Below are positions 1 to 64,000 of a stretch of 64,000 bases of DNA, piece by piece; the stretch's first letter is position 1; every line of letters begins with the position of its first letter. Where the stretch lies: positions 24,788,201 to 24,852,200 of the forward strand of contig CM034548.1 in assembly GCA_020055645.1 (NCBI GenBank), read 5' to 3'. Source of the stretch: Tomocerus qinae. Taxonomy: Eukaryota > Arthropoda > Collembola > Entomobryomorpha > Tomoceridae. The notes below the pieces were generated by a model. That model made no database searches. It was not told the DNA's origin and worked only from the letters and a program-made list of their open reading frames with translations. The translations under genes and the position numbers were made by a program.

Positions 1-3000
1 TTGCATGTACGTACCATATGTACATATTATGGCGTTCTATGCTAAACTCAATTCTCTCAATTTTCATGTACATAGTGCTTATTGCATTGTTTCGTGTTAG
101 TCCAGTTGTACACGTAGTCTATACGTACCTCGATACGGTTTTATACTAACTCGTATTCTAAATAGAGAGCTCCATAATAATATTATAATGCCATGTTCAT
201 TTTATGTATATTGGATATTGGATGATTGTAGTGCAGTGTTATGTAGTGTTTAGTTAAAGTGCTACTGAGTAGTAGCGATCAGAGCAGCTATTTTAAAAAC
301 TTCTGTACACTTGCATTAGCTGGCTCATGTTACACTATATTGAGCTTGTACAAATAATATGCATGCATCCTATTATTACTCCATGCCACACCACCGACCG
401 CTACCACTAACTAGTACTAATACTATCGGGTTAAAAGCACCGTCCGTCTGTCCATGTATTTTATTTTACAGAGAAGAGACATCAAATTGACTGAATAGAG
501 TATTGGATGAGGAGCACACTTAACCTGCATTTAAGTTTGCAAAGCAATGAAATGAGCTAACGTATTGCAGAACGTGTAGACACATAATAAATATAATCGA
601 CATTGCATTCTCAGTAGGTTTAGCCCGTCCATAATACTGATTCATATAGTATTGAATATATTATTGTTGTTCTTGAAGCCCTTATGGTTTACAGGAACTA
701 CACACACAGTCACAATTCGGAATCACAATAGACGATTATGGAATTGGTTGGTTGGACGATTACTACGTCGCTAAAGCAGTAAGAAGCAAGCAAGCAACAG
801 TGCAGTCTGTTTAAGTCCGGCAGAGTCCAGAGTAAAACCCATTTTGTAGTGTTCGTGCACCGTACCCGTCGTCCTCCGTTTACTTTACCTTTAGCATTTA
901 TTTGGCCCAGCATCTGATAGCTAGCGATTGAGTGTACCTATACCTATCCCAGTAGTAGTAGTTGTAGATGCATGGACTAAAAGTGTAGCAGTTGGTTCTG
1001 TTGTGGCACGAGAAGAGATATTAGTCCATCTAACCTCTCCGTGCTTTAGCTGGCAGTGCAGTGTAGCTTGGAGTTGGCTTACCTTAGCTTACCTGTAGTA
1101 GTGCTAAGTAAGTATTGGAAGGCTGAACTCAGTCACTCACTACATTCACGGCACGGCTAGCTGACTGATTGTTTGTGAGTGAACAAAACGAACTCGTCGT
1201 CTCCAGTTCTTGTTCTGCTTCGGGAGACCAGAAGACCAGAGACGAAACGAAACTAGTACATAGGGATAGTTTTTATATCAGTTGGACTCTGACATTGAGC
1301 ACGAGCTGTGAACAACTGCTTTGTATACAGACACGAGTCACTTGCAAGAAATGTGCTATCTCTGTTAGTGTGCTACGAGAGAGCGACTCTCACCATACAA
1401 ATCCATGTGGGAACAAAGAAAACCAAGTTTCTAATTTGTTAACTTGTGTCAAACAATTATAGAGTTTCCGAAAAGGTACAACATTTCCCACAATAATCTT
1501 ATCTCCTATGTGTCTGTGCCTTCGTGTAGTTTACTTTCCACGCTAAATATCATTAAACTACGTTTCACATAGAGAAAGCTTTCTGTCGCTCCCGACTTCC
1601 CCGTACATTCATGTAAGTCTAATCTCATTTCGTTCCTCCTTATTTTCAGACGCATCTCCCAGATTCAAACCTTTCATATGTCAACTAACTTTCCTATATA
1701 CTACTACAATACAAACTTTCCCATCCCTACACGATTACTCGCCTTTCTCTCCACTTCTGATCACACTACTATTATTTCCGCTAATCTGTCTTTACAAAGT
1801 GTTACAGGTAAATCTGAGATTCTTACCAGAAAGTCAGGTACTAAAATAGTTTTCAAACAAGAGTGCCATACTTTGGGTTAACACTGTATTATTGAAACAT
1901 TGAACTTTTAAGTCTTCCTAATACTTCAAAATTCTATTCATTCTCACTCACTACTCTTTCCAAATTCATTTTTGCTCCGTCAATAACCCCGGGGAAAACT
2001 TTCTGTTATTTAATCTATTTCATTACTTAACAAACTACTTTGGGTTTAAGTGTTCTCCACTTCATAGAAAAGAAGAAACCCCACAGTTGAGCAACATTGA
2101 ATTTAAATAAGGAACACTGTACTCTCTCTCTGCCTAATCTTCATTAAGAATGAGATAAAACTTTTGTTGCTCTTTTGCTAGTGACAATGAGAGATAAAAC
2201 CCATTTTCCTTTCGCTATTGCATTGTGGGGGCTCCCTTTCCCTATTAAAATGAGGATAAAACTAATTCTTCGCGCAAATAAATGTGCCATGAATTGTTGT
2301 TTCGATATGCGTACGGCATTCACCACAGACAAAGGAATTAAAACGCCCCAATGACTCCTTTACAATTTAAAGGACGAATCCTCCAACTTCCAACACATTG
2401 GCTATTCACACAACTACAAACAAAATTCCTAAGCTAAACCTTTATTGAGTAACACACCTAAATATTTCCTGTAATAATATTTGCATAATCTCCTCTCAAT
2501 ACTCTCCATTATTATATTTTAATTTGTTTTATGGAGAATTTTTTTTGTATTTTTGACATTTTACCAAGAGCGTCAGAATAGAGTGTGACATATTCAATAA
2601 ATTAAAGAACCCATCGGTTTGTCTTTCAGCAGAACTAGGCATTTTCGTTAAGAGTTATTACAACATTACAAAACCGCCCATAGTCTATAAGAATTATGGG
2701 AACAATATTTTAAGGATATTAGACAAGGTCCAGTGAACATGGAAAGTTCCCAAAATAAACAAAGTGACAACGAGTGTCTACTTATAATAGCTATCTGTTC
2801 AAATAAAAACGGAATTAATATTGTCGATTAATGTAGTACTATATTTAATTGAAGCTTTCAATTATTGCTAATGGGAATATAATAATTGATATGTCTGTAC
2901 AGTATAGTATGTAAATTTCAGTACCTACATACAACTACCTACCTACATAGCGTGGCTAGTGAACCGTTGAACATGATGTAGCCAGGGAGTTTTGTTTGTA

Positions 3001-4128
3001 GTGTATCTAAGCAAATGTAGGAATCGGTAGCTGAAGAGATGTGTTTGCTTTCACTCAACGTTGAAAAGCACAAGGAAAACAAGTCACAGTGCAATGTGAC
3101 CTGGGCTGCTTGCCCGGTATTATGTTTCCCTTTCCAAACACCCCGTTTGGTCGATTATGTTCTCTAGGAGGCTCAATGGCTCATGAGTAGGCATTTGTCA
3201 TTTTGGCAACATTATAATATTTAGCTCTAGTCCAGCTAATGCAATACAGACATGGCAAGTTGTACAGGTAGGAAAATGTATTAGTATTAAGCCAAACACG
3301 GATATTTTTCAGTTGTCCGGAGAACAGACTTGAATCCACACCCAAGTCTCCTCTCATTTAATTAGTGCATACACAATGATTTATCAAAAAATTAAAACAC
3401 GAATTGAAGTTAGTAAGCATATTCATCGTGAATCATAATTTTAATGACTATTTCATTGGAAATATTATATCAGTGGATTCAGAACACAATCTATCAATTT
3501 CGTTATTTACAAAATTGGGTTTTAGAATAATTCCAAGAAAAAACCCAACTATACCAATTACCTGCCTTTATAATAGAAAGTTCTCATTTGCCTTGTGCTT
3601 TGCCATGAAATATAAAACTCGTAATATTTGCAAGAAAAGTAATTGAATTTTAGGGGAATTCTATACTTATTTGCTGAGTTACTATTGTAAGTATAAAGAA
3701 GAAAAGTTTAGTAATATATAAGTATACGAATATAATTATAATCAGTTGCGAGTAAATATTACATTTACAAGTATTACATAATAGTGCCACAACAGAGTAG
3801 TAATATTGTGTAGCTTTTCAAAAGAAATTATTAATGTGTGGTTGATATAACATGAGTTTTGTTAACCGTTGCGCTGTAACTGGATCAGTATCCCTAATGA
3901 AACAGAAAACGAAAAGGTAGTTAAAATCATGTAAGTGAACCGAAGGAATGATTCTTATATAACGTTGAATTGCGCCATAATACAATTTTAATAAATTGTA
4001 CTTTAATTGGCAAACAAGCTCCGTTCTAGCGTTTACCAAACTTGCAGTTGTTGGCGGCTAATTTGCTTATAGAAAGCGTGGTATAGAAATATGAAGGAAT
4101 TTAATAACGATAAATGTTTTCATTTTAG
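1..4128. other. Upstream non-coding region
   Basis: AT-rich sequence upstream of the RNA-binding protein gene. Only short open frames occur, with no recognisable domain, tRNA, snRNA or repeat array. The core promoter and any upstream non-coding exon of gene 1 presumably lie here, but no TATA or initiator arrangement could be assigned with confidence. Confidence 0.5.
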
Positions 4129-4625
4129 ATCTAATTCTAACAAGAGTCGACCAGGACTTTTTCGCGACTTCGGATCGTCACCAACATTGAAAAACCCAGT
4201 CTGGCGTAAACACAAAACTTTTGTAAAACAGAAGAAACTTTAGAAGTTACAACTTACTACAAATCGAGTAGTTTATCGACAGAATATTATCAACTACAAA
4301 AGGTTCTGCTTTTCAACTGTCTTGGAGTAAAGCCAGCCTTTTGCACTACAAGTTTCTGCACAATTTTGTCTCAACTTATTAACGAACTTTGTAAATCAAG
4401 TTGTTTGATTTATCGGGAAACAACCGCGAAAAAAGAGACTTAAACGCATTTCTAGCTGGAAAAAATCATCCGGCATTGTTCCCTGGAACTTATATCCATC
4501 TATTGGACATCCTACCGTTTAATTGGAACAAAGAACTGAATTTTGGACAACAGCTAACAATAAATTTCGGTGACCAACTAAAATAATTGAATACTACAAC
4601 ACAATTCTGTGATCATCAACTTGAA
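4129..4625 (+). other. 5' leader (UTR) of the couch potato/MEC-8-like gene
   Basis: A likely splice acceptor (ttttcattttag) ends at 4128. From there to the start codon at 4626 there is not a single ATG in about 500 nt, where several would be expected by chance. The GC content and purine bias also differ from the flanking DNA. This suits a 5' untranslated exon contiguous with coding exon 1. If the acceptor is used, at least one further upstream non-coding exon and a promoter lie elsewhere, possibly outside the window. The alternative is a transcription start inside this stretch. Confidence 0.5.
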
Positions 4626-4691
4626 ATGGATACCCCTAGTGCTTTGAGTCAGAGTATGGATTCTGTAAACACTGCAGCAGGGGAAGAAGAG
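4626..4691 (+). CDS. Gene 1 coding exon 1 (N-terminus)
   Basis: Encodes 22 residues, [10 protein letters not shown] through AAGEEE, and ends in phase 0 at GAG|gtaaga. It joins in frame to VRTLFVSG of exon 2, giving [11 protein letters not shown], the usual lead-in to RRM1 in this family. The start is the first ATG after the ATG-free leader (context cttgaaATGG). Distance to exon 2 is large, so alternative first exons inside intron 1 cannot be excluded. Confidence 0.8.
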
Positions 4692-7600
4692 GTAAGACAA
4701 CACTTTCAAATCTTCGCTTGAATTATCCCCTCGACATTTTTCATTTCACTTTTATTTTTAAGGGGCAAAAAAGATTCATATGAGTAGAATTCATACTTTA
4801 TTTTTAAATATACACAATAGGGAATATTGGGAAATTACTTTCTATGGATTCATTCTAAATTTTTAGAGTTTCATTCATCATTTTAAACCAAGGATTGCAA
4901 TAGAGAAGGATAACATATGCTTGAAATCGATATGATAATTGGCGATTAGATCTCAAGATTAATTTCCATGTACATTTAGAGGATATTTGGTTCTTATACT
5001 AAGCTTTATCATGAGGTTTACTTCATCTGTCATTGATTGATTAGTATAATGAAGGATTGACTGCATGCATTATTCTAGAACGGTAATTGTCACGGTTAGT
5101 TGATGAAGACGTGAGGATTTTTGCAAAAGTGCATATATACATCGAAGGGAGTGTTAGTTAGAATATGTATGATATATAAAATTATATAGGTCTATATTTC
5201 TGACGCATGTGTTTTACTACTAGGGTTTGATACAATTATATTATGTAACACAATCTGCATTGTGCATTAGGCAGGTTGGGGCTTTTAATGTGAAATACCA
5301 TGGCAGTTGCTAAATAAATATCTTTAAAATAAAACACTTGTGCCATTGCCCACAAAAAGTGGTTGGTAGAGAGGGATTTTTGATGGAGATTAAAAGGATA
5401 GTTCAACTCTGCATCAACAAGAAGTGCATATTATACGTATGTATTGTAAGATAGAGGAGACTTGAGCTAAGAAATAACTAAATATGTAATGCAGTGTACT
5501 TACAAATACATAATACAAAAAGAGTAATATGCCATGAAATCTTAGCTCGGGCGTAGCACATTGCTCTCCCATTCGTGCAAAACTCGAGAAGTCGTCATGG
5601 TTTACTACACTACTGACTTTGATAATCTTTCCAACCTGAAAAATCTTGTGACCCTTGATTTTTAATGTAGCATTGTACATCAAGCCATGTAATCACAAGA
5701 AAGCAGCAATTCTTCTGTGCCGTCTCTCCGTATAGCCGTAGCTTAAGAGTACTTGTAGTATATATAGATACTCCTCTGCGCCTCTTCTCCTCCTTGTCAG
5801 TCACTCAGCTCAGCCTCCCTGTTATCTCTCATATATGTTGCTGTGGTATTTTCTTGTTTTAACCAAAGGTGAATTGCATGCTGATTCCGATGCTCACATT
5901 GTAGATTGCAACACATTATGAAAGTATTTCATATGTGAAACACACCTGTGATATGTGAGAGCCACTTCTCCATATAGATACATACACACTAATGAAATAA
6001 ATAGGGACACTCGAGTCAAGAACGTTCTGAATTATTACACTCTACCAACTTCGTGTGCACTGTAATATATTACTAACAATAAAGAACCTAGGTGAGCTAC
6101 AATTCATTTAGTTATTACAATACATTTATTCTTCCTTAATCTTCACCAAGGAAGAATCTTCTATTCATACACATTGTACCACCTAAATGTACATTTATTC
6201 TACACTTATGAATACCTAAGTATTTTATGTTCTATATGGCCACTACTAAATTACTTGATCCTAGTCTGCTAAAGATGCACTACTAACAGTACAGAGGGAT
6301 TTATATAGTAAACTTGATATCTATATACTACACGACTACTGTTATAGACAAGTAATAGTATTCCTACTTAATCGACACAGACTTGAGACAATACCTTACC
6401 GTTAGATTTTAGTTTTTACTACAAGAGATTGAATAGTGATATAGTGTAGACTAAATATTATAAGGCATTATTATATTACACGTTAGAGTGTTAAAGGTTA
6501 ATTATAACTAAAACAGAGCATAGCCGACAACCGAGTTAGCTTTGGGTGTACCTTGCACATTCACATCAAGATGCAAAAGAGAAGCTTTGTTCCAGAAAAT
6601 GAGATACTGCATCTCTGTCTAACTGCATGCTATACAGTTTATCCGTTCATTTTCGATTTGCAATATCTAGCTAAATACTCTACATATATAAATAGTACCT
6701 AGAAATACACATTGTATAGTAAATGCATCTTGGCACGTAATTAACTTCATTCCTTGTCTTGACCGTCGACTCCTCTTGTAGTCTGTGCATAAGTTAAAAA
6801 TTCATCAGGTCATCTTCTTCATTAACTGCCGCAATTGAAATAACTTGGAAGGAGTAGTGACCTTACCTTACCTGCCCATTTACATACAGAACAGTTGTTT
6901 GATATCAACCTATATTCCCAAACTAGCACAGACATTTACATAAACTCTGTAAAATATAATAGAACAGAGACGGAGACAGAAGGGAAAGGCAGGTTCATTA
7001 CTATGCTTAAGCAACCTGAGTAGTTGTATTTCATTTTGGTACCTAAATACGTAGAATTCGAAAAGTTACACATTTACACTTGTTATATATCAGTGTTATT
7101 ACTCATTTGATTTTCCTATAGCTGGCATATATAGGTTCATTACCATTCACATACATATTATAACTTGCTGAAATTAAATTGTCAGAGTCAGAATAGAAAC
7201 CTTCATAAACAAAAGTTTGATCGTGTTTTAAGCTATCGTATTTCGGATCAAAAGCAAATATTTAGTTTATAATTAGTAATTAGCTCAAGCAGTATTATGA
7301 AAACCATATACTGTGTATTGGTAATGCTAGTAGGGGTCGTCTAGTGCATAAGGCCACTATCATTACAATACCTAAAATAAACAATATTGTAAAGAAAGGA
7401 AAAACAATCTCCTAAAATTCAGATTTCGAATTTTGAAATGTTTTTTTAAATCGATGCTTCCCTCTACTGTGGCTTTAGATTTGGATAATGTTTCGGTTAT
7501 TAACGCCATGCAATTTTTTGTAAGTTGACGAGAATATAGTACAGAGCCTAGCTTCATCTATATTTATTTAATTAGTGCGTATATTTTAAATAATAGCTCA

Positions 7601-10600
7601 TCGACTTGAGAGGCTTGAGGACCATGCCCTAATCTACAAATATGTATCAAAGAAATGTACGTTTGGCTATGAATGATTCTCAGCTTTACAATAAAGTGTA
7701 TTTGGCAGGAATTAATTATCCCTTGTTGATATTGTAATATTTAGCTCTATTTACTAGTAATTAGTAACTACTAATTAAAGAGAAGAGTCTTGTACTGTTT
7801 TCCCATTTGTTGATGAGAATCGAGCTGCCGAAATTACTTGTCTAGTGTAGTAGATTATAGATCCATCCTCTTAGTATATATTAGTAGGGATGTAGAGCAG
7901 TTTGAAGAATACTTTACTACGTACAAATAGTTGAGTGTTGATGAAGGGATTGTTATAGTTAAAGCAGCATTATAGTTTAGAAGTACATCTCATGTTCAGC
8001 TGTCGTTTAATTCCATGAAAGATAAAATGGAAGAGAGGCTGGATTATTGCAAGCTATTTGTGAATTTAGTGATCGTAAGTTGTCAATTAAGCCATTGTCT
8101 TTAGAAGAGGTATAGCACAATTATAATGATATGCATTCTCATGGTGACAATAGAATTTCGCTCTATTTGCAGAGAGATTCTTTTACATATAAATAATTTT
8201 GACGTTTTGTACTATGCGTTACATTTATTTAGTGTAGTAGTAGTAGTAGGTAGGTAGTAAAGTAGGAGGTACGGGTAGGTAAAGCACTTTGGAGTCTACG
8301 AGTCACTCAAATTGAAAGTCAGGTTTGTTTGTTTGTGTTGTAAATGAAAATCCAATTTGTGTGATGTGAACATGGATTTCTACTTGGTCTTGAAATAAAT
8401 GGTATTAGGGATAATACATGCACGATAATCTTAGGAGGAGTAGTTAAAGTGGCTGTTATAAGAATTTCCTATCACTTGACATAACAGTTTGCATTCGGTT
8501 TCTAATAAAGCTATTACTTACTAGTCGAGAGATAGACATTATTACTGTGGAGCATAAGGACGTAAGTCAGATGCGGTTTAGTGGCTTCCCTGTTGCTGCT
8601 CAGTTCATTTCTCTCAAGAGTTGTTTTATTTCATTTAATACGGCAATTCGTTTAGTTGAGTGCAAATGCGACGAAACGGGAGGACTACGTTATTACGTGT
8701 CATTACGTATGCATGTAAGTAAGAGACAGTTGGTTGGCTTTCCTTTCCTTGCTGTTACATGCCTTTTATGCTCACATCCACTGCACTGACTTGACTTGTA
8801 CTTGATTGCTAGTCTAAAATGTACTGCATTACTCAGGCAACTTCGAGTTTGATGGTTTGTTTGGAATTGGACTGAATATAATATGAGTTTTGATGCTATG
8901 TAAACTCTAACTGGCTTCCATATTCCTAACTGACAACTCATACCATTCTACATCCTAACTCGGCTACATCCAACTCACACACGTTACTACTACTTACAAA
9001 ATAAGCACAGTTTAAATTGATATCACTAGTCAGTTAGATTGGTTGGCTATGTAATGTCATTTATGATTCAAGCCTTCTCTCTGATTTCCTTTCCAACATT
9101 TCCAAGTAAGCAGTTGACAACCTTTGCAGTCATGTGGATCCTATATATATATATCTTCCATTAGGCATATGTTACCATATCTACTTGCCTTCCCTCCGAC
9201 TCCATTTATTATGCACACCGTATAACATCACAGATAATACGTATAAAATGTATGCATGAAGTCGGATAATATGTAAAAACCAACTAATGACTAAATAATA
9301 CTCGTTTCTGTTGATTTATTTCATTTCAATTTCTTTTGTTAAGCCTTATATAATAGCTTCCCTCATATATTACATCATGCTAACTAAGCATACTTACACC
9401 AAACACGCACACAATATGTTCCTAGCTTGAACGTTTTAATTTTTAACAAAGTTTGCTCTCCAGCATAACGATTACTACTGAAATATAATCAATAATTTAT
9501 TTATATACACTCCTATACGTATAAAACCAACTTTGCTCAACCTATGCTTTTATTATCTTTGGCGCTATTGCAAAAATAATTACAATTCATTCCCATGTGC
9601 CTGTATTCACTTTTCTATTTTATTTACCTTGCTCATAAATAAGCAGTCAATGTTTTCCTTTTAACGGAAAACATTATTTCAAATACTCAATTTGAAGGCT
9701 ATATTAAACTTAGTTTGTAAGTATATTTATAGACTGGAAAAAGGTTTCATGTTTTATTGATGCTAGACGGTCGATTTCGATTAATATTGTGAAAACTGAA
9801 AATACTTATCAATTACTATTGATTCAAGCACTGTAGAAACCTACAAAGTATGCAAATGGACTCAATTTTACAGGATCCCTTGACAATTTGATGATTTTTC
9901 GAGATTTAGACATACACAAACAATTTTGCTTTACTCTTGAGTAGTTTTATCTCGATTGCATGCTTGCAAAACAAACTCATAGCTTATCGTAATCATTTTC
10001 CGTCGTAGAAACGTAATGTACTGAAAGATTTAACCTGGCGAATGATTTGCAATTTAATACTTTTGGAATTGTCTTTTAATTTTTGATCTCTGTATTCATT
10101 TTCCGACTTTATTTCATGGAGTTAGTTTGTTCCTTGTAAATTACAAATGCACAATTCTGTTTGGAAGTAAATTATTCTAATAATTCAGTGATAGGGGGGA
10201 TGGATCGCTTTGAAACAAATTGAGATGAAGGATTACTAGATTTGGATGAGACAGTAGATGCAGAGACATTCTCGTTTGTTGATTGCCTGCGATGCGAACT
10301 TATACGATGTTTTTGTGTGTTACTAAATGGTAATGTGACTAATATAATAGGCTTGCTGCGCCACGTCGGCTGAAACGATCTAGAAATCATCAACCTTCCG
10401 TAATAGCTATGCATATTTTATATTGTAGTATGAGTATGTAAGTATCTATTGATTTATGTAGAGTAACTATGTATATAGGGTGTACTCCAATTATTTATAC
10501 ATATAAATATCATACGGTCTTTAACAATGATACTATATGTCCATCTCTACTCCATTTTTATTTAAAAGGACTTCATATTGTTATATCAGACAACACGGAA

Positions 10601-13600
10601 TAGTAAGTATACCCTACAACTTATTATACGTTATCTCGTTCTTAAGAGATTTGATCGCAACAGTTATAGACTTGTTAAGACTATAGTCAATGTATACCCA
10701 TGTGTAGTATCATCATTTAAAATCAGTCCATACAAATACTAGGTTTATTCAGTAGCAAATAAGTTGCCCTTGATTTAGATTAAGTTTGCACTTTGCACAT
10801 AGATATTGTGTATATGTATGTTTGAGTGGACTGGATGCTCGGAAGAAATTAATATGATGGTCTTTGGCTGACAATCTGAATGTTCTTTTGTGCTTATACT
10901 ATCGTAATGTATGGGTAGTTGCTAATATTAAGACGTGTATTTCTGCAGTATGCTTAGGTATATAGATCTATAGCACAGGTGTAGAGAGTGTAGGTATGTC
11001 TGTGTATACAGGGATTGAATCAGTGGAGGTAAATGACAGGATAGGATAGGGTAAGTGAAACGAAGGGAATCCAGTCGAAGTTCCGCTCACACTCCCGTGG
11101 TTTTCTGATATCTGTCCACCGACCCTCTCTCCGTACTCCCAACTCAACTGGATTCTGGATGCAGACAGATACGGATCATGAGTTTCGATTTATGAAATCT
11201 CATTGTGAGTACTCACACTATTTTAACTCTGCTCATTTTCAGTGCTCTACTGTAACATTGCGATACTGCTCCATCCTTATCATCCCTTCTCCACTTTTAC
11301 ATACCATTGTAAACACTAATATCTAAATCTCACTGATTGTTAGACTCATATCGTCCAATGCGATGCAGTTTTAGTCTTCATTTAATTTATCTTCATCACT
11401 CAATCTCATCCCAATCTGCTAGTTCGCTCAGTCCTAAGCGCCATTTGCATTCTCACTTACATCTCTCTGCATGAACCATTTTCCGCTGTAAGTACGCAAC
11501 TATAACTCATATCAAAAAACCAATATAGTTTCCAGAGAAGCATACTTACATGATTTCTCCCGTTTCCTTTCAGTTCTTCTGTAGTATGCAATTAACTATA
11601 AATATTGTTCCAAACAGTTTCCATTTGAATTTTGAATTGTCATTTTATAAAAGTTAATTAACTATTTCTTTTCAATAGGAACTTGAAGATCTAACGAATT
11701 TACCGTTTATGGACTAGTTTTCCATTGACTTAGATAGACTAGATTTATACATAAAGGAAGTAGAAAGAAACGTATTAATTAATTATTCAAACAATGAAAT
11801 GGCACTCGGCCGAGTAATTAAAATATGGTAGCTCTGATAATGAATCTTAATAAAGATTTTCACAGATCCATAGCTAGAGAAGTGCCAAAGGGTGGTGTAG
11901 CATACTATACATATAGACATTAATGCATAAACTACATAGCCAAGCGCTAAATGAAAACACTCTTAGTTTAGCAGTTAATGAGAAAGACGAGTCTTCAATC
12001 TTTGTGAGAAGTGGGAATTATAATTAAGATCCTTTTTGGGTGGCTAAGTTTTCCACCGAGTTAATTAGATAAAAGGGAGAATGAAACAGACGGCATCAGA
12101 TTTACTAGTAAAAGATTCACTGTAATAAAATTCTTTAGGCTCTAATCCAATTAATTTGAAGGATTATAATTGATTATGAATGAAGGAACCCGTGCTGGCG
12201 GCGGGGCATCAAGAGGACAAATATGTTCCAAATGTTCCTATACCACTATGAACTTCAAAATGCTCTTTGAACGCCACAGATAATAATTTATGAACGGATA
12301 AAAATATGATTCTCGCTTAAGAGCGTTAGCGAGTATATTCGGATGTCAGTTGAAATGATGAGTTGAAGATTTGGTGTAGCCATTTTTCAAAAAAACACCC
12401 TATTCTAAAACGAAGAAGCATTTAGAATATTTTTGTTGATAAATGGATGTGTTATCAAAAAATGCTGACAAAAGCGATACAGCTTTAGAAACAGTCGAAT
12501 TGCTATGTAAGCAGATGTGCGGTTGTTTTAAATTGATTAAAACCGAATTGATGTATCAAAAATAGGTTGGATGTGCCTCCAGGTTATTAACGTATACTTC
12601 TGCACAATGTTGTAGAGGTAGAAATTGGCTTTTAAATTACATGCCCATTTAGATGTGACATCCATTTATCTGTGAATATGCTAGGGAACTATCTGGGAAA
12701 TACTATGGGATGCCATTTCAATAATGTTATTACAATATTAGTGATATAAATATATGTTCTTGTCTCCCGTTACGACGCTAAAGATAAAAGATACATTACT
12801 TTCATACTTAATGTTTCCACGAGTAGTATGCTTGGCTGTAGAAGTGAAAATTCCATTACCCATGCAGGTATAGAGAGTATAGGTGTCATCCTCCGAATCG
12901 GAGTGCAGCTGCAAATTTTAGCATACCTACAAAACTATTGGCAAAGTAGATATCAAAATTGGGGTGATAGTGATCTGCTGTTTGGAAATTCTGTCTACGT
13001 ACAAAAAGGATGGATGGAAATATTTGTGAAATTGTGCTGATGTTACAGTTTGTTAGCTAACAGCTCGGACCATTTGTCATCGAAAGATATCATGTAGCTA
13101 GGAATTATTCACTGTAATGGACAAAGTATTGGTTTGCTTTCCGGTTAAACTTTTGATACTATTTTCTTCTTTCTGCTGTATTGTATTTTTTAGTCTGAAA
13201 TATCGAGAATAGTCTATGTTGAGAGTATTCTGCACTCTTCCAATAGTATAGCAGTTTAAGTAAATATTATGTGCATCCTGGACTAAAAGCTGAATAGACA
13301 CGGCATTTCACTATTCCCATTTGATATCATGCATATCTAGAGCACATTGTATCTAATAAGCATCTCCAGTTTTGAATTGACTTACTTTCCATTGCTGTTG
13401 TAATGCATAGGGATTCTGTAACATAGGCAGAAGTGAAACTGCCTTTTAGTACGTATAGGTACATTACATCATGTGCTTTGTTTGTAAAGTAGGTGAAGTA
13501 GGTATTGCGACGCAATAATAATTTGGAGGTGTACATTAAAGTAGAGCTATACTAAGTACATATGCATGTATATAAATGTCGTTGGTATTTCGCTAGTAGT

Positions 13601-16600
13601 ATCTGTTTTTGCACTGCATAACTCGTCAATATGATATTAGTCTACAATTGTACAGAATTGTATTGTATGTAGCGGAGAGGCATTATTACTGCCCTAAGTT
13701 ATATAATAACATAAAGGTGCAGTAATTCTTTGCAATAAGTACATTCTAGAGTATTATCCGAGAGCACATTTGGTATAAATTGGAAGGTAGGGTAGATATA
13801 ATCAGTAAAACGAAAGGTGTGTGTTATGCTACATATTTTTAGCTCTTTTCTGTTATACAGCATGACAGAGTAGGGAGGTAGGCACTACAAATACATTAAC
13901 TAAATCCAATGCTCCACACTACAGAGTGCATTCTGTAGATACTTATTAGTACACGTTTTATAGCTAATATTTTACCAGATTGTGAGTGAGTGGAATCTAT
14001 ATCCTCTGTTTTCCACTACCGGCTAAACTGCCGTGCCCCTACTCTACTCCGGACTAAGTACATACTATGATATGATGATGCGTCATTTTCCCTATTTTCT
14101 TTTTCAAACCCAGTCCGGTAGACTTTCCATACACGGAATTGCCATAATACATTATGTAGTATTATTGCTGTTACTACATAATATATATATACTATGTATA
14201 TCTATAGTGGCATACAAGTCTATGAAATAAGTCTGCAACTTTCCATCTGTTTTGACGTGGTTTCCTAAAAACCATAGTATCGGCTAATCAATACATAGTG
14301 CTAGCAGATATCAGAAGATATTACACAGCTTACCTGACTTTCCCTCTACTATGTATTTTTATTACCTCTGCAAATAGAGCAGAGTGAGTGAGTCCATGCC
14401 ATGTCACGTCAGATAGGGAAACTTCACCATGTAACTTATCTGTCTATCTATTTCCATCAATATAATAATATTATTTGCTTCCCCATCATTGCATAGTAGT
14501 AAGAGATAGTTCTGGGACTACCTTCACTTCTTAAATGTAGTAAACAGACCAAACCTCATGTAACATTACTCACAACCCTGACTTATTAGCCACTCACTCT
14601 CTATCATTTTTCACTTTACTACCAAAAGCATCCATCTGCAAAAAAGACCCACTCACATGGCATTACACAAGGACTATCTCATTCTGCCCGCTTATTATGT
14701 AACTACGTATTGTAGCCGATCTATATGCATAATATATGCACTCGCCTTCCCTCCGTACATTTCATGATTTAACCCGGATGAAAATTAAGCGAGGGTTGAG
14801 GTTGGCTTTGACTTGTCTTTCCTATATATACATTGTAGCCAATAGTATAGGCATCATGCAGCTAATGCGTTTCTACCAAGATCGATCAACTTTTTCTCTT
14901 CTTTGTTCTTATGTTACAGTTTTGCCTTTTTTACGCAGAAATAGTTAACTGAACATAAACAAAACGATAAATATAATAAACATTGGCAATAAAACCAATC
15001 ATTTTTTATTTTAATTCCACGTATTGAAGACAGAGTACTTTGAATACAATAAGAACATATACATACAAGCAGAGTACGATAAACATGTCAGAAATGTGAA
15101 ATAAGAGAAACCATGCAAAGTTGTTTTTCATTAGAGATATGGCAAAAAGTTTTATGCATATGGAAAATTGTTTGCAGTTAGTCATAAGTTGTAAGTGAAA
15201 GTAAGAGAAATGGGAGAAATGAAGACAGAATGTGTAGATTGAGAAGTAAAATGCAAAGTTGTAGGTACTTGTCTCCCCAGGTACAGGTGCTATTGATTCC
15301 ATACTGGGGACAATGTGCAATATTAGTACTCAATTCGAGCAAAAAGGTTTGTCCCTTATGGAAAATACAATTCAGGTGTGTGCCTATTTACTTTTCGGTC
15401 ATGTTGAGCGGATGCATTTTTTCTGGGTGTACTCGTAGATTGGTATCAGAGATTGAAATGTATGCAGACTAGATAAAAGAGTTTTTATCAAGCTACCTAA
15501 ATACAAGAATAATGGCAGTGGCAATCTGGCAATAATGGCTCGGCATTGAACTAAGTTGCCAGGTACGTGTCTACAGTTTCTGACTGTGGACATTTAATAT
15601 TTAAACTCCACTAACGAATGGGTAGCCACACAGTACATATGAATACCAATAGTGCTGGGCACATAGGTGCCCGTGCAGAAATGCACATCGCCTCCTCTTC
15701 TTGTGATAATGAGTGCATACCAATTTAATGGGTAGATACAATAGGTGGATAATTCGTAGAACGAAAAGCCTTTAAAGTGTGGCTATGCTACAATAACTGT
15801 CTATTAAAGTAGAATATTATTCTGCGTTGAGAATCAGAAAAGGCAATCGTCCGTTACAACCTGAGTTAGTTATTCAGTATTAATATCAATATATCTCTGT
15901 CTATCTAGCTTTAGTATATGGTGGATACTATGTTTATGTTTGTATATCTACTACTAGTTGTATTCATCACTGCAGATCAATTTACTTTGTGGAGTTCACT
16001 GTTGGTTGAGTAATGTGATGTTACGTAAGCTGAGTACAGTACAGTCTGTAGCACGGAAAGCCCTGGCATGCTATATGGCAAAGGTAATGTGAGTTTAGGT
16101 GGAAGTTTGAACGGAAACTGTCAGAGACCCTCCGCCCTCGACGGAAACACACGGACAACCGCACCCCTTTTTACTCTAGTCTCTCAGATATCTTTCCAAT
16201 TCTTCCTTGCTTCCGGTGTCTGTCCTACTCCTACTACTGCATACGCTCTTTTATTCTGCTTCATTCTGTCCTCCGTCCTGTCTCTCTCCAAACAACCAGC
16301 CAAACATCCACATTCACTTAAAATACACTATCCACTACACAACTACCCATATAACTAAGCATCCATCCATATATCTAACTCAACTAAATGTTATAGCTAA
16401 CTGTCACACAACAATCCACAACAGCAGACAAATTCAGAACATAGCTACTCTGTATATACAAACAAATAATAATAAACTTCGACGCTGCATGATACATAAC
16501 TTTTGTTTCCAGAATTACATGCATACTATATAAACACACACACATATGTAGTTAGAAACATAATTTCATCTAAGTGCTCCTGAATATATCTAACCAAAGT

Positions 16601-19600
16601 GCTAAACCCGACAGATACTCTATGCATAACTACTTCAACAATAATGCATTTCAATGTGACTCATCTATTGTAATAATCATTTTAATTAAAATTAGCACAG
16701 GAATGCTGCTCGTTGCACCCAGACCATAACCAAATACAGACAATTATTATGCATACCATTCACATGACCTGGCAATGTCAACAGAAATATATGCTACTGT
16801 ATTACAAAACTGTAAATACTGTAATTGTCTCAGCTATTATTTTGCACTACTAAATATCAACTGTTTTAATAATTTCTTTGCCATTACAACTTGCATGGGG
16901 TACTGCGCCACATTATGTAAAATATCGTGGCTGGTATTACTGTAGTACATGTTCAAAGCTTTATTCATTATATAATTGTGTAGTATAGCTATTACGGTTG
17001 CATCAAAAATATACCATTTCCATCTTCACATTACATCAATAGCTTCTGTCGAACAATTACGATTACGACTGTGTGTAGGTAGGTACCTATTAAGTATGAG
17101 ATTTTGGCTATTAGCATGAAAAAATACAATGTAATTCAATATTTGAATATAATTGGACTCACTCCCTCGGATTTATTCACCACATGAGTGGGTAGAGAAG
17201 CAAAACAAACGAAACTATAATTGCACATGGAAAAATTGTAAGTTGAGCCGTGGAGAGGGAGAGTGAATCTCCTCCACTTTCATCTTCTTCTGGCAGTCTG
17301 AAGGATTTTCTTGGTTTTCCAGCGGTTTACATAGGACAGGAGAAAACTATTCTTACTTTGATGCATGCGCTCTCAAATATTTTGTCATGAGAATGGTAAA
17401 TGTATAGACAGAAGCTTTCAATACACAATTGGAAATATGAGTGTTGTAGTTGTAGAGATATACATAAGTATGAAGTGATGCAGGCTGGTCGGTAAACGCC
17501 GTAGGTATGTCGTTATATACCATCAAGGATCAAGACCTCAACATTTTGTGTCTACCTCGCGATAATAACGTTTTAAATTTAGTATATTTAGTAGTAAATT
17601 TCGAGTCTTATTGTGATTTCACAGCGGAAAATGTTTTGTAGATGCGGAGTAGAAAGTTGGGTAAAAGTAATACAGGATTTTGTTTCAAGTTTAGTAGTTC
17701 CGTCTTGTGTATGTATGTGAAGAGAGAGGGGATAGGAGGTCATTAAGAAAGAGTCTCAGTCATAGGCTATGTGTATTAATCTAAGTAAACCGCGACGATG
17801 AGGATTCTCAGTTCTTGGTGGTTTCATTATTTTCATGATGATGAGCTAAGGAAAGAGTCAGAAGTCAGGCAGTTGCTACTATTAAGACTAGTTCTGCCGA
17901 AGTTTGTTACCTTCAACTTTCTTCAATCTCAAAGATGAAATAACCATTGCCGTTGTGTAGCAGAGAAGCTGTTGTACTAACAATAAGTAGATATTTACTG
18001 CCAAGCTCTGTGTATACATTTATCTAATATTATATAGATAGAATTCCATGTGGTTATATCTGTACGATAGGTACAAGTATTTTCGAGTTTTGCCCTATTG
18101 CGATTCTAGCGTACTTCAAAAAAGAAGAGTCTTCATGACTTTCATCTATTTTCACTCGAGTTCGTAGTTGAAGGGAGGATTGCATTGGACAACAGATTTA
18201 CTATTTACTATTCCATTACATCTTTATTTTTATTTTCCGTTGGACAAGCATTAGCAGCATAGCCCTAAGCTACACTTAAAAAAACATTGCATCCGAACCT
18301 GAAGCATCATTGTCTCTTAAATTTCCTATAGCTCATCCAAAGCACCGTATAGACATCTTAGAAAGAACGTCGTCTTATTTCTTTTTTATGTCAGCATCCG
18401 AGGAATGTACGTGTTTGTGATGTGGAGAGACGTTAGTGAGTTTGTCTATTATTGTGCAGAGGTTGTTCAGTTCAAACTTAATATCAAATCCTTGAACTTT
18501 TGATTCCCATGTTGATTGTTTGTTCAAGAATGCTATGACTCTTGTGACATAAATGTTGAAATTCTGCTGTGAACCAGCATTTCTCAAAATATCCCTATTT
18601 GTTTACTTGGGAAATTTCGTGATCAATCTCCATCTACTTACAAACAAATAATAATAATGCTTCTCGTTTTTCTAGTCATGTAAATCTCAGAGCTAACCGG
18701 AATATAAACTAGCACCACAACACCGTTAGTTTCTAATTCTGACGATAAGTCATACGATTTATAATAACCATTGTCAAGCTTTCACGTTTCGTAATGCAAC
18801 GACCAGACCACCAGCAAATTTCATACAGGGGGGCCTGCTCTTCCCTCAACGAATGATTTAAGCCTTTTGTTTATACGGTGAAAGGAGGCGGATTTACTCT
18901 GCGCTATACTTCTCCAAATATTATTATTATTCCGGCTACAATTTTCCTGTACACTACAGTAAATATCTCTTTGTCTCCTCTCTTCCTTTGCAATATACCC
19001 GTTTTGTCATTTTAACTTTGTTATTTCGCCATCCTAGACTCACCCCAACTCCTTTATGTTTCTTCCTTTAGTCCAACTTCCTACAAATTATAGCTATACT
19101 CACCCAAGAACACTTTCCAAAATTGTGAATTAATTAATTGTTCTCTTTTATTATAATTAAAGAATATCTGAAATAGGTAGCGGGTGACCATTATATACCT
19201 TATGTAATGTAATTGTAACGTGTAGGTGTCTATTGACGAATGGATTGTTTGAAATGCTACAAATGTGCAATAGTACCTACTTCGTTTGGGGTTTCGAGAG
19301 TGAGAGAGAACATATCCTCTAGTAATAGTTTCTGTCTTTCCGCATCGTCGACCCAACTAATTCCCTGTTGCGAAAGAACAAAAGAGAACTGTCAGGCTTA
19401 CATGGTTCATATGGCTGGCTACAGCAGAAACCACAGATAAGTTTGCTGTTCTGTTAAATCGGATTTAAACTAAGTGTAAACCAAAGTTGGATTAGCTACT
19501 TACCAACAACACTAAACCATAAACTAATTATTACCTATAATTCTAACGAGAAGTATTTCACTCATTTACTTTGCTTCCACATAATATACACTGTCCATTT

Positions 19601-22600
19601 ATTCTTTTGAAGTTGCCATGTATGTATCTAGTTTATCTATGTGCTAAATCTACCGCATACTCGCTTACTAAGCATTATTTTCAATAAACTCATTCTATAC
19701 ACCATCCACACAGATCCTAATATAGGACTAAGTGATCAAATATCAATTTAACCGTATCAATTACCACTTTCAGTGATTGTGTTACGTGGTCCAGTCAGTT
19801 TCTATGTGTTTATGTAACGTCTAGACGACAGATTTATTTATTTCTGTCCACCACAATCTTTTGTTGGACTAATGGTTTAGCAATAATAGACATTTGTGTG
19901 GGCAACACTTTTATTGCAATGTAACACCTTTTTTGTTAGGTAACTTTTAACTAATGAGGAAATGTGGTACTCTATCATAATGTCATGGGTTATGTACAAT
20001 ATTCAGCTAAATACAATAGTCTCACTACTACCCACCATCCATATCGTAATCCACCTGCACAAAAGTTTGGGCTTGATTGGGGCTGTTACGAAAGCAGTTA
20101 TAGATACCTATCAAATGACAATAAGCTAGCATGACCAATTAGAACGCCTATCCTTATCCTTTATTAAAGGTGAAAAAAACTTTTCCCCCAATAATAATAT
20201 AACTCCATATCCAGTAGAAAATATTAAGCAATATATCTATAGTTGCTCTGTAAATAGTAATTCCAAACGACATTATGCAAAAAATGAGTTCTGATTGAGA
20301 AAAATGTCTATAGGTAATAAAAAATTTCTCAAGGATTTGTGGAGAAGGAATTGCGGAACGTAAGAACGTTAACGAAAAAGGAAAGGAGCGATAGGTATTG
20401 TATAAATAGGTGACAAATAGAAAGGCAGTTTTATGATTAGTATTGACATTAGGTTTGTATGGGTAGTGTCCAGTTTGAGAATGTGTATGGGCTGGAAGGT
20501 AAATAATATGGTTGTTACTGGAATGTACATAGCAGTACAGTAATATGTTAAAAGTGCTGGAGAAATTATTATGATTATGGAGGTTGACGTGGTTTGAGGA
20601 CGTTTTCTTTGTAAACAGAAGTAGATATTATTTAGTTGGAAAAGGGCGTTTGAATGTTCCTCCTGTTTTATGCATGGAGAGTGTGAAGTAAATTGAACTA
20701 GTTACATTGTTAGATATCTCTTTCTGTATAAAATGGTGCATATTTTATAGAATAATAGTCTCGCACCTTTGAATGTGATCACATGCTAGAAACTGCTTTG
20801 GTCCTGCTTATTTACATAGTAGTATAATGATATCGGAGTACAGGACATGATACTACATAATAGTAAGGTTCTGAAGAAATATTATGGAGTTTAGTGTAAT
20901 TCTAAATTCATTATAAAGAAAGGCAATGGGGACATGACATAACATTACTAGTAATGGGAAGGTAGAAAATGCAAGTAAATATACAGCTTAAACTATAGTT
21001 TATATATAGAGTATAATTTGCAGACTTATGGACACACTCATAGACACCAGTGTACTAGAAATAGTTGTACACTCAAGACTGGTATATAGTGAAAGTAGTA
21101 TATGAAAAGGGAGAAAGTAGGAATGAGTGGTTTTGTTGATGGCTGTGTGACCTAGAGGTTATATCCAGAAGAAGCGTTTCCACAACAAATGGGTATATTG
21201 ACGATGGGGAGGTTTGTTGCTAAGGCAGTCGGATATTGTAGGACAGAGAACGAAGGAAACGGATCGATGAGTGAGTTTGAGCTCCTTCAACTTTCGCAGT
21301 CGCCGTCGTCCTCGATCTTCTCAAGCCAACTCTCTATGTTTCTCTGGAGGTACAGTCGCTATTGGTAGTCCTTGCCATAGGGGCTATAGTATAGATAAGG
21401 CATAGGAGGAAACCACCCGAACACCGGTTTCCATCCAGTTCACTCACTTCGGTCCGGATCACAGCAAGTAGAGCCACAGCAAACCCGAATATCCCTCCCT
21501 GCCTGTCTGCAGTCTTCTCACTGAATGTTATGTACAAATAAAGGACGCTTTCCTTTTCTTTCAATGACTTCCTACTGTCTCACTATTCTGCCTCACACTC
21601 ATCTCGCTGATTATTATATGACTCCTCTCTTCAGAAGAAGAGGACTCTCCAATTATTCACGCTCCTCAACTTCCTATTTCCAAGACCCAGTCGACCGTGA
21701 AAATATTTTTTGTCTCCAGATGCTCCAGGCCAAACAGTCTTTGACACACACTTCATTCTACCTTACCAAACATTTCTTTTTAATTCATTTAAAACCAACT
21801 CGTCTCCATTACGAATCTTAACTTTCTTTCTAATACCTACACAATCCAATACAATTATATTAACAGAGGGAGAGAGAGAGGGTTTTAATAACGTTGTAGC
21901 AATGTTAAAGCTATTCTATAAATGTACCTTAATCTGACATGGCAGAGAGGAGACAATTTTTAAAATGGGATTCCCACGAATAACTTATGTATACTCAGAC
22001 CTCTGTCATTGAATACTCTATATAGTAATTACTTTTAATGTGTGCCAAATTGTGACGTAGACACTGCCATGTGAACTTTGGAGATAAAACGAGAGACATG
22101 TGTAGATGGATGCATTTACAGCCATGTCACTCATCTAATCTTAAGTGAGTGATCATAAAGTGTTCGCCGGTTATAACTCTATTACTCTAATTTGAATGAA
22201 TGTCATGCTCCTGCAAAACAGATGGAGAAACCTTGTTTGGATTTATCCGCACTGTAACTCAACTTTCTACACTGGACTTCGACATCCTATGTAGACTCGT
22301 CTGTTTTATGGAATGCTTTACAGGCAACTTACACGATTTACACATTAGTGTGTCGACATTTAATAAATACTTAAACATTTTCAATATATACACAAATACA
22401 GCATTCCATGTTACCACTTTTACTCTGCCATTTACTATCTCTACTACAGCATCCTCATCTCTGTCCAATTTACACTCCAACTCTACACTAACATACACCA
22501 AAGGAGAAAGCATATTTTATTCATGCAGCATTTCTGCATGCATCTTTCGCTTACAATTAATCACGAGGAAATGCTCCTTCTACTATACAGACTAAATCCC

Positions 22601-25600
22601 AGTTGAAGAAACTTATCCTCCATTTATCTTTTCCAATGTACTCTACGTAAATAAAATACGCTAGCTACCTTACCTTCCTGCATCAATATAACATGTAAAG
22701 TACCATTTCGGGTATTTCTTTCACAGCAAGAAATTGAATTTATTTGCCCATTGATCTGGCTCTATACACATAAGTCCATAAAATAATATAATGTATTTGT
22801 GGCAATAATGGGGGCGTATTTACACTCCAACTCCGTACCTACTTAAATATTTTAACTTATCTAAAACGTTCATTCCTAAATACTCTGTATCATGCTACGT
22901 ACCTACTGCTATCTTAGCAATAATCTTCCGTATCTTTACACTAACAATTCTACCTAACAACTAGATAAATTCAACTTTCCTTTATTATCCTATAATTCCG
23001 AAAGAATGATGCATTTTTTCAAGTATTAAATGAGTTGTATTATAGAATTGGTTATAAATTGATGGCATATGTGAGAAATTGGTTAGTAAAAATGGGCCAA
23101 TTTATTGGATGATAGAGTCTGATTTTGTTGGAATTTACGTCAGAACAAATTTTGCGAATTTATTTGCAGTCCTTGTACAAGTATTAACACTCTCATCGTC
23201 CTTCTCTACTCCAATTTATTGGCATTGAAGAAGCACGAAAGTCTTCGTTTATCCTCTGGATTGGAAAATCCTAAAGTTGTGTAGTAGGAATATGATTATG
23301 AATGTAAATAGTAGTTACACACCTGCATGTTTTTCATATGGGAGTAGCATAGGAAAGGAAAGAAAATTGTTTACTCTGAAACTGTGATTATTTACTAAGG
23401 ATTCGCATCAAGGTATCAAATGAGAGATGTGTACCTGACGGAAAATCTCGTATCCTAGCTGTTTGATAATCACCCATTCCATCTGTATTAAATTAGTGGA
23501 GCAGAAGTTTCCAGGTACTAGAGTATAATCCAATCAAGCGAATTACGATCAAAGTGCTTTGATTGCACTTTGATAAGTTCAAAGTGCTTTGAATGTACTT
23601 TGATAAATTCAAAGTATCAGACTGTTTCAAAATTGGATTAATTTAATGATAAACAGACAAGAGAACCATATTTACACCTGAGGGACCAGGTAACTTTCCG
23701 GTTAGATCACTTTCATATTATATCAACACTGCTTGCAAAGTTTATCTACCACTTAGGTACTAACATGTATTTTGCTACCCACCGCAAAGGTTTCGAGGAC
23801 AATTATTTCAGCTTTTGGTGTCACTTACGCAATTAAGATTGCGAAGTGTCTACTTATTAGCACCATTGTGCAAATATTGTATAAAGAGAATTCTCACTGT
23901 GGTGTGAATGAGATCTACCATGAAATGTACACATAACTGCATCACTAAATCAAATTAACATGAAGGTTATATATTTAGACATTTGAAAATTTATGTTTAA
24001 AATGTAGTACCTTCATTTTTAATTTACTCGACCAAAAATGACTACTAATATTTGCATTTTGTGAAAATTTTGTAGACGCTGGATTAATTAATGAATGATT
24101 TTCAGCAGTAACTTACCTTAGTGTGCTCTATATAGGTGTCTTAGAATATAAACAAATGTCCATGCTCTACACTGGATTTAATGTGTATGATTACTACTAC
24201 TCTTAAGTATAGTAATGTGCATAAAATATTTATAGCCTAGCAAAAGAGAGTATAGTAGCACATTTTAATTGGCCCCGTATTACTGCCACTCCTCTAAAAG
24301 GATATGAATAACAAAAGAATGTGCCGAATTAAATTTCCATTGATAGTATAAGGAGAAGAATGGCAAGAGAAGAGTCCAATATTATAAGGAATGACAGTCC
24401 AAGTAACATTCTTTGTCAGTGTGGCCCCACGGACTGAGGACATGACAAGACAGAATACCGTTTTGTGAGTACTTAAATCAGTTGCCCCGGACGACTCTAT
24501 CATAACAAAAATGCTCATGAAATATTCGAAATAGTAGTCAACTCTGCTACTAGAATACACTCAAGACTAAGTTGCTAAAGTATTACGAAACGAGTAGAAA
24601 TGTCATCTTATCACGTTCAATCGAGTGAGTAGCTACGCTACGTTGAGTTTTCTGTCACTTCCAATCACTTAGTCTTGCTACACTCATACTCCCTCCCTAT
24701 AAATACTTTTGCTTACTCTGTATACGAACGAAGAAGTGATGCTCATTAATTGGCTCGCGAAAATAAAAGTTTTACACGAATCGAAAACTATTTAGCCCAA
24801 AAGCTTATACATAAATAGAGTGCTCAAGTAACAATACCATAGAGTTTATTGCACGGATATTTATGCACTTTCTGCACATAATTGCTTATTTTTGCAATGG
24901 ATTTAATTGATTTACAGATATTTTTTATCGTAACTCCTTGGCAGCGATTGTTATCCTATTTGTGCAAAGTTATTGCTTTTACAGTCACTCCACTTAGTCC
25001 AATATTCCCAATGCCATTATCCATTATGAACCGACCTTTGTCAATAACATACAAAAAACAGGAATACTACGTGTGTATGTACCCAAGAATAAAAGTACGA
25101 CGTACTTGTGTTAGGTAAAATTCAGTTTGACAAAGACAACTTCCGTTCCAGTGGGACAGTTTGGCAAAATAGAAGGGGAAAGTTGAAAAATTGCATTACG
25201 TTTATTGCAACTTGTATTTATTGACTGAGCAAATGTGTGTCATGTGAAAGCAAATAAAATATACAATGTCAACTAATTCACAGTGTTAATATAGTTCCTT
25301 GTTTGCAGTTAATTTTCAGGAATTTGTATTAGTGATGAAAATAACAGATTTAAACTAAAATTTGCCACTTTTACGCACTTCATAATATATAGTATATATA
25401 ATATATAAATCTGGATATTATATAATATATTGGCTCCAATATTTTCTTATCAAAATCTTAACGTCTGCAGTAGATAGCATGATATCGTTTTTAATGCATT
25501 TTTGTTCTTAAAAGTTATGCATACTACAGTGCATTAACTTTTCCAGAAATTTGTCCTTAATTTTGCCTAAAAAGTCGCCAAATGCTTTAGTCATAATGTG

Positions 25601-28600
25601 TTTGTGGGTTATTTTTGAGGATTTTTGCCAAATAGACAGGCATTCACTATGGCAGTAGTAGTAACTGGCCAATTATGGATAATGAGCACTCTTCCGACCT
25701 ATACCTTGATAATAATTATAGGGGAGACTGGGGATAGTGTACGAATGGGTATAGTGAACGAAGTTAAGAATTTTCATAGAATGCTTGACTTTTATGGTCG
25801 GAAAAAATTTCAAAATTTGAAGTATGTCTTTGAGGACATGTTAACAAAAAGTTGTTAAATTCGGGTCCATACTACATTTTCTAAAAATAAAATTAACTTT
25901 CCTGATGGGAAAATTACACAAAAGTAAACTTTTGGCACTTTACAAAATTTTGTACGCTGGCAGTTATAAGACCATGGAAGTGATACAAATTTTTTGACTT
26001 AGAGAATAAGCTTTCATAAACGATATCCGATGCTCATTGAGGCTATCATTTTGAAAGTTTTCTATAGAAAAATATTTTGGTCGAAAAAGTCATGGTGGGG
26101 ATAGTGTACGAAAAATCAAATGGGTATAGTGTACGAACATTTGGATGACCCCTTTTGGCTAATGATATTTATTTTTCAACCAGAAGTGATGTGTTAAACA
26201 TCACTGAGTGCCCCCTATTATTTACATTGGTTATATATACAAATATTTCTCGAATAACTCGGTAGTTGCTTATGAACCATCGAAATTGCCTATTAAAATA
26301 CCTCGTTTGATACATCTGGAAAAAATAATTATAGAAAATTAACAACTATTGCGACGATCATGCAATATTAAACATATCACCGTCAGCATCCGTGGCAGCA
26401 TCCTAAGAAATAAAACCGCTAGATATGGGAATAGAACATTAAAATAATAATATTCGTACACTATCCCCAAGGTATTCGTACACTATACCCAGTACTGGGT
26501 ATAGTGTACGAAATAAGTGACTTATATAAAAATATATTTTGTTGGTTTTGATAGTTATTCAACTTATATGTAAAATAGGGTAACCGTGCCTAGATATGTA
26601 GACATTACATTCAAATAATGAAATCAATTTATATCCCTCAACGTGATTTTATAGAGCCGTCTAAACGAAAAGTTCGTACACTATCCCCAGTCTCCCCTAC
26701 CATACAAGACTGCGATATCTAGAAACCGTCTGACTGATTCTGTTTAGCCAAAACTTCTTTTTGTAGCTTACCTGGTTTGTCAATTGATAACATAATTGGT
26801 ATCCTACTAACTCACGACCGGCAATTCCTTTAATAAAACGGATCGTCGCTATTCATGGAATTTTAGATTCCAAATCCCAGACAGCTTTTAATCTTTACCT
26901 TTGATATCCTATTTTTGCTTAAAGGACATAGCCAGATAAGAAGTAAAAATGCTGTCATTTGTGCTGGTGACCCTGCCTGGGTACAATATGCGTATAGTAT
27001 TATATAATAATATGACTATTGCTAATGCATGCAATACGCAACTAGCTAAAGCAGGGATATTATACAGAGTAAAACCATTTCCATTCCTCTTAGTTGGTTC
27101 ATAGCGAATAAAAGTCAGTCTACCATGGAACGAACATACTTTCCGTGTAAATGTGTAGAGGCAGCAGAGTATTTGGAGAGGGTGGAAAAGATGAACTGCA
27201 TAGGGAAACGTTCATCATAAAAAATGGAGTATACACCTAAATGTACGAATAGGATTCGATTACACATTTTGTAGCAAGAAGGAAGGTTACAATTACGAAT
27301 CAGCACTCAGCGTCAGCACCTGAGCAGGGGCATTATCTACAACAGCTACATAAATATTTTAGGGTTAACATTGTTGTCTTACCCCCTTTGAAGGGCCTAC
27401 AAAGGCTGAGCCCCACCTGCTGTGAATCAATATTAAACGCATTTATGCCATTTTCAAAAACTGAAATCAGCATTTCAAAATTGGCTTGAGACGCATCCGC
27501 GATTTCAGAGTATACTCTTAGCATAAAGCGAGATATATCGATGAATGTGGTGACCATATTTTCGCATGCTATCTCTAGCTATGAGGACAGGTTTTAGGTT
27601 CGGAACCGTGTAACCCCACTCCGGCAACGCAATCGAACCATAACAATTTTCTGGTTATGAGCACGAGCCGTCAGTCCTTTTTTGTAGTTATAATGTTAGG
27701 TACACTTAGATGTACAAAAGTTTCTGTTAATGAATACAATATAAACCTGATCTAAATGTATTCATTAATTTTTTTTATTATTTTTAAAGGAACTACTGCC
27801 AGTAACGTATATAAGTTGGTGTACCCTATGAACACAACGCAAGATACTTAACTGAATGAAATATCCTTTTAGACAATTTAGAAAATGGAAAACTCATGGG
27901 CATACATTAAAGGCAGTTTCCAATTTAAATGTGACTGAAATGTCAAAAACACCAATTTTCTCTCGTAGTGGAAAAGTAGATCATTTCAGCCCTCCAGGAG
28001 CTAGCAAACACATTTTCTTATTTACTCTGAGTTCAACCTACTAGTACGGATATGTCAACACAATAAGTTTTACATTCAGGGCTTTGTAAAGCAGTCTGCA
28101 AATAGCACATAATATTATATATATAACACAATTAAGCAAATAGTGTTATGCTGTTGAAGTTATCTTAAAAATATCCTGATTTTAAGCTCCTCTCAGTATG
28201 TTTACCTATATAGGTACATCCAATTACAATCTTACATAAGCCATAATTTTCTTATAGTGGTTTCAAGAGGAACTACGCAGCGCAAAGTTTGTTGGCATTG
28301 AAGTAGTGCGCAAATGATGGGTTGCTATTGTACCAGCTCAAAATTTGCATTGCTTTTTTAATTCTACTTAATGGTTTAGGGGAACTAAAATAGAATGACA
28401 TCAACACTAAGGACGTTAGAAATAAAACGAGTCATTTCATATCTAAATGTTCTTACTCTTTATTCGTTAATGTTTATTGTATATGTGCATGCACCGTGTT
28501 ACAAACGCATAAAGTTTTCAATTGGAGGTTTTAATATTCAATTGCTAAATAAATGAACTCGTTCTACATAAGTGTAGTTGCTGCAGGATAACATTTAAAT

Positions 28601-31600
28601 TATTCAGATTCTGATAGAAATTAATTGTCTTTGCGTAGGTACATAACAATGTTTCCCTAAAATGTATGTCAAACTTATTTCGAAAATGAATTAAAGAATT
28701 CCTTTGAGGTTTCTGCTTTCTTAAGCGAAATTAAAGCTCATGTTTTATTCCATGGGTTTCCAAACCAATAGCAAATATATCAAACAAAGTCAATTTACGT
28801 GTTTATTTATTTATTTGGTCTATTTCCTCTTCCTCTATTACGTTTTTTGCAATGTCAAGTAATCACTGTAAGAAATGTGATATGTTTGCGTACAGGATCT
28901 AAAAGGATTGGAAAATTCCTTATCCCTAAGTCCACAATGTTAAGATACTCGTACTTGAAATTAAATTAGACTTCTAGAGTCAAAAGATAAATCAGGTCAA
29001 GTTTGTAGTATTGTGCAATAATTCATTTCGATCGTATGCTTTGGGGATATTGAATGAATTTGTTTAATCAGAGTTTCAGCGTTACAACATGAGCGTCTAT
29101 AAATACTTGGAAATAAGCAATTGCCAAGATGAGATTGATTGGTCAAAACAAAGTCATAAGTCATCACTAAAACACATCGGATTTCCAAATAATTGGATAA
29201 ATGAAAAACTTTTAGTAAGTCTCAAGTCTCAGGTAGAACAAAATTGGTTTAGGTCCTGAAAAGAAAATAAATATCAGTATTAAGTAGGGGTTTTATGATA
29301 ATGATAATTAGTATTGCAGATTCGGTAAGTGCATAATTGAAATAGGAGGAGGTGAAAGAGTCATTACTGATTGGATGATGAAATAGGTAAATGAATGAAG
29401 GAGATGTATGTCGTTGCTCATTTGTTTTTATGTTTTAAGTGAAACTTAATAAATTAGGAAATGGCATTGCCTGTTGTTTGGGGTTATGTTTTGTTGAATG
29501 AGTATATCATTGTCCCCTTTTATGTAGCGTCCTGTTATTCCTTGCTGTCTGAGCTGACATCCTATTTTACGAAGTTTGGTATGGCTGCATGCTCGTTGGA
29601 TGTCTGTCCTTCCCTTCCGTTTCTCTGTATTTACGTTCCACTTGAATTCCAAGTTGCCACTTAGAAAGACATTCAAGTGCGCTGTGTACGTACATTAGGA
29701 GTTATCCCAATTCAAAGTTTTTCTGTGAATTCGCCTGAATACTTTTTGTTCAGCCAATTCACATCGCATTACACACTCGAGCACATAAACACATCACGGC
29801 CACATTCAAAGCCCTTTTGTAAGAGTCATTATTAATTCAGTTTACTCATGACAATAAATTCGGCTGTACATCGCCATTACATTGGTGCTTATCCTCTGGA
29901 AGGTGTAGCATTTATTGGCTGATGTACTCAAATGACGCCTTACGTCCCTACTCAGCTCCTTTCTTTAGACTCCTCGCTTTTCCTCTGCATTATCAGCCTT
30001 CTCATGAATTTATCTGTTCTTATAGCTGGTGGATTCATGTTTCGCCCCAATCCAGACGGAGAAAGGCCAAACTTAAAAACTCTCTCTCTCTCTGAATTAC
30101 CTGACTTGAATACATAACTTACACATCAGTTGTAGCTAGTCCTGCATGGTATACCTTTAATCTATATATTACCATTACAATAAAAGTAAGTTTGCTCAGC
30201 ACATTTAATACATGAAATGACACAGACATGGTTCTTCTCAAGAATCACTAACTACTACAGGCACACTTTCTGAGGTGAAATAGTGAGAAAATATTTCTGA
30301 TGGCTTCTTACAATAGACACAACGGCATTATATTTGAATGGTTGACAAATTAACATGAACGTGAGTGAGCAATCAACTTAATAGCTTCTCAGAATCAACA
30401 ATAAATCAATCTTATGAAGAATAGTGAGATCCTAAGGAAAAATATCTGTCAAGCCTTGTCATGTTACATTCAGAGTAATAATATTGGTACGGCACACACT
30501 TAACCACATACGCTTTTACTACACAGGCATATGCAATTTAATTGATAGGTTTATCTACATGTTTATGTAAGTTTGCATAGGAGATAAAAGCTGAAAGGTT
30601 TCATACTATCCCGTGAAAAAATATCTCAACGCGGAAAGAACATCAGTATAGAGGTATCTGTACTAGGAAAACTCCTTTATTCCCCGTGAAAATCAATACC
30701 AAAGATAAATATCTATTATCGAGTAATTGGAAGGACGATATCCTCTAGCAATAAGAAATTGCATTCTGTAGACACAGCGCATATTACTATTTTAGGGATA
30801 TCCCATTAATAGGAACAACAATAATATAATCTACCGCTAAGATCATGGTATTAATTTCTGTCTGTATAATAAGTGCACCAGTTATCGGATTCGGTTAAGA
30901 AACCACATAATCTTAGGAAATTGTAGAGAAGCCAAGAAATTTTGAGCCTGATTATTTGCCATCCGAATACTAAATTTCGCTTTCATTGACAGAGTGAAAT
31001 AAATCAGACGAGGTGAAAAGACTTTTTATGTAGTACTGCCGTGTAATAATGATGTAATGATATTGATTGAGATACCTTCGTTGATATTCTGGAGCCAAGC
31101 TGACGCTGACATTCCTCCGTTACTCTAAAGATTGAAAATACCCACAAAACACTGTTTTAGAAAGGTTGAAGCTAGACTCCCACCGTAGTTACTATTTTAG
31201 AACCTCTGTAGTCATAACAATCTCCAGTTAAGAAAAGCCAGCCAAGTTTTCCCGTGTAGATCCGTTTTTACCCAAGTCTATTGGGATTGTTTTCTACGTG
31301 GTAGTACACATTTATTTATACTTATCAGGCCTATACACAACTCGATCTTAAAATTAGGTGAGCTAAGCAAGAATGTAATATATTTAGGACACGCTGTGTA
31401 CCAATAGCAACTAAACTCTTTTACTAGAACGCAGCAGGATTGAGATTCGAATTTCTCCCATTTTCAGGTAACAGCCTTACTTTCTGTGGCTACAATACAT
31501 ATAGTGAATAGCTTATGGATTCGCTTGGTATTGATACTAATGGTATGGCAGCAGCAAACATGAACTTGGATCTTATTTTTCCTTTTTTCTCTTTAGAGAC

Positions 31601-34600
31601 ATATCTAGATCGCCGTTACAAAAACACATTTGTTCAGAGTAAGAATGTCTTATACTTCCATAGTGTATTAGAAACACATGGAATTTGATACTTGAGATTC
31701 GGGCAGTCTGCCGCTCTGTTACTTACCTGCATAAGTACCTAATGCTACAAACACATACTAGTGGAGTGCAAGAGCATGTGTGGCACATAAACAGTAGTTG
31801 CCCTAGAGCATTGCTCTTCCTCTAGCAGTATATGAACATAATCCTATAGATTTAGTATACATTTGTCTAGCTACAGCATATAAATATATTTCTGATATAT
31901 TGATAACCATGTATATATTAGGTGTGGTAAATTATAAGAAAAAGTCAACTTGAGTGCCCCGTGATGCATTTACTAGGAATAGTCTAGAAAGGGATAGAAA
32001 AAACAGTTTTGTATCCCAACGGCAGGAGAATCAAATGGTTTTCTTCCACGGAGCTCTAGCTCTCCCTTTCATGCTCTTTGCATTCCACTGCTCCAGAGTA
32101 TATATCGATAATATATACCTATTATATATGTAAGCGCTCGCTTCCAACTCATTTTCTCCATTTAAGCTTTCTACATATAAATTCTATGCAACACTACAGA
32201 AACGGGTTCACAATGAATGTATTCTACATAGCCATGTGCTTAGGTACGTGCCACCTACTACAAGGTATTCTAAATAGGTTTATTCTAATACTACTACTTT
32301 CTATACCACTGCAGGTATTATATAACATGTAAGTAGCCACGGTACAATAGCGACTTGGTTTTCTAAGCTATGCTATAGTAATTTTCTTGGAGATACACTA
32401 TAGGGTGACAGGATCCTAAAGAGATAACAGATCTATATACCATTGGGTAGCATAGTATTTGGTAAGTACTACTACCATGTGAATATATATGGTATTTATA
32501 GTGCAGAGAGAGTCAGGAAGGGTACTTTCACTTTGCGCAATACATCCTGAATCTGAACAACAACTTATAATAGATGCATAGAAAGTAAAAGATGGTCGGG
32601 AAGCAAGAGTCATATATTACAAGCCCTGGTTTTGTTGGAGCGAATATATTATATAGTGTTGAGTCGACCGCCGTTTTTATTTCAGTTGACTGTACACTTA
32701 CTTACTTAGAAATGATATGCCCGACTGTCATACATATGCTGACTGGGTGTTGGTGCTACTTACAAACGCCTTCCTCTGCTCCACAGTGGCATACTGTGTA
32801 AACATCTTTATTCCTTGCATGTAGCTATATGAAATTTATTATTTCATGGTGCTGTGTAAGATAACGATGTTATGGTTTAGCCCCGGTGCCAGAGAAAGTA
32901 AAGAAATAGACAGAGTACTTTCTCCTTTTCTACCTGTATTTTCTGTGCTGCAATGCAACTAAAGGAAATCGTGGACGAAGGAAACTAAAGTTTTATCTCT
33001 AGACTGAAAGACCTTAGCCTGCCCTGTTTTAGCTTTCACTTCCTTTTGTTAATCTGCGCTATAAATGAAATGAGTGCTCTAATCTACATACATAGGAGAC
33101 TTGTGTACTGTTTACCTTCTCTGTCTATACGGCCAAAAATGAATAAAATAACTAATGTTGCCATAAACTAACATTTCCCTCTTTTCTCTTAAGTGTATGA
33201 GCGTTTTTTCTGTCGAAAAAGCACTCTTGGCCTAATCGTAAGTAGTGAAATTAACTGGTACATAATTTAAGTGTAGGAGTACTTGCGCCGCTTTATAGGA
33301 GTTATAATAGTTTATACTTACTTAGAGGGCGTAGAATATTATAATATGAAATAACAGAGGGAGGTACTCATATGCTACGGACTTAATGTCATTAGGTATG
33401 TAATCAAACCGAAAATTTGCATTGCGGATAGTAAATAGCAGTAAAATACTTGGCTCATGAAACAGAAGAAATGTCAAAGATTGAGGGAAAGCATTAAACG
33501 TGGTCCACAATTTGCATTTGTTATTTCCGTGCCGTGGCTGCCTTCTGTCTTTCTTTGTCATTTTTGACATGTGTTCTGTTTTCTGGTTTTCTTTCTCTAC
33601 ATATTCAGAATTATAGGCACTTATCAGTAAAGTGCAGTCACTTTTTGCCATTTGCTATGCTTTGGACAGTCACAGTGATGTAAAGGGAAATGACACACTG
33701 ACAAGTATATTCTGCTGTGGTAACCCGTAATAATATCCTTATTTTTATCCAGGCTTAGCTTCCTAGGATGTAATAGCATTAGACTGATAAGAATTGTATG
33801 GCATAGAATACCTGCAGAGCCGAGTAGTAGTGGCTGAGACAGCCAGCCATGTATATGAGAAGAGGAGCAGCTAAACAATCCTTGACATTTGACAATGGAG
33901 TGGATGACAATAGACTTATAGGAGATAGTTATTCAGTTGAGTTGGTTGATGTACCTAATAAAAGTGCCTGGTTGGGACAAAAAACTTGTGATGCATTATA
34001 GAGTATTAGATAACATATTTTGGTAATAAGCGTTGTAATGCTAGCTACTGAAATGCCAGTCCAGCAGATTGCTGTCTTCCTAAGGATGTTTCTGAAGAAC
34101 GAAGGAAACCAGCCAACCGTGCTACACAAAAGACTAATAATAAAAATCTTATATATACAAGTGAAGGTAGTGTACATATAGCGACTAGTGGCACTTATTA
34201 GTATCCGAAGGAGCTCTTTAGCTACTAGTACACTATATTGTTAGGACGAGGACTCTCCCTATTTACTATCTGCGTGGCGCTGTTTCCACTTTAGAAGAAA
34301 TAATTTGACTTGACGCTCGAAAAGTGTTTTTTCTAGTGCATAGGAAGTGAAATGCCAGAATAGGTAAATCTATTAGGTAGTAGTGGGTAGTATTCGAGAA
34401 AGGTGGGTCAAATGGATAGGGGTGGGTAAATGGGTATAGGTGGGTGGGCACATCTCTAAACATTGAGATTGAGCACTATCTTTATTTGTATGTAAGTATT
34501 TTCATTTGCAATTCTAATGGCATCCTGATATAGAGCGTCTCAATATATTTACACTTCATGCACTGTAGTTATAGAGCGCTCAATTTATCTTTATATCTAC

Positions 34601-37600
34601 ATAAGACAGGGAAGACACTACGCAGATAAGTCTGGTATACCTAAGTATACACAGGATATTTTCAAGAGGTTAAGTTACACTAAGCCAGGACATGACTCGT
34701 ACGTGCCTTTTTACGTGAAAAAGAGACAATGAATATTACATTAGCCATGCACCTAAACTGAGATGAAAATTGTTTTTTGAGACGCTGCTGGAGAAAGTTG
34801 AGCTGTTATGTGGAGCTCAGGATTCAGCGAAGGTTTGTTTAAGACAAGATGATATTAGCTTCGTACACACCTGAAGCACCTGGCTACGTTCCTTGTACGT
34901 GACTAAGTAACTGATGAGATTGAGAGGACGTAGCAAAAAGAATTATTTTCTTCTTCGCAGCCATAGAATTGAATTGTAAGTGTGGCTCTTTCTCTCTCCT
35001 CCGTATAAGTGAGTGAGTGCAGCTCACTCTGTCAGATTGTGAGAAGGACCAATCAGCCAAAAATACCTGCCTACATCTCTTCTTCACCAGAATTTATGCA
35101 AAAGAATTCTTCCTTCCTTTGTGCTTATGTTTGCCGACCCGAAGAGTCAAGTACTAGTACATCCAGTCAGCTCTCCTCGATTTTACATACCTGCATCTTC
35201 CCTTCAATCCTATGCATCTCCACATAATGTAACTTGAGAGCAAGACAAGAGCCCACTATTGAAATTGAAAATTTTCTGTAGCATTCCTTCGTTCGCAAGA
35301 GAAATCAACTTTGCACAGTTTCTAAACAGATTTTGAATATCCCTAGCTGTAACCCTGTAAATACTTGACTATCCTACGGCATAAGACTTCAGTCTGACTC
35401 ACTCCTGAGTCAGTCATCAATCTCTGCTGATATCCTTCTTCCTCCACTCCATTTTCATCAGGGACAATATAATGCTTTTCCTGCTTTCTATCTTTCTACC
35501 TTTGCTATTCTCAGATAGAAAACGTCACTTGAGTGAAACGAAATTACTGTAGAAATTCAATTGTTGTTCTGTTTTAATTGTCATCCTGCCGTAATTAAAT
35601 CCAGTCAATTCTTCTATATAACTCAACAAGCAGCTCAGAACATTTTTCAAGTACCAGAGATGGTGAACAACCCTACTACATTATTGGATTTAAGCATTGG
35701 CAATTATTTATACCGATATTGCTGGTATATATACCGCTATGAAGTTTATGTGTTGTATTTCTTATATGATCAATCTTAAATAATATTGATTGTAGACTGA
35801 AACATGTAGCATACTATAGTGGACATGCTCATGTAGTTTGAAACAACAATATTAGAAATTTATTAGATAGAAATATTCATGGTACGTGGTGGAATGGAAA
35901 ATGGAATGTCAACTGGAGCAAAGGAAATGTGTTCTTGAATATGATATGCATGCATAAACTTCTTATAGAGACAAAGAGATAGTAAAATGCATTAGGACGA
36001 GAGAGAGAGTGGCACGACGAGTCATGAGACGAAAGAAGAAGGGACGAACTTTTTATGTCCTTTAGTTGTGTACTACATTAGATAACGTTGTTACAATACA
36101 ATCATTCAGAGAAACTTTGGTGGAAAACTGTTGGAGGAGAGTTGAGTGAGATCCTCCTATCTGTTTGTGCATTGCCTCAGCACATCTCTCCTCCTAATGT
36201 TTGTGTCTTGAGCATTGTGTTTTCCAAGGAGGTGTTCAGTTCTGTCTGGAGTGGAAACACGTCCTTCCTTCTTATGAGAGTGGAATAAAAGTGTATCGAA
36301 TATCATATTGTATTTAATAATAGCTGGGTTTTAGTTTTAGCTGATGTACTCTTCTCTGTGGATTCTTTGATGAGAGAATATCGGATTTCTATGGTTATGG
36401 ATTCGGAACGTGTACTGGGAACAAATATCCTTACACTGTGTTAGTGGAGTTACGACGTCTTGCCCTTTATTACAGTACCTACACATATCTCCAATAATGC
36501 AATCTAATGTAATGTATGTGTACTTCATGTGCGATAGGAATAGAAATTTCACAGACGATTACTATTGACAACAAGACAGCACTTCCTGTGCAAGAACAAT
36601 CCGCATTATTAGCAACTCTTTTCATCTTCTCTAATACACGAATATCTTCCCAATTGCAGTGACAATAAGTATCTTTAAACAAAAAACTACCCCATTTCTC
36701 CATTTGTTTTTTTTTATTCCTCGCCATAGCTGGCATTACATTCCATGCGTATAGGTACAGCTCTATGTATTTCCCAGAGTGTCTCAACTGTAGCTAACTT
36801 TGTTATTTCTACAAAGCCAACTCCCAAGTAGGCTCACAAATCTTCTATCATTTTCTTCTATTTCTTTACCTACTCCACAAAATAAATTCCGCCATCAGGA
36901 TTAACATTTTTAATGTATGCATACCATAAAAATATGATGAGAATTTTAAAATCTTAATAAACACAAGTCGTTTTGCGAGCTTTCTCCTCCAAAATAACAA
37001 TTTCGTCATGCTACTGTCTCTCTCCTATATTATTCAGCTCATGTAGCATAATTTCCTCCGTGCATGTTCACTATATCTAGTTCATAGAATCCACAAGGCT
37101 GTTCTTCCCATTTGGTCGTGTTTCCAATACGTAGTAGTAGGAGCCTCGCTGTAAGCATGTGCTAATGCATTCTTAAGCTCATTTAATCTTTCTCTTCTTT
37201 TGTTAAATGTCCATCATGCTCACTAGTATTTGCTTAAATCGTTTACAAAGTTTTGTGTGTGGCGTTAGTGAGTTGAGTAGCCAGACAATTTTTCAGTGCT
37301 ATTATTATGTAGGATGTAATAGTTGCCAGTGGGACTGCTTATACATAGGTTCAATGTATCGAAGGCATTTGAGTAGGTATACAAAAGGGACAAAACGCGA
37401 AGTTCGTTTCGCTACAAAAGCTGTCTTCCTATTTTATTCATGATTTCGTGCAGAATAGTCAAGAACAAATATTGCGAGTGGCATTGTGTACTGGAGGCAA
37501 TATTATTATAGCATGCATGGTAGTAGGCAGCATTGCCGATCCACGTCAGGATGGCCAGGTATAATATTAGTGCCCAGGTATGAACTCTGAAATTTCTTTC

Positions 37601-40600
37601 CGACACTCTACTCCACACTAGTATATACTGGTAGTCTTTTATAGCAGTGCTATATATATTTATCCAAGGGAGGACAGGGATAGGGGATGTGAAATAACGG
37701 GAAATAATATGTATGGCATATCCGAGATATTGTGTCGATATAATAGTCATCTGCATCGTCGTGTTCCATAACACACGAATGTGAATGCCAAAGTAAAAGG
37801 ACTGGCAGCCGCCCAGTTCCAGAGTGAAACTCGAGGAACGTTCATGTAACCAAAACCAAACCGACAACGAAACGGGTCGGCTTCTAAGCTCAGCTCAACC
37901 AATTCGGCTGGTTTGGTTAGTTTGGCTTAGTTTGGCAAGGATCGAGCCGGATGAAATAGACAGACGTATTTACCATCAACTAAACCTACTCTAGTATTTA
38001 CTCCTATAATATACAGGGCTAGGCACTCATACCAAGTCCTCACTCACTCACTCACGCTTATTCCATATTCCTGGATATATTTATCATGGGGTATTCCTCG
38101 CGTGGAGGCGGCAGGCAGTGCCGTGGCAGGCAACTGTAGCAATGCACGGCATGCCAGCGAATTCATTTGCCCATCATTGATTCTTTGGAGGGAGTCTAAG
38201 CTGGCCTCTACCATTTGTTTCATGGTGGATACCCATTATAGAGCATTTTCCTTCTAGCATGATTCCTTGAGACAAGTGGAGTAAATGGGCCGTGGATTAT
38301 CTATGTCCCCCGCTCCCTAAATTATTTTGTGTCCTCTCCAAACAAGCGAATGCCAATCCAGTTTATGTATTTGCTCTTCTTCTCATTTGCATCATCAAAA
38401 TGAATTAAATAACGGACATCTTACCATAGCGGCAAAGGCAACCGATCAATACGTCCTAACGTGACATTTTTACTGGCAGCAAATGAATGTGCGCCTATAG
38501 CCTCGCTAATCTCTTCTATAATATACACTCAATTCTATATCTGCACGACTATCTGTCTCCTCGCTATTATCATCCCATTCTTAGTAACTCCTCTAATCAG
38601 CTCAACTTTCTTGCCTGTCTTCTTTCATTTTTACTTTTCTACTTTCACGGAAACTATATCCAAATAACTTTCTAATACCAACATCTAAACAGGTATAGCA
38701 CTAAGGATTCCCTACCCGCACTTAGATATGTAATTAGCTACCTAGAAAATAACTACCTTCTAAAAATGATGCAAGGCTCCATTCCCATGCCTTTAGAAAA
38801 TTAAATTTTTATGGCCTGTCTTTTTGTCCTACTTAAGAATTTCATTTGCCTGGTTAGGCAATTTATCTCGTCTCTTTTACTAAAGTTGACAGTTCGAGTA
38901 AATACTTACCCACCGCTTATAACTATATAGCATTTACTATCTCATTCATTAGTGTACACATCACATGGATAAATCATTCAAATCTCTACAATTGTACATT
39001 CCTACCTGACGACTATAATCACAAATGCATTATGATAATTTTAAATATCAAAAGTTACAGGGCCACTAAATTCCATACAATATTTATTTATGCTTTCTCC
39101 AGCTAATGGTATCTCTCGTTAAGCTAAGCCCTTCTATCTGAGGCTTAAGCAAATCTCATACCGTTCTAAACACGTTAATACTTCATATGGCAATATAAGT
39201 TGTGAGGTTCTCTAAGCATCTAAATATAATATGTAATAACGCCAGCTGCATTCATGTAGGCATCAAAAATAATATCAAACATTTAATTTGAAAATAATGC
39301 AGACATGCAGATAATAATATGCATCATTAAATAATAACATAGGAATGCAATATTTAAGTACTTTATATCTATATCATTCATTAAATTCATTCAAAACACT
39401 AGCAGAATTGGCATTTCATTTATTTAATAATATTATTGCGTATTTTACAATTTTACTAATTAGGATATTTAAAATGTCGAATTTCAACTAACTGGTGATT
39501 ATTTTCTGTTACAGGTGCGAACTTTATTTGTAAGTGGACTACCAATGGATGCTAAGCCTCGAGAACTCTACTTGCTGTTCAGAGGATACGAGGTATGATT
39601 TAACACGTTATGACGACGAAATAAAGAATATTTTAATTGCTCCCAAGAATCATATCAGAAGGAAGCATTGAAGCCAAAATATTATAAATACCATTCTACA
39701 GATAACATGATTTTTTAATGATGTTTCTCAATTTTAAAAATTGTATAAGTCTTCTGTGCATTACATAATTAATAAGTAGGACGTAATGATATTATTTCCG
39801 TAATTGCATCATGAATTGTTTCTCAGTCTATATAGTAAGGTAGGGACTCTGATTTAAACAATGTGAGAAGTGTGTAGCTGGGAAGAATATGTTTTACCAC
39901 AAGATTAGGAGTAAAGCTCCTTTGTAATGGGCATCTAGGATGGAGATGCTTTTCATTTCATTTAGTTGAGAAGTTCTCGTTGACATATTATTAGAGAAGC
40001 ATGTGCATGTGAGACTAGGGAATTGGTGAAAGAGAGTAAGAGATAGTAGATAGGGGAGTATAGGTATAAGGTGACGTATTTACATGGTCTAATCCGCTTT
40101 CTCTTGTAGGGCTATGAAGGTTCTCAACTAAAAGTTACAAGTAAAAATGGAAAAACGTCTTCGGTGAGTTTATCCTGTTCCTTATTCTAAAGAAACAATT
40201 TATTTCCTCGAGTGTAATGTACTCGGGTGTATTTACTTAATGTCTTGACTCTTTTCAGCCCGTGGGGTTTGTTACGTTCACTTCTCGTGCAGAGGCTGAG
40301 GCTGCTAAGCAGGTTCTTCAGGTGGGTGCCCAACACTCTTCCTCAACTCCCTCCTCCCTTATTAAACCTAATGTCAAACTGATTTAAAATTCCAGGGTGT
40401 CCAGTTTGATCCGGATTTACCTCAAACGATCCGACTGGAATTTGCCAAGAGCAACACGAAAGCGAGCAAGCCGAAGCAGCAATCGCCTCCAGCCGCTGCT
40501 CCACATCCCGCAATGATTCACACGTTGACAGCACGTAAGTCCTCGCAGCTACATGATAGATGTTTGCATTCCAAGAAATGATGTATTTATAGGAAATGCT

Positions 40601-43600
40601 AATTATGGTTGGATGGGGTTTAGCGTTAGGAGGTCCGTTTTTCGCCGGCGGTCCCGAACTGTGGCCCCCTCCATTGGCGTACACAGGAGCTGCAGCTGCA
40701 GCGGCGGCGGCTGCAGCAGCGGCGGAACTTCCAGCCGGCCTTCAAGCACCAACATTGGTTCACCCTGCCTTACATCCACAGGTGCCTCTTCGCTCCTTCC
40801 TCTGACTATCTTCCCCCAACTCTCGCCTGACTTCCGGTTCCTCTCAGTCCTTGAATGTGGATGAGGCACTGGACTCTAGTCCCAACCGTCTGGTGAACTT
40901 GCCATCGAGTCCAGAGTCGTGCGGCTCTCCTCTAACGCCCCCTTCTCATCTCTTGCCCCATTCAGGTTTTCTCGTTAAGGCTTCACTAGGATCTCCCCTC
41001 ATGATGGACCATCATGTCCATGCGGTGAACACGGGTGTTCCCCATCGTCAAAATACAGTAGGATTTCATCCCTCGTACAGCCTTTTCTCTAGTAAAGTTT
41101 TATCGTACTCATTTGTAATTTGGCCTACGTGGCAGCTCCTAGCACTGGCACAGGCTCTGCCCTTCATTCACTCATCTTCAGTATTGTACTGTACTGTTGT
41201 AGTCTTCACGTGTATTGCCAATTTGCCAGCCATCCTCTCTTTATTATTATACTCTACATTAAGTCATCTCTCTCTCTCTCGCACACATTCATTTATATTA
41301 TTATAATACTAACTAATATTAACTGCCTCCTGTCTCTTCTCTCGGTCAGTCTTTATTATTGTCTCTATTAGACAACTCTTACCTTCTCCCCCAATGGCAT
41401 TCACTCTTTTTGCAGGGCATTCTTTTTTCATAGTCAATCTGCCATATATTTAATTCTATGTAGCAGTCATTTATTTTAATCAAAAAATATCGGTCTCCAT
41501 CCTGCTGGGCCAATAAACGGTTTCAATAAACGGCCACATCCCACTTTATATCTTCTATACTCTTTTCGTACTTTCTCCTTCACTTCCTTCCTGCCACTCA
41601 CAGTCGCAGTCAATCAGCCACACAAAAACTATCATTATCATCTTGAATGAACTTCCTTCAGTTTCAGGCCACATTTGCTGGCAGTATGAGTCGCTATTGT
41701 ATTAATTGATTAGTTGTTTCCGATTTATACATGTTATATAGTATATTCAACTGAAACTGAACTAAGTAAGACAACGTGATACAAAAATAAATGGCAGTTT
41801 GCAAATACGTAGCTCCTACTGTTTTATATTAGTCCCCACTAGGACTGCCACAAAAATATTGTACATAGTATTAAGAATAGGGATCCACAATTCACACTAA
41901 TTCTATTTAGAACGACAAAGTTTCTTCCTAACAGTGAAACTGAGTAGTTTAATGTATATACAGCGATAGTCTGTACATAATATGCAAATAATCATGCAAA
42001 ATTGCAAAGCAGCTCTTTTCAACCAAACTTCCACAACTCTATGATTTCTAATGTAGTAATTGCGTGGGAAAGACAAATAGATTCAGTGCCCCTCCTTATT
42101 CGTTTAGCAAGCGATTCTGATAAAATTGCCTATTTTTATGGCATTGCAGGATTGGAAAGTTTAAGGCCCATCCACAAGACAAGGTGGAAATCCTTTTTCA
42201 CAGCAAATTTAACTCTTTTATTGTCTACTGCAGTCTCCTTTTGTTTCCATATTCCAGGTAAATACAAGTTGCATCCCTGGCTACTACATCCCAGGCTTCA
42301 GGAGAAAAGTTTGCCCAGATTTGTCCGTGAGTGCTCACCTCTCTTGACAGCATTCACTTTCACCTGCTTTCCCAACTTTCACCCAATTATCCTAATTCTC
42401 CAGTCTTTCTCATGCACAAACGTTACTGAATGAGGGTAAAAAAATTCGCCTTGGGAGATTTCCGCACTCTTAGCCGTTTCATTAAAGTTTTCGTTGATAC
42501 AATTTTGAACCTGCCATAGGATTTTAGTTTTACCAATTTAGTTTTAAGAGAAACATTGACATTTCCCCGCTAGGAAAATAATAATAGGAATAAAACCCTT
42601 CAGCCCTTGAGCAAGAATATTTTGATGATATAACATTTTGACTCATAGTCTCTGAACAGATGCATCCTTTAACGCCTTTAGAATTGAGATTAATAAATAG
42701 ATCAGAATCGTAAGTTAGGGAGGCACACCAATGATTTGACTTTCCCTCGTATTTACGTATCTAATGCACGGAGAGGAAGCAAACACTCTAGATTTGTTTG
42801 TATTATTGCTATTTATAAATTGTGTAGAGTATTAATTACGTAATCTCCGTATAAACTAATATGACTAACTTTTATTACCCTCCATAAAGATTAGCCCCTG
42901 GCAGTTACAACTCGTGCCATACAACGCGTGCCTAAACTACCTATACGCATTGTTATGACTTAACTGACTAACAGAGCCTAGTCTTTTGTATTTCTATTCA
43001 CTTGTTCCACATCCACACGTGCCCTTAAGCGAGGGGATTGAAATGTGTATGAACTGTCCACCTATTCTGCCGTGCCATATTTTACTTACACCAATCCGAA
43101 ATGACCTTAGTGAGTAAAACCACACAAACTTTAATGTAATTCCGTCCATGTGCTACTTACAATACAATGTCACCACTCCATTGCCACTCATGAGCAACTA
43201 ATTGTAAGTTACATGCTAGACTAACTAATTCAGATCATTTAGAGGATTTTGCTCACATTTCGCCAAGCCGAAGCTACCACTTCACTGGTCAGTAGGAAGT
43301 TCACCTCGCGAGCCTCTCACCTGAATGCCTTTCCCACCCAGTCACCCACCCACCCACACCCACCCACAAGTAACCAGTATCGTAATTATTGTACTTTTCA
43401 CACGCCATCCTTCTGAGCAAATGTTCAAGTCCATGCACTGTGCCTTACTTACCACAACTCCCAAATAATATCACTGTAGCCCTGTCTTAATTGTTTTGTA
43501 GTTTGCTACAACTCATTTGAACTCATTCCCTTCGTTTACTCTACCTTTCTCAGCCCTTCGGGGTTATTTCTGGTCAAAGCTCATCTACTTTCTCTCTAAT

Positions 43601-46600
43601 TACAGCAAGCTCTGACTTTGGGAGGACCAACAATCGGGTCTCTGCATGCAAGCATTCCACATCTTCTCCCTTCGCCATCCTTGGCCTCTCCCGTTGGATC
43701 CGCATGCTCTCAGTCTATGGGGAGTCATGCTCCCTGCTCCACATTATTCGTTGCTAATCTTGGAGCTTTTATCACCGAACAAGAGTTGAAGGATATTTTT
43801 GGCAGGTAAATTTTATTCTCTTATTTTTGCTTTGTTTACAGTCTTATCAAGTAATTACCCCTATTATCATTTTATTAAAGCTAAAACACATGAATTCATA
43901 AACACATTATGCAGATACTTCTCTATCACTCTAAAAGTGTATTGTTCAGGGACAATTAGTGTCAGCGTAAATGACAATTTCATTTAGTACAAGATCAGTA
44001 GCCTTATTAAATGCATACAACTCGGTTGATGTTCTAGATAAGCAGAGAAAAGTTGGCATGCAGCCTTTCTCTCCATAACCTAAAAGAAGGGCAGAAAGTA
44101 TTTGCATTATGAACTGAAAATGTTTAAAGGCTATGAGGACATTTTGCATATGCCAGTTATGTGTTTGCTTTTAACACCAGTTTTGTATTCGTGCATTGTA
44201 CTATAGAATGTTATTTGGGTTGGAGAAGTAATGGGTTGTCTCTGCTATGCTGAATCTATTTACTAGAATAGGCCGGCACATAATAACGCGTGTAGCCACA
44301 TGTGTATTTACATTAGGCCCAGTTAGCTCCTGCTTACACGTAAGTAGTTGCTCTAAAAATATTATGGTGTGACAAAATGGATCCGTTGTCATTGGAGTAA
44401 AAGGGATTGTTTGGGAGATAGCCATATTCACATCCAATGCATAGAAAATAAACAGTAACAATAGATCTCTCACAGCAGTAATGGTGTATGTAATAATAAT
44501 AGAAGAATAGTTGAGTTGTGTGCTTCTCCTTGTTCCTCTGTCCTAGCTACTCCAAAAAAAGGATTCGCCAGAGAAACTTTCCCCCTTGCTTCCTTTCAAG
44601 TCGCCTTCAAAAATGATAGGTAACAGAATTGAGGGTAGCCTCGTCGTTTGCGACGCATGGAATTCTTTCTGTGCTGTTTTATTATTGCAGACATCATTAC
44701 AAGAAATATTACAACAATGCAATAGACTTTTCAGCTTCCAACTCAAGTCCACTTTCACATCAAACTTTCACCGTGTAAATGTCACGTCCATGCAATAAGT
44801 AGGGAATTGTGGTAGTCTCCTTATTTCTCCTCCTATCAACTCTACTCGAGTTGTTGAAAAACACCCGACCAGACGGGTGGGTGGGGTATTTCAGAATTAA
44901 ACCAAGAACTATACACTGCTAATGCTTACATACATAGTAGTACAATGTATAATAAACTTTAGTGCCCGTGCTTCCTACTTCCAGCTTTGTTACCTTCTCC
45001 TACTACTACGACGTGTATCCTGTTCACATACTTTCTAAGTATTACATATCCTGCTCTTAGTATGTACTATTATATGGTACTTCTATATACTAAGTTCCTC
45101 CGTCTTAAAAACTATATATATATATATCTATATGTATGTATGTATACAAGTTATGTCAGTCTCTAGTATTTTCATCTATTGGAGTAGCAGATATATATGT
45201 ATTTCATTCAATGCTATAGTTTGACTGATTCCACTACATCTACTCCGTTTATTTGGAGTCTCGAGGAGTGTAGAGGTAGAAGTTAGGGAAAGTATTACTG
45301 GGCATGGCATGGCAATCCTGACGATAGCTCGTTTTCTCCCCTTCCTCTTTCTATCGCCAACTGTAACAAAGGAGTGGTGAATAATTCAGATTAATACACA
45401 TGAAATATGCAAGGAAAGGCGAAATTAGAGCCGCGGTTCGACGGCAAAAGAAAACTGGGTGTTTGTCTGACATGAGTGCCTCGTGTCCCTATATACCCAA
45501 CACTAACACATACAAACTGCAATCTAATGTAACTCGCTCCCAGCATTCGGACTCACTTGGATTCCCATCCTATGGGTAAACATGGAAATACACGTCTTAA
45601 CTTTTCTCTACAGGTACAAAAACCTATAAGCAAAGATAGAAATCCGGTATTTACACAGATACTATCCCATTCACCTCCGATCCTATTTGCAATAAGTGAA
45701 AAGTCCATAGTCCAGCAGAAAAACAGAATCCGCGGAAATGGTAAGCGCGTACTTGTCTCATTGTCAGTCTTCTTACTCGTCTATCTTCAGGCGGCAGTCC
45801 CACTCGTCTTCTATTGTGCAGCTTTTCCCATCCCACTAATACTGAATGACTAGTCCTATTCTATTTTATGTCCTTTACCTCTATACCCGTTTCTTCATTC
45901 AACTATATAATGTAAATAAGACGCAGTTAAAGTCAATTCACTCGAATAAAGAAGACTACGGCCATTAGCTACCTACATAATTTACTGCCCAATATGTACA
46001 ATCAATCTTAAGTAAGTGGATGGCACACATTGCTATAAGTGACGGCTACCCGATGGCTTAAATATAGACCAATGACCATCATTTCCACTTTTCATTTTCT
46101 ATACCTCTATATATATTCCGAGGACACGTCAAAACCTATTATATAAGAGACCGTTACAATACAATATAAATGCTCTACAAAATAAATAGGAGTCAATATT
46201 TATCTGCTCTCCCACAAAAGTTTGTTTTTCCTACTGACGAGATATGGGTTACTCCTCTAGCCTGTAACCTGTAACTCGCTACATTTATATTATTATTATG
46301 ACTATGATGTGAATTGACATGACCAAATTCTCTATAATATGATGTACTATTATTATGTGTATTAATGTGATTTGACCCGATACTTCACCTTACTCTACTA
46401 TGCTGACCAAGTCCCTGCCAATAAAGTGTCCGTGTGTCACAGGCAGATGTAGGTAAATGAAGATGTGCACATTTATTAAGATTCAATTATAAAAGACGAT
46501 GGGCCAATTGTAGAAATAAAGATAATTAGGTGAAGGTGTAATTGTACTCGTAGCTACTTCCCAGTCTCCGCCTGTTCCGCTCCACTACTCCAACACGACT

Positions 46601-49600
46601 GATCTGCACACACTCAGGTCTGTAGGTTTTCTTCGTTCTTCCACGGCGAGGTGATCTTATTTGTTTGGTGCCGGGGCTAGAGGTAGATAGTTAGCCTCTG
46701 GCCTTGTGTGGAATAGAAGATGGCTCTGAGGGCTCTTCAGTATTCCCCCTCAAAAAGGGAAGTTTACCGGGCAAAGACCTTTGTGAGGTGAACTTCCTTC
46801 TGGGTATTGATGCTGATGCACCGCTTTCTGCGGCGATTTCTTCCGGAGATGAGTTGCCGTACTCAAATTGCGATGTTTTCCTGGTGGGAGATTTTCTTGC
46901 ACCGCTGACTGCGGCCGAATTTGCTGGAGGAGATCTTTGAGTACCGCTTACTGCGGCTGTGCTTGAAGATGGAGATCTGTGGGCACCGCTTACTGCGGCT
47001 ATCCTTAATTTGGGTGGTATTTCCGAAGTCGTCTGGTTTCGGACACGATTTTGCAGCCTAATGTGACGTTTGGCGCTGCAGTGGAACTTTTCTTGTCTCC
47101 AGTGAGGGTTTTCGTCGCGAAAATTCTGCACAAATTCGTTTTTCTTGTTCTTGAAGTGAGAAGAGGAACCACTTGCCGTGACTGTTTTCACATTTTAATA
47201 GCCTCCTTCATGGGATTAGTTGCAGAGTACATCGGATTTTCATTCCAACGCCTTTGGTGATCAAGAGAAGCCTGATGGTTATCTTGAAAGCTACAATGCT
47301 GTCGGCCACTTGCTACGTAGCAAGGCAACGTCCTTGTAATTCATCGCACCACTTACCGTGGCGAAGATCTGAAAATATTAAACAAAAATCCACACTAGGG
47401 GTGGAGAATGGGGGAAAATTAAGGTTTTAATTTTAAGAGAAGGAGTTTTAAAATGAAAAATTAAACTTTATAATGTTAGGATTCTTGGTGGTAATTTTCT
47501 TTGGGAAGGAAAATCAGAATCAGGAATATTAGTTAAAGAAAGATTATTTTTGATTAGATTTTGAGTACGTTTTTTCCTGAAGGGATTTAGTGTGCACTAT
47601 AGGATCAATTTTTCTTAGCCTATTTTTAATAATATGTCTATTTACAGATTTCGCAAGTGCTGAGTGGAATGGAGTGCTCGCACTCAATTTCAGTCAGTAC
47701 GAAGCGAAAAAATATTTTCCGAACAACCTAGATTTTATTTGTAAAATTTTTTTTATGTTATGATTAGTGAGTTACAACGATTGCTGTCCGTGGTTCCAGG
47801 AACTTCTCATGCCACGACAGGAAATCTGTAAAAACTCTATCAATAATTAGGTGTGTGACCATAGCTTCAAGTGTTATAAATAATACCAAAATACAAGACT
47901 GCTGTTAGTAGCTCCGGGAACTTCTCCTACTACAACAGAAAGTCTAAAACATTTAGTAAAAACATTTTTGGAATGAGACCTTATATTCAGAATTATGTGA
48001 TACCGTATTACCTTTTGCCTACATTACTGGCGTGAGAGCCTTATATTATTACTTCAAATATCGGCTTGAGAGCCTGGTACAAATTATTTCAATTATTGGC
48101 GTGAGAGCCTTAAAATCTTATACTTGCATTGTTGGCGTGAGAGCCTAAAATAGTTTGTTTAAATGATTGGCGTGAGAGCCTAGTACAAATAACTACAATT
48201 ATTGGCGTGAGAGCCTAATATTCCTATTACTGGGGTGAGACCAAGGAATCAACTGCTAACATGGACCGGAAGCTAATCCTAAATACAACCCTGCATGTAG
48301 CTACACAAAATATTAATTATGAAAACAGAATTTTTAAGTTAAATGGTAAAAAGGAATTGTTTTAGGAATTTTAGTGAGGGATAAATGGATGTTTCTGATT
48401 GAAGTGAATTGCTATTTTGATTTTAATCGTGTCTTTTTGTTCTTCGGAATTTTGTTGCTGTTGCCTGTTGTCGCACCACTGACTGTGGCGGTGATCCTCA
48501 AGGGGAAGTTAAACTGCAGTGTTACTTGCATACTGCCAATGGTTATGCCCGACTCCAGTAGACGTTTCCCATGTAATTTTTTGTTAGATTGTGGATGTGA
48601 TGAGTTTTGATAGTTTCTGTTTTGCGTATGAATGGTGACCGTATAGGAATTATATTGAGTATTATCTGCATGTTTGACTGCTGTAGCTGTTAAGTGAGTA
48701 GCTTCGATCGTTTTCGGTGGGGTCATTTTGAAGAGAATGTTGACTTCCTCGAATCGATGCCATTTGGTTGTACTTGCAATAGTTGTAATGTTAGGTATTT
48801 TTCTTTTGAAAGGCAAAAATTCAGGCTGTGTTAGGTTTTCTTGTATTGGAATAGACATCGTTGTAGCCATTGAAGTTTGTCGCCTTGATGTCGGGGAGGG
48901 TGCAGTACTAGTTATGGAAATAGGTTGACCAATTTTCGTTGCTTTAGACTTGACCTTTGGTAGACTTCAGTGCTATATCTCGATGTTTGTTGTAACTGGC
49001 GTGTCTTTGGTCTCTGTTTCTGTACTGATAAGCATAAGACTTCTTCATGGATAAGGTAATTGAATGATTAGACTTTTATGAATATTTGTAACTACGTAGT
49101 TATTTTAAAACTTCGGAAAGGTTAGGCTTGACTCAAGAATGTAGAGTTTCTTTTTCTCACAGACTGTGATGATGAAAGTTATAGCTAGGTCGAAAGCAAC
49201 TTGAACAAGTAAGATAGGTTTAGATTTGAATTTTGATAAATATTATTAGTGTAATGTATCAATCAAATAAGGTTGAAGTTTGAATAATGTCTGTCAGCAC
49301 CATTTACTATGGCAGTAAATTTACTCATGTGTGGTAAATTATTGAATTGATAAAGTGAAATGAAATTTGAACATTGTAAGCACCATTTGCTATGGCAGTA
49401 AGTAAATGTAAATGAAATATACTACATCAATCAAATAAGAAAGTTTTGAATAATGTCAGTACTATTTACTATGGCAGTAAAATATTATTAGTGTAATGTA
49501 CTAAGAAATAAAACTTGAATAATGTCTGCACCATTTACTATGGCTGTGACTGTACGGTCATGTAAATGTTTGACTACTTTTTTGAGTGAGATCAAATACA

Positions 49601-52600
49601 TAGGTTTGTTAGGAAATGATGAGGTTGAGTGTGTTGGAGTAGGAGCGGGGAGACTAGGGGTTGTAGATAATTTAAATGTAGCCGTAGTGGCTTTACTAAT
49701 TTAATTTGAATAGGAATGTATTGAGTTCCTTAACTGTCGTTTAGAATTAATACAGTCTGGCGCCATAAGGGCAGTATTATATTGTACTTATAAATAAAAT
49801 GATTAGAAAGATGGGGTGAATAGAATAGAATAGAATACATTATACACTGAACATATTCAATTATGAGATAATAACGATTAAATTTTATAATTAAGAATGG
49901 TATTATTATTATGTGTGTATTATTATTGTGTGTACCTGGAGTGGATATTGAACTGAAATCTCTAATATATTTATTGTAGGTGGTTTGATGAGGTTAATTA
50001 TCCTTGTTGGTGTTGTTCTGGTACTGCTGACCGTTTTTTATACGCAGCTGTACCTGAAAATGTCCAATAGGATTAGTAACTTGGTAATTTTAACAATAAT
50101 AATAAATTTCATTCGGTCAAATAAAAATATTCAAAATTTTAGTTTTAGTAATAATATATAAAAATTTCGTTGCTAGACTCTGTCTCGGTAGTTCATCCAC
50201 GTTTGGGCGACAATTGACGAGATATGGGTTACTCCTCTAGCCTGTAACCTGTAACTCGCTACATTTATATTATTATTATGACTATGATGTGAATTGACAT
50301 GACCAAATTCTATATAATATGATGTACTATTATTATGTGTATTAATGTGATTTGACCCGATACTTCACCTTACTCTACTATGCTGACCAAGTCCCTGCCA
50401 ATAAAGTGTCCGTGTGTCACAGGCAGATGTAGGTAAATGAAGATGTGCACATTTATTAAGATTCAATTATAAAAGACGATGGGCCAATTGTAGAAATAAA
50501 GATAATTAGGTGAAGGTGTAATTGTACTCGTAGCTACTTCCCAGTCTCCGCCTGTTCCGCTCCACTACTCCAACACGACTGATCTGCACACACTCAGGTC
50601 TGTAGGTTTTCTTCGTTCTTCCACGGCGAGGTGATCTTATTTGTTTGGTGCCGGGGCTAGAGGTAGATAGTTAGCCTCTGGCCTTGTGTGGAATAGAAGA
50701 TGGCTCTGAGGGCTCTTCACTACTCTAGAAATTAAAGATAACAAAACTGGTAATAAATATCACAAAGTAATGAGAACAAATCCCCTAAAAATAGACTGAT
50801 CGACACAAATCCAGTTATCTTAGTTCACAGACAAAAAAAAATGTCTTAGGCATTTGCGTCATGATTTCTTATAGTGACCACAGATACTAAATTAGTGACA
50901 GTGATAAATATGTAACAATCTGTAGGAGCAGACTAATGATGTGGTAATACAATGTAATTGACATGTTGGAAAGTAAAGAGCTGTATGTATATGCTTAAGA
51001 TATTTTGTTACAAATCGATGTCTTCTCCCACTGCAGTGCACTGGACTGTAATACTTACTGCTATATAGAATGAGAGAGCAAAGAAACTTGACCAGAATGT
51101 ACTACGCTACTTTCTGAGAATATCATCCACGCAATTTCAAGTATTTATACGCTCATAAACATATCTCTTGGTTCGTCGCACTGCTAAGTGAAAAGTGCTT
51201 CGATGCTTGAGGACCTCCCGCGTTAGGTAAACCTATCATAGGAAATAAAAGAAAGTCAACCAGATATTGTATATTTAAGTGCATATGTGATCCGTGCATT
51301 TGGGAGGTCGTTCCTGTCTGTCTGTAATGCACGTAAAGTATGTTAGATAGTCACCTTATAGAGTTAAGAGGGGATGAATTCATGCCATTTATATAGTGAC
51401 TACTACTTATAGGACTGATACACTCTCACATCATTTGCTTTATGATGTAACCATTCAGGTAGTGGGCTGATAGGACGAGAAGTTAACCAATGTCAATGTA
51501 TTTATGGCTCTACTACTTACCGGCGACGTACACTGAATAGAAGTTACATGCTAAGGAACAGAATAGAAAATAATGTTCTGACTTTCCTTTCCCCTTTCTA
51601 ATATCACAGCATTTCCATTTATTCTTTTCATATCTTACCAGTCCTATTTTTCAGGGCTCTACTCAAATTATCATGTGCTATTTTTATCAATTTCCAGCAA
51701 CCAACGGTTCCAGTTTTTCCTGCAGTGAATTTTAATATTAATCAATTCAAAAAATAAGGAAAATTGAAATCTGCCTTAAAGTGTTTAGTTTATTCATAAT
51801 TGAAACACGATTTATTCGGTCTTAATGTAAACGTGCAATATAAGATGTTTTAAGAACAGAAAAACAATGAAATAAGCAAGTACATACACTGCGTAGTATT
51901 CAATACAGGCTTTAAAAATCTAAAAATAAATTTTTGACTACAGCTATCGAAGATATTGTATAGAAAAGTTATTTTTAATGGGTGGAAACTGGTTCTTGAT
52001 AAATTAGACAAAGGGGGAATGAAAAGTCGGGAAATTCCGGTCTTTTTATCGTAGGTAGGCAAATATGTATAATGCAGACCCATGGGTCAGCGGAGCATGC
52101 TAGTATGATATAGCGTGATCTTCATGAATGTTTCAACTCGGTTGCCTTTTTTCAGACGAGCAAGTAATAGAATAGAATTTTTTTTCGTTGGAGAAGACAT
52201 GCGAATGACTGCTTGGAGATACTTCTGTTCTCACTTTTTCTTTCTATTATGTTTCTTATTGTTAGATAGTGCATGTGGAAAGGGAGGCAACGCCAGAATT
52301 GTGAAACGGTGCTCCAGTCTTTATGACGATGGTATTAGTTTATGTGGAAGGAGAGAGTAAGTGGTGCTTTCTCCAACGGGAGAAAGTCGAAGCATCAGAA
52401 ATTAAGGTTCCCTTGACTCTTCTAAATAAATTTTAGTACGGAATATTTTTGCCACGATAAATTTAAATGCTTTTCCCCTGTTCTTACTCCGACAGACTTT
52501 GAGATAGCCGAAGATCCTCGTATGATTCATATCAAAGTGTATAGAGCCAAAGGATTGTATTTTTAGAAGTATTCAAATACTTATGACAAGTACACATTAA

Positions 52601-54213
52601 TAGATAGTAAAATCATAAGTATGTACTTATGGTTTCAATCCTCAAATCTACTCCATCGAAATTTATATCTACTGTACTTATGATGTGCACGGAAGGAAGT
52701 TGGATTTAGCACTTGATTGTAGGATTCCTTTTATAGACTTTCTGATCAACACTAAAAATATCAGTGCCAAAGGTAATCTTTTTTGGATGGGATTTTGGCT
52801 GATAGGGCATCCGCATTGCTGTCTCAATGAACTCATTCTCCGTCCTATAATGATAGAGACTTTTCAAAAGAACTCTACTGTAAATATATCAAGGAATGTT
52901 GTATGAGTCAGAATGAACTCTTACATCTTTAGAACGAAATTAAAGCCGGTGTACATCCTTTAATTTGTCGTAGTGCTCTGCTTTGGGCATGTTGTCAATC
53001 AGGTTTAACCTAGTTTCTTCCTATTTCTTTAATGATTTTCCCTAGTACACTAGTAATGCAAGTACCTGAGATCAATAGGGTAGTAATTATATTATGAAGA
53101 CATAAAATAAACGTAATTCTGATAAGTATCAGCGTATGGCATACTTGATAAAGAATGTTACTGATTGTAAGTCGACTACATTTGCATTGGGAGGATGTAT
53201 CCGTCCCAGCTGACAATGTATTCAGCAATAAAAAGAAAAGGAAAATAGTGCTAAGCTTTTATCATGATGAAAGTTTGTTGAAATCTGTGTGAGCTGGTGG
53301 ATTTGTGACAAAGTGTTTGCTGATTTCCGCAGTTAGGAACCTACATATATACTACGTGTATATAAATACTACGTGCGCACACTAAAGTTTCACTACTCGA
53401 TGGAGTAAACGAAGTAAAGTACAGCCTCGTTAGTCAGGAACTGGGAGAGAAAGCCCCGCAGTGCTTTTTATTACTTAAGCGATAAATTCTTTATAATAAA
53501 ACCAGCATAGAAAACTACTTACCATTTCTTTAGGCATTGCAAATTATAAATATACATACAAAGCAGGAAGTTACTTTCTGTGGAAATATTTAACCCTTTG
53601 CACTTGAACAGCATTATCAAAAAGATAATCTTTCGTTCACTGTACATAGCTATTCTTATTATCAACTCATTTCTAGCACAAAGGTAGGTCATAATATGGC
53701 ACTAACACATTGGCGGCAGAGAAAGGTGTGGAATAAATAGGACAACGTCTGGGCAATCGATAGGTTTGGCATAATTGTGAGTGAGTAGTATGCATAAAAT
53801 AAAGTGAGATGATCGTAAATAATGGAAGGAATGTTTTTTTAATTAGCTTTCCAGGATTCAGCAGACTGCGGTTGCACACAAAGGGGGGTAGCCCAGTGGC
53901 GTTCGTCGAGTATGTGGACGTCCGATTCGCAACACAAGCGATGGCAGCTTTGCAAGGATCCTTCTTGCGGTACTCGGACCGAGGCGGAATCCGCATTGAG
54001 TACGCGAAAACGAAAATGGCGGAGGTGAACGGTCCGAACAGTATCCTTCTGGCGACAGCCAACAATGTCACAATGAACGGACACCACCCTCAGTACAACC
54101 ATGTGAATCATGTAAATAACTTCAATGTTATGACCAGTACTCCTCAATCCCGCCCTGATCTTTGTCCCACAACCAGTGCTCTTTTGCATCGCCACCTTGT
54201 CAATGCCGCTTGA
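4626..54213 (+). CDS. cpo/mec-8-like: Couch potato / MEC-8 / RBPMS family RNA-binding protein, two RRMs (whole gene span)
   Basis: Spliced coding region: 4626-4691, 39515-39592, 40110-40163, 40259-40321, 40396-40534, 40624-40781, optional 40848-about 41024, 43606-43805, 53847-54213. The protein is about 374 aa without the optional exon and about 433 aa with it. RRM1 begins at residue 23, with RNP2 LFVSGL (about 26-31) and RNP1 PVGFVTFT (about 67-74), and ends [12 protein letters not shown] Pro-rich and polyalanine linker follows. RRM2 begins near residue 230 with CSTLFVANL (RNP2) and SPVAFVEY (RNP1), ending [17 protein letters not shown]. Family knowledge: these proteins bind CAC/GCAC motifs in RNA and regulate splicing, stability and localisation; worm MEC-8 is a splicing regulator with the same two-RRM layout, and couch potato shares the TSKNGK loop. 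All internal phases are consistent across introns. Intron 1 (34.8 kb) and intron 8 (10 kb) are unusually long and carry transposons. Orthology to the family is firm; the exact isoforms are inferred. Confidence 0.93.
23549..23616. repeat. Short tandem repeat, 30-bp unit
   Basis: Two near-identical 30-bp units (starts 23549 and 23579) and the beginning of a third (23609). Each unit contains the interrupted palindrome TCAAAGTGCTTTGA followed by a related inverted ACTTTGA, so the array can fold on itself. No coding potential. Confidence 0.8.
25721..26697. mobile_element. MITE, 977 bp, TA target duplication (Tc1/mariner-like)
   Basis: The left end reads GGGGAGACTGGGGATAGTGT... (25721-25745) and the right end is its exact reverse complement (26673-26697), giving perfect 25-bp terminal inverted repeats. 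TA dinucleotides flank both ends (25719-25720 and 26698-26699), as expected for target duplication by the Tc1/mariner superfamily. No transposase-length frame is present, so the copy is non-autonomous. The core ATAGTGTACGAA occurs eight times (one copy with a single change), in both orientations, from end to middle. A perfect 38-bp palindrome sits at 26475-26512. Superfamily assignment rests on the TA duplication and end sequence only. Confidence 0.9.
26475..26512. repeat. Perfect 38-bp palindrome inside the MITE
   Basis: Two head-to-head copies of TTCGTACACTATACCCAGT meet at AGT|ACT (centre 26493/26494) with no spacer. Each arm repeats the subterminal core of the element, so this looks like a fused inverted pair of the element's own end motif. 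Confidence 0.95.
27333..27557 (-). other. Unassigned open frame with exon-like character
   Basis: A 74-codon minus-strand frame starts [20 protein letters not shown]. Its first 47 codons have an amphipathic, coding-like composition and end at a possible donor, CAG|GTGGGG; beyond it the composition degrades. It matches no family I recognise. It could be a remnant exon of an old insertion in the intron, a nested gene on the opposite strand, or chance. Confidence 0.2.
39515..39592 (+). CDS. Gene 1 exon 2 (start of RRM1, RNP2)
   Basis: Acceptor ttctgttacag, donor GAG|gtatga, phase 0 to 0, 26 codons. Encodes [20 protein letters not shown] then LFRGYE: beta-1 with RNP2 (LFVSGL) and helix alpha-1 of RRM1. 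The segment [15 protein letters not shown] is diagnostic of the RBPMS/couch potato/MEC-8 family. Confidence 0.97.
40110..40163 (+). CDS. Gene 1 exon 3 (RRM1, TSKNGK loop)
   Basis: Acceptor ctcttgtag, donor TCG|gtgagt, phase 0 to 0, 18 codons ([18 protein letters not shown]). The TSKNGK insertion before RNP1 is shared with couch potato and MEC-8. Vertebrate RBPMS lacks the NGKTSS part, which favours an ecdysozoan-type protein. Confidence 0.96.
40259..40321 (+). CDS. Gene 1 exon 4 (RRM1, RNP1)
   Basis: Acceptor cttttcag, donor CAG|gtgggt, phase 0 to 0, 21 codons. [20 protein letters not shown] then Q carries RNP1 (PVGFVTF) and helix alpha-2 of RRM1. Confidence 0.97.
40396..40534 (+). CDS. Gene 1 exon 5 (end of RRM1 and linker)
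   Basis: Acceptor aattccag, donor GCAC|gtaagt, ending in phase 1 after 46 codons. Begins [20 protein letters not shown], the last strand of RRM1, and continues into the basic and Pro/Ala linker [18 protein letters not shown]. Confidence 0.96.
40624..40781 (+). CDS. Gene 1 exon 6 (GPELW block, polyalanine, LVHPALHPQ)
   Basis: In frame from phase 1 it encodes [20 protein letters not shown], then TG, 12 consecutive alanines and [19 protein letters not shown], a conserved linker block in this family. The acceptor is tttag ending at 40623; a second AG six bases later (40629) keeps the same frame. The better-looking tttatag at 40592 would shift the frame and lose the conserved block, so it is rejected. 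Donor CAG|gtgcct at 40781 is phase 0. Without splicing the frame runs on seven codons (VPLRSFL) to a stop at 40803-40805. Confidence 0.87.
40848..41024 (+). CDS. Gene 1 optional exon 7 (Ser/Pro-rich linker), 3' end uncertain
   Basis: A strong acceptor (cttccggttcctctcag) ends at 40847. The phase-0 frame reads [20 protein letters not shown] then [20 protein letters not shown], plausible low-complexity linker rich in SP/TP sites. Phase-0 donors compatible with exon 8 are at 40974 (gttaag), 41025 (gtgaac) and slightly further on. The frame stays open to 41306 but becomes hydrophobic and intron-like after about 41090. The exon may be alternative. The stated end is one choice among these donors. 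Confidence 0.5.
41025..43605 (+). other. Intron 7
   Basis: AT-rich with pyrimidine-rich stretches. Contains a (CCCA)n-like tract at about 43333-43368. An open frame at 42002-42433 is spanned by a candidate acceptor at 42258, but it shows no recognisable domain and its phase relation to the gene is not supported, so it is not called as an exon. Confidence 0.6.
43606..43805 (+). CDS. Gene 1 exon 8 (Ser/Pro linker and start of RRM2)
   Basis: Acceptor tctctctaattacag, donor GGCAG|gtaaat, phase 0 in and phase 2 out. Encodes [20 protein letters not shown], a Ser/Pro stretch, then [20 protein letters not shown] and IFG. LFVANL is RNP2 of the second RRM. The split codon AG|C restores serine with exon 9 ([11 protein letters not shown]). 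Confidence 0.96.
45112..45147. repeat. (TA)n/(TATG)n microsatellite
   Basis: A run of TA dinucleotides passes into TATG tetranucleotides. Simple sequence without coding potential. Confidence 0.85.
45614..45740 (+). other. Candidate cryptic or poison exon in intron 8
   Basis: A strong acceptor (aacttttctctacag, ending 45613) and a strong donor (GGAAATG|gtaagc, from 45741) bracket 127 nt. One frame is open ([15 protein letters not shown]...). The length is not a multiple of three. If included between exons 8 and 9 of gene 1 it would give IFG-RYKNL then a stop, truncating RRM2. It could be an unproductive exon, part of an unseen transcript, or chance. Confidence 0.25.
46235..46739 (-). repeat. 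LTR (3' LTR in element orientation)
   Basis: Left copy of the 505-bp repeat with TG...CA termini. It contains AATAAA on the minus strand (46472-46477), a plausible polyadenylation signal for the element's own transcript. Confidence 0.96.
46691..47191 (-). CDS. Element ORF, basic protein with AVSGA peptide repeats
   Basis: A 166-codon minus-strand frame runs from inside the element across the PPT and about 49 bases into the LTR. The protein is basic and Ser/Pro rich. It has three tandem units of about 14 residues beginning [20 protein letters not shown] and [10 protein letters not shown], and a fourth, AAESGASAS. The DNA under each repeat is one of the covarying 13-nt hairpins. No Gag, zinc-knuckle or enzyme motif is seen. 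It may be a real accessory protein of the element or a by-product of repeat expansion. Confidence 0.4.
   Translation of the reverse strand: MKTVTASGSSSHFKNKKNEFVQNFRDENPHWRQEKFHCSAKRHIRLQNRVRNQTTSEIPPKLRIAAVSGAHRSPSSSTAAVSGTQRSPPANSAAVSGARKSPTRKTSQFEYGNSSPEEIAAESGASASIPRRKFTSQRSLPGKLPFLRGNTEEPSEPSSIPHKARG
46740..46755 (-). other. Polypurine tract of the LTR element
   Basis: Read on the minus strand the bases just before the left LTR are TTTTGAGGGGGAATAC. The purine run GAGGGGGAA is in the right place to prime plus-strand DNA synthesis. Confidence 0.7.
46821..46998. repeat. Hairpin repeat family A, cluster 1 (CCGC stems)
   Basis: Four 13-nt hairpins at 46821-46833, 46902-46914, 46944-46956 and 46986-46998. 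All have the stem CCGC/GCGG and 5-nt loops (TTTCT, TGACT, TTACT, TTACT on the plus strand). The last three are spaced at 42 bp. Confidence 0.9.
47349..47361. repeat. Hairpin repeat family A, single copy (CCAC stem)
   Basis: CCACTTACCGTGG: same 4-5-4 geometry and position of GCA before the stem as the other copies, but with CCAC/GTGG replacing CCGC/GCGG. Confidence 0.85.
47783..47821. repeat. Hairpin repeat family C, copy 1
   Basis: Outer arms CTGTC and GACAG, inner arms GTGG and CCAC with a one-base bulge, around an apical part containing TCCAGGAACTTCTC. Copy 2 lies 118 bp downstream. Confidence 0.75.
47901..47939. repeat. Hairpin repeat family C, copy 2
   Basis: Shares TCCGGGAACTTCTC with copy 1. 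Its arms read CTGTT/AACAG and GTAG/CTAC: the arm changes relative to copy 1 are compensated on the other side. Confidence 0.75.
47968..48245. repeat. Tandem repeat family B, about 35-bp period, GGCGTGAGAGCC hairpins
   Basis: Five or six clear units and degenerate end units. The core GGCGTGAGAGCC (GGC/GCC stem, GTGAGA loop) recurs at about 48029, 48063 (GGCTTGAGAGCC), 48098, 48134, 48169 and 48204, with end variants near 47969 (GGAATGAGACC) and 48231 (TGGGGTGAGACCA). Cores are separated by about 23 bp of AT-rich, partly similar sequence. Located inside the LTR element. Confidence 0.92.
48412..48870 (-). CDS. Element ORF of unknown function
   Basis: A 152-codon minus-strand frame starting [18 protein letters not shown] and ending with a basic tail. 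Thr/Asn/Lys rich, no recognised domain. Near its C-terminus [13 protein letters not shown] resembles [13 protein letters not shown] of the downstream element ORF, so the two frames share a duplicated segment and may descend from one ancestral protein. It could be a degenerate Gag; no Gag motif supports this. Confidence 0.35.
   Translation of the reverse strand: MATTMSIPIQENLTQPEFLPFKRKIPNITTIASTTKWHRFEEVNILFKMTPPKTIEATHLTATAVKHADNTQYNSYTVTIHTQNRNYQNSSHPQSNKKLHGKRLLESGITIGSMQVTLQFNFPLRITATVSGATTGNSNKIPKNKKTRLKSK
48476..48488. repeat. Hairpin repeat family A, single copy (CCAC stem)
   Basis: CCACTGACTGTGG, stem CCAC/GTGG with loop TGACT, again preceded by GCA on the plus strand. Confidence 0.85.
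49300..49543. repeat. Hairpin repeat family A, cluster 2 (CCAT stems) in a tandem array of about 70-83 bp
   Basis: Copies at 49300-49312, 49383-49395, 49462-49474 (one stem mismatch) and 49531-49543. The stem is CCAT/ATGG and the loops are TTACT or TTGCT. Each copy is preceded by a related TTGAATAATGTC-like segment and followed by CAGTAA or similar, so whole units are duplicated. Spacing 83, 79 and 69 bp. Confidence 0.88.
50030..50064. repeat. Hairpin near the primer-binding end of the LTR element
   Basis: GGTACTGCTG pairs with CAGCTGTACC (one mismatch) around a T-rich loop. It lies about 150 bp inside the element from the PBS-like site, where leader structures of LTR elements often lie. Role inferred from position only. 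Confidence 0.5.
50191..50214 (-). other. Primer-binding-site-like sequence of the LTR element
   Basis: Directly next to the right LTR; on the minus strand it begins ATTGTCGCCCAAACGTGGAT. This resembles the TGGCGCCCAACGTGG type of tRNA-complementary site, with a TGG to TGT difference and one extra A. The primer tRNA is not assigned. Confidence 0.65.
50215..50719 (-). repeat. LTR (5' LTR in element orientation)
   Basis: Right copy of the 505-bp repeat, identical to the left copy except for one base (A at 50312). Followed by the CTAC target duplication. Confidence 0.96.
52199..52566 (+). CDS. Candidate nested gene: small secreted Cys-containing protein (two exons)
   Basis: Proposed exons are 52199-52356 and 52437-52566, joined across an 80-bp intron (GA|gtaagt ... 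taaattttag|T), giving 95 aa. The N-terminus [27 protein letters not shown] has a strong hydrophobic core typical of a signal peptide. The mature part has four closely spaced cysteines in [27 protein letters not shown] and then a Cys-free tail ending GLYF. A dibasic KR precedes the first of these cysteines. A very good acceptor (gccttttttcag) ends at 52155, consistent with a 5' UTR exon. LCGRR recalls insulin-like B chains and FCHDKFKC recalls LDL-receptor class A starts, but neither family is complete here, so no function is assigned. It lies within intron 8 of gene 1 on the same strand. The frame, splice sites and signal peptide are seen; the gene itself is inferred. Confidence 0.45.
53847..54213 (+). 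CDS. Gene 1 exon 9 (rest of RRM2 and C-terminus)
   Basis: Acceptor ttttttaattag; the first base completes AG|C (Ser). [20 protein letters not shown] then [20 protein letters not shown] and [15 protein letters not shown] complete RRM2 (RNP1 SPVAFVEY). The tail is Asn/His rich ([17 protein letters not shown]) and ends [10 protein letters not shown] with TGA at 54211-54213. An internal phase-0 donor (CAT|gtaaat at 54112) could remove the last 33 codons. Confidence 0.95.
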
Positions 54214-54613
54214 CTCCCCCATATCAATCTCACCAGCACCAGCAATATTAATTAGCATCCTTCAATATCAATAGCAAAACACTCTTACTTAGTGAATCAA
54301 TACCAACTCGCACTTACTTACTTCTCTCCACTAGATATTGAATCGCATATAAACTTGTATTTGTCCTGCGGTCGTGCGTAATTCTGTATCTGTTGCAGTC
54401 TACACGCACCGTGGTACTTATATGTAGCAAAAATGATGATGATGGCTACCGTTGTTGCGTTCCCGGACGAATAAGTCAGATTTAAAATAATAATTATACA
54501 TCTCAAATCAAAAACTTAATTCTAAAATACTACAACTATTTACATACTGCTATCTTAAAGTGGTTTAAATAGTCATCAGTACAGAATTAAGTTTTCTGAG
54601 AGGTTGGAAACAA

Positions 54614-54673
54614 TTCTCTCTCCTCCTCTCAATCTCTCTCTCTATCTCTCTATCTGTATATCTATCTATCTAC
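54614..54673. repeat. (CT)n/(CTAT)n microsatellite
   Basis: CT-rich run passing from CTCTCT to TATC repeats, in the presumptive 3' UTR of gene 1. The pyrimidine strand is the sense strand. Confidence 0.85.
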
Positions 54674-54943
54674 ATTTTAATGATAATAATAATATGTGTA
54701 TTAGTATGCCTAATCCGAGAACACAAAATTTCTGTGACAATTGTACTTTTTCTATTGAACTAGGTTTCTCTCATGTTTGTCTGAAAAATCGAGCACACTG
54801 TCTCTCTATCTATCTATTCTATATTTATTTATATCTCATCTATTTATCTGATCTATATTCTGAATCTTAAAAAGAGCAATTGACTGTTCTTTCGTATTGC
54901 CTTTTGTCTGAGCCTCATGAATGATTTCTGTTGTTCTCTGCAG

Positions 54944-54976
54944 GGACTGATCAAGGAAGAGAACGGGCAATCCTAA
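54944..54976 (+). CDS. Possible alternative last coding exon of gene 1
   Basis: A strong acceptor (ttgttctctgcag) is followed by GLIKEENGQS and a stop. Joined to the phase-0 donor inside exon 9 (54111|54112) it would give ...NHVNH-GLIKEENGQS instead of the longer tail. Short, so chance is possible. Confidence 0.25.
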   Translation, partial: GLIKEENGQS

Positions 54977-55132
54977 TCTCCCTTCACTAGCATTTCTCAA
55001 CCCATCTGATCTGGAAATCTTTGCATTTGATCTAGTACCATCTGATCTTTATCAGAGTGTCTTCTTAGCCTCTTTAGTCCCTATTGTTTTCAGTAGAGTC
55101 GATTTCAAACTAAAGTACGTTGTTGTTCTTTG

Positions 55133-55171
55133 ATTATTATTATTATACTATTATTATTATTATTATTTATT
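55133..55171. repeat. (ATT)n microsatellite
   Basis: Nearly uninterrupted ATT repeats. Confidence 0.85.
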
Positions 55172-58100
55172 TTAGTTATCTATACTTGTTTATTAGACCT
55201 AGTTTACTTAAATATTATTTAACTTTTGAAATACGTATCCATATCTCCAGTTAGCATCATCAGGTTTATGTAAAATGTAGTACTTAGACCTACTTTTTGT
55301 ATTGTATCGTATCTCTGTTGGTATACCGGAGGCATTAACTGTAGTTCGTTCTATTTGCCTCTCTTGAAATGAATCTCTAGTCAATCATGGGCTTCTATTT
55401 TACACTTTAGACTTGGATTGATTGGATATCACTTGATTACAGACCGTAGTTTTTATTATCTGTAGACTCAGTAGCTGATTTTGACTTCTCATTTCCATTT
55501 TCTCTCTCTCTCTCTCTGTCTCAAAGTAATAATAGTAAGCCTTGTTGTCAGTTGTATTGTTCTGCTTCCTTTCTGTTCCGTCCACATTCTGTGTCACACT
55601 TTCTCTATCTCTCTCACCCAACCAAACTTCCCAAATTTCATTTCTTTCTCCGCTGGATCTCTTCCTTGACCTTTCCGCCTAATGAAACGTACTTACACCC
55701 GAATTCCAACCAAATTGGCCTTTTTGAATTGTCAATCATGATTCAGGTCCCATTAGCTAAGTATGTAGTAAGTAATTTGACTCTTGTGGCCAGATTTATT
55801 ACACTGACTCTGACCAGAAGTCTGAGTGGTGGTCTGTGGAATATCTTCACGTGTAGGTGGTGAAGGTGATTAACGGACAACTCTCATTGTCAACCTGTAG
55901 AGACCTCAGTCAAGGAAATGGAGACCCTTCATTATTCTACCACCTACCTACATAAGTTACATGGTATATTTTATACCCGCCTACTGTGTATGTATGTTCC
56001 CATGTTTTCTCTCTTCTAACTTTATTCGATGTTACTCTGTGTGTATTTCTACTGTTCAGATTTTCCCCTCCACCTACACATTTAAATCACTATAATATTA
56101 TTATAATCCGTAGGACGAAACACTCCAGCATGAATTATGTATTTGCTTTATGTATACTTACTTACTATCATAAGTATATTAATGCACAACAAATAATCAG
56201 AATTTATTGATTCACCAGTTTTCTCCCCCTTCCTGATACATATCTACAACTTGCGTCCAATGTTTTTACTCTCTCTCTCTCTCCATTCCCATTCCGTTTA
56301 AAAAAGGAGTGGATCTTTCGCACATCATTTTTTAAAGTCAATTTCCATGAGTTCTCTTTTTTACTTAAATGGAAACATTCCTAACTTTTCTACGAACTAA
56401 ATATGCTACAATGTTGACTTTCCTTTAAAATATTGACATTTATATAAAATATGATTGGCGAAAAGAGACTGGCGGCTGGAAACCATTTCCCAGTGCAGTG
56501 TACTGATAGTAATACGTACTTTTCTAACCTACTTCCTATATACCTACCTTATTGATTACTTAAATCCGGATGCGCATCAATAATAATACGTACATGCATA
56601 TTAAACATATTAAAGTAGTAGATGAGTAGTGTAATTAAATAAATTAAGCATCTGTATGTAGTCGTAGTCTTACTTACATACTCGACTCTGAACTTCGAGT
56701 TGGCTTATTGATTGATAGTCATGGAGGGATATAACAGATAACACAGCATAATATTTCCTAAGACCTATTATTTTATTGTAAGTTATATAATACGTACATA
56801 CATTATAATATGTAATACATACAAATAAATACATGTGTACTAAATGCGCATTAAGATGTGCCTACTAAAATATCTAAGATCATAATTCAGGAAAAATAGC
56901 TTTGGAGAATGGAGCAATAACAGCCTGAAGGCTGTCTTGTCTTTTAAAACTATAAAGGCAATTCTTATAATGTAGTAGTAATTAAAATTAATGGACTGTA
57001 GAAATAATTTATGATATTACGTAAAAACATACTAGTGAGTACATCCAAGAAAAGATTTCGCAGAAACATCAGTTTGTCGGACAGAACGAGTAGCCTTATC
57101 TGTGGCACAATTAATTACCCTTATCCAAAATATAACTTTTGAGTACTAATTGTATTTCTGCTTTAATTTATTAGTTATTAGTATTATAGTGTAACTATTG
57201 CATGTACATTTGTATTTTCTGTAAATCCATTATGCTATACATATTATGTGATGCGCTATATACTTAATAGTTATAATATAACTATGACATGATTTATTTG
57301 ATATTACTATAATAGTATTTATAATTTATTTATTATCGTGTGTGCAGACGAGTTATATGAATGCCTATATTTTATATTTGTAATGTGCTAAGGTTGCAAT
57401 AACCAGAAACCCTTACTTGAAATTTGATTTGAATTGTATCTCTAGACTACTAATTAGTCTTTGTTTCCCAGAAAAATTGACAGAGAGCTCGCTAACAGGA
57501 ATGTTACAGGTATATGCAAAGAAATACTACATATTAAACTAGGTACTCGCTATCACTATTATAAATACAGCTAAGATAATTTTTGATGTCTAAGATTAAC
57601 ATTCGTGTGTACTGCTTTGTTTTGGAGTCCAAAGAAATAAGCTAATGAGCCCAAAGAACTTGTAATTGTACTGTACAGAGTTTTAGATTAATTTAAGTAT
57701 AAACTAGACAAAATTAGTGATCTACATCTTTGTATTTTAGCCATATTCGTAGAGTAGCAACCAATGTACTTGCTAATTAATATGATTGTTGTATATACTT
57801 ACGCCCCTATAAGGTACCTATTGTATCCAACTTATTATATGTATATTATGTGTATGAGTGTGTGTGCTTATTTACGATATAGTTGATAAGTATTTAATTT
57901 AGTAATTCATTATTGCAAGTTTTGCGGTTGTAGTACTTCAATTGAGATGGGTGAGAACTCTATCGCTCTTTTAGTACATGCATACTTACACAAACTTCGT
58001 AATGCCGACGCATGTTAATGTTACCATTTGTAACGTACTTTCTGCATATAGTAGAATTACAAAGCATAAATAGTTTACAAGGTTAGGACAAACAATTCTA

Positions 58101-61100
58101 TAATGTAAATTAGGAAGAAATAGCGCTATGTACTGTAGTAGTAATTCTAGAGTGGCTTTTCGAGTACTGACTAAGAAAAACTAAACTTGATCATCCCTGT
58201 ATGAAGTGTACAGGTGCTGGAGACTAGGTGCAATGTGATGTACTCTGATAGATAGTCATGGAAATTCTGTGTAATCTGTGCACAGTCTCCCAATACTTAC
58301 CATGCTAACTATTATGACGTTAAGTGAAATAGAGTAGACTCTTATATAGAAATAGGTTCTTACTTACAATTAGTAGACAAGCTATACAAATAGGTATAAA
58401 GTGGTAGTGCAGAAAAAAGTGCTCTGTAGGAAGGCTACATTCATATAGATAACATACTCTAAACATTTAGCTTAACGTAATTATTAATCAGGTATGTGTA
58501 TAGTATGTTCAATAGGTGATAATGAGTGTATTTATATTCAGTAGGGAATTGTTTTATTTGCAGAAGAACCAAATCGCAACTTAACGCAACGTAAAATGCT
58601 GTCGTTGTCTTTACAAAACACGTAGCTCTTTGTTGCCGTCTCACACGAAAAAGTATCATGTACTTATCAGTATCCGTAAAGGTTGAAATTTGCATATTTA
58701 TTAAGGGCCTGAGTTATTTGAGTGAGTGTCATAGTAGTCTGGCCGATGGTAATGTGATGTGCAGTGCTCGTTCGATTCCCTACTTATGGCATACAAAATT
58801 TACATACACCACATCACCAATAATGCAATTATTGTTAAGTACCTATGTAGGTGTGTATATTTGTATAGAATTCATGTGATATCGACTAACGGGATGAGAT
58901 GAGAACGAGAGCTATTGTTGTACTTCTGGTGAAAGCAGTTCAGGAGAAAGCATAGTAAATCCCTTTTTTTCCTGGCTCATATTGTTTAAAACTTTATCAA
59001 TCTTTTTGCGTTAGCCCAGACATGTTATGTTTAATACTAGTGTCTGAAATAGCTTGACTGTTTATGACGGAGAAAGTTAAATATGGGTCGTATGGTTTGC
59101 TAAGCTTTCGCCTGACTGCCTTGTTATGTTGTTTGAGGAAAGGAGTGAGGAATGACAAGGTGGTTGAGGTTTAAATAAGAAACAAAAGTTTAGGGCAGGT
59201 CTTGAAAGCTTACACTATAAAAGAGCAGGTTTAATAATGACGACAGTGAGTAAATCGACAGTCAAAGTTACAGACTCATCCAAAGATGAGTTTACTCTGT
59301 AGTAGAACCACAGTCAAAAAAAATGAGTCGGTGGCATTATAATACAAAGGTACCTACCTATGCTTAACTCTACTTAATGCAAATGTGCAGGGCTATTTTC
59401 CTGCGCTCAATCTGATGACTCAAAGATATTATTATATTATACAGGACTACGAAGTAAATAGGTAGGTAGGTACTGTATTTGTAACTACTGACGGTAAAAA
59501 GTGCCTCCTAAAACGATTTTATTTATTTTTGAGCTAGACGTATAGACTAAAAACAGTTTATTTATAGTTATCTCTTGTTTTAAGATATTTTTTAGAGTTC
59601 ATTGGCAATTGTATATCTTTTGTCCGATTTTCAAGGGTTTCCAAGTTTTATACTTAGTAAGTAGTACATAGTCTCAAGTTACGCAATCAAAACTTTGTAC
59701 TTTCACTCTGTTATCTCCATTGAGACTGACGGTGAAAGAACAATATTTTGTTTCTGTACATGGAATATGTAGTATTTAGCTAGGCGGATTTTTAAATCGT
59801 AGCATTTTAACGAACAAAGAAAAAAGTTAATGAATTTATATCCTTTATTTGTCCATTAATGAACTTTCCCGGTCAGGAAAGTAGATCCATTTCCTTTACG
59901 AGTGTTAATAAGTAAGATTGAGATAACGTCTATTGCAAGCTGTTAGAATTTTCCCTTGTAACCAGAATCGGGTCCCACGTTGTAAATGAAGACTTGGGCA
60001 GTATTACGAAAAGCAAACTTTAATACATTTATGAATAAACACCAACGCTATAAAATGCAGGCAACCAATGATATAAGTAGGTATAACCTAAGGTAAATGT
60101 GAATATCGGCAATACTAAACGAATATAGTGAACTTTAAAAGTAGAACGAGTTCTAGGAGAATTTATAAAGAATCTTAGGCCAGTGAATTAAAACTTTTGA
60201 TTTGACTTGAATACAAGTAACTCTCAATAATTCATTCATTCTGATTTGACGTTTAGTAAATCTTTTACATTGAAGAGTGTTTGATGGAAATTTACTATTT
60301 AGTTATACTACCTATATAAAAGTATCTACGAATGGATTTTGTAGGTAATGATGTGCGTAGTAGTACAGGAAGGCATTTATTTGGAGGAAGCATTTTGATT
60401 AACTAAGTAGAGTAAGGTGAGATCAGATCAGGTCTTCTATAGTGATAAGATGCGCCTTGATGGACACGAGTATAATCACATATCCAAATTCCGAATTGAT
60501 GGACATTGACATGACCAAGTGGGAGCAACGAGTAGATAGACAGGAGGAGGGCTGCTAAGCGTGCTAATGAGGACTGGCCACTGCAAAGCTATGGCGCATT
60601 AGATTTCTCTCTGTATGTTGATATGGTACTGATCTTGAGGATTGTTCAAAGGATTCAACGAAACTACGGAAAATGAAAATTGAGATTTGATCTTTTTGGT
60701 TGTTAATCTACGCAGATAAATAGAGTATTGTAATTGGTGTAGCCAGTTGTATTGACAACTGACACTCTCAGCAATGGCAGAAGGGGCTACTGAAATGGGA
60801 CACCAAACCAAATCCAGACACGAGAGATCTAGTATATAAAAGTTGAAAGAGCACACTTCGTAAATACATACTTAGAGAAGGCAAAGAGAAAGTCTAGTCC
60901 TTCGACCATATTCCGTCCAGATGATTCAATCAGTTCAACATACAATTAGGTCAGTGTCAGTCAGTTCAAGCGACTCATAATACATCACCGTGTCTCATAG
61001 TCTCATCCCTCTGGTTGTCTCCCAGATTCCTACGACTTACTCACTGCATCACACACACACATTTACACATACACACAACTACTTACGAAATGCACAGGAT

Positions 61101-62558
61101 CTTTGTGTGTACTCCTTAACTTGTCCTGCTATACGTGTAACGGAAGTAAGTAAGCATAACTGCACCCCAAAAATACTAAAAAAGATCCAGCTCAATGAAC
61201 CTTACTACCTACAATATTATCTCAAGGCACAACATAAGAATCTAGGAAATCTCTATCCACACTATTTTACGATTTAAATGACATTGACGAGGAATTTGAC
61301 GATTGCGTAGACTCACTTCACTCACACGACATGTATGACCTTACTCTGACGACTAGGAACGATTGACTCCAGCCATTGGTATATACCTACTTAACTACAA
61401 TTTGGATTTGAATCGGTATAGACGACGCTGTGATACTTGGTGTGTGGGTTTTTGGCATTGATCCGCAGGAGGAGTCTGTCCAGCTGGCAAAAGACTCGGG
61501 ATCACATCACTCAAGCCAAAGTTTCCTCTTTTTCTCAATGAACATATCAGAAAGATTTTGGAAGCGATTTGGTAAATGACTTGAAATACAATTAGTCGGT
61601 TAGAACAATTTTCCAGATGCCTTACAAGACAGAGTATAGGAGGGAGGGTGTACATGAGAAATACTTATAACTTACCTACTACCACTACAGTAAATACTAC
61701 TATATAAGTACACACACAACTCAACTGTCTATACTTAATATATCGTAGGAATGCTACTGTACTGTACAACTTTCCTATATGCCATACTATACGTATGCAG
61801 CTCCTGCTCCACTTACATACAATTAGTTGGTCAAAGAGAGTTATTAATTGCTCTTCAAGAAAATTAATTCTTTGTACAGAATCTGCTATATAGAAGTAGT
61901 CATGGCTTTAGTCAGTGCATATGCATGCTAAACCGTTGTATACTAAATATAGTAGTGACACTTTGTTTGTGTGTGCCGACATTTAGTGTGGATCTGTCAA
62001 ACGAACTGTCAATGCCTACACTCGATACAATTACAGCAGTATGTACTAATTACAACAGACAACAGCTACACTCATTCCTATCGTATCATTAGAGTTTAGG
62101 AGGTACTAGCTAAAAGTTAAGGTGAGGTGCCCCGACATAATAATCATAATATACTTACTGTTACTACTACAGATAGTCCTACATACTTCTACCATGAATG
62201 CCTGCATAGAAACGAATACATATCGCAATGTGCTAGCCCTTCTAGTACTTATGTCTAGTTAGTAAGAGCCCAAATGTTCATTCTACGATGGCCAGTGGTC
62301 ATGTCATGATTCATGAGATAGTACAGTCATGAATGATCAGCAGTAATAAATTGTTATGTCTCTACTTACAACTATAGTTAGGTTATCAATTGTCTCATTA
62401 ACATGCTACAAATAAATAATGTATCAAACAAGGGGTATTCTAGATGCAGAATATCAGTCGAATTGTTTTAATATTATAATTACCACAATTGACGGATACT
62501 AATAAATAGACAAAAAACATTTGTGTGAATAAACAACTTATAACTGTACGTCACTCTT

Positions 62559-62564
62559 TTTATT
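62559..62564 (-). promoter_or_regulatory. Poly(A) signal of the KANSL1-like gene
   Basis: AATAAA on the minus strand about 225 nt beyond the stop codon at 62788-62790. Position is suitable for ending a short 3' UTR. Confidence 0.6.
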
Positions 62565-62787
62565 GACACATCAAATGAAGCATATCTACATAGTTCAGCA
62601 CTAATAGTAAGTAATGGTTATCTCTATCATTGTTGAATCCTCAACTTTCAAGCTGCACATGCATTATATATTATATTTTATGGTTTTCTTCATAAGCAAT
62701 AGCTGAGATTTCGGAAAGCAATATCGCCACAATACACCGATAGACAATTTAAAATTACACTCAAACAAATAAACATCATTTCCCCGA

Positions 62788-62889
62788 TCATGGTGAACCA
62801 CTGAAGAAATCATCCGGCATATCCTTTTTCATCTCCTCATACAACTCATTCGGCAGAGGGAACTGTCGCGGCGCATACGGAGCAATCGA
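62788..62889 (-). CDS. KANSL1-like last coding exon
   Basis: Acceptor tttatag; encodes SIAPYAPRQFPLPNELYEEM then KKDMPDDFFSGSP and TGA at 62790-62788. Contains the conserved RxFPL segment. Confidence 0.9.
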   Translation of the reverse strand, partial: SIAPYAPRQFPLPNELYEEMKKDMPDDFFSGSP

Positions 62890-64000
62890 CTATAAAAAAA
62901 ATTTGGCAATCATAACAGCAAATATTAAATTACCCGTTGGACACGGAGATTACTTATTCGTTGCTGAAACCTATCTCGGTGCATTACAAAAGAAAACATC
63001 ATTCTGCATTGACTTAACCACCATGCAAATTATAATTGAATTGTCAAAGTGAGTAATAATTTAAATAGATACGTATGTTGTTCCAGATGATTCCATTAAA
63101 TAATATCCAAGCTTTCTGACAGATCAGATAAAGAGTGAGGGACATTGTACTTACGCATTCCTTCGCTTCTTCTTCTTCCTTTTTCGAAACAGAAATCGTA
63201 CGACGTCTACCTTGGCTAACCTTTAGCGCCGAAGCAGCCAAAGACGCCTCCTCAGACGAAATAACCTGTAAATGACCTTCATCGTTAAAATAACTGTGTG
63301 AGGTAAGTGGTGTATTTGGCGGTGATACCTCATGTACCTCTACACTATCCGATATCTTCCCTCCTGTAACAAAACAAACAAATTAGTCACCCAAATCCTT
63401 CCCTTTAGTTTCAAAATGGTTAGTTATATTTTGAGTGCATTACCATCATTACTCTCCGATTTTGTGTTTCGACGTCGACGATTACTCGTTTTGGGAATGG
63501 CAGAACTGAATTTCCTCCTCTCTTCCTCTTCGCAACGATCATGCCGAGCTTTTATCAGCTCATCATCCAAATCCTCATACTATTAATCGAATTTGATATT
63601 CAATTAGAATTTATGCATGTTTAGAAGTAATTAATATAAAGTAAAACATTACATCATCATCAATTTTCTGCAGAAACCGCTTCACTCGTTTGATGCCAGC
63701 CTTCTTTGGTCTCCTGAACGACTCGTCACTCATTTGCGGCTCAAAGTTTATTTCGCGGAAGCTAAGGACATAACATATACATTGTCACATGCCACATTAT
63801 ACAATTTAAATCGAAGAAATTAACTCAGTGAACGCATATAACTAATTTCACACAAAATTATTCCTTATCAAACTTAGTGAAAATGTTAAAACGTACATCA
63901 AGCTCAAACGGACTATAATCTCTAACAAGCGCTTTAAAGTATTTAAAAAATAGAGTTGTTACCTGGGAATGATAATTTCCTTGTACAATAGCTTTTCAAC
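62788..64000 (-). CDS. KANSL1: KANSL1-like NSL complex subunit, 3' part (PEHE domain), runs off the window
   Basis: Five exons on the minus strand, in reading order: 64000-63963 (continues upstream outside the window), 63761-63653, 63579-63444, 63363-63155, 62889-62788. All junctions keep frame, giving 197 residues here. The start VEKLLYKEIIIPSFREI corresponds to the VEKLxYKEIxxPSWREV block that opens the KANSL1 PEHE domain; the family tryptophan is phenylalanine here. DLDDELIKARHDRCEEEERR matches the acidic/basic helix of the same domain. IAPYAPRQFPLP, 24 residues before the end, matches the conserved QPWERRxFPL segment. Family knowledge: KANSL1 (fly NSL1/waharan) is the scaffold of the nuclear NSL complex and its PEHE domain binds the H4K16 acetyltransferase MOF/KAT8. 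It is tail to tail with gene 1. The identity is well supported by three ordered blocks; the N-terminal part is missing only because the window ends. Confidence 0.9.
63155..63363 (-). CDS. KANSL1-like penultimate exon
   Basis: Acceptor tgttacag, donor TGC|gtaagt. Phase 1 in, phase 0 out. Encodes GKISDSVEVHEVSPPNTPLT, a Ser/Pro linker, then a basic stretch GRRRTISVSKKEEEEAKEC. An AG at 63266 could act as an internal acceptor, but the frame is open and the SPPNTPLT motif upstream of it resembles the family, so the longer exon is preferred. Confidence 0.85.
63444..63579 (-). CDS. KANSL1-like exon (PEHE helix)
   Basis: Acceptor attaatag, donor ATG|gtaatg, phase 0 in and 1 out. YEDLDDELIKARHDRCEEEE then RRKFSSAIPKTSNRRRR: the central PEHE helix followed by an arginine-rich stretch that could act in nuclear import or nucleic acid binding (inference). 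Confidence 0.92.
63653..63761 (-). CDS. KANSL1-like exon (PEHE, lineage-specific basic insert)
   Basis: Acceptor tccttag, donor GAT|gtaatg. FREINFEPQMSDESFRRPKK then AGIKRVKRFLQKIDDD. It links the SFREI strand to the DLDDE helix with a lysine/arginine-rich insert that I do not recall in human KANSL1. Confidence 0.9.
63963..64000 (-). CDS. KANSL1-like exon, partial at window edge
   Basis: VEKLLYKEIIIP followed by a split serine codon (AG|gtaaca). First block of the PEHE domain; the exon continues beyond the window. Confidence 0.88.

Follow-up and report, generated by a model that had tools for sequence, protein, structure and literature searches.

The LTR element and its hairpins in the window

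A young LTR element lies on the minus strand of the window, the stretch of 64,000 nucleotides of the Tomocerus qinae genome that was analysed. Its LTRs (46235-46739 and 50215-50719) are 505 bp long with a single mismatch between them, and they are bounded by a CTAC duplication, which agrees with the young LTR element claimed in the preliminary description. The parts of the element other than its hairpins are as follows.

46231..46234, no strand: target-site duplication CTAC, left copy
46235..46739, minus: 3′ LTR, 505 bp, TG..CA ends, 504 of 505 positions the same as 50215-50719
46691..47194, minus: open frame, by eye like the C-terminal part of the HRDC ORF of the relative L175
46740..46756, minus: polypurine tract, GAGGGGGAA followed by TAC, ahead of the 3′ LTR
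48412..48966, minus: open frame whose start is by eye like the leader of the L173 and L175 gag ORFs, without the capsid part
50194..50214, minus: primer-binding-site-like stretch, ATTGTCGCCCAAACGTGG, after the 5′ LTR
50215..50719, minus: 5′ LTR
50720..50723, no strand: target-site duplication CTAC, right copy

On its minus strand the LTR holds one AATAAA and one TCAGT initiator-like site (read in the left LTR). A polypurine-like tract precedes the 3′ LTR in most relatives compared (L174 is without it), and the stretch 3′ of the 5′ LTR, a candidate primer-binding site, also recurs in most relatives. Since both stretches lie on the minus strand and recur in this way, the minus strand is the sense strand of the element. 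The internal region spans 3475 bp. No pol (PR-RT-RH-IN) was found among its frames, while the relative L192 has one, and the window copy gave no match to gag either. A Pfam search with seven ORFs of the element gave no family reaching the cut-off, the single sub-threshold match being TRAPPC10 (E 0.23). In the window as a whole, none of 4227 Rfam families matched at the gathering score and a tRNA scan returned nothing. By its content the window element would be a non-autonomous LTR element, which appears from its near-identical LTRs to have transposed recently without a pol of its own.

Exons were seen on the plus strand at 39500-43800 and 53809-54213, with one RRM match (7e-4) just under the Pfam cut-off. 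Presumably they belong to an RRM gene of the couch potato/RBPMS type, and the LTR element would then sit in an intron of this RRM-like gene, antisense to it.

Ten hairpins with a 4-bp stem had been reported within the element. All ten are present where they had been placed and with the stems given for them, namely CCGC/GCGG four times, CCAC/GTGG twice, CCAT/ATGG three times and a single CTAT/ATGG with a mismatch, and there is a weaker eleventh besides. The four Watson-Crick pairs hold, but the sense-strand stem is five pairs long, as an invariant flanking G and T add an outer G·U pair in 10 of 10 copies. The sense-strand unit is GCCxy-RGNNA-y′x′GGT, with the G·U pair outside and four Watson-Crick pairs inside.

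46818..46834, minus: hairpin GCCGC AGAAA GCGGT
46899..46915, minus: hairpin GCCGC AGTCA GCGGT
46941..46957, minus: hairpin GCCGC AGTAA GCGGT
46983..46999, minus: hairpin GCCGC AGTAA GCGGT; pair 5 in relatives is C-G, a U-G wobble or U-A
47166..47182, minus: eleventh hairpin, GTCAC GGCAA GTGGT, with two wobble pairs; 11.4 bits, orthologous to intact copies
47346..47362, minus: hairpin GCCAC GGTAA GTGGT
48473..48489, minus: hairpin GCCAC AGTCA GTGGT; the same hairpin lies near the gag end in the gag-bearing L175
49297..49313, minus: hairpin GCCAT AGTAA ATGGT
49380..49396, minus: hairpin GCCAT AGCAA ATGGT
49459..49475, minus: hairpin with a C-A mismatch at pair 3; T-A there in most gap-free orthologs
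49528..49544, minus: hairpin GCCAT AGTAA ATGGT

Scanned over the whole window, a covariance model built from the ten copies gives them 24.8-29.8 bits, and the next match reaches 12.3 bits. The internal region has nine perfect copies, all of them on the minus strand; dinucleotide shuffles yielded 0.01 on average and one at most (n=500). Taken alone, the ten copies pair at 98.0% of stem cells compared to 88.3% in shuffles (0 of 500 as high), and pairs changed on both sides amount to two, the same as in shuffles (434 of 500). Folding of a 133-nt context gave four of the ten copies a pairing probability of only 0.0-0.35, and the folding energies of five window stretches, with z values from -2.2 to 1.1, were uninformative. 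The energy models, as predictions, do not favour every hairpin site.

The element also holds a second hairpin family, which is unrelated to the first and is an independent line of evidence for kept stems.

47779..47827, minus: second hairpin family, copy A
47897..47945, minus: copy B of the second family; all 13 pairs kept, three with changes on both sides compared to copy A

When the same 12 changes were placed at random, at least three double-changed pairs arose in 0.5% of trials and all pairs were kept in 1.7%, for a structure that was drawn after both copies had been seen; a shuffle test, weak with two sequences only, gave 69 of 500. The differences between copies A and B mostly recur in other loci of the family, though in L175 and L176 copy A has its innermost pair broken. 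At 48023-48220 the window further holds an array of approximately 35-nt units around GGCGTGAGAGCC, with degenerate units on both sides and a sense UCUCA that is constant in eight aligned units. This array gave no clear pair evidence.

Relatives of the element and pairing across the genome

The 334-Mb assembly that holds the window was searched for further copies. All 33 genome matches of the sense pattern GCCRYAGTAARYGGTGC lie inside copies of the window element (none for the reversed-pattern control), and all 24 matches of GCCAGAGTTACTGGY, the pattern of a CCAG/CTGG stem, lie in or beside loci of the lineage (control 0). With the looser CCAT pattern GCCATAGNNAATGGY, 14 of 62 matches fell outside known lineage loci (reversed control four in all), and the CCAC pattern GCCACNGNNAGTGGYG gave five of 41 outside (reversed control two in all). 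The hairpin array belongs to the element lineage and not to the window copy alone.

Twenty regions were fetched and five more later. Four of the 20 were LTR matches in which no hairpin was seen (L185-L188), and these were excluded from the hairpin set. Close relatives carry a gag of the Retrotrans_gag type, which together with the paired LTRs, the target-site duplication, the candidate primer-binding site and the polypurine tract places the element in the Ty3/gypsy lineage. The Gag of L175 matches Retrotrans_gag at 1.2e-6, above the Pfam cut-off, and Arc capsids in the PDB at 2e-9, and its zinc knuckle is below the Pfam cut-off. In six copies of the same family gag is free of stops over the whole query. 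L175 is a gag-bearing LTR element without pol, and at 4792-5646 it has an ORF with an HRDC match (7.4e-8), in which a CCHC motif was recognised by eye; the nearest PDB matches of this ORF are Rrp6 chains, without significance. L177 and L178 (C1:132.229-132.241 Mb) form a tandem array of elements with four LTR matches and three internal regions.

The relative L192 (contig C17) has PR, RT, RH and IN domains and a disrupted gag frame. Its gag is 71.5% identical to that of L175 over 744 aligned bases, and it has the same kinds of stem, with five CC-type hairpins in the 5′UTR, at the gag end and in pol. Two further pattern matches lie past the L192 stretch, at C17:62457 (about 30 bp beyond) and at C17:60998 (about 1.5 kb beyond), and the hairpin of the RNase H region is the same word in a related copy at C1:83.2 Mb. 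L193 also has five CC-type hairpins, with gag present and no long pol frame. Two other gypsy-type elements, whose Gag is 45% and 42% identical and whose second long open frames of 1192 and 1173 aa are presumed to be pol, showed no CC-type hairpin.

The preliminary description had proposed to look for covariation at the stem positions among genomic copies. The pattern used to collect hairpins put no constraint on stem positions 4, 5, 11 and 12 and tolerated at most four mismatches among the other 13, which gave 228 candidates from 17 sources. Those with up to two mismatches were all kept and the rest only if their flanks matched, so that 76 were dropped and 152 kept, in 15 flank clusters from 17 sources and with 41 distinct 17-mers. 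Because candidates were collected by consensus match, pairs 1-3 are biased towards the consensus, while pairs 4 and 5 are unbiased. At these two pairs, 78 of 82 cells in the 41 distinct hairpins are paired, whereas 20,000 permutations averaged 58.5 and never exceeded 68. Covariation of the kind looked for is present. Over all stem pairs of the 41 hairpins, 95.1% of cells pair compared to 85.2% after shuffling (0 of 500 as high), and the covariation score is 0.418 compared to 0.216 (0 of 500 as high), with shuffles that ignore the relatedness of the sequences. Structures slid along the hairpin pair at most 68.3% of cells. Two of the five shuffle measures were not outstanding, these being the pairs changed on both sides (3 vs. 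2.0; 67 of 500 as high) and further pair types (9 vs. 7.3; 16 of 500).

Pair 5 is CG in 26 of the distinct hairpins, UA in ten, GC in two, UG in two and another combination in one. Other fully paired stems of the lineage are GTCAC/GTGAT, GTCAT/ATGAC, ACCAT/ATGGT, GCTAT/ATAGT and GCCGT/ACGGT, found in a scan that demanded pairing; the same scan also gave two A+T-rich stems, each in single loci. Most copies and the pol-bearing relative have CCAG/CTGG at a 5′ site, a stem in which transversions have replaced the two bases of pair 5.

Changes were also counted within 16 groups of orthologous sites, leaving out the L191 and L193 rows and gapped orthologous places. Among 23 variant pair states, each compared to the commonest, three were double changes with the pair kept, 11 one-sided with the pair kept, eight one-sided with the pair broken and one double and broken, so that nine of 23 are broken. 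Single-arm changes as frequent as paired ones had been named in advance as speaking against the claim; within sites the 19 one-sided changes do outnumber the three double changes that kept the pair, yet 11 of the 19 retain a standard pair. The remaining double changes are between sites and not within orthologous ones. Among the places so left out, one hairpin site is decayed in L175, L176 and L179 and lost in L177, L178 and L181, and the CCAG site is missing from three copies. Single sites tolerate damage, which is expected of a redundant array and would equally be seen under weak selection.

Strand, loop and reading frame of the hairpins

Of the 41 distinct hairpins, 37 have G·T as their outer pair, two have A-T and two T-T; some sites of L192 and L193 have G-C there. 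In the sense RNA all of these except T-T can pair, whereas DNA would be mismatched at G·T and the antisense RNA would have A·C in its place, which argues for RNA as the folded form and for the sense strand. Five-pair RGNNA stems are placed in sense rather than antisense orientation, with counts of 9/0 in the window element, 9/0 in L171, 10/0 in L172, 10/0 in L173, 11/0 in L175, 6/1 in L192 and 6/0 in L193, that is, 61 sense and one antisense in seven elements of the lineage. The more distant gypsy elements L194 and L195 have 1/0 and 0/0. Of the 152 hairpins, 151 have G at the second position of the loop and all 152 have A at the fifth, and positions 3 and 4 take all four bases. The RGNNA loop may resemble a GNNA turn.

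The hairpins occupy the 5′UTR, gag, the stretch between ORFs, the 3′ ORF and pol, and they do so in different frames. L175, with its open gag, has four hairpins before gag (counting GTCAC/GTGAT) and two between the ORFs. Its gag hairpin is in phase 1 and is read as C-H-S-Q-W-C, and the hairpins of its 3′ ORF are in phase 0 and are read as A-A-V/E-S-G-A/T, the reading also of the four CCGC hairpins in the window frame 46691..47194. The gag-end site of L192 reads C-H-R-E-W-H, with CCAT/ATGG in place of CCAC/GTGG. As the hairpins lie in different frames and also outside ORFs, it is the RNA that is kept and not a peptide.

Viral relatives were sought in IMG/VR, where 113 and 19 stretches contain the 17-nt word. 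Five of the 132 viral loci had several matches, and the four that were translated (L004, L041, L073 and L080, not L102) read ATVSGAAQ protein repeats, so that these candidates were rejected. The 17-nt word can arise by coding alone in such viral contigs.

One copy of the CCAG hairpin lies close to the head of gag. Of the fifteen loci with this stem 11 were measured, and each of the 11 has a copy whose end is 12-41 nt upstream of an ATG. In the gag-bearing loci whose frames were read, the first ATG in the gag frame is that ATG or lies 4 nt further, and it is a candidate Gag start. A clean gap has removed the gag-proximal hairpin from L183, L191 and the window copy. Of these three, L183 (LTRs 99.8% identical) and the window copy (one LTR difference in 505) appear to have transposed recently despite the loss. 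The clean losses indicate that the CCAG site is not indispensable.

Probable selection on the stem-loop and its possible reader

The earlier suggestion of selection for a folded form is supported for a folded sense RNA by the covariation, the C-G, U-A and G-C types of pair 5 and the further fully paired stems. We consider it very probable that selection acts on the sense-RNA stem-loop. Fold and loop would be kept, while the letters of the stem would drift pairwise. One motif at many sites along the transcript, with one site before the gag head, common to pol-bearing and pol-less members and missing from two more distant gypsy elements, would fit repeated protein-binding sites. Gag is the natural candidate for the binding protein, since it is common to the lineage and a ride in particles is what pol-less members need. 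The stem-loop would be bound most likely by the zinc-knuckle-like part of the lineage's Gag, which would gather the element RNA through the stem-loops and package it into particles. Copies without gag or pol, such as the window copy, would keep the sites to ride in the particles of partner elements. That packaging or assembly by Gag is the reason for the stem-loops is a tentative reading, which we place a little short of even. The explanation as a whole, a stem-loop family of the sense RNA in a Ty3/gypsy lineage that is gripped by protein many times over, likely by Gag, stands about evenly balanced.

The main rival is that a host RNA-binding protein reads the stem-loops, or that they serve translation, stability or export of the element RNA rather than packaging, the copy before gag being a translational control. 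The closeness of one copy to an ATG in all 11 loci measured and the copies in the 5′UTR and between ORFs suit this rival, and the restriction to a single lineage is equally compatible with it. Sites inside gag, pol and the 3′ ORF are, in contrast, needless for control of translation or of the 3′ end, and we regard this rival as unlikely.

The preliminary description had also allowed for a folded DNA form or copying through the hairpin. Such a form would be a DNA dyad to which a dimeric factor binds, or arms made perfect through template switching or through repair templated on the hairpin, and it would have in its favour that double changes perfecting an inverted repeat are the expected trace of templated correction. 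Nevertheless 37 of the 41 distinct hairpins have an outer pair that is mismatched in DNA, the orientation is fixed to the sense strand (61 vs. 1) and the loop is conserved and asymmetric, so that a DNA form is disfavoured and appears quite improbable. Tandem duplication of a unit combined with biased mutation, by CpG decay and AT drift and in the absence of selection for a fold, has several properties of the array in its favour: CCGC to CCAC in one arm and GCGG to GTGG in the other are each a CpG transition, stem GC tracks flank GC in the window copies, and adjacent copies have common flanks and a spacing of 42-83 nt. Neither of these biases, however, accounts for the double transversion of CCAG/CTGG; pairing is above every shuffle, and L192 retains the same kinds of stem in spite of its distance in gag. 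Moreover, orthologous hairpins are 85-100% identical, and in 10 of 13 site clusters they are more alike than either 15-nt flank (in three they are tied with or below one flank), in a set of hairpins chosen partly by similarity. Duplication with mutation bias is consequently disfavoured as very improbable. Hardly credible, finally, is a protein-coding repeat for the peptide A-A/T/I-V-S/N-G-A: although five window copies lie in one frame (A-A/T-V/E-S-G-A/T) and phage-like proteins with ATVSGA repeats yield the same DNA word by coding alone, the gag hairpin is in another phase, further copies lie outside both L175 ORFs, and in the ten window copies the third bases of the GCC and GGT stem triplets are always C and T, whereas all four letters occur at the third base of the triplet that follows beyond the stem. 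Likenesses to the iron-responsive element, Smaug and boxB sites were dropped, as their defining features are absent.

Among non-autonomous LTR elements, TR-GAG and LARD are alike in having LTRs, tracts resembling primer-binding site and polypurine tract, and a gag without pol or no complete gene. Such elements have been described mainly in plants, and to our knowledge a repeated stem-loop family is not among their features. A repeated covarying stem-loop in an LTR retrotransposon was not found in searches of the open-licence literature. The bdelloid rotifer LTR elements with a DEDDy exonuclease ORF3, as presented in the passages concerned of PMC5408684, similarly carry an extra ORF with a domain of RNA-processing exonucleases; here Pfam found an HRDC domain only, and no exonuclease domain was found in the ORFs searched. 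Another parallel may be the dispersed packaging signals in the assembly of RNA viruses (MS2 and others), which in the parts of Twarock et al. 2018 (PMC6281560) that treat them are many short stem-loops on one RNA with a common recognition motif, and the element RNA likewise has several stem-loops with a common motif along its length. Those systems are single-stranded RNA viruses, however, whereas here the RNA is that of an LTR retrotransposon and the contact with a coat protein is putative. Retroviral Psi and the encapsidation determinants of Ty1 and Ty3 resemble the gag-bearing family in having stem-loops upstream of gag, but in the respective passages of PMC8396678 and PMC4974528 Psi is near the 5′ end, and here the motif recurs along the whole transcript. 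According to the passage in PMC4974528, the packaging sequences of Ty1 and Ty3 were not precisely defined and the RNA structure of Ty3 was uncharacterized as of 2016.

Little is known of how an LTR retrotransposon singles out its own RNA for packaging. As a proposal that we hold more tentatively than the role of Gag itself, the lineage may use a dispersed packaging code, in which an RGNNA stem-loop in the UTRs and over the coding frames is read by Gag. Members without pol or gag would keep the array for the particles of their relatives, and the hairpin would be the currency of a parasite-of-parasite relation. With a 15-nt motif for which there are a consensus, natural variants, pol-bearing and pol-less users and motif-free relatives, the packaging question becomes directly testable. 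If true, the proposal would show how non-autonomous elements exploit autonomous ones.
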